A DNA stretch of 64,000 bases, taken from Gonapodya prolifera JEL478 (Eukaryota > Monoblepharomycota > Monoblepharidomycetes > Monoblepharidales > Gonapodyaceae). Position numbers and translations under genes: made by a program. The stretch is taken from positions 263,971-327,970 of the forward strand of contig KQ965734.1 of assembly GCA_001574975.1 (NCBI GenBank), written 5' to 3'. The notes under the pieces are model-generated. The model had not been told where the DNA came from and did not search any database. It worked only from the letters and a program-made list of their open reading frames with translations. Positions 1-64,000 of the stretch are shown piece by piece. Every line of letters begins with the position of its first letter. Position 1 is the stretch's first letter.

Positions 1-3000
1 GTCGCCTGAGCTTTCCGGCGCTCCTCCATGGCTCGCAAAAGTGTATCCTGAATGCTCCCAGACCGCGACAGCGGAAGCGGGACTGGGGTGTCTCCGCCGT
101 CAACCGAGCGCACACCAACTGGCGCCAGGCTCGATCTTTTTGCAAAATCGGGCGGGCTAGTCGCCGAATGGGTCGAAGGAATGCTGAGAGTCGCTGGAGC
201 GGAACCAGCCGTTACTTTTGCTGCCAGCGCCGATCCCAGCTCGACGTCGACAACAGTGATACGAATCTCATCTTGGGCAGGTTCGGCCTCCAGTACTCCT
301 TCCACACTTGCTCTCTTCCCCTTTCTTCCCTTTTTGGCCTTCCCGCCTTTCGCTCCATCCGTCTTTCCTTGGGCAGCTTGCACCTCCACCACCGTCTCGG
401 CTGTCACCGGAGTCGTATCGTCACCCCATGACGACGTCCCCCTTCCCGCCCACGACGATGGCCTCTCCGCATTTGACGACAGACTGTCCGCCCACGACGG
501 CAGTCTGTCGCCCCACGATGAGGGTCGCGACGATGACCCTTTCTGTGCGAATTCGGGAGAAAGAGTCCCATCAGCCGGAGACGCATACGGCACCCCTGAT
601 GGAAACCGCGTGGTGGAGATCTTGCCAAGCGGGGAATGAGCAGAACGTGACGGCTTCTGCGAATTCTTCCCTCTCGAAGAATGAGCAGCGGGTGAAGGCT
701 TTAATTGCCGCGGCAAAGGCGGAGATGTGATCACGGCGGGGATAAGTCCATTATTCTTGGATATACGCGCGGTTGGCGGACTGTCGAGGATTCCGGTTGC
801 GTCATCACCCCCACTCGAGGGTGCAAGCACATCTGCTGCCATTGTTTCCGAGCTCACAGGTGAATCTACATCGACCACAGACATTCGAAAGACTGTCTTT
901 TCCGTCCCCATGGACTCAGCGGCACTCTCTCGTTTGGACCTTTTCGTTATCACGGTGAGTGAGCCGGCACGGGCACTCCGATCACTGGTGATGGAGGAAA
1001 CATCCGATTTGTCGTCCGAATGTCGTAGCTGGAGTGTTGCAGGTTGTAGCGATACTGGAAAAAACTCTTTACAGAGGATGACGAACTCACATAAACGGTT
1101 CGGTAAGCAACCAACCCAGCTCCCGCAACCATTCCCAGAACTAGAACACCACCTACAATTATGCCCGCTATGGCGGAAACTGGCAAAACCTGTTCGAATC
1201 GATGGCTTAGTTCACCTGACAATGGGCAAGCATGAAACTTAAAAGTGACATACCCCACCACCTTGTCCCGTCTGCGTGCTCCCCGCCGCCGCCGCTACAC
1301 CCGTCGCTATTGGTCCTGCCGGCTTCCCCTTTGCCAGCATGGTTTCCTTCCAAGCACACATCTGATCTTGTGGCGTCCCGCTACCGACTGAACTTGGATT
1401 CTCCGCAGTGAGTTCGCCATACAGAAGATCCGCGTAGCTTGACGAGACGAGGCTGGATGGCGCAAAGCACGGCTGAGTGACTTGGTCGAACGAAGCGTCC
1501 TGCAGTGCGATGGCGGCGAAGCGGGGGAGCAGACGAAGCCGGGGGACAAAATTGGAGGTGTAAAACGAGGTGACGTTGATGAACGTGTTGGACTGCGACA
1601 GGGTCCGGGGAACAGATATGGTCGGCTGACGGCTCGGCAGTTTGACATCTGCTGCTGCCAGCACTCACGTTCGCTCCGGTGTATTTCTCGTACCCCCACC
1701 CAACATTTGGGAGCTGCACCACAAATGCCATTCCGACAGAGCTGTCCGCGACCCACTTTGCCCACCCATCGACGCTTTTCCAAAACGCGTCCTCTCCCGA
1801 TGCCCACGTGCACGAACTGCCGCGGAGATATGAGATCACGAGGTAGTCGAACTTGGACGGCATCAATGTGAGTAAAGTGCCTGGAGAAGGTCCCAGGAAC
1901 GAGGAGGGGAAGTCGCAGGTTGGGAGGGTAGCTGTGCGGTGGAGATGAGTTGCACGATAGATGTACCGCGGGGGAACGTGAGAAACCGCACCAGAGAGTG
2001 TAAAGTTGGTGGGTCGGCGATAGTACCCGGCCGGGGTGTATAGAGTCAGCCAACTCTGCTGAGGAGGAGTCCAGCCCTGCACCTCCCCGGTTAACACCTT
2101 GTCTGACAATGTGGGCGACTGTGGTGCCCCGCCAGAGGCAACGGAGCCGTTGGTCGCCACAGTTGCATTCTGAGTATTGGTTTGGGCAACCCAAGCTGTA
2201 CCGTTGAATACAGCGGCAACGCCTAAAGAGGTCGAATTTCGTATTGGTCGTTAGTGTGGACTTCTGATAAAGCCGGTGCATGGGCACCAGTACGTCCCGA
2301 GGGGACATACATTGAGCTTCTCAAAACTTACCGGACACATTGGCAACTGTGCCGGACAAAGGTGGCGGGTCTTGGTGATCAAACAGGGCTCGTATAGTGT
2401 TGACAAATGCCCTGTACCCTTCGGGGGATTCCGGAATTCTAGATGAAAGGTGTTAGAAACAAACACAGACAGTGCCAAGGAAAGAAAACCGTTCGCTCAC
2501 GTTATCTCCAAATTAAGTCCGTCGAACACGGCATCGTCAAAAGGTCTCGGTGTATCAAGAAGAGTGCGGTCAAAGAACATTGCATAGATTTGATAGGCGG
2601 AGCGGTTGCCGTCGGACTCTGTAAGAAGACTGAGCGTCTTTGGAGCTGAAGATTTTCGTTGGTTTTGATCGTGAGGGGTTGCCGTTTGAGCGTTGCTGTG
2701 ATGGAAAGCTCACCAAGAGAGAGGACCACACGCTTCCCCAAGCTCTGGCAGTTTTTAACGTCCCTCGCCAGCTCTGCGCAGTGCAAAAGTGTGCTGCCCC
2801 CATATTTCGCCTCGTATCCAGCGTACGCGGTCGTGCAATGCATCGACAAATCCATCGACGGCGCTCCCTTGGTTGCGAAATGGTCCAGGACATATTGAAC
2901 ATGGATGTTTGAATACGAAGCGGATTGGCACACGGATGCGAGAGAGGATTCGGTTTTGGATGCGTCCAGGGAATTAATCCTGTTCTGGCCCCATGTCGCA

Positions 3001-3273
3001 AACAACTGGATTTGGAGTGCGGAGGAAATGATGGCAGTAGAAGGGCCGGCAACGGGCGTTTGCAAATGAGAAAACGATCCGTCATTACACTCAGGAACCT
3101 TGCATGGAAGAAAGCCGGCGTCGTGGGCACAAGTTAATGTTCACCTGAAATGGCAATCGCGGATTCTTTGGAACCGGTGGGACAACGCCGGACACGAGAC
3201 TTGCAAGTGCTGCTAAGAACGCGAGTAGCAGAACGCCGCGTGCTCGGGCTTGCGTTGGTGACGTAGTGCCCAT
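1..3273 (-). CDS. Membrane-anchored GH18 (class III chitinase-like) receptor, probable pseudoenzyme; 3' end outside window
   Basis: Multi-exon minus-strand gene. The ATG at 3273 is chosen over an in-frame ATG at 3384 because a signal peptide follows it directly (hydrophobic GVLLLAFLAALASLVSG). Intron 1 is about 3144-3099. The ectodomain matches class III GH18: ATWGQN near the N-terminus, then CAELARDVKNCQSLGKRVVLSLG (2750-2690), then RPFDDAVFDGLNLEIT (about 2540-2500). The family motif DGxDxDxE reads DGLNLEIT, so the general-acid Glu is Thr and two Asp are Asn and Glu. After the GH18 region comes about 250 residues of extracellular sequence, one TM helix (about 1190-1100, AGIIVGGVLVLGMVAGAGLVAY), an intron about 1090-985, and a Ser/Pro-rich cytoplasmic tail of more than 300 residues open to position 1. 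A role as a chitin or glycan sensor is inference; the fold and missing catalytic residue are seen. Confidence 0.8.
400..545 (-). repeat. SSW-type short peptide repeats in the cytoplasmic tail of the GH18-like protein
   Basis: In the reading frame of the receptor tail (codons with low coordinate divisible by three) the protein carries four or more degenerate copies of a Ser-Ser/Pro-Trp-Gly/Ala-Asp/Gly unit: PSSWGDR, LPSWADS, PSSWAGR, TSSWGDD. Regular Trp in an otherwise low-complexity Ser/Pro tail could form a binding site; no known domain is recognised. Confidence 0.6.
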
Positions 3274-4142
3274 GAGTGCGACGGATGGCTCCCTGGCCGT
3301 TGTACATTCAGTCCGCGTCAGGGATGCAAGGGAAAAAGAGGCAACGAAGGTGCCCGCTTTTGGATTTATTATTTTCATTTCCATTTCCCATGCTCCACCG
3401 TCTCTCTTTCTCTCGCATACATATGCCGTGAGTACAGGTTGGGCGTGATGGATTGTACTCGGGGAAGTTAGGCCAGCGAGAGGAGAGCGGAAGGACTGAA
3501 CGCGGGCGAGATGATCATCTATCTGCCTCTACGCTGACATGTACAAGTCAATGCAATTGAATTCAGAGAGGAAAGGGGCGCTCCGGTTGACAAAACAGAG
3601 CTTGACGTGGCTTCAAGGGCATCCCCCGTTCCCCCATCTCGCTCTCGGTTGGCAGTGTGCAAAGGTCCTTTAAGTTTGCAGTCTGCATTTGTATACATAG
3701 TCTATATCGACGGTGGTCCTCTTCATATGTAATGTGGTCAACAAACTGACAAACTGTGCCACTACCGTAGCCAACTTGACGATGTGAGCTCAAGGGCATG
3801 CTAGCAAGTGATGCAATTCCATGTTAACGAACAGGTTAGAAAGTATGGACGCACGTAAGCGCAAACCTGCTGTTTCATAGTGCCGCATGTGGCGCTCGCT
3901 GGGTGGCTCCATCAGGTACAACAGCCGATGCCAAGACATCGATTTGTCGGTGCCTTCTCCGTCCCCATTCGCACCCACTTTTCCTTCGTGCCTTCATCCT
4001 TCTCCCTCCGCACCTTTCTCGTCCCATCACCAACCGCGTTCCACTCCATCATCGCTGCCCTCGATCTCGCCCTGAACGCCCTTCACCCCTTCTCTCCACA
4101 TCGCTCTCTTAACACACATCCTACTCTTTACCCAAAACAGCA
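3274..4142. promoter_or_regulatory. Divergent intergenic region shared by the GH18-like and LRR-SH3 receptor genes
   Basis: About 870 bp separate the two divergent start codons. No convincing ORF lies inside. The 180 bp before the plus-strand ATG are strongly C/T-rich, as is common for 5' leaders in this window. A shared regulatory region is inferred from geometry only; I did not identify a specific binding site. Confidence 0.4.
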
Positions 4143-7100
4143 ATGGAATTCCTCCTTTTCTGTGTTGTCATCATCGCGACCCTCGTTGGCACGTCCTCTG
4201 CCCAAAGCCCTTCCGATTGTCCGGCCATTATCTCCGCACTCAGTGCTTCACGTGCGCCCATCACGAATCGGCAAGCCGCGGACTGCTGTCAGTATCTTTG
4301 GGAATCCACAACGGACCGGGGAGATCCAGCATATTACAGGTTCGCGGGTCGTGGAACTGGAACCACGAAGGAGTTGCATAACCACACTTCATTTTCAGGA
4401 ACTATGTACAGTGCGCGGGCGGAAGGGTCACCATGGTACAGCTGTCGAATCTTCAGGTTGGGTCGTTGAGGTATGTTGTCTCTTCGTTTCTCGGCCTTCC
4501 AGTATTGCCGATTCCTCTTGCCATGCCAAAGCTACTTCCAAAACCTCACGGAGCTGCAATACCTCTGGCTCCACAACGCGTCGCTATCTGGCCCCTTACC
4601 ATCATGGCTTCCCACGTTGACCAAGCTCGGCAGCTTGGGGTTGGAGTGGGCATCGCGCTTTCGTTCCCGTCTCCATCGCCGTCGCGTTCACCGTCCGCAT
4701 CTCTTCGCAACGATGTCAGGATAAATGCCATGAACGGAACAACCGATTTGATCGGCCAACTACCAAACCTTACGATCATGTGGGTCGTCGTTTTGCATCC
4801 TGCATCACTACATCAGCGATCGCAATTGAATTCTCCGCAGATCCCTATCTGATAACACATTTTCGGGGAATCCAACATGGATTGCAGCGCCATCTGGACA
4901 AAAAGAGATGTAGGTACATCTGAGAACGCACTGAATCGACGTTGCACTCACTTGCATTTCCCATCCCAGTTACCTGGATCACAACCGCTTTGTATGTCCT
5001 TTACTTCAGCGACGCATGCCTTCCCCCTAGCGTGACAACTTCTCGAAACTTGTAGACCGGCCCAGTCCCTGACTTTTCCGGTGTCACCACTCTGACCAAC
5101 CTGAATCTAGCGTTTAATAATTTCTCGGGATCGCTGCCGTCGTTTGATCGGCTGACCGAGCTCGTCGCATTGTGAGCGGTTGCGTTGTCATCTGCGTGAC
5201 CCGAGCGGCTACTGAACCAACCGCGCATTCTAGTTTCGCGAACGGAAACCAACTGACAGGTGACTTAGCAACAATGGTTCGAAAGCGATCGTCTCGCCGC
5301 CGAGCTTAACGTGCATCAAACCGTCAGGGTCGATTCTCAGTCTCTCGCGGAGCACAAAGCTGTTCAACGTAAGTTTTCCATTTCGCTCTCGCTCTCACTC
5401 GAATTCTCATTTAAACCGAATTCTTCGGCTGACAGTTTCAAGCACCCAACAACCAGCTAACTGGTTCTCTACCTGATCTGTCGAACAATCCGCGGATGCG
5501 TTATTTGTGGGTTCTAGTTTCCAAAACTGCTTTGAACGAGACGTAAATCCAACATTCGGTGGGACCGCTATCGACTCAGCGACGTAGGGAAGAACCCCCG
5601 TATTAGCGGCGCTATCCCCGCTTCGTTTTTCCAGCTCGGGGGGCTGATGGGACTGACCTTAAGTGGCACGAATGTGTCCGGCACCGTTGGGGACGGGCTG
5701 GGTACCATGAGAAGTTTGATCAAGATTGATCTCAGCAACACGGCAATCAGCGGTACACTGTAAGTTTATGGGTGTAAAACCCGCTGAACCGGTGTAAAAA
5801 CTCTCTTTTAGGCCCGACCTCAGCGGACTCGCAAACATGACAGATTTGTAAGGCTCCTCGGTCTAGTCTTGATCCCTCCTTATTGTTACGTTTTCTCCTA
5901 AAGCGACGTATCCAATACCGCATTGACTGGTCCACTGTTACTTAACAAGTAAGTCCACGTACCTTAGCTTCGACGGGACAACTCTCAAAGTTGGTACAAC
6001 GCATCGACTGTAACAGAAATGCAGTTGCGCACTTGTGCGCTGTATCAGGCACAAAACTGTGTATACCAAGCATCAGCTTAGACAGTCTTCCACATTCGTG
6101 TCTGGAAAATGGCGGAGCGCAACTCGCCTCGTGCCCCCCTACTGCAACCGCCAAGGCAAGTTCACCGACGTCAAACGCAAGTATTTCAGACGCGACACAG
6201 CGCGTTGGAGGTGGAAGCACCGGAAATACTCCCCTTGCGGCGATCTTGTGGAGTGTCGCAGGTGACTCCCAGCTAGATTGCGATGCGAAGTATTGAAGAT
6301 TCTTACGGAGGTTCTTTCCACCATATCATCAAGGTTGTGTGGTCGCTATCGCAATACTTGGTGGATTCTTTCTTTACCGTCGTCGACCAAGGAAGCTACA
6401 ATCGCAGCACTTACGCCCCGATGGTGGGGCGCCGCTCGCTCCAAATCAAGCGTGGAACCCATCCACCTACATCGCGACTTTTAAGAGCAACCTTCCCTCT
6501 TCTGCAATTGCAACTCAAAAATCTGTCGGGAGCCAGGATGGACAATCGGAAACCTCGACCACCACCATTTCGACAAAAGTGAACGATATATTCATGGCAA
6601 CGGAGAGGTTTTTGGCACTTCAGGCTGATGAGATCTCGTGCGAAGTGGGACAGAAGATATTTGTTGGTGAACTGTTCGCTGATGAGTGGTGCAGAGCTTT
6701 CAATCTGGACACGAAACAGACTGGTCGGTAGCAAATTATGCACTCGAAACTGTGTTCTGACGTCATTTTTTGCTGTTTGCAGGGATGATTCCCTTCATGA
6801 TCTTGGTGCCTGCGAGCAGTGCAAATTATGCAATGCTGGCAAAGTCGATGCTTCTTTCTGGCCGATCTCGGGTTTCTGAGCACACACCGAGAACACAAAG
6901 TGTGAGCTTTCCGTCGCTGCCAAATAAAGCCGGTGGGTACATGCTTAGATCACAGAAAACTCTAAACTGAAGGTCAGCCACGTCTGCACCCTCGCAGCAC
7001 TTGAGAGCCTGAAGAAGCTCTTTTCCAACGGTGACATAAATATCGAACAGTACTATGCTGCAACGGTGGCTCTCGGTATTGATCGGGATTCCGGCATCAT

Positions 7101-7512
7101 CGGCGTGACACGAGGGTCACCTTCGCGGACAATTTCGTCAGGGTCGGGGTCGGGATTGGGGTCGAGACGGATGAAAACGATGTCACCTTCTGGAAATCGC
7201 TCGGCGTCTGCAGGCAGTCGCGAGGAACTATCCCAAAGCTTTCCCCACCTCGTAATGGCGTATCAGGATTACCCTGTTTCCTCCCCATCCGATGCCCACA
7301 GTGGATTACTTGCGTCGCGATATACTCCTAACTCTCAACTACAATACCCGCAGCCAGCAATGTCGGCTTCTCGTGAAATGAGTTCCAGGCGGTCGATGGG
7401 AGGGCGCTCAAATGAGGACAGCGACATATGTGTTGTGCTTCCCTTGGGATATGCCGATACAATGGAGCTTCACAACAAACGCAAATGGAACCAGAACGGG
7501 GGTCCTTGGTGA
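4143..7512 (+). CDS. LRR receptor-like protein: signal peptide, LRRs, TM helix, cytoplasmic SH3 domain
   Basis: Multi-exon plus-strand gene from ATG 4143 to TGA ending 7512. It opens with a signal peptide (FLLFCVVIIATLVGTSSAQ). Plant-type LRRs follow across many short exons: NLTELQYLWLHNASLSGPLP (4524-4585), LTNLNLAFNNFSGSLP (5095-5140), APNNQLTGSLPDLSNNP (5445-5500), ISGAIPASFFQLGGLMGL (5605-5655), SLIKIDLSNTAISGTLPDL (5710-5822). A Cys-containing stalk (5990-6130) precedes a TM helix, GCVVAIAILGGFFLYRRR (about 6333-6390). The intracellular part holds an SH3 domain (6595-6815): the end of one exon reads DEISCEVGQKIFVGELFADEW and continues after an intron into MIPFMILVP. A Ser-rich tail ends at 7512. 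This resembles receptor-like proteins but signals through an SH3 domain rather than a kinase. Exact splice sites are partly uncertain; the SH3 exon appears to use a weak donor in CTG|GTCGG. Confidence 0.78.
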
Positions 7513-8893
7513 CGTCAGAGCGATGTACATTGTTTGGAAAGCTTTATTGGTCCTTTTCCATTATTTTTGTTTTGAGCATGTCGCAACTTTCTATTTTGTT
7601 TCATCTTGCACTCTGGATTCTAATATTATGTTAACTTCGTCCACGCCGGGGGGCTCACAAACATAAGAGAGCACAAGTGTCCCCGACACGCTTTACATGT
7701 ATCATTTGCTCCACCGCGTCGCCTGACACACATCTTCTCATCCACCAACACCGCTATCCTGCACCACCAGGCACTTTTTCAACCTGACTTGCTTCTTCCA
7801 CCTCTCCCACACTCGCGCCGAAAGAAGGTGGACAATTTCATGAGAGCTTGGAAGAGTTCGAGAGAGTGCACCGGCTTCCCTATTAGTACTAAGTTGTATT
7901 GAGATCTATTGAAACCACCAAAATGTACTCACTTTGGTAGTCCAAGTTGGAGATTTCTCAAGGCTTCAGGCTTCCTCATACTAGCTTGTTCAAAGACTGG
8001 GTAAAAATTAACACACAAAACCCATTTGAGATCTCTTTGAACAGATAGAAATATAAGCGACTCACATCACAGCCCTTTCCCATTAAATAGCTCCAGTCTC
8101 GACTGCAGTCCCTTCCTCCCGAGTAGCTCGATCTGTCCCGTCGCCCCATTTCGGTCGTCGGTTGGTTCCACGCCGCAAATCATACGGAAGGAGCGCACCC
8201 TCCAACAGGAAAGTGACAAGCCAACTAGGACCTCGACGCGGTCCCTTCCTCCCGAGTAGGACTCTGTGCGCGGCTGGTACGAGCGCTGATGTTGAAATGT
8301 CGTCCTTCGTCAAACAACAGGTTAAAAGACTCACCATGGGTTCCATTGGGCCGGACAGGTTTGCAAAAGCCTTGCTATGTTGTTGAAAAGTGTCTGACGA
8401 AGAGGGAAAGAGAAACGGACCGGTTACCGACGGAAACGAAAAGTTGTGAAATGGAACAGAAACTCACAAGGGCGTTGATGAGGTGCCTAATGGCGGCTTT
8501 ACATAAAAGAAAAGTTGTGCAGCATATCTTTTGAAGGAGAGAGAAAAGAGCGGTCAGATCCGGTGCAGACCGAACACTGCCGAGACAAACACGAACCTGA
8601 ACGCACGGCGCAGTGTCGCGTATCGCCTGTGACGGGCAATCGTGACCTCTGCTGAGCCAGACATGAGTTTGCCGGTTGATGAATGCTCGAAAGCTCAAAA
8701 GTGGGTTGCTGGCCTTAGCAAGTAGTTTATCCAGCTGACCACTGAACCTTTTTGAAACCCTTCAGTTGTGCGATTAATGTTCTAACAACACTAACCATAT
8801 GTTTTCCGCCGTTTTGTAAAGTAACACCAGTTCCTACGTTTTGCCCAATTCTAATCATGCGGCTATGTCCCAAAACCTAAGGCGGGCTCTGGA
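7513..8893. other. Intergenic, no gene recognised; contains a 19-bp direct repeat
   Basis: ORFs in this 1.4 kb are short, overlap on both strands and resemble no family I know. Downstream ends of two convergent genes (LRR-SH3 and the SNF2-RING gene) flank it. The only structure noted is the perfect direct repeat GTCCCTTCCTCCCGAGTAG at 8108-8126 and 8241-8259. Confidence 0.5.
8108..8259. repeat. Perfect 19-bp direct repeat, 133 bp apart
   Basis: GTCCCTTCCTCCCGAGTAG occurs at 8108-8126 and again at 8241-8259. The sequence between and beyond the copies is not obviously repeated. Purpose unknown; it could be a remnant of a larger duplication. Confidence 0.7.
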
Positions 8894-11800
8894 TCACATA
8901 TGTCCCATGCAAAAGCAAGCAGCTCGCTCACTGTTCAGCTCAAAGAGGTTAAGGACTTCGCGTTTTGTCCAAATTTCCCTTTCGCCCAATCCAACGAAGT
9001 TGCTACTTCCTTCCACTCGCTTCCCCCACTCTGTCCTGTTCTTTTCGATTTCAAGAATCTTCGGCTCGACGGTATTTTTTGTAACAAAGCGAACAACCGT
9101 TGTCGGTCGCTTTTGGCCAATCCTAATTACACAGAAAAGTGAGTCGATTGACAATTATCGATAAGACGTACGAACAAAGTGGTTGGGGCAAACCTACCTC
9201 ACAATCCGACCTATTGCTTGCTTCTCCAATGCGACATTTGGGGAGGGCTCCAAAAGTTACACGACGTTACAGCAGGTCAGTGTGAGTCCGGACGCGCCGC
9301 CCTCTGCATTCGGCAAGGAGATAAGAATGCAACGAGTAACTGGACCATTTTTTATTGCCTCCGGTGCTGCTCGCCGATTGTCGTTCTTCTTTGTGGTGAA
9401 ATCGACGTTCTTAATACCATTCTGAGTCAAAGAGTGACAAACGAATGAAAGCATCGGCGCCCAGTTGGAGAAAACAACAGCCTTCAGTTGAATGTGCATT
9501 GGTGTTTAATCATTCTTTTCTTCATCCTTTGCATCGCTTGAAGTTACAACTCACTTTCATGTCGACATCATTTGAACTTCTTTGCTTGATGTCAGCGATA
9601 AGTGCACAGATCTTTGATCCCTAGTCTTTGAAAGGCCATCAGAAACGTTAAATAAAGTCTTTGATGCCTCGCGGCATAGACTTACCACCAAGTGTCGCTC
9701 TTTTGTTAGCAAACGTCTGCACAAGCTCTTCTGGGAAGAGGCAGCCACATTTCCTTCCTCTTGCTCGCTCAAAGGCACAACTTCGCCTTCGACAATGTGC
9801 CGGCGACAACTATAACACCACCATTTATGCTCTTGCAGCCTCCTTGGCCATTCCGCTTTTATTTACTAGGGGCACTCTGCTTTTTCTTCAGTGCCGGGAG
9901 AATACTAGGACACTTTGAGTTGAGAAACCAGCCAGGTTTGAGTTGCGATACACAATTTTACCCACCACATAGCACAGACCTTTGTTGTACAGCACGGCAA
10001 AAGGACAGGGCTCTCAAACGGTTCTGATATGACGTCTGTGAGCTCAGTACGATCTGGAAGCTTGCCCTCTCGTTGACTCACCAAAACAGAGACTGCAGCA
10101 TTTGACATCCTCGGTCTCATCTATTTCCTGTTTCTTCTCTTTGCCTTTCCCATCATTGCTTGGTGCCACATCCGCTTTTCGGCAGGATAAATGACGGACT
10201 TGCGCTTGTAGCTTCGCCAAATCGTTCGCACGAAGATTGACAGAGTCCCTAATAGCGGGAAGAGAACGCCTTGGAACACGATAGTCTGGTCAACGAGAGA
10301 AATGTTTCCGCGAAAAATTTGATGACAAGTCTCGCTTCAATTGATAGTTCACCTTCATTATCCTCATTGGAAACATATTTGTAGTCATAATAACGAAGTC
10401 TGATATCGTCAAAGTGCGGTGACACTTGCCCAATATTAAGGAAGTCAATGAGCATCTTGCCCGCCACTTGTGAATCCCAAGTTTTCAATTGTTGAACTAC
10501 TTGCCATTTGAGCTTGAGCCAAGGAAACATATTAGGGAATTCTACCCTTTTCACTTCACAGTTTGCGGGAATCGGTTTGTGTATGCAGAAGAATTGATCG
10601 GAAAACTCACCCATTTGTTAATAGCAGTAGGTCCACCAACTTCATTCATGACGACATTCAATTTCAAAATAGCCTCATGCAGAAACTTCACGATTTGCTC
10701 GGCTGATACCACAGCAGATCCACACTTCTCTCGCTGAAGTCCAAATGATAGCAGCAACACCTCACGTATCCAATCAGCCACTTTTTGGTTGGCATTAGCT
10801 TTTGCTTGTGTCAGCATTATCGACAGAATTTCACTGAGCGGCAATGGCTCTCGTGATTTGCAACCTGTGCGTTGTCACATATTTGCCGCAACATTAGAAG
10901 AGAGGGCGCAACAAAACTAGACACTTTGTCATTCTTCCAATGTCAAAGCTGCAATTCATTTTGCCTCATTAAAGGGTTTCAAACGGAAGGGATCAAATGT
11001 CCATACCTTATTCTTGATGTTTTCTTGTTCTGCCAACAATGAAGCATCATAGAATAGCTGTTCTATTGGCGATAGAACACACTCTATGGTTTCAAATGAT
11101 GGGTCAGGTAGCTGGACCTCCTGTTCAATATCGCGTTTTGAATTTCGCCACATAAAACGTCGAAGATAGAGTGCGAGTCTATTGCTCTCTGGTTCTTGTG
11201 CACAAAGCCAAGGAGTTAGCATCATGTCCTTCAGCACCCTTGTTTTGGTAAATGGCCCGTGCTCCAAGAATCTAACAGTTCCACCAATATCAGATAATTG
11301 ACTTGAAATGGGTGTGCCCTGCTTTCGTGTGTTAAGTGGATCACAGTCTGTACAAAATGCTCTGATACTAACTGTTATCAACCAGTCATTCTCTTTCTTC
11401 AGCTGTGCAATCCGAACGGTCAGTGCAGCATTCCGTTTAGCCATGATTTGAGCCTCATCGACTCCAATCCTCCAGAAACGAATTTCCTTGAGCGGGCTCG
11501 TAAAGTCTTTCCTTTTAGGATCAAGGTCACTTCGAATGGCTGACAACATACAGATGTTAATAAAGTCTTTGAAATCTCCCAAACTCAGGCCCATCGCCTA
11601 CCGTCATATGTCATCAGCAATACATCAGCAACCTTAAACACATCAAGTACGGCGTCCATCGATGTGAATGACTCCTCGCTAATGATTTGATGAACAAATT
11701 TGCGGTGAGCTGAATCATGACAGCAATATGTTCACGAACTCACTGCCCGTGTCTTTTGATCACATACTTCGCCCCACATTTCTTTCCCTTTCCTTTGTAC

Positions 11801-13680
11801 TCAATAACAGTTAGATTCGGGGCCAACCAAGTCAGCTCATCCCACCATTGATGGATGAGTGCCTCGGGAACAGTCACTAGCGTGGCTTTAACGCAATCGG
11901 CGCTGGCCTCTTTTGGGCGGCTGAAAATCAATGCTGTAAACCCAATTGTCTTGCCAAGCCCGACGTCCTCAGCGAGACATCCACCGCCAAAAGGAAGGTT
12001 TGGCGCAAGAAACTCCCTAAAGGAGAGTGTCGATGTCAAGTTGTTCTGATAAATCATAAGTCGCGTCGATGATCCAGAAATCAATTTCGATTTAAGTGCA
12101 CCAGTTTCATTGAAGTCCCCGCGTTCGGAAGGCGCTATGGCAATTGCTCTCCAAAGTGGATGAAGAATACACTTTCCATGGTCCAGATTCTTTTCCCTGA
12201 GTTGCATCCATGCAAGCGCCCTCTTTTGGTAGGAATACATTCCACACAACATTCCATCTGGCGTGTCAGCCTCGACAGAGTTCAATGAAGCACTCGCTGT
12301 TTCCATTAGCTCGTTGAGCGATCGAAGTCCTGGCAGTGTGTTTGACACTGCCGCATCATTATCCAAGGATACTTTTCTGGCACTACATGCCAGCTTTGAT
12401 AGGGGTGCTTGAAACCATTCTTCAAGACGACTTGTAAGCAATGAGAGCCTTGAGGAGATGGTAACGTTCATTGGGCTATTCTTATCAACATTAAAGATAA
12501 TCTTGGGGTTGATACGTCCTGTATGAGTAAATATTTCGAAGATTTGGTGCCAGGCCTTTGCAAAAGCACGTCAAAAACCATCGTCATGTGGAGCCACCTT
12601 CTCGCTTACCGAATTGGTTCGAAGGTCATTGGACCATGCTCCCTCTTCTTCTTCTTGGCCATACTGCGCTGCATTCTCCGTAAGAAAAACGTGCAAGAGG
12701 AGTGTGGTTTTACGTTTGAAGCTCTGAGCACCTTCTTCATTGCACAAAAGCTCCCCAGTTATGTACAGTGGGCTAGAATGTCCCGATCAGTGCAGGGAGG
12801 GAACTTCAGCAACAAGATGACGCGTTGGGGTTGCCCGAAACTTACCTTGCGCTTAGAAACATATTGGTATATGGCATGTAACCCGCTCCTCGCGAAAAGC
12901 GGAAGCTTTATCTCTTCAAGTCCGCCAAGAATTTTGTTCTCTTCTGTGATCGTTGTCCCCACCAGCACATACATAGTTGGGATGTTGTCTTTCCTTTGCT
13001 CGGTCTTGAAGCTTATTTCCAGAGGAATATGGTCGCCAGCAGAGGAGCGAGTCCACTCATTTTCGAGGTCAACTGATATTGTTCCAATGTGTATCAAATA
13101 TTCTTCTTCCTTCTCTCTGCAATCATCAAAGTGTATCTGCGCAAAGTCATCGGCATTTGCACCACATCTTGGGGAAGGAAAAGCGGTCATCCACGGGTCC
13201 GAGCTCAGTACACCGGAAGTGGCAAATGCAGGCGCTGGACCAGAATGGGGTTCTGTTGTACTCCTACCACGACCAGCGTCTGCTTGATCGGGCTTCGTTG
13301 CAGTCTTCCTATCTGGTAGCTCGATCGTGAAAGTGCTGGTGTTCTTGGACTTCGGGTTGTAGGGAAGCTTCAGACCCCCGACGGGCCCCGATGGACCTTC
13401 TGCCGCGAGAGGAGGACCAACAAGGTTGTTCATCCTGCCCGTATTGGCCGCGTTCGCTGCTTCGCGGGTCTGCCGCTCCGCATCTTCAAAGAACGGGGTA
13501 ACAGCGCTCTCTGGTGATCCGTTCGTCAAGATAAGTGCCATCTCGATTTGTTGGGCACTAAACGTGTCGCCAACTATTGCCGCTACTTCTTGTACTTGCT
13601 CGGAGTTCTAACGCGGCGAGACGGCGTTGATTCACGTTGATACCGCCAGGAACTCGGGCGGGACCTCCGTTTACTTCCAT
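8894..13680 (-). pseudogene. SHPRH/Rad5-like SNF2 ATPase with RING finger, carrying one in-frame stop
   Basis: Large multi-exon minus-strand gene. ATG 13680 with a very short first exon is the best start I find. Order of domains: a UBA/CUE-like segment (VAAIVGDTFSAQQIEMAL, 13590-13530); N-terminal region; SNF2 motif I in GGCLAEDVGLGKTI (about 11985-11945); HQWWDELTWLAPN; motif II GVDEAQ (about 11465-11445); motif III WLIT|GTPISSQL across an intron (11385-11300); a RING finger (CSLC, then CTTKVCAMC, then CYSC, about 10110-9830); helicase C with GSKICALIADIK, KAVVFSNW (9480), GGASGLTLTCCNVV (9260) and QAIGRIVRIGQKRP (9200-9095); end at 8894. Two short insertions become in-frame introns, which supports the exon model. 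One lesion is clear: TAA at 9257-9259, exactly between NVV and LLEP, where the family has an aromatic residue. Such proteins act in DNA-damage tolerance or chromatin ubiquitylation. Stop may be a sequencing error. Confidence 0.75.
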
Positions 13681-13974
13681 TTTCGAGCGAAGTGGACTCG
13701 TGATGCTTCGTTCAGTCGGGGATCGGGAGCGGATTTGAAGGTTGAGCTGTGTAAATTTGGTGGCCAGGGTCAAATCAATGCTGCCCAGCTGTTGACATCC
13801 TTCATTCTTCTGTACCGATTCTAATGTACTGAAACTCTTTGACGTCAAACTCAAAAAATTGTCATGATGTAAATCGGGTAAGGCATATCAAAAGGAAGTT
13901 GGAGTCTCGTCGATTCGATCTTACGGAAAACGTTTCGAGTTCCATGCTGCTGCAAAAAAGCTTTCGTCACACAG

Positions 13975-15170
13975 TCACTCACAGACAAGCTTCTCTCCAC
14001 TAATCTTCCCCGTCTCCATGAGCTCAAGCCCCTCTCTCACACCGGCAAGACCGCCAGGCATGACTCTCACGACGTTGGGCCTGAACTTGCCCTCTTCCAG
14101 CCACTTGCCTAGCTGGCGGAACCACCTGTAAGCAAAGTCCGCGTCACCACCGGCGGCGGTCGGGTGGTGGGCCGTCCCAACCAAGGTCCACGGAGCTTCG
14201 ATATTGGAAGGAAGCTGGGCCTTGTCCGGTTCAGGCACGGGGATCACGACGGCAACAATTCCACCCTGAGGCTGGAGAACCTGCGCGAGCTCGACGAACG
14301 AGGTTGAGTCGCCCGAGACACCGGAGTGCGCATCGTAAGCGATGTCGAACGTTTTCCCGGAATCAGCAATGGCCTTTTTGATCTGGTCCCCGATCCCCGG
14401 CGTGCGGTAGTCCAGGACGACGTCGCAGCCCAGGTCCTTTGCGAGCTTGGAGCCAGCGCCGGCGACGCCGATTCTGACATGTCAAAATGGTTTGTTCTTC
14501 ACATCTGTTCGCACAGTCGGCGTCCCCCACAAAACAAACAACTCACACAAAGTACCCAGCGCGCTTCGCGAGCTGGACCGTGAAGGCTCCCACACTGGAG
14601 GACGCGCCCCAAATGACGACCCCGCGCCCCGCCGCCTCAGGGTTTGGTTCTCCGTCGACGGTGGGCTCGACGGCTTTGAGGCGCACGAAGAGACCGATTG
14701 CGGCGGTCATGGCCGCGAGCGGAAGAGTGGCCGCGTCCTCGAACGAGGTGTTGGGGCCGAGGGGGAAGGTGGTCGACGCGGGGCACACGGAGTGCGTCTG
14801 GTAGGCGCCGTAGGCGTTGGAGGTTGCCATTTTGGTGAAGCCGGCGACCTTGTCGAGGTTGATTTGCCCGATTCGTGTCAGAGAAATCAAATTTCAAATG
14901 ATGTAGACGGGGAGCACTGACTCTGTCGCCCTTTTTGAATTCCTTCACGTTCTCTCCCACGGCATCGACGTACCCAGCGACGTCATTTCCCTCGATGCCC
15001 TCGTAGTACCCAACCTTGCTCAGCTTCCAGTCCTTGGGGTTGCTGGCAACAGCAACATTCCGAATCAAAACCTCGTCGGGACCGGGAGTCGGCGGGTACG
15101 GCGTCTGAGGGTTCGCTTGAAGGACCGCGCCGTTGGCTTTGGTGAGGACGACGGCGGGGTAGACGGGCAT
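13975..15170 (-). CDS. Zinc-independent MDR-family enoyl reductase / quinone oxidoreductase-like
   Basis: Three or four exons from ATG 15170 to a stop near 13975. The protein begins MPVYPAVVLTKANG and has the GroES-like half (PGPDEVLIRNVAVASNPKDWK, GIEGNDVAGYVDAVG, FKKGDRV), then the Rossmann half with ASSSVGAFTVQLAK (about 14620-14560) and SKLAKDLGCDVVLDYR. The structural zinc Cys cluster of classic alcohol dehydrogenases is absent. Length (about 350 residues) fits the family. Proteins of this type reduce enoyl or quinone substrates with NADPH; some are trans-acting enoyl reductases of polyketide synthases, but no PKS lies in the window, so the substrate is unknown. Cytosolic location is assumed as no targeting signal is seen. 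Confidence 0.8.
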
Positions 15171-16790
15171 GGTGATTATGTGAAGTGAAGTCGGGTCAAA
15201 CCTTCCGAAATCCGATCGCTTTTTATAGGCCTCAGCTTACCAATCGCTTTTCCTCACTCTTCCATTCTTGTGCAGTATTGTTCGGACGAGAGATGTTTTC
15301 GGTGACGATCGCCTAACTTGATTTGATGAATCGTCCGACAATTGTTTCACACGGTCACGATTAATTTCTCCGGAAATCATGTTCACTTCCACTCCGCCTT
15401 GCACAAATATATTGTTCAGATGAGATTTCATTCCGTACAACAATTGTGAACTCGTACGGAAGCATCGCAAGACCATTGCTGCCAGATTTATGTAATGTCC
15501 GCGGGATCAGAAAATCATCACGTTCACATCGGAACGAATCGGCAACTTTACTGCAACAAGATTCAGAAAGCGGCCACGGCCCAACATGTCGCCAAAGGCA
15601 TACATCCATTCGCGACCTCTCGTATTCTTTGCCTGTCCACACTTCACCGTGGCATGTTTTCTGGCACTTGTGGTGGTCCCGGACGGCGGACAGCGGACAA
15701 CCAAGAACGCAGGAAGGAGAGTGTCGCAGTTGTTTGGGAGTGACCGGTTAGCTCAAAACGTCTGGTGCTGCACTACAGGAGTTGAGGGCCAACCTCAACT
15801 CAGTGCTTTTCCGCAATGTGCAGTCACACATCCAGCAGCACTTCCAGCCCACACGCCCAGTACCCAAGATGGTTCCTGGTTACTGCGCATGCTCCCACTG
15901 TCATTGCAGATCTGCGGATTGGGTAGGTCGGTTGAGGGTGTGCATTGTGCTTCCGCTAAAACTTGTTCTCCAAAATCTCGTATCCCGGCACCCCCGCGGG
16001 TATCACCACGTCCACGTCCCCGGTCGGCCGTCTGAAGGTGCCAGGTGCCGCGGGGAAGTGGAGGTATCCTGAGTCGGTCCCGCACTTCCTCATGCGCCGA
16101 GCGATCTACGTGATCGCCATCACAAGGTCCAAACAGACGCAGATGCAAACAATTGGAGACATCTCAACCGCTGGTAAGTATAGCAGCCTCATCGATGAGT
16201 CGGCCCTGAGCTTCCCCGTGAAGAGTTGGGCGGAGCATGTGATCGCCATTATTCCATGTGATGGCCATCACAAGGTCCGCGCGCAAGCGCAGACGCAGAC
16301 GCGTGGTGACATCTCCTCCGCCGCTGATACGTATAGCCGCCTCATCGATAACTGTCTCTCCGGGGGAACAGAACATCACTGCACTAGTTCAAGCCGTCGC
16401 GCCAGACCCGACCCCCGCACACGCGCACTCCATCTCGAGGTTGCGGTTCAGCGGCGCTCCAAATTACTTGGATCCACCAGGTTGGTGGTTCCTTGCCAGG
16501 AAGCCCGAGTGCCATCAATAAAGTCTGCCTTTGCACACCGCTCGATGCACAGCTGTTTCCAGGTCCCACTGAGGCGGGTGCGCGGAATCCACGGTGCGCT
16601 GCTGCACCTCTGCTGACGGGATGTCGAACTGGAGGGGGAAGAGGCCAAGTTGCCTTTGGTCGCCCGATCAAGCATCATCCCGAATTGATTCCGACCAAGT
16701 CCCGGAACTTTCCCAGTTTCGTTTCTGCCCGAGTGCACCCCACTCGCCCACTCCCCTCCACTCTCCACCATCGCCGCGCACTCCCATCCG
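15171..16790. other. Intergenic 1.6 kb with an imperfect direct repeat; no gene recognised
   Basis: ORFs on both strands are short, overlapping and of unknown similarity. An imperfect direct repeat lies at 16111-16198 and 16259-16349. The last 120 bp before 16791 are C-rich and look like a 5' leader for the acyl-CoA synthetase gene. Confidence 0.45.
16111..16349 (+). repeat. Imperfect ~90-bp direct repeat, period about 148 bp
   Basis: Both copies share TGATCGCCATCACAAGGTCC (first copy; one mismatch in the second), then ACGCAGA runs, GACATCTC, and finish GCCTCATCGAT. Copy 1 is 16111-16198 and copy 2 is 16259-16349. Copy 2 is more GC-rich. No coding potential is evident. Confidence 0.7.
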
Positions 16791-19700
16791 ATGGACTCTT
16801 CCTGGCCTGGCTACTCCCACTCCGGGAACCCCAACCCAGTCCCCTTCCCAACGGTCGACGCACTCCTCCGCATGCCAAACTCGCCCGCGCCCGTCGTCGA
16901 GCGCGTGTTCAGGCCGCGCGGGGGCGAGCTGACCGGTGTGGGCGCAGACGCGGTGGGAGAGCTCAGGATGCTCGCGTGTCGCGACACCTTCAACAGTTTT
17001 CGCGAGGTCTGGGAGGGAATCGCACAGGTGAGTCGGTGTTTCGCGTCGCAGTGGAGTTGATTTGGGGAGGGAGNGGGGGCCGAGATGGAGCGAACGAGGC
17101 GAAGTGGAGTCGAGTCCCACGAGCGCAGCGAGGACTTCAAGGCCTAAGTGCCCCTAGGCGGTGACCGAGGCTGTCCGCCGGAGGCGAGTGCCCCGCGGAG
17201 CGAACCCGTGGCCTGAGCAGTAAGTGCTGACCGAGGAAGTCGCGGAGCGACATCGAGGCCTTGGCACGATGTACAGACCGAGGGTTTCCGCCGGAGGCGA
17301 GTGCCCCACGAACGGAATAACCTCGCGGAGCGAGAACGAGGCCTTAGCACAAGCTCTGACCGCCACCGCACCCGCCTTGACGACCAGAACCCCCACTTTG
17401 CAAACCGCGAGTACATTGTCCACTACGACAACTCGAGCCCCGAAACATTTGACCCCACAAACCCTGCCACCGCCGCTCACCGCACCGCTCTCACATACGC
17501 CCAAACCAACGACCGCGTCGTCCGCATCGCCAACGCACTCGTGTACCGCTTTGGTGTCAAGAAGGGCGATAGAGTCGGGTACGTCTCGCTTCGCTTTGCT
17601 TTGCTACGTCACAGTAGAGGATAGCACCACACATTTGGCCATTGGACATTGGCCGTCTTCAGATTTTGATCTCATTGTTGCCTCTACCCTCCCCAGGATC
17701 GCCGCACGCAACTACGCAGACGAGTGGCTCCCGGCCTGGTGGGCGGCGCTGTGCGTGGGCGCGATATGTGTCCCCATCAACGGTTCGTGCTTTTGGATCC
17801 CTTCTTGTCGTATTGTCGCTCATGACCACTTGCCCATCACACGCGCGAACAACAGCCTGGCTCACCGCGCCCGAACTCTCCTGGTGCATTCGGGACGCCG
17901 GCGTGAAAGTCCTCTTCCTCGACTCTGAGCGCTTGGCGCGGCTTGTGGACAGCGGGCCGTCCACGAACGAGGGCGGGGCGCAGTTTGACAGCGAGTGGAC
18001 TCATTTGGGAGAAGTACGTACACGTCGCACCTTGCGCACGCACACCTCACCTTTGCGACGTGGTGACTGGTTCGACGGCGGTTCAGCCAGACCTGCGTCC
18101 GCCACGCCGTCGTGATCAAGTCCCATCTCGGGTCTTTGCTCAGTGACCGAGTGCAGCGCGCCAAGCACAAGCAGCGCGCGCACGACTTTGGCGACATTCT
18201 GCGCTGGTACGACGGCGACGCGGCAAGTGGTTTGCAACTCCCGCCGGTTTCTATACATCCGGAAGATCCCGCAAAGATCTTGTACAGCAGGTGTGCATCA
18301 TCCCACCCTGCCTTGCCGTACCCACACACTGACTCACGCGACTTTCCCTCCCTCCCTCCCTCCTTCCCCCATCCCCCACTGCACCCCAGTGGCACGACCG
18401 GCCGCCCCAAAGGCGTTCTCTCCTCCCACCGCAACTGGATGCAGAACCTCGCCAACGGGAAATACACGGCCGCGCGATGGCTTCTTCGTCGAGGCGCACC
18501 CGTGCCGCGCCCGGCGCCGAACGGTGCCACTGCCACGAAGGGTGCCGTGTGGTTCATCCCCGTTCCCCTGTTCCACTTGACGGGCATCGGGCACCAGGCG
18601 AGCGCGGCGGTGGGGGGCGGGACGTGCGTTTTTGTGCATAAGTGGGATGTGGGGCTTGCGGCGGAGGTTGTGGGGAGAGGTGGGTGCCGTTGTGGGGGGT
18701 CCCTGGGCCCCAGGGGAGGGTTGGGTTTGGTGGGAGAATGGTTTGACGATTTGGTCACCTGTTTTTGGCGTCAATTTAAAACCCGACAGAGAAAATCACG
18801 AATTGGATTAGGTGGGTGAGAACAAGACTCCCCGAGGTCCCTCAACGTCCGCCCACGGAATCTCAAACCCAAACCTACCACAACAACGCCCACAGCGTGC
18901 CCACCCAAGTCCTCCAACTCCTCGACCACATCCGCCAGCACCCGTCAGTCGACCTCTCAACCCTAACCGCTGTCAATTACGGCGGCGCGCCAAGCCCCGC
19001 ATCGATCCGCGGGGCCGTCGTGAACGCATTTGCGCGTCGCGGCGTCAAGGTGGAACCGAGCAACTTGTACGGATCCACGGAGACCCTGCGGGTGGGGCAT
19101 AATGTGAACGTGGACTATGTGAGGAAGCCCGAGAGTTTGGGGCCGACTACGCCGGTTATAAAGGTGAGGGAATCCCCTGGTCGGGGGTGGTGCTGAGGTC
19201 TGGGCTTCATTTGGAGCGCCGTGCCCCCCACCGCCCCTCCCCCACCCCCCACCCCAACCCCTCAGGTGAAAATCGTCGACAGCTCGGGGAACGCCATGCC
19301 GCCCGACTCTGTCGGAGATATCTGGGTGCGGAGCCCGATGGTCGCGCTCGGGTACTGGAACAACCCTGCGGCCACACGGGCGAATTTCCAAGATGGGTGG
19401 TACAATACCGGCGATGTGAGTTGTGGTCTGTGGTGGTCAGACTGTTGGCTGTAATGTTGACTGGTGGTGGGTTTAGGTTGGCAAGGTGGATTCGGAAGGG
19501 TTTCTGTACCTTTTGGATCGGTCCAAGGATATGCTTATACGGTGGGTGGTGGAGAGAAAGCTGGTAAGAATGTATTGCACGCGTGCTGACGACATTTTGC
19601 TTCTACAGAGGTGGTGAGAATATTTGTGAGTTGTGCTCATGACTTTCTTCTCCTGGTGGACAGTCTCAAGCGATGTGACCCTTCTTGTCTTAACGGTGGT

Positions 19701-20168
19701 AGATTGCAACGAGGTAGAAAGCGCGCTGTATGTCTTTACCCTTTGTAGCCTTGTTCGCCTTTCGACACTCACCCACCCTGCACGCGCTTTGTCATGCAGG
19801 TACACACATCCGTCGGTGCTGGAGGCATGTGTCATCGGTGTGCCCCATCCAATTCTTGGAGAAGGTGGGTCCGTCCATCCGTCGTCTGAGACACGTGTTC
19901 TCCAACAACCCAACCACAATTGCATCCCTCGAATTTAGAATGTGCCGCTTGCGTGATTTTGAAACCCTGCTCTCCGAACGTGACATCATCCGATCTGCGC
20001 GCACACGTGCGGAGCCGTATCGCGTCGTTCAAAGTCCCCGAGTACATACGGTTTGTGGATGCGATACCCTGGAATGCATCGGGGAAGCAGGTGAAGCGGC
20101 AGGTGAAGCAGGAGTTTGTAGAGTGGATGGAAAAGAACCGGATAGGAAAGGCGTCAGCCAAAATATAA
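16791..20168 (+). CDS. Acyl-CoA synthetase / AMP-binding (ANL superfamily) enzyme
   Basis: At least ten exons from ATG 16791 (after a C-rich leader) to the TAA ending 20168. All core ANL motifs are readable: P-loop SGTTGRPKGV (18391-18420), PVPLFHLTGIGHQ (18563-18600), NLYGSTET (19063-19083), GWYNTGDV (19396-19417), LLDRSKDMLIRGGENI (19510-19625), EACVIGVPHPILGE (19823-19864) and the C-terminal catalytic Lys region PWNASGKQVKRQ (20068-20105). These enzymes adenylate a fatty or carboxylic acid and load it onto CoA. The C-terminus ends KASAKI, an imperfect PTS1-like tripeptide (AKI), so peroxisomal location is only possible. Intron 1 (about 17029-17382) is roughly 350 nt, far longer than neighbours, and is filled with GC-rich repeats. 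One unresolved base (N) is at 17074. Confidence 0.85.
17085..17365 (+). repeat. GC-rich tandem repeat cluster inside intron 1 of the acyl-CoA synthetase gene
   Basis: Three imperfect units of about 60-80 bp contain the same modules in the same order: GACCGAGG, then TCCGCCGGAGGCGAGTGCCC, then GCGGAGCGA, then CGAGGCCT or GTGGCCT. Units begin near 17161, 17227 and 17275. Local CGGAGCG/CGCAGCGAG segments are partly palindromic. A related single unit lies in an intron of the next gene (21085-21230). The repeat is therefore interspersed and intron-resident. Confidence 0.7.
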
Positions 20169-20339
20169 AGCACGTGATATCCCACTCCCTGACCCGGCGG
20201 AAACACAACGCAAAATCGTATTGTTGCATAATGATGGGAACGCACCTTTCACGTTTGGGCGCTTCAACTCGAACGCGTTCTTAAAGTGCCCATCGGAAGC
20301 GATGCGCAGCTTACAGCACTCTGATTCAGATCGACTGAA

Positions 20340-22301
20340 TTGGCGCCCAAGTGGACTGCAAAGGACATCCCCGAGCTTTCAAGCAAAGTACGGATGATCA
20401 ACCACAGCACTGGTTTACGCCCGCGCTGACACCTCATCTTTCCAATTCAGGTTGCCATTGTGACTGGATCAAACGTGAGGCATCTTTTCTCGATCCCATC
20501 GTGACTACAGATCGTCTCCATTTCTCTGTTTTCGCCAGATCGGTATTGGGAAAGCGATCGCAACCGAACTCGGTAAGTTGAGACATGAACGCCATGTCCT
20601 CGTGCCGATTCACTTGCCTTCCACAATTCAATTGAATCCAGCACACCACGGGTGCCACACCATTTTGGCCGTCAGAAGTGGTACGGTCGCACTCTGACAC
20701 CGCGTCTCTCCTCACATTTTATGACGTTGTGTCGGATCTTCCTCCAGCTGAGAAGGGCCAAGCCACGGCTGATGAAATCAAGTCCAAGAACCCGAGAAAA
20801 GATGTTCCAGTCATTGCCATGGAGCTTGACCTCGCCTCTCTCAAGTCCGTCGACGCCTTCGCAGCCGAGTTCACAGCAAAGTATGACAAATTGGATCTCC
20901 TTATTTGCAATGCCGGTACGTTTGTAATACGTGTGTAACAGCAATATTCGTCGCGCAGATGTCTTACCCCACCACTTCTACAGGCCTCATGGCTCTGCCT
21001 GAACGCAAAGTCACAGCAGATGGATTCGAAATGCAGATCGGGCAAGTTTCTACGTTTCACTCTTTGTGGGGAGGGTGGGGTGGGGGGTTTGGAGCCAAGG
21101 AGGCTAGAGGCCGGAGTTGCGAGACGCGAGCGCAGCGAGCCCGACGCCCAGGCGCGATAGCGCTGACTGAGGCTGTCCGCCGGAGACGAATGATCCAACG
21201 CGGAGCGGAACAAACTCGTGATCTTGTGATGAAGAATTTGACTTGCACGTGATCCCTACCACACCTCACTCCCACTCATGCTGGCAGAGTGAACCACCTC
21301 GGTCACTTCGCGCTCGTACCCAAGCTGTTCAACACGCTGGCTAAGACACCCGGAAGTCGCTTAAGTCCTGACTCCTGCCGAAAGCGACGAAATTTTCCTC
21401 ATCACGAAACCCCATACCACCGAACCAACCCTCACCCTGCCACCTTCCACAGGTCATCCACCACCACCAATCCTCTTCCGTGTCCTCCTCAGGGTCCTAC
21501 CCCGCCAAATGGGATGCCGACACCGTGAACGCCGTTACGGGGTACTCCAAATGGGCCCAGTACGGCTTCACCAAGTTGGCCAATGTTGCGTTCGCAAACG
21601 AGATCGACAGACGGGTCCTGGCGAAGGGGTTGCAGCAGCCCAGGAGTATTGCTGTCGTGCGTATTTTTTTGTTTCTTGCTATTACTCGTCACGTGATGGT
21701 TCCTGATCTCTCATACTCGTTTCGAACAATCCGCAACGCCGCCCATCCAGCACCCCGGTCTTGTTGTGGGCCAACTTCAAACCCGCAGTTCGACCGACGT
21801 GAGTTCCCAAGCCAGCTCCTGCGCAGTCACTCCCATTCTCCTCCACATATTCCAACCGTTCCACCCCACCTGTGCAGAGCGCCATCGAGCACTTCATGCT
21901 GAACCACTTTGTTCGCGTGACGGGCCTGTCCCAGAGCGCCCAGATGGGCGCCTTACCTGCCTCGTATGCCGCGACGTCGCCGAACGCTCAGGGCGGGAAG
22001 TACTACGGACCTGACGGAGTCGGCAATGGTGAGTGAGCGGACAGGTGTGCGGAGCTACCTCTTTGACTCGGGGGATCCTCACGCTGTGCCTGTGCTATGC
22101 GTATGAAGGTGCTTTGGGCGGGTACCCTAAGCTGATCGATCCCCACCATAACAAGGTGGTGGCTGACAAGTCGCAGTGGGCGAAACTGTGGGAGGCGAGT
22201 CCACACTCTTTGGTTCGTTGAGGGCGTTTTGAGTGATGTTCGCCCCCCACCCCCGGCCGTAGATTTCGGAGAAGATGACGGGAGTGAAGTTTGACATTTA
22301 A
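20340..22301 (+). pseudogene. SDR-family dehydrogenase, upstream tandem copy, start and one splice site damaged
   Basis: Retinol-dehydrogenase-like classical SDR, parallel exon by exon to the copy at 22851-24560. Motifs: VAIVTGSN|IGIGK (20452-20570), DLASLKSVDAF (20827-20860), LLICNAG (20898-20914), active site QYGFTKLAN (21557-21583, YxxxK), end VKFDI and TAA at 22299-22301. Oddities: the position matching the start reads GAA TTG GCG, with an in-frame TGA upstream and no ATG between; the intron after QIG uses a GC donor (GGCAAGTTT at about 21042); the donor after TPGSR reads TTAAGT (21361) where the sister copy has GTGAGT. The 245-nt intron before VNHLGHF carries a GC-rich repeat. It is probably decaying, though a TTG start or alternative splice could preserve function. 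Confidence 0.7.
21085..21230 (+). repeat. Intronic GC-rich repeat unit related to the 17.1-17.4 kb cluster
   Basis: The segment contains GAGCGCAGCGAG, then GACTGAGGCTGTCCGCCGGA, then CGCGGAGCGGAAC, the same ordered modules as in the acyl-CoA synthetase intron. The downstream SDR copy has only about a 60-nt intron at the same position without the repeat, so this is an insertion into an existing intron. Confidence 0.7.
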
Positions 22302-22850
22302 TTCCTGTGCGAATGTGATGCGTCATAGATCTTAGGCTATTATTGTTTATCTTGTTTTCATACGATTTCATTTATAATTTGAAATATACATGGATCGAAG
22401 TACATCGGTTCACTTGGAGCCACTGAACACATGACACCCCTATCTTCACCCGCCCGTCTATGATCTTCTTGCCAACGTCTCAATGCATTTCAGTTTCAGT
22501 GTCCCTGCCTTTTCGATACCTATTCTTTACTTCTCTTGTCCCTGAGGCGATCGAGGAGAAATTAAGGAGAGTGGGTATTTGGCACCTGTGGAAGCAATTG
22601 AATGCAGAAGAGCAAGGATCTTCTTTTCCAGGGAGCGCAGGCGATATTGATTGTCCCGAATCCGAAGCAACTGGCTTCTGGAGACGTCAGCAGAGGGAAA
22701 TCTCTTTGATGCCGACTGTGGCCTTAGGAGCTCAATGGCAACGCACTTTCCCGGTTTTAGCGCGAAATCTACCGTTCGCATAAAGCGCCCGTCAGGCAGA
22801 GATGCCCATTCCGATTGCAGCGATTCCGATTCCGATTCCGATATCAGAAA
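22302..22850. other. Intergenic between tandem SDR copies, with hydrolase relic and a hexamer repeat
   Basis: No intact gene. Bases about 22484-22625 resemble part of the hydrolase gene at 25945-26110 (listed separately). Just before the next ATG is a run of ATTCCG hexamers (22814-22842). Confidence 0.55.
22484..22630 (-). pseudogene. Degenerate fragment of an ABHD12-like hydrolase paralogue
   Basis: Plus-strand text here aligns by eye with 25945-26110: shared blocks include TGCATTTCAGTTTC, CATTC or TATTC then TTCTTGTCCCT, GGAGAGTGGGT versus GGAGAGCGGGT, and CCAGGGAG then GGCGATATTGATTG versus GGTGATGAGGATTG. The segment corresponds to the part of the hydrolase just after its nucleophile region. 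The frame is broken, so this is a relic rather than a gene. Confidence 0.55.
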
Positions 22851-24560
22851 ATGTGGCCTTTCACGTCGAACATCGGGTGGACTGCGAAGGACATCCCAGA
22901 GCTTTCGAGCAAGGTATGTACCTATTGCTCTGATCCTTCAATCACGGGCTGCTGGCTTATCGTTCCAACGCAGGTGGCGATCGTTACTGGATCGAACGTA
23001 AGGCGTCTTTTCTCTGTCCCATCGTGACTCAAGAGAAACATCTCATGTTTTCATCAGATTGGACTTGGGAAGGAAATCGCCACTCAGCTAGGTGAGATGA
23101 GACATGAACGCTGTACCTCGTGTATTAAATCACTCACCTTCCACAATCCAAATCGAACCCAGCCAACCATGGTTGCCACACCATTTTGGCCGTCAGAAGC
23201 GGTTCGTTCGCACTCGAATACCATGTCTCTCCTCACAATTTTATGACGCCATGTCGGACCTCCTCCAGTTGAGAAGGGCCAGGCCACGGCTGACGAAATC
23301 AAGTCCAAGAACCCGAGGAAAGATGTTCCAGTCACCGTGATGGAACTTGACCTCGCCTCTCTGAAATCCATCGACGCCTTCGCGGCCGAGTTTACATCAA
23401 AGTACGACAAACTGGATCTCCTCGTTTGCAATGCTGGTATGATTGGAATAGTTTGCACTTGCTATATTCTTCGCTGACGTCTTATCCCGCACGTCCATAG
23501 GCCTCATGGCTCTCCCTGAACGCCAAGTCACGACAGATGGGTTTGAAATGCAGATCGGGTACCTTTATCTCTTTCCAAGCGAAATCCATTTATTTAACCA
23601 TACTCTTACTTGCAGAGTAAACCACCTCGGTCACTTCGCACTGGTGTCTAAGCTGTTTGGCACCCTGGCCAAAACACCTGGAAGCCGCGTGAGTCTACCG
23701 TACGGAGAGAGCGTTGCAGGTTGTCGTTTGGAAACATAACCTCTCTCCACAGATAATCCACCAGTCCTCGTCTGCCTCGTTCATGGGAGGTTACCCTGCC
23801 AAATGGGACGCCGATACCGTGAACGCAGTGACGGGGTATTCCAAATGGGCCCAGTATGGTTTCACCAAGCTGGCCAACGTGGCATTCTCAAACGAGATCG
23901 ACAGACGAGTGCTCGAAAAGGGGTTGAAGCAGCCTAGGAGTATTGCCGTCGTGCGTACCTCCCGCTTCTCGCTCCTCGCTTGCTGCCCCCTGATCCTCCC
24001 CCGTTTCGTGTCGCCCCACCCTCCATCGCAACGCCGCCGATACAGCACCCTGGCATTGTCGTAGGCCAACTTCAAACCCGCAGCTCGACAGACGTGAGTT
24101 GATACCTTTGCCTATTCCCTCTCCCTCCTTACTCAGCCGTCGCCGTACTACCCTTACAGAGTGTCGTCGAACACTTCATACTGAATCACTTCATTCGGGT
24201 GACTGGGCTCTCCCAAAGCAACCAGATGGGAGCCTTGCCCACCTTGTACGCCGCCACGTCACCAGACGCTCAGGGTGGAAAATTCTACGGACCAAATGGG
24301 GTCATTAACGGTGAGTGGACGGGTGTGTGGAACCACGTCTTTAAAATGGCGGATTCTAATGCTTCTGCTATCAAGGAACTTTCGGAGGGTACCCCAAGCT
24401 GATTGATCCCCATCCGAACAAGGTGGCGGCTGATCAGTCGCAGTGGGCAAAACTGTGGGAAGTGAGTTAACCTGCGTTGGTGCGTCGAGGGCCTTGAGTG
24501 ATGTTCGCCCCGCTGCCGCAGATTTCGGAGAAGATGACGGGTGTCAAGTTTAACGTCTGA
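22851..24560 (+). CDS. SDR-family dehydrogenase/reductase, downstream intact copy
   Basis: ATG 22851 to TGA 24558-24560, about nine exons. It reads MWPFTSNIGWTAKDIPELSSK, then VAIVTGSN|IGLGKEIATQLA (nucleotide-binding TGxxxGxG), then DLASLKSIDAF, LLVCNAG (23421-23436), and the catalytic QYGFTKLAN (23848-23880). The C-terminal part runs GGYPKLIDPHPN to VKFNV. All introns are GT-AG and short. Family members are NAD(P)-dependent oxidoreductases similar to retinol dehydrogenases and WW-domain oxidoreductase relatives; the substrate cannot be told. No signal peptide or TM is seen. It is the functional-looking partner of the damaged copy directly upstream, with roughly 90% similar exons by eye. Confidence 0.85.
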
Positions 24561-25585
24561 GTTCTGTTCGCGCTGCATCATAGACCTTAGGTTATTGCTG
24601 TCTTCTCGGTTGTAGAATATTACAATTCATTTCACAAAAGTCCGTTGTCGCATTTGCAACCCGTCATGTTCGCCCTGCCTCCCATAGCTCCACTAGAGTC
24701 TCCGAAGCACACCATACCTCGCCGATGAGAGAAACATCTGTGCCAAACCGAAAGCTTTGAGAATTACGGATGATACCAAAATTAGTGCGATACCCAGCAC
24801 GATGAGAGGCAAGAACATTTTCTTGCCAAGGTATCAAACGGCTATAAATTTTCAGAGGTCCTGCACACAGAGAAAGAGAGACCGAGTAATGGATGCATTA
24901 GCATCGTATTGGCCAGAATTACGCGAAGTTGTCCTCGAACCCACCCTCCTTCCCTTGGACCTCGCCGTGGTTGGCGCGTTCATCCCACAAGAGTCGATCA
25001 GACTCGCCAAACGGAACGCTTGCCAAGGCGCCCGTGGGAGCGCGGACGGCAACGAGTGAACCCTTGCAGCGCCTTCTGTGCCAGAGCCACCACTGCCCCT
25101 CACCAGCGTTTGGCTTGAGCCACGCTTCACCCAGAGGTCGGAAACATGGGATCCACGCCAGTAGTGAGTGATGCGGTTCTGAGGTTTGGTGGGACTCTGG
25201 TTGCTAGATGTCAGGGACGACTGGGCGGCATTCTGATTGATGAGCGGCGATGTGAGGATTGCGTGAGGGGTGATGGGGTCGGGAAAGGGTATTGCAAGGA
25301 GTGATGGTTTGGAAGGAGGAGGAAGAGGGATGTCAGAGAGGGGGTGGGGTGGGCGGGGTTGATTGGAAATGCTGTTCTTATTACAGATGTTGCCAATGCA
25401 CATTACGCGAACTTTCGGGCGGCTCCACTTTCTCTCACATAATATATATGCAGGTCTCCTTTGGTTTAGGCACAAGCGAGATACAACAGGAAACTCTAAA
25501 AACTATAATAAATAATCAGCGGAAGCATATTCCCCCATGTGCGACAATGAGTTTCATCCGTTTGAAAGTAAAGCAAAACGAGGAA
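24561..25585. other. Intergenic with an uncertain minus-strand coding stretch (about 25475-24919)
   Basis: On the minus strand an open segment around 25150-24919 reads like protein (GSLVAVRAPTGALASVPFG, then DRLLWDERANHGEVQGKE) and ends at a TAA at 24921-24919; upstream sequence to 25475 is Pro-rich. I do not recognise a family and cannot fix exons or a start, so no CDS is called. Confidence 0.3.
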
Positions 25586-27140
25586 TTAAATAGACCGTTT
25601 CACCCACGCCGCAACAATTCGCGTCACGGCTTCCACATTCGGCAAGTTCGTATGGGTACCAAGCTCAGGCGTGAAAAGGCGTCCTTTGAGGCCAGAAGAG
25701 CTTCCCGGCTCTCCGACTTCCACAACATAGAGCGAGCCGTCGCGAGCTGACAACGGGGGCGGGGGTGGTTCTTTGACTCGCGAGTCTGCCGGTTTTCCCG
25801 CCAGAGATATGAATATTTCCAGGGCATTTGCCAGCGGAATGTCCGAATCGCGAATGCCATGGACAATGAGAATGTCCAGTCGATTCGATGGTTCAGGCCC
25901 GGCTTGTCCATCCAACGTGGCAGCAGCATACTCTTTGAGCCTGTGCATTTCAGTTTCGGTGTCCCAGCCTTCCGAGACCCATTCCTTGTTCTTGTCCCTC
26001 AGGCGTTCACGACCCACGATCTTGTGGAGAGGTGAAATGAAGGAGAGCGGGTGTGTGGCAACTGCGGAGGCGATTGATGAGTAAGGGCAGAACAGTAAGA
26101 GACTGCCAGGGAGTGGAGGTGATGAGGATTGGGGCCGTTGTCGTGGATCTGTGGCGATTGGCTTGTGGAGATGTCGGTAGAGGAAGGAGGCCGGGCCGGT
26201 ACCGAGGGAGTGGCCAAAAATTACAACTCGTGAAGGGGGCACTAAGAGAACTGTGAAGTGATTCTTTTCCAAAAGACACCGCGACAAGCATTTCTCACCT
26301 CCTTTCGAAAGCGCCCATTCCCAAGCGGCCAGGGCGTCTTCTTGCAGACCTCGCTCAGTTGGTATGACCTTCTCCGAATCGCCAAACCCACGATACTCGA
26401 CGACCAAAATATGGGCGTCCGGAGCAACTTTCTTGATCATTTCGATTGCAGCAATTCGCAGGGGGAATCCTCGGTCCCACGACGATCCATGAAAATAGAT
26501 CCAGAGCTTTGTCCTCGATGGGAGTGGTGGTGCGGCCGTGGTAGCGGAGACTGGTGTAGACGGAGGCGGCGTCTTACCACTCAGCGACGCATCAAAATCG
26601 GCGTCTGTTTCGCAAGCCTGATGCTCGACAGGAATGATGTGCCAAGCGGAGATGCGAACATCGTCAGCAGTCGTGATCGAGACGTTTCTTGCCGAGCCGG
26701 CTTTTAAAAGAAGACAATTGTACGATATTTCACACACTATGCTTGGCCGTTGAGGAAAGCTCACCTCTCCATTTCCCAACCTCACAGGGGTCATTCAAAT
26801 CGTACCAGAAGGGTCGCAGCCAGTTTCCATAAACAAGAGACCGCTGTATGTTCGCTAGGAACGAGTCATCGCGGTGTTCTGGTCGATTACTGTCTTCCGA
26901 TCGCCTTTGATGCGGTCTGAAATCATCAGATTTGCTCCTAGTGACTGGGATCTCATCCCTGCGAGGAATGAATGGCTGACACTTCAACTGGCGCGGCCGA
27001 CCACGAACCAGTCCACGCGAAGGCGGTCGTCCTGTTTTTCTGCACCCCGACTTGACATGTGAGAAGCCTAAGTCTGTCTTGGCGAAATCAGACTGACCCT
27101 TTAGTGCGGCTGTGGTCGGCGGCAAAACGGCAGAACTCAT
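25586..27140 (-). CDS. Alpha/beta hydrolase, ABHD12-like
   Basis: ATG 27140 to stop at 25586; at least three exons. Intron 1 runs from GTGAGC (about 26763) to the acceptor before CCGGCTCGGC (about 26704), and a second lies near the nucleophile region. After a basic N-terminal region and NWLRPFWYDLNDP the hydrolase core shows LWIYFHGSSWDRG (oxyanion HG), VVEYRGFGDSEK, nucleophile elbow GHSLGTGP (about 26220-26200), FCPYSSIASAVATHPL, acid region VHGIRDSDIPLANA and catalytic His in GTHTNLPN. Members hydrolyse lysophospholipids or monoacylglycerols, often at membranes. A frameshifted paralogue is at 29644-30877 and a relic at 22484-22630. Two inserted Pro/Ser-rich loops (PPPSTPVSATTAAPP; KEPPPPPLSAR) distinguish it from the paralogue. 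Confidence 0.82.
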
Positions 27141-27928
27141 CTATCCCCTTCCTTTCCCCCTTCTTTCCGGTACCACGACGATCATCGCGCATCGAATAAA
27201 CAGTTTATCTCAGTGTAGCTATAGCTCGGAGTTGTACAGTTCTGCAGGCGTTGTAAGATCGATTTCTGCTCTCAATAACGCTTTTCTTCAAGTCCAACAC
27301 CATTCCCATTCACTGTTCATAAACGAGGGAAGTGGAACTGGGAACTCCATGACTCCGTTGACTCCTCGAAGGAGGGGCCAGGAGACAGACGAGCAAATTT
27401 TAGCCCGGAGGCTCTGCCCTGTCCCGGGGTTCTGTGCCACACTACCCAAAATTCGTCTCCAGCGAACTTATCCTGAACGCCGAAGTTCCACTCTATCCGC
27501 AAGAGTCTCACACTCTTAATTACCGCGAATCGCCTATTGGCAAGCAATCCCACCGTGCACCATCTCTGGTGAGTACTCAACCGCGGAGCTCAGATTCGAG
27601 GTAAAGGCGCTCGCTTCGGTGGTGTTGTTACCGTGAATGGTGCAACGCTTCCCATGCCGTTGGAAATCCGGGGGCCTCTGAGTCTGCCCATTGTTGAGAA
27701 TGAGAAATGGAAGGAGGAGCAGCAGGGAGCACTGGCTTCGCGTGCAACTCCTGCTCTCCACGGACAGTTAGCGCGGATTCTTCTCCGCACTTTCGGCCTT
27801 CCCTCCCGCCTTTACAGGGGTGGCCGTATCGTAGCTTCTATCGCCTAGTGCTGAAGAGAATAGGTAGACTAATTCCCCGGAACCTTGTATCCCCCCCCCC
27901 ACCCCCTCTTCCCCTTCCTGTCGCAGCG
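27141..27928. other. Intergenic between divergent hydrolase and ketoacyl-CoA reductase genes
   Basis: I see no supported gene. The stretch ends in a C-rich run (27888-27920) directly before the reductase ATG, like other 5' leaders here. Confidence 0.5.
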
Positions 27929-29270
27929 ATGGCACCCGCTCTTATTAATGCGATCATTCAAGATATCATTCGTATACCCTACCCCATCTTTTTCTTCATT
28001 CTCTTTGTCGGTGTGATTGCATCCTACCGAGTGTTTGGATCGGCGCTGTCTTTGTTGTATAAATTCACATACGGCAAGAAGACCAACTTTGCAAAGTATG
28101 GCGCGCGAAAGGGTGGCTGGGGTGAGGAAACATCTTTTGCGCGAGCTCACTGCAGTATCTCAATGCATTCTCCTCCGCACAACAGCACTCGTCACCGGTG
28201 CATCTGACGGAATCGGAAAACAGTTCGCCATTCAACTCTCACAGAAGGGCATGAACGTCATTCTCGCTGCTCGCCGGAAAGAGAAACTCGACGAGGTGGC
28301 CGCCGCCTTGGCCAAGGATGTTGAGCACAAAATCGTCATCCTCGACGTCTCGGACCCTTCGCACCAAGGCTGGACCGACATTGTCGAACTGCAAAAGGAG
28401 CTGGAATCGAAGGAGCAGAAGATCAGCGTGCTCGTCAACAACGCTGGTGTTTCGTACGACTTCCCCACTCCGTTCGAGGAGCTTACCCAAGAGAAGTCCG
28501 ACCAGATTATCGATGGTGCGTACGAAACCCAACTGGTAGCAAAATTGGCAGTCTTGTAACGTCTTTCCTCTGCATTCTCAGTCAACTGCAAAGCCGTTAT
28601 GCGAATCACTCGCATTATTATGCCTGCCATGCTTGCACGTAAAAATGGTCTCGTGAGTACGGTACCCGAGCTTCGTCCTTATCCATAACTAACTCCGATA
28701 ATCCGCCTCTCAGGTGCTTAACCTTGGATCCTGCGTCGGTCAAATCCCCGTCGCTTACCTCGCGGTGTACTCTGGCTCTAAGGGTTTCCTCAAGTACTGG
28801 TCGATGGCTGTTGGCCAAGAGGCGAAGGAAAAGGGTGTGCAGTTCGAGAACTTGAACACTTGGTAAGCAGGGCAAACATGAAGCCGACTTTCCAGTGGAC
28901 TCATCTTACTTCTTCAAGGTTCGTATCCACCGCAATGTCCAAAATCAGAAAAGCCACATGGGACGTTCCCACCGCCGACGACTACGTCCGCCATGTTCTT
29001 TCTTACTGCGGGCAAGGCCATTTGTCGTGGACCCCTTATCCCTCGCACGCTTTGTTTGCCTGGATCGTGGACAATGTTGCATCAAGACGTCAAGCCATGG
29101 AATGGTTCTGGAACTCCCAGAAGGTGGGTGAAAGCGAACATGTTCTCTGTTGGACTGTAAAAATCATCAGTGCATTCTTTCAGGCGATTCGCGAGTTCGC
29201 TTTGGCCAAGAAGAAGAAGAAGATGGAAGAGGCCCGGAAAGCTGCCGAAGAGGCTGCTGCCAAGGCTTAA
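27929..29270 (+). CDS. IFA38: Very-long-chain 3-oxoacyl-CoA reductase (HSD17B12 / Ifa38-like), ER membrane
   Basis: ATG 27929 after a C-rich leader; TAA ends 29270. Exon 1 encodes an N-terminal TM helix (YPIFFFILFVGVIASYRVFG). Intron 1 joins GGCTGGG to CACTCGTCACC giving GWALVTGASDGIGK. Further motifs: DVSDPSHQGW, LVNNAGVSYDFP (28431-28466), then after an intron VNCKAVMRITRIIMPAML, LNLGSCVGQIPV, catalytic YSGSKGF (28768-28788), and KATWDVPTADDYVRHVLS. The Lys-rich C-terminus (KKKKKMEEARK...) resembles the basic tail used for ER retention in yeast Ifa38. The enzyme performs the first reduction in microsomal fatty acid elongation, also used for sphingolipid precursors. AATAAA at about 29405 is a likely polyadenylation signal. 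Gene symbol is by family resemblance. Confidence 0.88.
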
Positions 29271-29643
29271 ATGTTCTTACTCGAATGCCGTCAGTCATTT
29301 GGCATTGGCCAAGGTGGTCTTCCAATAGAAGAAGAATTTGTTGCCTTCATGTAGATGCTTTGGTGTCTGTGTTTATACCTTTCATTCGCTAGTTCCCCCT
29401 ATGTAATAAAGGACTAAATTCGTTTTTCAGATAGACATCATGACGTAGATGAACTACAGCGGGACGTTCCATTACTTCTGATGCAGTTGCCTTGAAACTA
29501 CACGCCCGAATCGTCGCCAGTGATTGAAAGAGTAACTATGGTGGGCCTTGCGATTTATCTGAAAAGAAGAGGAGCGGAGAAATCTGTCAAATGCGACCTA
29601 TTGACTTGGACCCCAGTTCCTCTCGCAGCAGATCCCCTCTCCA
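29271..29643. other. Intergenic
   Basis: Contains the probable 3' end of the ketoacyl-CoA reductase transcript (AATAAA near 29405) and the upstream region of the hydrolase paralogue. Nothing else seen. Confidence 0.5.
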
Positions 29644-30877
29644 ATGGACAGCTCGTTTCAATCATCACGAGGCACTGTAGTACACATCATCCTTTGGGTC
29701 TTGGTCAGTGAGACGTGTCCACCATTCCGCGGCGAGCATTGGTCATATCTCTGATTGGAAGTCGGTCGCGTCACTCCCTTTTGTGACCCCGATTATTGCG
29801 ATCCTCTTTTTACCTCCGCTCCAACGATTTCTTATCTATGGATACGGCTTTCGGGCATTGTGGTACAATGTTCGGGATCCGTCACAACGTGGACTTTGGA
29901 GAGGTGCGCGGATTTACTGAATTACTTTGGCAAAAAGACTTGAAATGAGTCCTTTGCAGTGAATTCCACCCGAAATGTGACAATTGCAACTCGCGACAAT
30001 GTCAAGCTCTCTGGCTGGCATATACTTCCTGTTAAACATCGACCATGTCACTCTGACACTGAGTTTGATGAAGCATTGACGTCTTCCGATAGTCGTCTTT
30101 GGATATACTTCCATGGCGCGTCGTTTGACCGCGGACTTCATTTCCGGATCGATACTGTCGATATGATCAAACAGTTAGATCCTCAAGCACATTTGTTGGT
30201 CTTGGAGTACCGCGGGTTTGGTGACTCACAGTTTGTAGAACCGACTGAACAGGGACTCCGGGAAGATGCTCAGGCGGCATGGAGTTGGGCAACCTCGGCA
30301 AGAGGAGTATCACCAACTCGCATCATTCTCTTTGGGCACTCTTTGGGCACAGGGCCTGCTACATATCTTTACAGGCATCTTTTCGAGTCTCAATCCACCA
30401 AGGGGTTTGCTACTGATTTGTCCATACTCGTCGATCCCATCTGCGGTGGCAACGTATCCGATGGTCCCAATGCTGTTACCGTATCGCTTTTTATTTGGCA
30501 GGAAGTGGCTCATTCAATTTGGGAAGCGATACTTGACCGAACAGTGGGATACAGCAAGCGAATTGAGCAAACTTAGGAAGTTTGTGGCTGCGGGAAACTC
30601 ACATTCCAGCACCCCACTCAACATTTTTGTTGTTCATGGTGCACAGGATGGGGACATTCCGCTTGTAAATGGGATCGAAGTTTTTGGAGCAGCTTCAGGC
30701 TCACCTCCTGGTGTGCAAACTGAGTCGCGGTTACCAGAGCATCTAAATTCAGGTGATGGGCAGGTCTTCTCGGTTGGAGAAGGCGAAGTCAAGTTGTTCG
30801 TGACTAGATTTGGAAAGCACACGAATTTACCTAGAATAGAAGCCGTAAAGCTGGTATTGGAAAATTGGATTAAATAA
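29644..30877 (+). pseudogene. ABHD12-like hydrolase paralogue with a +1 frameshift
   Basis: ATG 29644 begins MDSSFQSSRGTVVHIILWVL; intron 29704-29760 joins to SVASLPFVTPIIAILFLPP, giving two hydrophobic segments at the N-terminus. Next come LWYNVRDPSQRGLWRG, an intron to about 29961, then NVTIATRDNVKLSGWHILPV, LWIYFHGASFDRG, VLEYRGFGDSQF, GHSLGTGPATYLYRHL (to about 30385). From there the family sequence continues one base out of frame: GLLLICPYSSIPSAVATYP (about 30400-30460), VVHGAQDGDIPL, and the His region GKHTNLPRIEAVK to TAA 30877. The shift lies in CATCTTTTCGAGTC near 30376-30390 and is too small for an intron. It could be real decay or a homopolymer (TTTT) error; everything else, including catalytic Ser, Asp and His, is preserved. 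Confidence 0.75.
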
Positions 30878-30943
30878 TTTCTGTGAAGTCTAACCAAGGT
30901 TTTGAAGCGAAGTGTGCGAAGGCTTCACATTTTGTTCTCGTTC

Positions 30944-33268
30944 ATGCAAACGCATCGATATCCCAGGAGTTCGTCTCTCACATTTGACAGAGTGTCTGTC
31001 GAGGGTATTAGTGGTCTTTCCAACCAGTTCGATTTCGGTGAGGAAACCCGGCAGAAGAAAAGTGCGGGTGGAACACAATCGACGTTCATTTCAAAACTGT
31101 TCCAGTAAGTTTTGAATCTCTCTGATTACATGCTTTGACTCACCAGAACGAGATGTAACGATGTGTTGTTGTCGTTGGTTTCCCGATGGACGGTTTCCGC
31201 TTGCACAACTCCACCGCTTAGACTTCTGGAAGACCCATCTTCGCGGCCTTTAGTGGAGTGGGCAGAAACTGGAGATCGATTCACGGTGCTTGATACCGCT
31301 GGTATTTACCGACCGTGGTGTTCTCATCGCGACGTTGGAAGTTCAATGCTCTTTGGTTTCTCTTCGAGCAGAATTCTCGAGACAGGTTCTTCCTCTGTAC
31401 TTTAAGCACAACAACTTTCAGAGTTTTGTCCGTCAACTTAACATGTATGGCTTCCACAAAGGTTCGTTTTTCGTTCGGGCTGGTATTGTTGTTTGCCGTC
31501 GTTTTGTGTCCTTGTCCAATAAAATTTTTTTTCTCGTAACCAAATGAAAAGCTGGGGCATCGACTGATGTATGGGAGTTCAGTCATCCAAATTTCCGGCG
31601 CGGTCTACCGGAGGAGATGCTCCTCATAAAGCGAAAAGCCAAGCCAAGCAGCCAATCGTCCTCTTCGTCAGGCACCTCTTCTCCGTTCAGCCCAAACTTA
31701 GCGCATGGTGGGACAAATTCCGTCACATCATTTCAAGCTTTACCTGTCGTGACTGCGAACCCAAGAAAATCATTCGCGGGATCTCCTGTGATAGGGGGAA
31801 TGGCTGTTCCTGGTGGCTTGTCCCAGGTTGCCAGATCTCCCGCAGTTGGGAAAGTGATCACTGCCAAACAGGGAGGGGTGAATGTTCCCGCAAATGTTTC
31901 AATGAAAACGGGGATCTTCGGGCCTGTATCGGAATTTGTCGACGTAAACCCTTCCGAGTGTTCCAGCCCGCTTCACGCCCATGTGGGGAATTCTGGGCGA
32001 GTACCCGCCCATTCATCCATCGGCGGGAATGAAACCCGTCGGCGTGGAGTTCCAGGCAACCACATTTCGGTTGCAAAGCCCATTGACTCGATTACAGTTC
32101 CTATCCATGGCGCAACAATGAAACCCGACCCCCCACCACCGACGTCGGCGCAGAGAGTCTACGCCGGTTCGGAAAGAACGAAGTCACACGACATTTCAAC
32201 CTCTTTGGAGCTACCGTCCGCCTCTACCCAAGGACGAGTGGCGGACGTTCAGGCGATACCAGCTGATGTTTTCAAGATTCATCACATTTCGAACGCACCC
32301 ACGGAATCTTCGCAGGCACCTTCTCCTGTCAATCTTCGCGCAAACACCCCGGCCTTTTTTGTCGAGGGAAACAAGATCTCATCATCACCCACATTTGGCG
32401 TCCCCGTCGCCACTGACCCCGCCACTTTCCTTGCTCACCTCAAAGCCACATTGGCATTTGACATAGAACGCCAGATTGACGCAAAATATGGAGGACATCT
32501 TGCAACACTGGCTGCGGATAACGCCGATCTCAGGAACCAGATTACGAGCTTACGGAGTGAACTATTCTCATACCGTTGTCGCCAGGATGAACGGGATCAA
32601 CTGCGTGAAGAGTCGTATTCTACGCTTTGGGAGAGGCAATCGACGCACCATAAAGTTGTGACGCGGATGGTTGAGGAAATTCAATCATGTCGCAATGGTG
32701 AGATCATGTCTTTCTTGTTTGCCTTTCATCGAAGCGAGATCTCTAGTATGGATATCGTCCAGATATGAACGCATTCCTCGTTCAACCCACCGGTGGGCAT
32801 CAACCAAGCCAGTCACCCACACCTACCACTGTACATCTCTCACCGCGACTATCAGAAGATGCCACTGGCTCTGCGTATTCTTCCCCGCCTGGCGAGCAGG
32901 ACCCTATGGGAATTAGTTCGACGGAAGGAATGAGTCAATTTTTCGACTTCGGACTCAGCTCAACCCGAGAAGACCAATCCCCGAAGGCTGACTTCCGACA
33001 GATAACCGGAGCAGACGGTGTTACTCAGACTGCGCGATCGGAAATGACGTTAATGTCCGAAACGTTTGGATCTTCCGACTCAGGGTTGGCTGAAGTGCAT
33101 ATCACACATGGTAAAAAGTTGCCACCACTTCCCGGCTCCATATCTTCTCGCTCTCTTGGATCTGCAGATTATTCTCCGTCTCGGAAACGCCGTGCAGAGG
33201 AACTTGGGACAGCGGCAGAGTTGAGGCCAGGAAAAATCAGTAGGAGTATCACCGGTCTCAGGGGTTAG
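30944..33268 (+). CDS. Heat shock factor-type transcription factor (HSF DNA-binding domain)
   Basis: ATG 30944; TAG ends 33268. The DNA-binding domain is split over exons: STFISKLFQ (31079-31106), then [26 protein letters not shown] (31220-31302), then [30 protein letters not shown] (31370-31461), then [24 protein letters not shown] (31568-31635). This is a complete HSF wing-helix signature, including [11 protein letters not shown] Ser-rich linker follows. Heptad-like sequence at 32450-32690 ([19 protein letters not shown]) is the likely trimerisation coiled coil. The C-terminal half after an intron near 32699-32762 is Ser/Pro-rich with a basic cluster SRKRRAEE that may be a nuclear signal. 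It binds heat shock elements in the family; targets here unknown. Confidence 0.86.
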
Positions 33269-33685
33269 CGGAACGTTGCAGCAGGAACTGTTTCTACTTT
33301 TTGCTCACATTTGTTTACATCCATCTTTATCATATAGTTTGCAATGCATATCATAAACTACGAAATCAAAACCTCAAAATTCGGCTAACACTAACTTATC
33401 GTCCATCGCTAGCTCCCGATTCAATTGAAAATGCACTCAGTTGCAAAGGCGAGCTCGGCGACTTTTCAAACGAAAACCGAGGCAGTACTGGACTCTCCAT
33501 CGATTGCCGATGTACGGGGGATAGATGACCATCCACCATGAACGTCCTTCGCTCGTCGTACATTGCAATGCATTTCACCATCGATGCACACACCGCTGCA
33601 AAATCACGTTCCGAGACTCTTAAACAGGATCGAGCACGGAAGAGAAGATTACAATGGGAACCAACATACGAAATGAGAGTTCTTC
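33269..33685. other. Intergenic between convergent HSF and DENN genes
   Basis: A 417-bp AT-richer stretch holding the two 3' ends. Short ORFs on both strands look random. Confidence 0.5.
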
Positions 33686-36600
33686 TCACGAGTCGACAAG
33701 TCCTTCATCTGCAAGCCTCATCAAGTCATCGTTGTGAATGTAAAGCTCTTGCAGAGTTTGACCGAGCTGCTGCATGTTCTTTTGGTCCAACTCGTCATCA
33801 CGGCTTGGAGTATACCGTTTGAGAACCGCACATACTTCCCGAAGTCGCTGCTGGAAGATGTACCTTCGGAAATTTTAAGCAAGTCTTTCATTATGTTTTT
33901 CGCACAAATCTTTCGTGCAGCGCACCTTTTCTCTTCCACTGAAAGAGTGCGGATGTCCTGCTTGGCAAGGCTTTCATTCGCGCTCAATTGCTTCATTTTG
34001 GTCTTGAACCAGAAGCTGAACTCTTGCTTTCGCTTCTGTGAACGAAATGTTCGAAACACATCTCACTCCAAGGTTTCCCCGAAGACCCCTCACCATAATG
34101 CCTTGGAGTCGTGTTTGGTGGACAAGCTCACTTGCATGGGCTCGGAGCTCTGCAAGCTCAGCTTCATTGATGAGTGGAGTGCTTTGCCGGGGTGCAGGCA
34201 CGTGGGAGAAGTCCAATGTCGTCGGGAAATGCTCACAGACCGTCACTTGGTGGTACAATTAAATCACTTATGGCCGACAAATTCACGTGAAGATTGTATG
34301 CTCACCGTCTTTAGTGGCATCAGTGTCCGGCGAAAGTGCTCGTACAATTTCACGTATTTCAAATTTAGGGTCCTTCGAAAAACATGGACGTGAAAGAAGG
34401 ATCAATAAACACAAAGAGTACTTCTGAACTTGCCTTAAGGAAGGGTGTTTCGTCTTTTTGGAGTTTCATCCGAGATCGGTTGAGCTTTTCCTTAATTGCT
34501 TCGTCAAAGAAGAGAACTTCGTTGTCGGATGCTGGTCTTTGAACTCTCTCTTCACAAAACTGACTGAACGCCTGCGTTTCCAAAAAAAGTGCCAAAAAGG
34601 GCTGTGTGATATATCCACCGAATCAGATGAGAGTTCGGTGAGTAGGAAGACGCAAAGGAACTCACAATAGCATCTCCTTCGGCATTTCCCAAAAAGTCCT
34701 GCTTTCGAAAATACTCGACCGGTTCTGCGTCCTTTTCGAAGCTATTGAATCCCATCGATGCAGCTCGGGAGAGGTAGTCCAAAGAACCTCGTCTTTCTGC
34801 ATACGACTTTTCTCGTTCTTCCGCGGGGCGAACGAGGTATGTGCGGTAATTCTTCAACAGTGAGGTAAAGATTCGAAGTGCTGCTTCTTGAATCTTCGTT
34901 TCCTTAAACTTTGACGGACAAGGCCGGGACTCCAACATATCAGCGCAGTCCACATGACAGACAAGGCGACATTCTGGAGAGCGAAATAGTTCAGTCGTAA
35001 GGGGCCTCACGTCGGGTGCAAAAGTCGAGATTTCTCACCTTGACACTGCAAAGAAGGTACGGTGTCTGATCCGCTTTCGGAGAGAGCGAGAAAACATAAA
35101 TCACACGACATTTTACTGCCACCTGTGATCAATGATTTCATTATGACAGTTCCAGGGGAGTCTGGTTTTGTCACCGAATCAGGCGACGCAGAGGAGAGTC
35201 CTATTTTACGTTCTTCTCTCCCAGAACGTGTATTGTCGAAAGGATCCAGAATGTGCCCTGCAAATTCCCGAAACGGTGCAACTCCTGCTGGCGATGTTGG
35301 GGGCTTGGTACTGCCTGAAAATTCACCATTTTCTTCGAACGATTCGCCCGACCGTAAGGAAGAGCCTGACCAGTTGGAAGCATCTTTGGAGCGATTATTC
35401 TTCCGAACACTTTCCAGTAAAGCATTTGATCCATCGTTATCCGCTCTGAGGGAAGACAAGCGAGTTGCCACGATTGGCTTTGAAACTACGCTTTCACGTG
35501 TTGAGGATGATCGATGAATCTTCCCATTCGGGGAACGGGCTGGCTCTGCAACGTCTCCATCTTGTCGAGGCTTCCCAAAGTTCATCATCCGACGACGAAA
35601 TCGTGCAAAAGCACTATCTGTACTTGCGACCGATACATTGGAAATGGACGCGCCAGAGGTGACCTTGCCTAGCGTACTTCCATCTGTAGTAACAGACGAT
35701 ACAGATGCGATGGATCTCGCATCGCTTTGCGGATCAGGGATACTCAGTGTGTCTGGCTGCTTGTCAGAGAGAAAAGATAACGACAGGTTAAAGACGAGTT
35801 GACCGTTTAATGGTCACATGTACGTTACCTTGCCAAAGTATCCTTTGGTTCCTTCGTTGGAAGCTCTATCTGGAGATCCCGCGTTGGAGGGGGTAAAGAA
35901 GCTTCTCAATCCATCAAACGTCGATCCAGCCTGCAAAGCGCCAGTAACTCAAGCATCGCAATTCGTCTTTCTTATGAATACCACTCACAGTCTGTGCACT
36001 AGATGGAGACGCCTTGCCTTCATCTGACGACACATTGTTTGACTTCTCGAGATTCCACGGGGACGAGCGGACGGGAGAATTGTTGGTCGAAACCCCCGCA
36101 AGAGTGATTCCCCCGACAGATTCCCTCGACGGGGAAGCATTCCTGACTTTGTTGTCTTCCCTAACAGGTGATCCATCGGGAACAGGAAGAGCATTCACTC
36201 CCACAGCCTCAGGCTCCAGAGTCGCCGCCAATATTTCTGCCGAAAGTTCCCCGCTCTCTCCCACATGCTCCAAGCCCATCTGGATCTTGAGATCCACTTG
36301 CTCTCCGAAACCGAACAGTTCAGACGACGTGTCACGCAGCAGGCCGGAAACCTGTGTCGACTCGCGAATTCTGAGGTCATCCGGTAAAGTTCCTGGACTC
36401 GTTGCGGATTCAGAAGTAGGTGGGCCGATGCTACCCATGCTTGTCTGTCGCCCCAAAGACAGGCGGGACCCAGAGAAACGATGGCGTTTGTTGGGCGATG
36501 GAGGAGTCGGAGGGGTGGCGGGGGGTCGTGGAAGCTGTGGAGATGACGGGGTCTGTGTTGATACTCCAGGCGCAGGTACAGGCTGTGTCAGTCCAAGCCC

Positions 36601-39600
36601 AGACGAGGTAGACCGGCCTGCGCTTGAGCTTCTCTCCGTTGCAGCCAACGGCGACGAAGCAGTAGCGTCCGCCTGTTTCTCTGCACTGGCACGTCTCCCT
36701 CCCTTCAGCGACGGCCCCTTTTTATGTCCCCTCTCTCCGCCGAGTCCACCACCTCTTCCCACGGGCGCAGACCCTCTCCGAGTGTGCTCCCTGACCGCCT
36801 CCGCCCTCTCCATCTCGAGGTACCTCGCAGCCTGCTGCGCCCGTATGCGCTCCTCCCGCCGCTTGACCACCGAAACACACGACAGGGGCACAAACTTCCC
36901 CCCCGGCAAGAGCTCACGAACATGAGGGGGTGGGAGGCGGCGGGCCGGGCTGGGTGCCAGCGCAGCCAAGGGATCGGCGAGATCGGCAGGCGCCGTGGTG
37001 TTGGGGACGCTGGAGGGGCAAATGAGCGGTGCGTGCCGCGCAAGCGAGTCCAGGAACTTTCGCCGCATGCGAGGAGGCAAATGTGCACGGAGAGGATGCG
37101 AAGGATGGATATGGACGCGGGGGACGTCGAGATCCATGACGATGGTCTATGGGGTTTGCAGGGGTTTAAGAGGGGGGCGAAAGTGCTTTGCAGAGCAGAG
37201 ACCAAGCTCCCACATCTTTTTCTCACCTCTTCGGGGACGATCCTCTCCTCTCCGTTTCCTCCAAAAATCCACGCAGGCCCTGTCGCTGTCGCATCTGCCT
37301 TCTTATCACCCTTTACAGCACCTTTTGTCTTGCTAGATAGTCCCCACTCGCCGTCCTCCTTGACCACACCGGCAACCCAGGGCACAGGCGCGGCAAGAAC
37401 GTCACGGAGTTTGCGTGGTAGAAGGGGAAAACAGGGCCAGTCCCATCTGAGATGAATACGAGGTGCAAGTGCGCGTTAAGGACTGCGACGTAGCGGAGTA
37501 GAAGAGGACAAGGCTCAACCAACCGGAATGGGTACATGAGCAAAAACAGTGCCGACGCGGCTGATGTGAGCAGTGCTGGATATCGCGACACGAAGAGAAT
37601 GCGTCGTTCCAGGAGAAGCGACTCGAGGAGAAGGAGCAGCACGGGCGGAGGCATGTGGAGGAGCGGGGTGTAGAGGGAGAACTGTGCATCATGAAAGTGG
37701 AGTGTCGTGGCTTTGAATTTGTTTTGACAAGGAAAGGAGGATGTTCACCCACGTTTTTCACAAGGCTCCCCCTGTTGAGGGGCGGCCTGCTGACGTACAA
37801 GTCCACGCCTGAACCAGGAAAGGGCGCCCACGCCACTTCGAGCTTTCCGGGCGGAGGCGCGGGGACTTCATGCACGAGGTTCTGGATCAACCTGTGTGAA
37901 ACACCAGCAGGGTCAGCACATCTCCAACCCCGCCCCCCGGACCATCGCACCACGCACCGTTCCAACCCCACCCCCCACACATGACCCGCCAGCACGCCCT
38001 TGGCGACTCCCGCCGTCCAATCGCGCATGGCATCCCACCACTCCCCGCGGCTCACCACGCCGACGACGACGGGACACCACAGCTCCTCGACGGACCCGCG
38101 CGGGCCAAGGTCGTCCACGAGCCCGCCGTACAGCTCGGCGCGCTCCTCGGCGTCGGCGATCGCGCGCACGAGGTCAGCCCGGCGGAGCGAGACGGTCAGG
38201 TCGGTGAACCGCGCGCCGGTGGGAGATGTGCGCTGAGAGGAGGGTAGGTGGAGAAGGGTCGAGCGGAGGGTGGAGAGGGTGGAGAGGTGGAGAGCGTGTT
38301 GGGTGCGGAGCGTCGTGAGGTATTCGAGGTCGGAGGGGGTCTTTTGGGTGGTGGTGTGGGGGAAGATGACGGCTTGGTGAGTCCCATGTACGCGAAATGG
38401 GTAGAAGGCGCGCGACGTATGTTCGGTCGCCTTGGTGTTCCGCTGTCCCCCACGTCGGCGCCGGTTTCGGCAACCGCTCACCGACCACTGACCACCCCGG
38501 TTACGCACCATTCGTCCCTCCCTCCACCGCTCGCACATTTCGCTCATGCGGTCCCTTAGTTTGCCTCGAAGTGGTTCCCACACGGTCGCGCATACGCCGT
38601 GCAGGCGGCGGGCGTGGGCGTCGGTGAGGATCTGCACGGGAGTATGGGGGGGAGAGGGGATGGGAGCGCAATGAGAACGGAAAATTGTGGGCGGAGGACG
38701 TACAAAAGAGTGCCACGTGGGAGGAGGTGGGCCCAGGGGTGAGTATGCGAGTCGGAGCGAGGTTGGGAAGCAGAACTGGTGGAGGGAGGGGAAGGTGAGG
38801 AAGAGGGGAGGTATGTGAGGAGAATTGCATGTGTGAATAATTGTACAGGATACGAAAAAGAAAGCAGGTAGAAAATGTGTTCGCGGTATCCATGATTGTC
38901 CCAGATGTTTCTTGTAGTGGTCCAGCAATTATGCTTTGGGAAGACTCACGTCAGGAATGGAGTCTGGGAACTCGACACTGTCGTCCGGCGAGTGCGGCAG
39001 ACAATGCGAGTCTGGGTATCGGTAGTACAGCTGAGGCTCGAAGGAGAGATCCTTTGGATGTTGTGGAGGGAGAGGACGGCGTGGTGGGAGAAGAGGAGGG
39101 AGCAATTGTGACGGGGACGTGACAGGACTCGAGGGAGCTGTATCGTACGCCTTGGAGGGCAGAGGCGGAAGAGCGGGAAAGGTGGGTGGCAGGGCAGGTA
39201 GTGGTTTCAAATTGATCATTGACAGCGGAGCGTCGTCGGACGAAGCCGCAAGATGGAGCGGCTTGTCGTCGGAGTGAGAGGCCGTATGCGGTCCCCCGCG
39301 AATAGGTAAAGAGGAGAGCGAATGTGCGTGCATGTGTGTGCGGTCGTGCACGTGATGTTGGGGATCGCCGTGGGCGGCCGACAGATACGAAAGCGCGGAA
39401 AGCGAGTGGTGCAGCGTAGAGCGCGGATGCTGCGTGTGTCGCGGCGCGTGCGTCCCCCGTGTCCTGCCGACAGTCCCACCATCGACATCCACCGGCTGCC
39501 CTCCCCCGTGCTGTTCGCACGCTCCCTCCGCATCCCGCCCGCCCGCGCCCCCTCCCACCTCTCGCTCTCCACCCAGCCTGCCCCTGATCCCGTCTTCCTC

Positions 39601-39684
39601 GCGCGTTCCCCCCTCCGCGCTGGTGTCGTTTCCCTCGCCGATTCCCACCACAAACACGTATTCCACCAGTCTTCCTCCGCTCAT
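33686..39684 (-). CDS. DENN domain protein with C1-type zinc finger and C-terminal coiled coil
   Basis: Long multi-exon gene from ATG 39684. Upstream DENN starts LVEYVFVVGIG and, after a His/Pro-rich insert, FEPQLYYRYPDSHCLPHSPDD (39030-38960). The core DENN follows: TDAHARRLHGVCATVW, SDLEYLTTLRTQHAL, and LLLERRILFVSRYPALLTSAASALFLLMYPFRLVEP (about 37620-37510), the most diagnostic block. Downstream DENN is in 37137-36800 (RRKFLDSLARH; KRREERIRAQQAARYLE). A 500-residue Ser/Pro-rich region follows. Then a C1-like finger (MSCDLCFLALSE, LQCQ, then CRLVCHVDCADML across an intron, 35120-34940) and helical sequence ending MQQLGQTLQELYIHNDDLMRL...VDS, stop at 33686. DENN proteins are Rab GEFs in membrane traffic; C1 fingers bind diacylglycerol or proteins. 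I infer one gene because exons continue in order without a promoter-like break, but a split near 35.8 kb is possible. Confidence 0.72.
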
Positions 39685-40026
39685 CTGCGCGTGTCTACGT
39701 CTGTGCCACAGGAATCGTCTCGCGTCTGCTGCGTCCTCGGTCTCCCGTGCTGGATTCGTCGCCTGCTCAATCGGTCGTGGCCCGAGCTGACTGCTGACTG
39801 AGGTCGGCCCCCAATCCGCGTCCCAATCCCTCTATTCTCCGCTCCTTCCGCCCTCTTTTTCTTCCCTCCATTGATCGATTCGCGCTCCACTGTCATTACG
39901 AAATGCAGGTTCATCCTCTGGATTTTATCCGGCCAAGTGCGGTCATGATGCCTCCGGAGTTTGTGCATTGACATCCCCGCCCCGCCATCCGATACCATCC
40001 CATCGTTCCCCGCGAAAATCAAATCG
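39685..40026. other. Divergent intergenic region between the DENN gene and the FAD monooxygenase pseudogene
   Basis: 342 bp, no gene seen. Confidence 0.5.
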
Positions 40027-41509
40027 ATGGAGCCAAAGACCGTCATCGTCATTGGCGGAGGTCCCGCCGGCGCTCTTGCCGCCCTTGTACTCAAGAAGCC
40101 CGGTCTGAGCCCCGCAACCTTCGAGAAGCGGAGCAAGAACATCGTGCCAACGGCACCCCACCCTTTTTGGGAGGTCGGGGGCTGTATCGACATCCACTCC
40201 AATGGAATACGCGCGCTGGAGCGTCTGGATCTTTCCCTGATCGACGAGGTCATCACCAACTCTGGGGGAACATGCAGCAAAGGGGACTTCATGCTCATGG
40301 ACGGAACCGACAAGATGTACCAGTACCTCGTCCCCGACCGCCCCGGCGAGCACAAGCCGCTGCAGATCCTCCAGAGCTCCTTCTACAAAATCCTCATGAC
40401 GCGGTGCGAAAAGGCAGAGATCCCTTTCAATGTCGGAAAGCAGGTCGTCGGAATCGAGCAGTCCGACGAAAAAGTCACGGCGACCTTTGCGGACGGCACC
40501 TCAGCCACGGGCGACTTCCTCATCGGGACGGACGGGATGAACTCCACGGTGCGCAAGCTCGTGTTTCCCGAGGCCAAACCTCCCCAGAAACTGGGCGTTG
40601 GTCCATTGGCGTCTTCGACTTAGGCAGGTGCCCCGCCGAAGGTGTGCCCCCGCTTGGATTTGAACACAGCGATATGGCGATATACGGCAACCCCGTCACG
40701 GGAACCTCGTGTGGACCATCCACCGCCCCGAGGACAACTCGGGCGCATGGGCCATCTGTCAGGTCAAGCTTCCCGGTGAACTCGGGGAAGACCCGGACTG
40801 GCAGCCGTTTCAGGACCTGTCCAAGGAAGCCAACCGCCTGGCAGACCTTGTCGATTCGTGGGGCCTGAAATCGGTCTCAAACGCGATCAGGTACTCCAAG
40901 CGAATCACCCCATGATGTACTCAGACCTCCCCGACTTGCCAACACTGCACAAGGTACGTACTACCCTCACTTGAACCTTTGATCGCCACTGATCGTGTTC
41001 CTCTTGGAACCCTAACCCCCACTGATCAACGCCCACCACCCCCAACAACCAGGGCCGCGTCCTCCTCATCGGCGGCTCCGGCCACGGCACGATCCCCACA
41101 TAAGGCCAAGGCCTCTGCCAAGCCATCGAGGACTGCAACGTCCTGCACGAGCTCCTGATCAACTTCCCCCAAGTCGCCGACACAGACCAAGCCACCGTGC
41201 TGCGGCTCTACGACGAGATCCGGCTTCCGCGTGTGCACTACGTCGCGGCCCGCTCGCGCCCCATTCTCGAGCACCATAACGTGCCGTTGTACCTCCGTCA
41301 TGCGCATCGACACGCTTTTCTTCAGGGCGGTTTTGGCAGTCTCGAACGGGCTTGCGCTTAATGACGCAGTGTTTGTGTAAAATTGCGACAGGGACGTCGC
41401 CAAGGCTTGGGACAAGTTCAAGAAGGAGGGTGGGAAACCGACATCAGCGCCCGCGAATGCTTCTGCTCCTGATCCTGTTCCTTCACCTGCACCCGCTGCT
41501 GCCGCTTAG
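40027..41509 (+). pseudogene. FAD-dependent aromatic-ring monooxygenase-like gene, several frameshifts and an internal stop
   Basis: ATG 40027 opens MEPKTVIVIGGGPAGALAAL, the FAD-binding GxGxxG. GDFLIGTDGMNSTVRK (40509-40556) is the DG motif. The frame then breaks three times: near 40590-40605 (moving to a frame reading SIGVFDLGRCPAEG), near 40700 (to NLVWTIHRPEDNSGAW) and near 40912 (to MMYSDLPDLPTLHK). After an intron (about 40953-41052) the FAD-ribityl block reads GRVLLIGGSGHGTIPT, then TAA at 41101-41103, then GQGLCQAIEDCNVLHEL; the family has no stop there, and the usual GDAAH is GGSGH. The C-terminal exon ends in an Ala/Pro-rich tail at TAG 41507-41509. Family enzymes hydroxylate phenolic or polyketide substrates using NADPH and O2. 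With four lesions this is not a working gene unless base quality is poor. Confidence 0.82.
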
Positions 41510-42075
41510 AGGCTGTTGCGAGCAAGTTCGTAGAGGAGGGTGGGAATGGCACCTCCGTTATAGAAGTGGTGGCGTGATTTCGGCTTGGGTTTTTTAAAGA
41601 CCCGTGCCACTTGGAAGAGATTGTGTAACTCTTACAACGTGTGAGCGGAAAATCTTGACTTCGTCTTAGGTTATACAAAGATTTTGGATAGATATTGTAT
41701 TCTCTTATCATGCAACAGAGAATTTAGAATCGTTGTACGTGGTGTGCTTTGGGAAACAGCCGGGCAGGTTTGGAAGAGAGCAACCTCGAACAATTTATAA
41801 GAGTTGACTGTCTCTTGCATCACTGAGAATCGGCTCGACCGAACAACAAATCCATTCATCGTGGCAAACAATGCAGCTAAACTGGTTCAAAAGCGACGCT
41901 CACACCGACAAGGGCTTTCCCCACTTTAACGTCCGCTGTAAATGCAAAAGGAGTGCATGGAGAATTTCTAGTCTATTGATGCGGCAAAACCAATTTCATC
42001 TCGCCCTTTTCACCTTCTGGCGAACAATAGTAATCCTCGCCTTCACCAGAAAATGCAGAGGCTTTGTTGGGTCCC
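41510..42075. other. Intergenic
   Basis: AT-richer sequence after the FAD monooxygenase pseudogene; no gene supported. Confidence 0.4.
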
Positions 42076-42891
42076 TCACTCGTAGTTGACTTCATCCCAC
42101 AACCAACTCTCCGCATCAACCATCGAAGCAACTCGAAACCCAGAATGTACCGGGAGTGCAGGTTGCGATCGTCCCACCCTTTCCTCGTACCAGGCGAGGG
42201 TCGCGAGGCCCAACCGGCCATCACTGGTACTGCAATCGCTGGGTCCGGTCCTTGTGTGCCGGTCGGAAGCATATTCCGGTGATCCGAGTGATGCCGAGCT
42301 GCCTGGACTCTTGTATCGCCGGAGCAAGTGGGTTTCGTGTATGTGGAGGACGAGTGTGATGCGATGTAGTGCCGCGATGCATGGTGACGGAGTGAAGTGC
42401 GTGGCGGGCTCTACGGGCCTTTTCAAGCACACACCAATTTCGCCGTGTAGCCCACACGTCATTCCACAGCAAAATCGAAAGCTCCCAGACGACCTCCGAT
42501 GAACAAGAGAATCCGACATTTGATGCAGCGGTCACGGAAAGTCTTTTCTTGGCTTTCCCACGTTGATGGAGGACTCACGAACCTCGGGAAATGTCTGGAG
42601 CCAGGAAGGCCGAGCTGTCGATAGAGCAAATGCCTTCTCTCCCGACCTTGTCACGATAGATGAATCGAACACCTCTATCGAGCATCATCGTGCCTACGAC
42701 TACGCCTCTCAAACACCCGTTATACTTGGAGGTCGGAGGTACTGTGCGAGACTTTGGGCAATAACGCGTTCCAGCAGCGGCAGGCAATCGGGCCGAAGTT
42801 GAATCACGAACGGGGACGAGGGAACTCGACCAGCGCACTCTCCATCATGTTCGTACATTTGAGAAAGGCGCTGGCGTACCGGATCGATCAT
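42076..42891 (-). CDS. Possible small gene of unknown function
   Basis: An ATG at 42891 opens a good-looking peptide (MIDPVRQRLSQMYEHDGE... RPDCLPLLERVIAQSLAQYL) ending at about 42709. Further open minus-strand segments exist at 42535-42221 (EVVWELSILLWNDVWATRRN) and 42272-41973. They may be exons of one gene, but I cannot join them confidently and recognise no family. Treat as a hypothetical with uncertain boundaries. Confidence 0.25.
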
Positions 42892-43494
42892 CGACGCTCG
42901 TTGCGCTATCGTCGTCGTCTGCAAAACCCAGCCCCCTCAATGGAGCACGCACCTTCCAACAGTGATAGCACGGCAACGCGACGTCCAGCGCGGGTCTTTT
43001 TTTGTTGTTGTTGTTATGCCTGCGTGCGGCTCTACATGACGCGCGTATTATAGAGTCTCACAGACTGCTCTACGACCGCGCTGTCCCGGAAAGGTGGCTC
43101 AACGAATCTTCCAGTCTTGCCCTGAATCGCGCGCATCTGCTGCCTGGATGACTCGAAAGGGTGCGGAGCCGACCTGGCTCACATAAAAGAAACCCGTCGA
43201 CACGTCTTCATCGCATCCAAGCTTCAAGCAAGTCCCGCCAAAGTCGCAGGCACATTCCGCCGCCATCTAAGCCAAGTTCACTCAGCGTCCCGTCAACTCT
43301 GGCCGACGTCCCAATCCAGTTCCGCGGCCGTCCCAGCCAAGCTTATCCAACGTGCTATCGTCTTCCGGCTTAGTTCTTCATTCCTTTGCCCTTCTTCGCC
43401 TCCTCCTTGTCAACGGCAACTTTCTGGTGCGCAGCTATGATTGCTGCATCCATCGAAACGTCCGTGTTCACCACTCAACCACGCCTTGCCCGCT

Positions 43495-44184
43495 TCATCG
43501 CGACAGAGGAGAAGGTACGACGGTGGGCGGTCCACCTCTCTCCACGAGCACCCCATTGTTATGGTGGAGGTCGAAGGGGTGGTTGGAGAACGCTTCCGGC
43601 ACGTCAATTATTGTGTGCTTGAAAGAACGGACGTTCGAGTCGGTTGGCTTGCCGCCACCAGATGTCTGACTGGAAGATTTAGGGGAAGAGGAGGGATTGT
43701 TGGCATCATTGCAATCCGCCAACAATGTAATGATGCAATGTAACGGCGCATATGAAACTGAGCAATGTAGTCACCTTTCACGGTCTCCTTCTTCCCCCCT
43801 GCAGCTCCTCTGCTTCCTGCGACAACTCGGGCAACATATGCAGCTCGGCGGCGCTGAGTCTCTTTGATGGCCAACTCTCAAAGCTCTCGCTGCTCCTGTT
43901 TCTTCGCTTTGAACAAACTGTGACCCCTCCCATGTCGCCGACGACCTTTGAGAGCACATCAATTCAAGGCCTGATGGGTCCTTTGTGATCATAAAAGTTC
44001 GATTCTCACGTAGGCTGGCTCCTCCTTCCGCCTTCTCCTCTCCATTTGGGACGAAGTAAGGGGCTTGGATGTCGTTTGGTGGAACGTCAGAAGAAGCCGG
44101 CCTTGACCCTCCGTCTTGGAGCAGGTGGAGAGCAGCAGTGGCGTCGATCTCGGACGTGTCACATGTCGCGTGAGGTTGTGACAT
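43495..44184 (-). CDS. Hypothetical protein, three short exons
   Basis: ATG 44184 begins MSQPHATCDTSEIDATAALHLL and runs to a GTGAGA donor near 44009. A second exon (about 43876-43774) reads QLAIKETQRRRAAYVARVVA, basic and helical. A third (about 43716-43495) reads NDANNPSSSPKSSSQ, then FKHTIIDVPEAF, ending PTVVPSPLSR and TGA. The order acid/Ser-rich, basic helix, Ser-rich suggests a nuclear or regulatory protein, but no domain is recognised. Exon choice is inferred from splice consensus and codon-like composition. Confidence 0.4.
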
Positions 44185-45267
44185 TTTGAGGGTGACGAAG
44201 CGAAAAAAGCAATTGTGGCCAATAGGTGCAGGTGTCAAATGATGATGACGTTTCCTGATTTTTTGAGTTTGAAAACACCATGACAGGCCCTAAGCCAAAT
44301 CTTACGGAGGTAAAGATACAGCAGGAAGAGGATCAAGGAATCACCAATGAAAGATGGTCCCCTTGGGTGCAATCCGTGAGTACCCGTGATGTTGTACATC
44401 GTTCTTCTTTCCGTTTTCTTTTCCATCACAGGAGATCCTCAGCCTGTCCCCAATCCATACACTGCGAGCAACATATTCTGTTTGATTAAATCATTTGAAG
44501 TGGGAGAAGGAGGGGGAGGAACGGTAAGTGATGGAAAAGTAAACTGAAAGAAGGGGAAGCCTTTCCCGCACTGCTTTGAACCGGATGGCGAAAGGAAAGC
44601 CACCCCGGGCCAAACCTGTCGGAATCAAGTTTGATTATTAAATCCGTCGACCTGGGCCCGTCCTGGCTCGAGGCCAGTGATTCCTCCTTCGCGATTGAGC
44701 GAGATGACTGAAACGCAATGTTTGGCCAGCAAAGATGCATCTCACAAAAGGAAGACTGTGAAGCAGGAGGTAGACAACAATGGAGGTGGGTGTGATACTG
44801 GAAAGCTCATACATCCTTAGGTACATAAACATCATTTTCACTTCGTGGCGTACAGACAGTGACTGCACCCCTGCAACTTTAAGCCCTCGGAAAAAGAGGT
44901 ACAAACACGTGGGCGACGATGGCGTGAGGGCCCAGAGTAGTCTTCTCGGAAACTCACCTTGTTGACGACAGACTGCAGAGAAAGACACCATACCTACTCC
45001 AAATACTGGAAGCACAGGCCTTAAGATAGAGCAAGGTGAAGCCACTCGCAGGGTGGGTGCTCTGTCTCTGTTTTCTGTTTTCGGTTACAGCACCTTTCAC
45101 CCACAGGCGAAATCGCACCCCGAGAATGAACAATTTCCATGCAAACAAGAGATCAGATAACAGTTTTGCGATCAAGAAAATTACATGCACAATGCATACA
45201 TTTCTTGCTTGTATGCATGTCGGGTTCTTCGGCTTTTCTTCAGCCGATTTTGAAAACGTAAATCGCC
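44185..45267. other. Intergenic, no gene recognised
   Basis: Scattered short ORFs on both strands (for example 44280-44489 plus, 45045-44638 minus) show no recognisable similarity or consistent exon pattern. Confidence 0.4.
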
Positions 45268-46306
45268 ATGTCGACTCCACCACAGACGCGAATCGACGAA
45301 TGCGTCGACTTCCTCTACAATGCCCATACAACGAGATCACCCTGTTTCCTCGGGGACATTCTGGACATGCCCTTTGCGAAGGACCTAACGTACTCTGAAG
45401 CGTACGAGATCCAGAGGAGACTCAGTTCCCGCCAATCAACGTGCCTCGGTCCTGTCGTCGGCTACAAAGTCGGCGCCACGACCCCGGGAATGCAGCGGCA
45501 TCTCCATGTCACCCATCCAATGCCAGGAGCAATGCACGCTTCCCGGGTCATTGCATGCGACCAGGGTGCGGCAACAAGTGGGACATCGAACGCGTCTACG
45601 ATTCCGCTCGCTTTGTCTCGCTCGTCGTTTAATGGACCCTCTGTGGAATGTGAAGTGTTGGTGCAACTTGGGGACACACCGCTTGATGCTCGAGGCCATT
45701 TGCCGGGATCAAACGCCCCTCAACTCTCACTTGAAGAAGTTTTGGCGTCGCTCGATGCCGTCTGGACGTCCGCGGAGCTCGTAGATGACAGATACGGAGG
45801 CGACGTTGCAGGCGAGGATAACTGGAAACGGCAAGGAATGCAGCCCATCATGGTGCAGTGTTGCTCAAACGCCGTTTTCCGAGTAAGATTTTGATTACTG
45901 TGATGTACAGGTCGCCGACTCATTCTTCCATTGGGCGAGTCTTCGGTCTGCCATTTCCGTACCCGCGTCAAAGTTCCGAGTTGAAGACTTTCCCCACCTC
46001 GTCGGTCATGTTGAACTCAACGGTGTGCGGGTACAAAGCGGGCCTGGCAGTGACGTAATGGGCAACCCACTTGAGAGTGTGAAATTCATGGCAGAGTTTC
46101 TTGCTCGCGAAAGGGGGGAGGTGTTGCCGGCGAGAACCTGGATATCCACAGGATCTGTAGTATGTTGCTGAACACTTGTCGCTGATTGTTTAGCTTCAAT
46201 GTTGTTGATCATTTCCCAACAGACTATGCCTGTGCTTCCAAGGGCGGGTGATTCTGTTCGCGTCTGGTTCGAAGGGCTTCCTGGAGAAGCGCGGATTACG
46301 TACTGA
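45268..46306 (+). CDS. 2-keto-4-pentenoate hydratase-like (FAH superfamily) enzyme
   Basis: Three exons: 45268-45852, 45911-46159 and 46223-46306. It begins MSTPPQTRIDECVDFLYNAH; exon 1 includes VVGYKVGATTPGMQRHL and VECEVLVQLGD (the acidic metal-site region of the family, usually E-x-E/D). Exon 2 has VELNGVRVQSGPGSDVMGNPLESVKFMAE, the hallmark block before the helix of MhpD/HpcG-type hydratases. The exon 2-3 junction gives WISTGSVTMPVLPRAGDSVRVWF. Bacterial relatives hydrate 2-hydroxypentadienoates in aromatic meta-cleavage or decarboxylate oxalocrotonate. Length (about 305 residues) is slightly above the bacterial 260-270. In a eukaryote this enzyme is uncommon; whether it came by transfer cannot be judged without a tree. 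Confidence 0.8.
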
Positions 46307-46492
46307 CGACAACATCAGAGCTCGTTGCCGATATCCGCCATCGATGCAGAATATTGCTCAATTGCTGAGAAGTCACAGTCTATTTACCACCGCCGTACAC
46401 TCTACATGATATACACATCGGACTAAAGCACTTCTATCTATGTAGTACATCACCTATAAGTGGTTAATGTCCATACGTATCGTCGTTTCCAC

Positions 46493-47848
46493 TCAGTTCC
46501 ATTCGCTACGTCCGTGACGACCAGGCGCGATTCGACGCATAGTCATTTCATAAGCCAGGAAGGTTGCAGCATTCGCTGGGAATGCGCGGACGACTGGTTT
46601 TGTGAGAGAAAGAGTGTGCGAATCGGACCGGAAAGCAAAGTGTTGGCGCAAACTGTTGACTTTGAAGAAACGATGGGTACGACTCACGTGTTGGTCCGAC
46701 TCCCTTGAAGAACCCTCGAATGCCCTTCCTCGCGTAGACATCACGCATCGCCTCCAAGGAAGAGCGGTAGGTATCATTAGATTGGAACCTGCGAGGAGGT
46801 GTCAAGACATCGTCCGTCAAAGCACGAAATATGAACTTCTCACAAACCTGCTTTTTACTACATCTTGTGGAATGCAAGGGAGCCAGCAGCAGATTCCACT
46901 ATCAAGAGCGGCGAAGAATTCTGAGCTCATCTGGCCCAGGATAAAACCCCCCCAAAAGTTCTTACGCTGTTCCTCCAGCTAAAATAAGCTCAATAACATT
47001 GAGTTCTCTGGGCGCACCGTTCGTCTTTGCCGCCCGATCCTCCAGCGCCTTCTTGACCATCTCATAAGACCAGAAGTAGAACGCAAACGATGGTGTGTCC
47101 CGCACAATGGTCACCCATAACCCTCGGAAAAGTGACGTGAACCCTCGCGTCCGCACGAGATAAGCTGTCAGAGAGCCGAGTGTGTGGGGCGTCGTCTCTC
47201 CTTTTAAGGACGATCCTGCCGCTGCTGCCGCAGAGTTCCGGGAGCCATATTGAGTTTGGAGCCGGATCTTGAGATGCTCCACTGGGGCATTTACAAACGC
47301 CGTGACAGCCCCCGTCGCGAGTCCAGCTTGAAAAGTTTGAGTAGGGGTAAGTGGAGTATTCGGAAAGTCTGGGTTGATTAAGTGACGGAAGGAGTCGTAG
47401 AAGGAAAAAATAACGGCATTTCTAAAGGGCCAATGGCATGAACACTCAAGTCTGAAAGGGCCAAGGAGAGGATACTCACACGAGGCCGATGCCCAAAATA
47501 GGCGACCAAACGCCTTTGTATAAAGCTTTTGGCTACAGGGGAGGTGAAAGACCAATCGAGTAATGTTGGCACTGAGAACTGTGATTCGAAGACCAAAACG
47601 TGCAGAGATTTGTTAAACTTACACCCTCATTTTTAACAGTGTCAGATAGGGCGTCTAAAGCATTTCGGTATTGATTGTTCGTCTGAATTCTGACTTTAAT
47701 GGTATCAAATGGCTGGGAGAACGAGTCAGCTTAACATCCTTCCAAACTGGAAAAAGACTCAATGACAGTGGGCTCTCACATGGCCTACAAAAACTTGCGC
47801 CCAACCGCCCACGGTTCCTCCGGCAAATTCTTTCCATGTGTCCGACAT
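46493..47848 (-). CDS. Mitochondrial carrier protein (SLC25 family, acyl-carnitine/amino-acid carrier-like)
   Basis: ATG 47848 starts MSDTWKEFAGGTVGGWAQVFVGH, then after an intron PFDTIKVRIQTNNQYRNALDAL (first PxDxxKxR signature, 47712-47645). Repeat two: VNAVIFSFYDSFRHLI, AGLATGAVTAFVNAPVEHLKIRLQTQ (about 47330-47255), LFRGLWVTIVRDTPSFAFYFWSYE. Repeat three: GGTAG joined over an intron to IPQDVVKSR|FQSND (46850-46775) and GFFKGVGPT, then AFPANAATFLAYE, stop at 46493. Three tandem carrier repeats of about 100 residues are present. The APVEHLK and QDVVKSR signatures resemble the carnitine/ornithine/lysine branch, but the exact substrate is uncertain. It sits in the mitochondrial inner membrane. 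Exons are short and introns 50-100 nt. Confidence 0.85.
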
Positions 47849-48472
47849 ATCTCTTCCTGCTCGAGACGGCTCGGTCCAAGACGAAGGATTCCGATGACTC
47901 CGATAAGTTTACTGCGTTTAACGATGGCATCGATGGTCGGTGGGTTCCATTAAAGTGGTGATCGATTGAAACAGTTGGGAGATCTGAGAGTCAGAATTTT
48001 TCTCCATTCCCCGATTGAAGCCATTCGTCCACCTACAAGAACTGTGCACGTCCTCGTACAAGTCACCCACGAGGAATCACCAAGCGACCATGTGCAAGCG
48101 CGGAATAGAGAGAAAGCGGCCCGGGGAAGGAATCATGTGGCACAGTTTGACCCTGAAACCGCTCGTGAACAATCGTTGCTTCTCCGACGCACTTCACCAA
48201 CGCAATGTCAGTTTCACCCTACCGATCAATTGAGCTTTAAGGAAACCCAAAGAACTTTCAAAGAACCCCGTCAACATCTTCGCTCAAACGCTCCACGAAG
48301 TCAAGCGATTCAGAGGAGTGACTCAACTGGACTCACCAGGTGCTTGGAGTAAAGCCTGCAGAATTCGGAAGACCCGTGGGACGTACTCAACGAGTGAGCT
48401 TGGAAGATCCCTCCTCGGCGCTTCAGACAACCAGAGCATCATTCAACCAAGCACAGATCATCTCTCAAAAAA
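47849..48472. other. Region upstream of the ankyrin gene; no gene fixed
   Basis: A long low-similarity ORF (plus, 47966-48352) is Arg/Gln/Thr-rich and looks random. It may be 5' leader or an exon of the following gene; not resolved. Confidence 0.35.
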
Positions 48473-51181
48473 ATGTTCTCTACCCAAGCACTATTCCGAT
48501 TGGAGTCGCCACATATGACCAGACCACCCTCATGCGACAAGAAACAGCTCTATTTCAACTACATAGTCAAAGACCGTATGCTCTCCGATCTCATCAGACT
48601 TTCGGCGATCTACGCAGCCGCTCGAGTTGTTCCTGATGGCGTAAAAAGAGATGTGGTGAGACTCGGGTGGATGGGCACTCCAAGTGTTGCCCGTGCAGTC
48701 GACTCCCTGAAATGCACCATTTTGTTTTGACACGAAGATATCGGACGCAGACGACAAAGCGGCGATACTCAGAGTTGTCCGAGAACTAGATGGAGGAAAA
48801 TTTCGTTTCTCAGACATCCAGGTACGTGCATACTTGTGATCGTTCGATTTGTTGAATTTGGTCTTCAAAGACTTAAATCACAGTCATTCGGAAAAGCATC
48901 GATGCACATAACCACCATTCTGTTGGGATTATCAATTATGCAGGTAGGTTGTGCAGCCTAAAGTCATGAATCCTTCGTTGAGACAAGTTTACCATGTCCC
49001 AAAGGTTTTGGAGCCTTCCGATAACAGCCTTGTTTTGAATCTTTTTGAAAAATGGGGTACAACACCACACGGCATTGTTTCGTGGTGGAAGAGTGCACCT
49101 TCAACTTGAAGAATGTGAACCTAGGGAGTTTTTCGAGTTACTTACACATATCTACTCCACCCCGAATCTCGGTTTCACTACGATTTCTGATGTAAATGAC
49201 CTGCTTAAATCTTTGGGGACCATCCATTGTTCGCTTCCTTCGTTTTTGGCAAGAAAAGTGAAAAGGTTTTGTGACGCCTCACTCAACCACTTGCCCCTGA
49301 ACAAATCCTCTACCCCTTTCCCGCCCACCCCCTGCATGGAACAACACCCGGCCGATCGCCATCTGATTGCTGGGTGTGAAGAGGGTCGCCTGGATGTCGT
49401 CGGGGAGGCCCTCCAATATGGCGCGGATCCCAAAGCGCGGAAGCAAGTGACGATTCGTGTTCGGGTGGCTGCCGCAAAGACAATGAGAAGGCGGAGCATC
49501 TTTGGCCTGAAGGACTACAAGGAGGAACCACAAGAGACCCGAGTGGATACTCGCATGGGGGAAAGTGCAATCGCCTTGGCGATCCGCAGTTACGCCGCTT
49601 CGAAAGGTGTCGTGGTGCGAAAACTTCTCGAAGCAGGTGGGTTCGGCGAGGCATCTCGTGCAATTCTGGAGAGAAAATCTTGCATTTTGTGGAATCTCCT
49701 TTATGAGAGTCGAAGGAATGTCCGCGCCAGGGGTCACAGACTCCTTTTTGGATAGTGTCACGGAATCTCTGCCTGACCCGTTTTCGTTGTTGCAGGCTGC
49801 AACCCCAATGACCCAATCGAGTGGAGCATTCCTGGGTATCGTGAACGGTGGACGGAAGACGATTGGCATACCAGGAGGTGGAATGAACGGGAAACATTCC
49901 GGTATCCCTCAGCACTGGATCTTGCGCTAACGGCGGGAGAGTGGAACTTCAACAAGGTATGTCGGTCTTTTCGTCGCATTTTTGTTGTGTGCTGCTTCTT
50001 ACGAGGAGCCACTCAATTCTGTCGCTCTCACTGCCCACCAGTTTGGTGCCCACGTTACTACCAACAATCCATCGAGCCCCGAAGATGTCTGCGACGGTTA
50101 CTACCTCACACCCAACCTTCAGATCGTCGAAGTCCTCCTGGAGCACGGGGCTCGTATCACGGACTCGGTGCTTGCGCGGGCGCGCGAACTCCGAGATGGG
50201 CAGAACAGCAAGGGGGTGAGCTTTCCCCCGCGACCGGGATTCCTTGTTCTCCTAGAGTCTCGGCTCGTGCTGCAAAAGCACTCATTGTCTGCTCGACCGG
50301 AGGCGCAATCGCCCAGGCACAATGGGTACAACTCCCCGGGTGCGCCGTCTCCTCCTGTGATACCCGTGCGACTTCCATCAGAGCCCCAACTGACGACTCG
50401 CCGGTCAGAATCTCACCTAAGAAATGGTGCTCTTCCTTCTCCCGCACGGAGCCGACGAACGCCACCTCCGGATGCTTACCCAGGCGATGACATCACTTCC
50501 ATTCCCCCAGCAAGACCACCGTCGGAGAATGGTGGGCCCCGGTCGCGCAGTACTGGCCCCGGACAGGCTGCAGGCGCGGGGCACCGACGTACGGCATCGC
50601 AGGCGCCCCGTCAACAGAATTCTTCAAAGCGTGCGTCGCAGTATTTCGAGGATCACCCTGCGCTCCCTGGAAGCATTCCGACACCGCCATTATCAGCGGC
50701 CTCGTACAAGTCGCCTTCTCGCAACGGGAAACACCCGCCACCCGGGTGGAATCAGGGCAAGGGGCAGGAATTCTCTGGGAACTGGTCCATGTCGTCCAAC
50801 GAGACCATATCACAGGGTTCGCACCCTGGGCAGCATGGGTGGCAGCAGGGAGGACCCGACGGATACGCCGGGGACTTTGCCCGCCAAAATGAGCAGCTGA
50901 GGGAGCAAGTTGAAACGTTAACTCAGGAGAACAAGGACCTTCGAGAGAAGTTGGAACGACGGAACTCACGACTCATGGAAATGAAAAAAGAGAACAGCAA
51001 TGCGGCCACACACATTGAGGAGCTTGAGGATGAGCTGGACGAGCAGAGGCGCCGCGTGGCTGATCTTGACTTAGAGGTGAAGGGGCAGGCGGAGACTATT
51101 CAAGCCTTGCAGGCGCAGCTGGAGCGGCTTATGGGCCCACCTGCAGCGCGGAGTCGAGCAAAATCTCGTGGCCGACAGTGA
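48473..51181 (+). CDS. Ankyrin-repeat protein with C-terminal coiled coil; 5' exons uncertain
   Basis: The firm part starts at or before ATG 49336 (after CCCGCCCACCCCCTGC). Ankyrin-like units: DRHLIAGCEEGRLDVVGEALQYGADP (49351-49428), SAIALAIRSYAASKGVVVRKLLEAG|CNPND (49564-49812, spliced over about 49637-49796), YPSALDLALTAGEW, and LQIVEVLLEHGARITD (50119-50166). A long Ser/Pro-rich linker (50220-50860) leads to a heptad coiled coil (QNEQLREQVETLTQENKDLREKLE, 50890-50960, continuing to 51120) and a basic end, stop 51179-51181. In the same frame upstream (49080-49315) there is REFFELLTHIYSTPN and FLARKVKRFCDAS, which resembles the second half of a BTB fold. Exons at 48473-48650, 48740-48820, 48883-48942 and 49005-49109 look coding but end in a different frame at TGA 49107-49109. 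Either two genes or an error exists. Confidence 0.6.
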
Positions 51182-52670
51182 GGAAGCAGACCAACAAACA
51201 TTTTGACTCGATGTGTGTAAAAAGACATCCAGTTTTGCTGACACTACCTGTACTCGAGCTTACTTATTCATTTTGATGCGAGGCTTAGCTTGTATTATTA
51301 TTATGTACAAACCTCTTCTTTATTCATATTGATCGAGTTATCTACGCATGTATTGTGACGGTAACGCTGCTTGGAAATCTCCTCATAAATTCAGATTGCC
51401 AAACAATCTCTCCCCTTTTCTTTTCTTTTGGGCCTCCTCTCGAAAAGGAGATCATTTTTGTACAATCCCTGCTCGCTGTGTTTTGAATGATTGTGCAGGG
51501 TGTTCGAACGTGTCATGTAAAAATGATGACTTAGCCACTGACTCCACATGACGGCCGCTCAGATGCAGCGCGACACGTGTTCAGCATTTTATCATGTACA
51601 AGATGCTGTATGCATTGACTGTTGCATCTGAGCGCGGTTCTCTGATCGTCGCGACCTCTGCCACCAACGTTGCAACCCAGAAACTCCATGTACACCACCG
51701 CTCAGATGCAGCACGACATTTATTCCAGACTATATCATGTGAGAGATGCTGTGTGCGTTGACTGCTGCGTTTGACCGTGGTTCTGTGACCTTCTTCATCT
51801 CCCCATCCACCAATGCAACTCACAGACCCGACGTACACCGCCGCTCAGCATGGGACGGATTCAAAATCTATTTATAAAAGAGATGCTGCTTGCAACAACC
51901 GCTATTTCTCATCTCATTATCAATATTGCAGAGTAACATCAATCAGCGCTTTGTCACGGTTTTCTCTTCGTACAATACCCGCCCATCCTTTTTTGACGAG
52001 GGAGAGGTGATCGGACTTGTTGGGAAATAAGTCTCTGAAAAGTTGCCGCATGGCACAACAAAGATGGACTTGCAGTAAACAATTTAGCCGCTTGGGGGCA
52101 CATTTAGCCGTCGTCCTCGAGATTCAGAGCCATCCATCCGTCCGCCTGTGTGTGTTCAGCGTCCAGTTGTCGCGCCTGTGTCGCTCTACTCACTCTTATC
52201 TCTCTGCGGACGCTTTTTCGGCCCATCACTTCCCTCCCCTGGCCGTCTTTGGCTCCTCCGGCGTGTCTGGAATCGAATCTTCAGTAGTGTGAACCCTCGA
52301 GTCTTGTGACACCGCAGTCATCAAGGTGATTAACCGGGATGGTGGATTGCTGTTCTCAGAATGAATGGAACTGGCGTTGTGGGGTGGAGTGACAGACTTT
52401 GCGTGATCGCCATGTGCTCGAAGCCGGCTCACCCAGCGTCTACACTGGAAAATTTCCAAGGGAATTGTAACTGTAACGGAGAACGGTGTGGCAATTGGGA
52501 TTTTGAGGACCATCCCGGCGGGCGGGGGAGGGGGGGGGGACGTACTATTCAACCACCACGGGATGCACACTTTTCGGATTCCACTCGGGATATCTCACAT
52601 TCATGTACTGACGACGATTACCTCTGCTCCACAATCTACCAGATTCGAACCCAGCAAACCCTTCGCGAAG
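51182..52670. other. Intergenic 1.5 kb containing a 143-bp tandem repeat; 5' region of eS10 gene
   Basis: No protein-coding gene recognised. The repeat at 51555-51905 is listed separately. Sequence from about 52100 on may hold the promoter and leader of the ribosomal protein gene. Confidence 0.5.
51555..51905 (+). repeat. Tandem repeat, period exactly 143 bp, two and a half copies
   Basis: CCGCTCAGATGCAG begins copy 1 at 51555 and copy 2 at 51698; CCGCTCAG begins copy 3 at 51841. Shared landmarks follow in each copy: TTTAT or TATAT, AGATGCTG, TGCGTTGACTG or CATTGACTG, GCATCTGAGCG or GCGTTTGACCG, and TGCAAC, with TGTACAC or CGTACAC just before the next copy. Copy 3 is truncated and most divergent. 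Confidence 0.75.
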
Positions 52671-53393
52671 ATGCTTATCCCAAAAGAGAACCGGAAGAAG
52701 ATCTACCAGTACCTCTTCCAAGGTGAGTTCGAATCACTCATGTTTGCACCACCGCCATCTGACATCGAAAGCTGACGCACTCCCACTTCTCCCAGAGGGC
52801 GTCATGGTGGCCAAGAAGGACTACAACGCCGCCAAGCACCACGAGCTTGACGTGCCCAACCTCCAGGTCATCAAGGCGCTCCAGTCGCTCAACTCGCGCC
52901 AATACGTCCGCACCCAGTTCTCGTGGCAGTACTACTACTACTTCCTCACCAACGAGGGAGTTGAGTTCCTCAGAAAGGAGCTCCACCTGCCTGTCGAGAT
53001 CGTCCCCAAGACCCAGTACAAGACCAAGCAGAGCGTCGGCGTCCGCCCCGGTGGTGGTACGTTGTTCCCTTCTTTTCGTCACTTACAAATCAGAACTCAC
53101 CAACCTGTGCTGTTCTGGTCACGTGCGTCATTCCATGATACACTTCAGATGAGCGCGGTGACCGTCCCTTCCGCGGAGACCGCCCCCCACGTGAGGACGG
53201 ATACCGGAGGCGCGAAGGGTTCGGTCGTGGAGGTCCCGGAGGAAAGGAGGGTGCCCCTGGCGAGGGATACAAGCCCGAATTCGTACGTGTTGTTCATCTC
53301 TGTGCACCGCACTGCATTTCAACTTATCGCGTGTTTTCTCGTCCCATCCAGCGTGGTGGATTCGGCCGTGGTCGCGGTGCTCCTGCCTCGTAA
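52671..53393 (+). CDS. RPS10: 40S ribosomal protein S10 (eS10)
   Basis: Four exons from ATG 52671 to TAA 53391-53393. Exon 1 gives [17 protein letters not shown]; exon 2 (from about 52797) gives [23 protein letters not shown], then [11 protein letters not shown] and [20 protein letters not shown], the plectin/S10 winged-helix domain of eS10. The later exons encode the Gly/Arg-rich tail ([25 protein letters not shown]) where S10 is Arg-methylated in other eukaryotes. Length and domain order are normal. A cytosolic small-subunit protein near the mRNA entry/head region. The upstream region was not dissected for ribosomal-protein promoter motifs. Confidence 0.93.
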
Positions 53394-53904
53394 AGCGGCA
53401 GTGGAGTAGTGGCTCGATTGGGGTCGTGATGCTCGGGTGCGGGTAGTTAGACCTTGTGTAGGAATGAGTGATGGGAATGATATGCACATATATGCCGATA
53501 TGGTTCTGTGAAGAGTTATAGGGAGAACTGCGACTGTGGTGTCACACGTGAACCGTACTGTCTCATGCGTCCACTTGCTTCACCTTGACTGCTTCCCAGA
53601 GATACAGAATATGGTTACAGCGGCTTACATGTTTGTACGGGTGTACGGGTGTATTATGCAAACTGTGGATGTGGATTGTGTGCATATTTCAGCGCCCTTT
53701 GTCGAGCGCTATTCCCAGGTGACCCCCCGTGAAGCCAGGAGGACCGCAGTAGCAGGGCGATACAAAACAGCAACTGGAGCCATCTCTGCCACCGTTGTGT
53801 GTGAGTCAACCGAGACCTCAGCCGTGGCGCAGCGCACCGCATTTTTCGTTAGGCCCCCGAACCAGAACACCTCTCCGTTCCCACCCCGCGCCAGCATCCA
53901 TCCC
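53394..53904. other. Intergenic between eS10 and the Cox9-like gene
   Basis: About 510 bp without a supported gene; the ATG of the next gene follows a C-rich leader. Confidence 0.5.
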
Positions 53905-54096
53905 ATGCCTATCGCAAAGATCACCGGAAAGTTCCGTAAAACCATCATCCGGGACATCTCCTTCGGGATCGGCTCTGGTCTCATCCTCGGCTACGTCTTC
54001 TGGGAATTTGAGCACAAGCCCAAATTCGCCAAAATCGACGCTTACTACAAGAACTTGGCGGAGCAGGGGCCCAACGCGAAGCAGCCGGAGCTGTGA
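53905..54096 (+). CDS. Cytochrome c oxidase subunit 9 / VIIa-like small membrane protein
   Basis: Single short ORF, 63 residues: MPIAKITGKFRKTIIRDI, one TM helix (FGIGSGLILGYVFWEF), then a charged C-terminus with KIDAYYKNLAEQG. Length, single TM, N-terminal ITG-x-R/K-K-xx-I-x-DI pattern and the AYY/FY-xx-L-A-E end fit fungal Cox9. Longer in-frame starts exist upstream (53536, 53795) but the C-rich leader CATCCC directly before this ATG and family length favour it. It would be part of mitochondrial complex IV. Confidence 0.75.
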   Translation: MPIAKITGKFRKTIIRDISFGIGSGLILGYVFWEFEHKPKFAKIDAYYKNLAEQGPNAKQPEL

Positions 54097-54647
54097 AAGG
54101 ACCCGGGAGGACGTGGGATGGAGGTTGGTGGGCGCCAATGCAATTTCGAGCCAAACGGTTTTGCCAAGAAGATGGAAACTGATTTTCGTGTTGCGGCTTT
54201 TCTTTGCATCCTGTTGCCTTCCATCGTGTGGGGATCCGGATGGCGTTGCAATCTTCAATCTTCAACCTCTCCACCGTTCGTTTCGATGCCAATGCTGGAC
54301 CCGGACTATGCTTTTGAATTCACGGCGGGAATTATGGGCTTGGCGGGCGAATCGTTGTCCCCTCTCTCTGGACGGACGGACAGCCATGTGTTCATTGACA
54401 GATTGATCATCCTTACTGTTCTGGGAGTTCGGGATGGGTGGTGGTCGACTTGAGATGCTTGTAATGGCATGGACATTAAAGCTGTGGGACAGCGTCAGTT
54501 TAGGATAGATACGCGTGTTATCCAATGCATGACTTTCGCTCCGCATTTCTGCTCAAAACGTTTGTGCCTCTGTTGCATCCACAACGCAACCACAAACCTT
54601 CACACTGCATCTGTGCCTAAAGTGGCAATCGTTCTCTATGTATTTTT
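54097..54647. other. Intergenic between convergent genes
   Basis: 550 bp of 3' regions; overlapping short ORFs on both strands are not supported. Confidence 0.45.
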
Positions 54648-56082
54648 CTAAGGCTGATGCACCGGAGGAAATATCGTCATCAAATCTGTAAATCCATCCC
54701 AGGTTCCCGAAGCTGCGCCCAACTTGTCCGCCCAGGGACATTCCATATTGCAACTCAACGGAGTAACACTACCACAAAACTTATTCAAAGCTTCCATGTC
54801 CGTCCCCGCATCCTCAGATGTACCAACCCCGGTCGGCGGCTTGAATGTTGGCTGCCACCGAAACAAAAGCGGGCCTGACGAGGGAGTGGGACCCGGGGTC
54901 GCCTCATCGGGTGTTACGGGGGCGGAGGGTACGGGTTTGTAGAGCGATGTGTAGCGACCGCGTGACATACGCGTCAGATGGACAGACGGCGTTTGGGGTA
55001 CAAGTGGGATGTTGACGTTGAAGAGATCAACCTGACACGGGGGAGGGTGAGAAAAATGAATTACTCCGAATTGCGGAGCGGATACGTTGCATGATTGAAC
55101 ATCAACACCAACTCGCTTGTCTTGAGGCCAATTGGACCACAATTTGTGAACCACTTCTGCCGCGGTCTCGACGGCGCATCGCACGGCGGGTTCCGGAAAT
55201 TCGCGAGAGTAGAATGCAATCGAGAGGGAGATTGCGCGTTTTGATAGGAGTGTGCCCTCTACAGAGAAAGGACTCGAAAATCATTGACATTTCGCTAGAT
55301 CTTGGGGGAGTCAAACCAACCTAGCGCGGCTCCCACTGTGCCTGACGAAAACGACATGGCCGAACCTGAATTTCGACCGAAATTTGGACCTGGGACCAGT
55401 GCAAGATCAGAATTGGATTTGACAAGCGTCATCTTGCAGTAATTCCAATGAAATTCGTAACTCACCACTCAGAACAAGGTCGATTTCATCTGCGTTGAAT
55501 AGATGGTTGAGGCCGATGTTGACACATGCTGATGGTGTCGCTTCAACGAGAGTCCATCGGCCTTCCTTGGCATCGGGCGCTCGCCCGTCCGATAACTGTG
55601 GATGATCTTCTACGTGACCAGTCTTCGGGTCGTAGAAATATACAGGCGCTTCTTCCCGTATGAGGAACCCCTATTCGTGTGTTATTCCGTTGGTGTTCGG
55701 AAACACGGTGAATAAATTACGTTCAGTGGGTTTATTTTCCCATCCAGTTTCACCTTTCCGATCCACGATTTTTGAGACGCGGGGAGGCATACTCTTTGTG
55801 GTGACGGGAACGTCAGGTGAAGATTTGATCGGCAGCACACATTTACATAAGAACGACAGAAACAGCTTCGATTCCATGACTCACTTGAGCTTCCAGCCGA
55901 ATTTGTTCCTCAACTCTTCAATGAAAGGTCCAATGAAAGGAGATTCACTGCCAGGTGGTCCTGAATATGCATGTTCATATTCTCAAGCTCGGAACGATTT
56001 TGTTCGTTCACATTGATGGACACAGCCACACACCATCGTCGTTTGTGATCAAGACTGAGCGGGGAGGCGGCGCGTGAGCCAT
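54648..56082 (-). CDS. SurE-like 5'/3'-nucleotidase (survival protein family)
   Basis: ATG 56082; stop 54648. Exon 1 reads MAHAPPPRSVLITNDDG, the SurE metal-binding NDDG. After the intron (about 56031-55957) SESPFIGPFIEELRNKFGWKLK, then APVYFYDPKTGH, VEATPSACVNIGLNHLF, IDLVLSGPNFGRNSGSAM (across an intron, 55500-55360) with the SGPNxGRN signature, and SFSSGTVGAAL. The next exon has LLSKRAISLSIAFYSREFPEPAV and HKLWSNWPQDKRVGVDV; after another intron LFNVNIPLV, the last SurE strand. A C-terminal extension of about 90 residues (SLYKPVPSAP..., FRWQPTF) completes it. Yeast Pby1 fuses SurE to a tubulin-tyrosine-ligase domain; here only SurE is seen. It hydrolyses phosphate monoesters; target unknown. 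Confidence 0.85.
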
Positions 56083-56539
56083 CGCGGGGTTGCGGTGCGT
56101 GTCTGTGTGTCGTGTATATTGGGATTGTACCCAAGCTTGAAAACGGTTTACCTTAGTGTTTAGTCACTTGGCCTGAATATCGTGCACCCATCCACGGAAG
56201 AAGCCGCTGAAGACGGAAATTCCACACTGCTTTGCACCTTTGTGCATTCAAATGGCGGACCTTGCTTGGCGCTCGCGAAACACAACCGGGATGAATGGTC
56301 ACCCTGGCGCTCGAGAAACACAACGGACATGAATGGTCACGACTCAGTAACGGCGACTCTCATGGGTGACCGCTTTATCGGCGAATCTCTTGCGCTTGTG
56401 ACCCTTTTCTCCATACTCCCTGGCCTGGAAGCTGTACAATTCTCGCACACCTCGGAAAACTCTGTACAGCACGTCTGATAGTCTCGGGGGCGTGGCAGTA
56501 CTCCACTACGCAAGAGCACATATGAATGTTGATATCCAA

Positions 56540-58339
56540 TCGAGATCTTGGGTCCTCAAGAGCCAACTACAAATGGACGGAAAAGTTCTCGGAATCGCCT
56601 TGTCAACATTTGTGGCAATGAGGGTCTCAGAAACGCCCTTGACTCATACCACTCTGTCATTCAATTTGCAGTTAAAGATGGCACGATTTCTTGTGAAGAG
56701 AAACTTATTGTAACCGACATAATGAAGTAAGTGATTTCCGATGCTTATTCTTCGGTGAGACTAACATTACATGCACAGGCACGAGCTCTCCATATCTTCT
56801 CACGTCGTTTTTAAAGGTGAATTTTTTACGAGACCGACGCACTTTTGGGACAACTTGACTGGTGGGTAACTGTGCCCTCTCCCCCCCCATTTTGCCTTAC
56901 CATGTCCCTCAGATTTTTCATCTCTTCGCGAGACAATACACGGGGTCATTAGATTTGGAGAGACCTTTTGATAACGTCCAGCAACCCTCGCCGAGCCCCG
57001 ATACAGATACGTGCTGGAAAGACCGAACCGGAACCTGTGTTATTCACTTCCGGCGGTGGAAGTCTGCCCAATCTCGAGGACTGTCTTCCTTTTTCCAAAG
57101 GATTTTTTGAGAGACGATGGGGCTTACGCTGGTACAAACCGCGACGCATGCTTTTAGATTGGTTGAGCACGGCACGGAAAGGATCTCATTTTTCGCACAC
57201 ATGGTATGGGCGCTAGTGTTTCCTCCCTGTGTGAACTCCGCCATTAAGTAAAAACACACCTTGTTCCAGTATCGTCTCAAGCCAAGTTGGAAAACTGGTC
57301 TGAGACTGTACACATCCTTCGAAATGAACGAATTCAACACGGAGATGACGCTGCTCTCTTCAACCACCGTCGACATCCCAAAGCAGTGCATTATTCATTG
57401 CCACGCCCTTAATTATTCCTACTACATCTTCCCCGCTCTTCCGATCGCAGCCAATCTCTCCAACGTCATTCTCGGCACTGGCGGCGTTCTTGAGAATGCC
57501 TCAGACGTGGACACGTTCGGCTGCCGCTTTGTGCTCGTTCCACGCGGCGATAAGCGATCTGAAACTGGACGGTTCGAGGGGGAGATAGACTGCGATCTCG
57601 GCGGTAGGAATGGATACATTTATCACATAATTCGGGTGGACGAGGAGTCAAGTCTCGGAGGAGATGAGATCCACATTTCGTTGGTTGCGTACTGCTCGCA
57701 CTTGAATTCCGAGCTCATGGCGTCCCAGTTCCACCTCAAGCCCGACATGAAGATAACTGCAGACGACGGGGACCTGAGGCGGTTCCACATTCGTGTCAGG
57801 CGGGCGGATAGCTTGTCAGCTGGGAAAGTTTCCGTGACGAGTGAACTTTTGTGGTCTTGCCGTGGTGGCGCAACAGATCTGAATTGCGTATCACCGTGTG
57901 AGAGGTGAGTAGAAGCATATGTGGACATTTGAAACAAAGGCGTTGACCACTTCTGCGCCTCTTCAGATATTGCTATATGGTCTCCAACTACCGAGACCCA
58001 CACGCTCTTCCTCCTGACATGGACGCTTTCGTCGCGACGTTACGTCACTCACGCATACACAAATTCGACCTCGTCGCGAGATTGATGGAAAACTTTATCA
58101 CCGCTTGCACCGACAAACGTTCGAGCCCGGCGCTTATCTCGTACGTGGACGTTCCTGGCATGATCCTTCGGCAGCCCGTGTGCATGCCCTCGGAAACAGG
58201 ACAGCACAGGATCGTGTGTTTGGGGTACCCCAGGGTGACGTATGACGAGACGAAACTTGTGGTCGCGGATGGACAGCTACAAGAGCTAACAGCTGTTGGA
58301 TTGGAGAAGAAGGTTGGGTATTGTAACCATAACGGATGA
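56540..58339 (+). CDS. Uncharacterised multi-exon protein; 5' end not resolved
   Basis: Coding exons: about 56548-56727 (RNRLVNICGNEGLRNALDSYHS, then SCEEKLIVTDIMK), 56779-56814 and onward (HELSISSHVVFKGEFF), about 56960-57205 (PEPVLFTSGGGSLPN, FERRWGLRWYKPRRMLL), 57270-57903 (YRLKPSWKTGLRLYTSFEMNEF, HCHALNYSYYIFPALP, CRFVLVPRGDKRSE) and 57967-58339 (RYCYMVSNYRDPHALPP, end VGYCNHNG). The long exon is soluble and beta-rich in appearance, with no TM or signal. I recognise no family. The first exon has no in-frame ATG after an upstream TGA, so a further 5' exon must exist, perhaps in 56180-56480. Confidence 0.5.
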
Positions 58340-58495
58340 ACAGCATTCATTTCGGATTACAAGCATGCAGGCATTATGAACATCCGACGCAATCATCGGT
58401 TAGTTTGGCCTAGGAGCAAGTTCTTCTGTGTATTATGAAAATCCGTTGATGAAGTTTCAATTGGTGAAGTTGTGAAGTCATCATGTAGTCGTAAA

Positions 58496-60128
58496 GTGTT
58501 CGTCGTGATGATTTGGTTGCGACTTCTCACTTGGCGAGGTAGTTTTGCTCGCAAATGTACAGTCTACAGATGCATCGTTAGGGTGAATAGAGGCCCCCAC
58601 AAAGCAATGTTTTATGTGGCCTGGTTGACGGACCAAAGCTTTGTTGGGGGGACAACAGTTGCTCCTCGTTCCCCCATCTCCCTTTCCGCGGATTTCAGCA
58701 GATTCGCAACAACACGTTTCTGCATCGCAATGGCACAATCAAATCTCTTCTCGCTCGCTGGGAAGAAGGGTCTTGTCGTTGGTATCGCGAACGACCAGTC
58801 CATCGCATGGGGTTGTGCGAAAGCATTCCATCAAATGGGCGCAGAGCTGGCCATCACGTACCTCAACGAGAAGGCTGATCGCTTCGTTCGACCGCTTGCG
58901 GAGGAAGTGAAGAGGTGCGTTTCCAACGACGAGGAAGTGTGTCCTTCGGATGGTCTGTAGAAATGGTACCCGTCCCGTTATGGCGGCCCTTGAAGCCCAA
59001 CATTTTCTGTTACTAATGCCTTCACCGAACTCAATCCGAATTCATTTTTGGATTCTGTTGCACCCGACCCAACTTAAAGCTCCATCTATGTGCCCCTTGA
59101 TCTTTTGAAAGAGGGCGAGCTCGAAGCCGTTTTTGCCCAAATAAAAGAGAAATGGGGAAGACTCGACTTCCTCGTTCACGCGGTCGCATTCGCAGCCAGG
59201 GAAGATTTGCACGGCCGCTTGGTCGACAGCTCTGCCAAAGGGTATGTTCACAACCCCTTGCGCTTTCTCATATCGCCAAGATGCCAACGACACATTTCGA
59301 TCGTTCTGCAGCTTCTCTCTGGCAATGGACATTTCCTGCCACTCCTTTGTCCGCATGGCCAAACTCGCCGAACCCCTCATGGACAAGGGTGGATCTTTGG
59401 TTACATTAAGTAAGTTGTCCCAACACTCGTCACATCGTCACATTTCCGGGCTTAACTTACAATCGACCGCGGGCAACAGCGCACTACGGATCGCAGAAGG
59501 TGGTACTGAACTACGGCCTCATGGGCCCCGTCAAAGCCGCGCTGGAGTCCGTCACAAAGTACATGGCTGCGGAACTTGGCCAGAAGAAGATTCGCGTCAA
59601 CGCTATCTCCGCCGGCGCCATCGCGACCCGTGCCGCGAGTGGTATCTCAGGGTTCTCGGACCTGCAGAAGAACTACGCTGAGAAGAGCCCATACCCGGAA
59701 CTCTCGAGCCAGGACGATGTTGGCGCATTGGCGGCGTATCTCGTCAGCGATGTCGCGAAGACAGTGACCGGTGGGATCCACTACGTCGATGCTGGGTAAG
59801 TTGCGCGACCCCGTCCCCGTGAAGCATGCTTTTGATCCGTAGCGACTAACGTTTGCACACTTGCGCACCGTAGTTTCAACGTGGTTGCTCCGTAAACTCG
59901 AAAGCATTATAACAAGCATGACGTTTCGTTATCGCAAACCAAAATAAATACCCACCGCGGCGCCATTCAACAGGAGAAAAGTAAAGAAAAATTAAAGAAA
60001 ATTGAACTCGTTCGACTTCAGTCGACACCACACCCGCCAACCATGACGCATAACGGACGGGAATGATTTGTTCCATCGACAAGCGGTGATGATCTTCATT
60101 CATTCCTCGAGCAAGGCGACGACGTGTT
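58496..60128 (+). repeat. Tandem duplication unit 1 (promoter plus FabI gene)
   Basis: The segment from GTGTTCGTCGTGATGATT (58496) repeats from 60129, an offset of 1633 bp. Similarity covers about 230 bp upstream of the ATG (shared CGCAAATGT, ACCAAAGCTT, TTCAGCAGATT, GCAACAACACGTTT), the whole gene and about 100 bp downstream (CATTCAACAGGAGAAA). Upstream sequence has diverged more than exons. Confidence 0.8.
58730..59895 (+). CDS. fabI: Bacterial-type enoyl-[acyl-carrier-protein] reductase (NADH), copy 1
   Basis: ATG 58730; TAA 59893-59895; five exons. Exon 1: MAQSNLFSLAGKKGLVVGIANDQSIAWGCAKAF, the typical FabI N-terminus with G-x-A-x2-x-SIAWG for NADH binding. Then SSIYVPLDLLKEGEL, GRLDFLVHAVAFA, after an intron GFSLAMDISCHSFVRMAKLAEPLM, then HYGSQKVVLNYGLMGPVKAALE (59484-59545): first Tyr, second Tyr and Lys of the FabI Y-x9-Y-x6-K site are all present. 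Next RVNAISAGAIATRAASGISGF and GGIHYVDAG|FNVVAP. It reduces enoyl-ACP to acyl-ACP in type II fatty acid synthesis. Fungal mitochondria use the unrelated Etr1, and this protein starts flush with the domain without a transit peptide, so its role is unclear. Presence of four spliceosomal introns shows it is resident in the nuclear genome. Bacterial origin is inferred. Confidence 0.88.
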
Positions 60129-60360
60129 GTGTTCGTCGTGATGATTTTGTTAGCGACTTCTTACTTGCCAAGATCGTATTTATTCGCAAATGTCCAGTCC
60201 ACAGATTTATCATTCGGGTGAATCGAGCATCCCTCAGCAATAATGTGTTGTGGCCTGGCCCTTGACCAAAGCTTCGGCCGGGACGAACAACCATTTCCGT
60301 CCCCCCAAAGCCCCTTCAGCAGATTCCAACAGATTCGCAACAACACGTTTCCGCATCGCA
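59896..60360. promoter_or_regulatory. Region between the FabI copies, including the duplicated promoter of copy 2
   Basis: 59896-60128 is the 3' region of copy 1; 60129-60360 matches the upstream region of copy 1. No separate gene. Confidence 0.6.
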
Positions 60361-61626
60361 ATGGCACAATCGAATCTTTTCTCGCTCGCTGGGAAGAAGG
60401 GTCTTGTCGTTGGTATCGCGAACGACCAGTCCATCGCATGGGGTTGTGCGAAAGCATTCCATCAAATGGGCGCAGAGCTGGCCATCACGTACCTCAACGA
60501 GAAAGCCGATCGCTTCGTTCGACCGCTTGCTGAGGAAGTGAAGAGGTATGTCTGAACGTCGAGAATGTGTGTCGTTCAAGGGTCTGCATAATGGAAATCG
60601 TCCCGTTATGTCGGCTTCCGGAATCCCAATATTTCTGTAACTAATGCCATCACTGAACTCTCTCCAAATTCATTATTCGACTTTTTTCACTCCCCGTCCC
60701 CGATTCAAAGCTCCATCTATGTACCCCTTGATCTTTTGAAAGAGGGCGAGCTCGAAGCCGTTTTTGCCCAAATAAAAGAGAAATGGGGAAGACTCGACTT
60801 CCTCGTTCACGCGGTCGCTTTCGCGGCCAAGGAGGACCTGCACGGCCGTGTCGTCGACAGCTCTGCGAAAGGGTATGTGAACGACGACCGGGTGAAGGGC
60901 AACCCTTCGTGGCTTTTCATATCGCCGAGGTGCCAAAGACACATTACAAATTTTTCGGCAGCTTCTCTCTGGCTATGGACATCTCCTGCCACTCCTTCGT
61001 CCGCATGGCCAAACTCGCCGAACCCCTTATGGACAAGGGTGGATCTTTGCTTACACTGAGTAAGTCCTCAACACTCGCCACATTTCCGTGCTTTTCTCAT
61101 AACCAACCGTGCGAAACAGCTTACTACGGATCGCAGAAGGTGGTACTGAACTACGGCATCATGGGCCCCGTCAAAGCCGCGCTGGAGTCCGTCACAAAGT
61201 ACATGGCTGCGGAACTTGGCCAGAAGAAGATTCGCGTCAACGCTATCTCCGCCGGCGCCATCGCGACCCGTGCCGCGAGTGGTATCTCAGGGTTCTCGGA
61301 CCTGCAGAAGAACTACGCTGAGAAGAGCCCATACCCGGAACTNNNNNNNNNNNNNTCCGCCGGCGCCATCGCGACCCGTGCCGCGAGTGGTATCTCAGGG
61401 TTCTCGGACCTGCAGAAGAACTACGCTGAGAAGAGCCCATACCCGGAACTTGCGAGCCAGGATAATGTCGGCGCATTGGCGGCGTACCTCGTCAGCGATG
61501 TTGCAAAGACGGTGACCGGTGGGATCCATTACGTCGATGCTGGGTAAGTTGCGCGCCCACTTCCATGAGAAGCATCCCTCACATTTGCACATTTACGCGT
61601 TCAGTTTCAACGTGGTTGCTCCGTAA
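60361..61626 (+). CDS. fabI: Bacterial-type enoyl-[acyl-carrier-protein] reductase (NADH), copy 2, interrupted by an assembly gap
   Basis: ATG 60361; TAA 61624-61626. Exon 1 encodes the same first 60 residues as copy 1; later exons differ by a few residues (AKEDLHGRVV versus AREDLHGRLV; YYG versus HYG; GIMGPVK versus GLMGPVK; LASQDNV versus LSSQDDV). All catalytic residues are kept. A 13-N gap at 61343-61355 lies within the coding exon, and 61248-61342 is identical to 61356-61450 (95 bp). Dropping one 95-bp copy and the Ns (108 bp) restores the length and frame seen in copy 1, so the gap is an unmerged contig overlap and the gene is probably intact. Introns of the two copies have diverged in length and sequence while exons are conserved. 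Confidence 0.85.
61248..61450 (+). other. Assembly artefact: 95-bp identical flanks on both sides of an N gap
   Basis: 61248-61342 and 61356-61450 are base-for-base identical, from TCCGCCGGCGCCATCG to ATACCCGGAACT. The gap of 13 Ns is therefore not missing sequence but an unrecognised overlap of contig ends. Confidence 0.92.
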
Positions 61627-61743
61627 ACTTGTAAACACTATATCAAGCATGTTTTGTCATCACTAAACCAAAATACATTCCCGTCGCGGTCCCATTCAAC
61701 AGGAGAAAGGAAAACAAAAATTAATTATATATATAGTCCACGG

Positions 61744-64000
61744 TTACTCATTATTGTCGTCGGATCCTTGCCCACTAAAGAGAGCGAAACTGCGGTCTCC
61801 GGGGCGAGCTCCGGCACTCTTCGACCGTAAGCTCTGAGGTGTAGCCTGTGTCGCTTCTTCACGGCTGGCTAGAACAGCTCGTCCAACTCGAGAGCGTGGT
61901 CGGGGCGCGACGTTATTAGGCTCCCCTTCCACAACCGTCGATGTGACGGGATTCGTGATAGACCGAAGAGCTTCAAGATCCCGTTCCATCTTCATGATGC
62001 GAATGCGGTACTTTTGGTTCGCGGTGGACAGATCGACAGTTTCCTATTGCGATTTCATGGCGACGTCACGCAAGCGATTGTCAGATGGAGGAGAAGTGAA
62101 CATGTTGCCACATATTCTCACCTTTTTGAGTCTGAGATTCTCTTTCTTGATTTGATCCACATATTTAATCTTTTGTCTCGTGTTCTGGTGACCCAGCAAG
62201 TGTGCGTTGATCTCATTGAGTTTACTCATCTCACGATCAGCCAGGGTATGCTTCTTCATGATGAGCTCCAATTGGTCCCGCATGTTCTCCTCCAGTTCCA
62301 TGCGCTGTTCTTCTGACTGTCGAACCTGAGCGTTGAGCTCGTCAATCTCCGTGTAAAGTTCGGCGTTTTGTGCTTCCAGTTGCTCCGCCATTCTTAAGGT
62401 GGCTTTAGCTTCGGCAATCTTTCTCTCGGCGTCCACCACAACCTGCGCATTATTATCAATTTGTTGTCGGAGCTTCGCAATCTGATCGCGTAGAGGAGCT
62501 GCGGTTTCAATCTCTTTCTCGGCAGCAGCAAGACGAGCTTTGAACACGTCCAGAGTATCTCGCGCCTCTCGCAGGTCTTCCTTCTGTGTGGCCGATACGG
62601 AGATGAGCTGCTGATTTTCCCGCTCCACCTTTTGAAGTTGCTCCCAAATGCGAGTTCTTTCTTGGTTGTGAGAAAAGCGCTCCTGAACAATAATCGTCTC
62701 TAGCTCGGTCCTTTTCCCATCTGAATCCCCAAGAATTCGAAGGGCGTTTTCCAACTTATGCTTGCTGAGACTTTCCACGTACCCAATCTTCATGTAGGAT
62801 ACAAGATGAGATTACTTGATTTGGCAATACCCTGGCAGACGACGGAGCAGAACTCACCTGCGCAGCACTGGCGAGTCCACTTATTACAGCGACTGTGGAG
62901 TCAGCATCAGAGATTGCCATCCTCAAGTCTCCGAACACTGCTGTATCCTCGTCAACACAAGAACTTGTGGAAGAGGCTATTTCCATTTCATCGAGCCTCA
63001 TGGATAGTTCCTTCAGCTTATGTTCAGCAACAATCCTCGTTTCCACTTCCTGCTCGAAGTTGCTCTTCCAGATGGCAGCTTCCTCGTTGGCGTGAACTAC
63101 AGCTTTTTGAAGTTCTGTGACAACATCCAACGCAGCACTGAGTTCCTCTTGCAATGTTTTCGCAAGATTCTCAGTCCTCCCTAGAGCTTTCTTGTCTAGC
63201 CCCGCCACGAGCTCCATTGACTCAATGACACTACGCTGGATGGAAAAGTTGCGGTACGTCATGCGGGCCTCAACGAGTTGCTCTTTGAGGTCCTGCGCTT
63301 CTGTAGATCGCTTTGCAAGCTGAATGACCAGAACATCTTTCTCGCTCTGTAAGGTATCCCTGTCATCACATGCTTCCGCATGAGCAACAGCCAATTCACT
63401 GTGTTGCTCCATCATCCGAGCCACCCTTTCTTCGTGTGTGGCACGATCCCGTTCCATCCGCTGGATAAGTCGCTCAATTTCGCTTTTGAGCTCCGTCACT
63501 TCCCTGTCCGAAGACGCTTTTAGATCGGCTAAACCGTTGGCGACGGATTCGTGTTTCCGGCGGAGAAAAGCAAGCTCCGCCTCCACTTCTTCCTTGTTTC
63601 GCTGCTCCTGCTCGAGAGATGCGTCAAGGGTCTCGACCTGCCCAATAAGTGCCGACACCTCAGCACGGAGGGATGTGCTCTCCGAACGTTCTTTATCAAG
63701 GTGCTCATTGGCGACGTTGAGAGCAGCACGAGTATCGTCCAATTCGATGGTGAGATCCGTGATCCTAGAGCCCAACTCCAGTTGGGTGGATGCCGAGTCC
63801 TTTTCCAATTTCTCGACCTGAGTCTTCAAGTCCGAATTGCCACGCGACTGCTTCTCAATCTCCCCATTAAGTTCCACGAGCCGCTCTTCAGCGCGACTGA
63901 GCTGCGCTGCCAGGTCAGAAATTCTACTCTCGGCGCTTCTCTGCGATTGCTCTGCATCTTTCTCTGCACTGTCCAAAAGATTCCTCAGTTCGTATATAGT
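61744..64000 (-). CDS. Long coiled-coil protein with HMMR-like C-terminus; 5' end outside window
   Basis: Minus-strand gene entering from the right edge. The first exon in view (64000 to about 62857) is continuous heptad sequence such as LRAEVSALIGQVETLD and LTIELDDTRAALNVANEHLDKE. After an intron (about 62856-62793) it continues IGYVESLSKHKLENALRILG to LLGHQNTRQKIKYVDQIKKEN (about 62200-62130). The last block, HQNTRQKIKYVxxIKKENLRLKK, resembles the C-terminal signature of hyaluronan-mediated motility receptor (HMMR), a spindle/centrosome coiled-coil protein. A final exon gives NQKYRIRIMKMERDLEALR and a basic Ser-rich tail ending at 61744. A microtubule-organising or spindle role is inferred from this resemblance only. 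Confidence 0.7.

Follow-up and report, generated by a model that had tools for sequence, protein, structure and literature searches.

Putative membrane-anchored pseudo-chitinases of class III GH18 descent in a fungal genome

Gene W and its predicted protein

The first 3.3 kb of the window (i.e., the whole stretch of 64,000 nucleotides that was analysed, on contig C4) are occupied by a minus-strand gene, here called W, for which we modelled nine exons (3273-3145, 3005-2714, 2645-2501, 2438-2332, 2222-1992, 1931-1669, 1625-1254, 1189-1091 and 1028-1). The last exon extends 31 bases beyond the window start, and its TAA ends at G000:C4:263940. As for all genes described here, the model follows GT-AG rules and homology: it was built from splice sites and refined by spliced alignment with the paralogs, a step that shifted the start of two exons and introduced a further intron. 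The preliminary version (which began one exon falsely at VPECNDG..., misplaced one acceptor and left one intron unspliced) was used in the first Pfam scan, the single-sequence PDB search and the first genome search, while later whole-protein work made use of the corrected one. The features are as follows.

1..3273, minus strand: gene W, putative receptor-like protein with a dead class III GH18 domain, 898 aa, nine exons; borders from comparison with six paralogs
3187..3273, minus strand: predicted signal peptide, about aa 1-29; hydropathy core at aa 13-31, cleavage site approximate
2378..3005, minus strand: GH18 part 1, aa 44-209, from WGQN to helix 4, introns within; profile match to hevamine 7-127 and CTS1 9-155
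inside GH18 part 1, minus strand: family loop GAPSMDLSMHCTTAYAGYEAKYGGSTLL, aa 90-117
2501..2523, minus strand: motif DGLNLEI plus AC, the first two bases of Thr189, which replaces the catalytic Glu; the codon is completed by base 2438
2439..2500, minus strand: 62-base intron interrupting the Thr codon
2005..2377, minus strand: helix 4-strand 5 insert, aa 210-297, two exon pieces, with sequons; bounds set by eye
1350..2004, minus strand: GH18 part 2, aa 298-481, introns within: FTLSATLPTCDFPSSFLG, DYLVISYLRGSSC, FAAIALQDASFD; match to hevamine 144-210
1103..1180, minus strand: predicted transmembrane helix, aa 517-542; Kyte-Doolittle 2.47 over 19 aa, same place in all seven paralogs
1..1102, minus strand: predicted cytoplasmic tail, aa 543-898 (356 aa), includes the intron 1090-1029
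12..56, minus strand: conserved C-terminal motif SIQDTLLRAMEERRK, aa 871-885; Q, L, AME and R invariant in all seven paralogs

The signal peptide, single membrane span and long tail named in the original prediction are all recovered by the hydropathy profile (aa 13-31 and 517-542, followed by the tail at 543-898).

The catalytic motif and its interrupting intron

Bases 2523-2501 read GAC GGA CTT AAT TTG GAG ATA AC and continue, after the intron, with A ATT CCG GAA from 2438, which gives the translation D-G-L-N-L-E-I-T-I-P-E-S-P-E-G-Y-R-A-F-V. Set against the GH18 signature DGxDxDxE, only the first of the three Asp is retained: Asn stands for the second, Glu for the third, and Thr replaces the catalytic Glu, exactly as had been claimed for DGLNLEIT (Glu to Thr, two of the three Asp changed). 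The Thr189 codon (AC|A) spans the intron (2500-2439), and an alternative splice restoring Glu had been named beforehand as the outcome that would overturn the claim. Within the 40 bases scanned from the start of the motif, no such splice turned up: of the two GT there, the first leaves AC, so that the codon is ACN and the residue Thr whatever the acceptor, while the second lies past an in-frame TGA. Retention of the intron yields ACG TGA.

Descent from class III GH18 enzymes

Searching the PDB with the preliminary W protein (phmmer) returned eight sequences at E up to 10, with yeast CTS1 as the best match (E=1.6e-11). A profile of the seven paralogs described below strengthened the match to CTS1 (3.3e-18) and aligned hevamine (about 7e-14) in two colinear stretches (7-127 and 144-210); at E up to 1, 22 of its 23 matched sequences belong to the class III/XIP/concanavalin B group, the 23rd being a sensory-rhodopsin transducer (0.89). 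The GH18 context reported around the motif is thus borne out by single-sequence and profile matches to CTS1 and hevamine, and the comparison with hevamine and XIP-type proteins, proposed along with it, finds both class III and XIP relatives. Between the two hevamine stretches W carries about 88 additional amino acids (the insert listed above, delimited by profile positions 195-281 standing opposite hevamine 127-144 only, and variable between paralogs). The last third of the barrel falls below threshold, GH18 part 2 of W having sub-threshold matches only beyond the hevamine-210 stretch.

Pfam assigned no family to W (preliminary model, E up to 10; corrected model, E up to 1), and the seven members (E up to 1) yielded seven families, all weak, of which Podoplanin scored best (E=0.0084) and several bear the names of transmembrane proteins; GH18 was not among them. 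Scanned with the Pfam GH18 model, the genome showed 33 matches, all outside contigs C4, C21 and C27 and therefore outside the family genes. Judged by the profile alignments, the W ectodomain is homologous to GH18 of the hevamine/CTS1 type (class III).

A family of seven genes

The family consists of seven gene models without internal stops in the 47.6-Mb genome, plus decayed relic sequence. In addition to W (contig C4), it includes A27 and B27 (in tandem) and C27 on contig C27, and A21, B21 and C21 on contig C21. Queried with the preliminary W protein, the genome yielded 32 exon matches (E up to 10), located on contigs C4 (W itself), C21 and C27; queried with the divergent paralog C21, it yielded 34 (E up to 1), all on these contigs as well. 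At the DNA level no near-identical second W was found in the genome, where the matches were W itself and six partial ones at 71-77%. Two short peptide patterns, searched in viral contigs and in prokaryote genomes, hit 27 and 162 stretches, respectively, with no confirmed relative in either set.

All seven members share one layout, comprising a hydrophobic N-terminus, a GH18-like ectodomain, a transmembrane stretch in the same place, followed by a tail of 179-356 aa; A21 alone has a further hydrophobic stretch in its tail (aa 687-705, hydropathy 1.94). The ectodomain tree pairs A21 with A27, B21 with B27 and C21 with C27, and the placement of W in it is unsure because of its long branch. About 1.3 kb past gene C27 (contig C27, about 352.0-353.3 kb) lies a relic related to the C type that carries in-frame stops and so displays the appearance of decay, in contrast to the intact family genes. 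Contigs C21 and C27 share matching blocks at about 80-85% DNA identity, which could be accounted for by a large ancient duplication or by hybrid ancestry.

Selection on the dead domain

Nei-Gojobori estimates for the three close pairs (A, B and C) place the dN/dS of GH18 parts 1 and 2 at 0.023 and 0.076 (A), 0.048 and 0.126 (B), and 0.046 and 0.073 (C), and that of the tails at 0.108 (A), 0.069 (B) and 0.112 (C). Values reach 0.25 in the insert, 0.20 in the juxtamembrane linker and, for the A pair, 0.275 in the transmembrane helix. The dead GH18 domain is under purifying selection in the paralog pairs; for W itself, selection is read from the family, since comparisons that involve W are saturated at synonymous sites. 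These values bear on the reading of W as a pseudogene or splice artefact, for which the derivation of the models from GT-AG rules and homology could be invoked. We regard it as extremely improbable, given the open frames, the shared introns, a dN/dS far below 1 in three pairs and a Thr that does not depend on the acceptor.

The invariant columns cluster in WGQN, in the stretch W85-119 (H85, F86, T88, A91, P92, H99, C100, A103, Y104, G106, Y107, G113, L116, L117 and C119) and in PRPFDDA.

A remodelled groove

The roles that we attach to the groove residues are general background, apart from those given in the two papers cited in the next paragraph. The positions were placed by the hevamine and CTS1 alignments and read in all seven genes (residues below are in the order W, A, B, C). 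The catalytic Glu (Glu127 of hevamine) is absent from all seven, its place being taken by T, N, V and L, as is the Asp before it (Asp125 place: E, Q, Q, Y); the Asp123 place holds N, D, D and D, and the first Asp of the motif is N in the B genes. The interrupting intron is shared: in the A and C genes it falls within the codon at the motif position of W, whereas in the B genes it falls within the next one and leaves their Val inside an exon. The split codon starts with CT in the C genes, i.e., it is always Leu, and with AA in the A genes (Asn as modelled, Lys possible). Further changes in 7/7 members affect the Tyr183 (L, R, I, R) and Gln181 (S, S, S, A) places, and the place of the LWD Trp of the -1 subsite, which we take to be hevamine residue 255, holds Q, Y, R and F in an assignment drawn from low-scoring alignments and context. 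The Gly79 and Gly80 places read A, S, A, S and P, P, S, P, and the residue preceding WGQN (Tyr in CTS1) reads T, F, Y, F and is changed in five of the seven. Gln9 is kept throughout, and two places have acquired a shared character: Gly81 is Lys in all members and Asn45 is acidic in all (D, D, D, E).

The roles of some GH18 groove residues are stated in the portions of PMC3662789 and PMC12355970 available to us. None of the seven proteins has the combination found in active GH18 enzymes (DxxDxDxE with its Glu; Tyr183 together with the -1 Trp), nor do they retain chitin-groove residues in the manner of YKL-39. A hydrolase acting through some other mechanism could point to the retained homology and to the Glu that W carries at the third-Asp place. 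It seems to us very improbable, as this Glu is Q, Q or Y in the paralogs, and neither Tyr183 nor the -1 Trp survives in any of the seven.

The same positions bear on whether the inactive barrel has kept the ability to bind chitin or chitin fragments, as a chitin- or GlcNAc-binding sensor or wall tether. In its favour, dead GH18 proteins may keep or gain sugar binding, the tamarind lectin TCLL being described, in the available part of PMC3662789, as lacking key active-site residues and binding GlcNAc at two other sites. Moreover, chitin synthase matches are many in the genome and come within about 11 kb (contig C27) and 20 kb (contig C21) of the nearest family gene, and the two groove positions with shared new residues are what a kept pocket would be expected to have. 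Against it, Gln181, Tyr183 and the -1 Trp are altered in 7/7, and differently by subfamily, and Asn45 and Gly81 have given way to charged residues, unlike in YKL-39, which is described as chitin-binding still. We therefore hold this reading to be unlikely, though the foremost among the alternatives; GlcNAc binding at another site, by analogy with TCLL, is possible. The alignments suggest a remodelling of the old groove, in which two new residues came to be shared, and not its preservation for chitin. An acidic residue at the Asn45 place combined with Lys at the Gly81 place in all seven would fit either a new pocket or a plug resembling the salt bridge described for narbonin (in the part of PMC3662789 seen). 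Thus, of the carbohydrate-binding sensor put forward in the original prediction, the non-enzymatic part is strengthened, since seven paralogs share the loss and three pairs show purifying selection, while the chitin groove no longer has its original form.

An active class III copy was sought elsewhere in the genome and set aside, the pattern DGxDxDIE having zero places, in a search from which introns or stretches outside the searched sequence could hide one. A wider motif pattern matched eight places (three in the reversed control), four of them of the DWE type, three of which fall at PF00704 matches; among those on contigs C114, C119 and C148, the motif lies in an open frame only on C119, in a low-complexity protein unlike GH18. 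Separately, a distinct GH18-like protein, which has a hydrophobic stretch near its N-terminus and bears the motif DGFNEDFE, is encoded at G000:C36:308000-310300.

The insert and the cytoplasmic tail

The position of the insert recalls XIP-I, a dead class III GH18 that inhibits xylanases, those of the GH11 type via an elongated helix 4-strand 5 loop (according to the portion of PMC3662789 available). W has about 88 aa at the place of this loop, and XIP/XAIP are among the PDB matches, so that the barrel and insert might bind a hydrolase, the organism's own or a foreign one, instead of a sugar, as a membrane-anchored protein ligand or inhibitor. We consider this quite unlikely, because the insert is poorly conserved in the family, the C pair having a far shorter version (36 aligned residues), and an inhibitor would have no need of a 179-356-aa tail with a conserved end.

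This end is conserved in an otherwise divergent region: the tail of W is 18-28% identical to those of A21, B21 and C21, and [IV]QxxLxxAMExR closes the tail in all seven members. Within its 15 residues no amino-acid change occurs inside any close pair, and the C pair also has no synonymous change. The pattern AMEERR occurs at seven places in the genome (two in the reversed control), three of which are the family genes W, A21 and A27; the other four family genes are unable to match it, because the B genes have AMEERN and the C genes AMERRR, and the remaining four places, judged by eye, did not resemble relatives. The PDB holds no relative of the motif among the search results, which gave one chance match (E=1.3). 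In our view the motif resembles WH2. A WH2/actin-binding reading was nevertheless not supported by Pfam (WH2 is not among the families of the seven members, E up to 1) or by the PDB.

A passive, non-signalling adhesin or spacer would be in keeping with the sequons of the ectodomain (seven in W, 8-15 in the other members) and with a Pfam scan devoid of known signalling domains. Against it stands a C-terminal motif conserved in 7/7, and we rate it as improbable, even if the W ectodomain taken by itself would also fit a passive adhesin or an anchored inhibitor.

A candidate receptor or sensor

We reason that W is a single-pass surface pseudo-chitinase, most likely a receptor or a sensor of the wall-integrity type, to which we assign, from sequence comparisons, a probability of about 0.5. 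That the protein is not an enzyme and probably a receptor is well supported: a dead enzyme kept by selection and joined to an intracellular tail probably senses or binds rather than digests, and a receptor or sensor agrees with layout, selection and tail end alike. We infer the surface location (from hydropathy), the ligand binding, the signalling and the partner. Against a receptor stands the absence of a recognised signalling domain from the Pfam scans (of W, and of the seven members, with weak families only).

Under the receptor or sensor reading, the ectodomain would retain the class III GH18 scaffold after the loss of catalysis and of the original chitin groove, and would bind an extracellular ligand (a glycan or a protein) via the remodelled groove and family-specific loops. 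The binding surface may be formed by the strand 2-helix 2 loop (consensus GAPsMdfSxHCS..AYpGYe..GyTLL), the invariant Lys at the Gly81 place and the acidic residue at the Asn45 place, possibly joined by the helix 4-strand 5 insert. The signal would then be relayed inside by [IV]QxxLxxAMExR, a putative docking site for a cytoplasmic partner.

Relation to known proteins

The nearest precedent is CHRK1, a tobacco receptor-like kinase that likewise combines a GH18 ectodomain with a receptor layout. Its ectodomain is of class V type and is followed by an intracellular kinase, whereas that of W is of class III type, with a non-kinase tail ending in a motif of its own, in a fungus; Pfam found no protein kinase domain in W, nor in the families listed for the seven members. 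CHRK1 is reported to lack a glutamic acid and chitinase activity, with a fusion protein at the plasma membrane (in the part of PMC10573068 available), although its ectodomain is predicted to be active in the accessible portion of another study, which counts 91 plant GH18-kinase sequences (PMC5485988).

CTS1 and hevamine, the best sequence matches of the ectodomain, are active enzymes, unlike the membrane-anchored W, which is without the catalytic and subsite residues. TCLL, XIP-I, XAIP/haementhin and concanavalin B resemble W in being dead class III folds with changed active-site residues, but their PDB matches to W are weaker than that of CTS1; to our knowledge, they are plant proteins without a transmembrane helix or such a tail. 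Fungal wall sensors of the Wsc/Mid2 type possess a signal peptide, a glycosylated ectodomain, one transmembrane helix and a cytoplasmic tail. W differs from them by its GH18-like ectodomain and has no WSC domain by Pfam.

In the open-access literature, at the level of titles and abstract starts and among the matches listed, we found no fungal dead-GH18 receptor. A survey of fungal chitinases mentions an inactive Cts7 as well as GH18 domains devoid of active-site residues, and the word "transmembrane" is absent from its main text as available (PMC8042737). For R. globosum, chemotaxis to GlcNAc is reported with mechanisms that are poorly understood, "receptor" being absent from the main text of that source in its available form (PMC12115818).

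A bolder, speculative proposal, to which we give little credence, is that the seven genes belong to a receptor family of flagellated fungi not described so far: a class III chitinase would have been turned into a receptor of zoospores or germlings, directed at products of chitin breakdown or at the surface of a partner, and would signal by way of a new docking motif at the C-terminus. If true, it would be a candidate for the missing receptor in chytrid chemotaxis to GlcNAc, and the family would supply a concrete gene set for the sensing of substrates by chytrid zoospores, described as poorly understood in the part of PMC12115818 seen. As dead GH18 receptors are known from plants (CHRK1), a separate conversion of class III in a fungus would be an independent case of an enzyme turned receptor.

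Genome context and neighbouring genes

An IFT57 match in the genome exceeds the cut-off (among 14 controls, none over and three below), and there are 36 Chitin_synth_2 matches (best 2.6e-176), the weak ones among which mean little because four of the 14 controls pass the same cut-off. IFT57 and the chitin synthases fit, at the level of these profile matches, a fungus with flagellated cells. The chitin synthase matches near family genes lie at 305-307 kb of contig C27 and 310-311 kb of contig C21.

Divergently from W, a plus-strand gene (window 4143 to about 7512) encodes a hydrophobic N-terminus, leucine-rich repeats (PF13855, E=0.008, below cut-off), a transmembrane-like stretch (VVAIAILGGFFLYRRR) and an SH3-like domain (PF00018, E=0.0028 in the unaltered frame, below cut-off), and to judge from these features it looks like an LRR-TM-SH3 receptor. 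Docking of the W tail to this SH3 was considered and dismissed, as the tail of W has no class I or class II PxxP motif (0 and 0), and the short flanks of the paralogs contain no LRR relative (best E 0.23). The A and B tails have two to three class II motifs and the C tails one to two of class I, counts matched by shuffled tails in 0.05-0.25 of cases, except for A21 (0.008). Farther along the window, frames at 25589-26794 (minus strand) and 29944-30573 (plus strand) resemble alpha/beta hydrolases (Abhydrolase_6, E about 2e-5 to 3e-5, just below cut-off).
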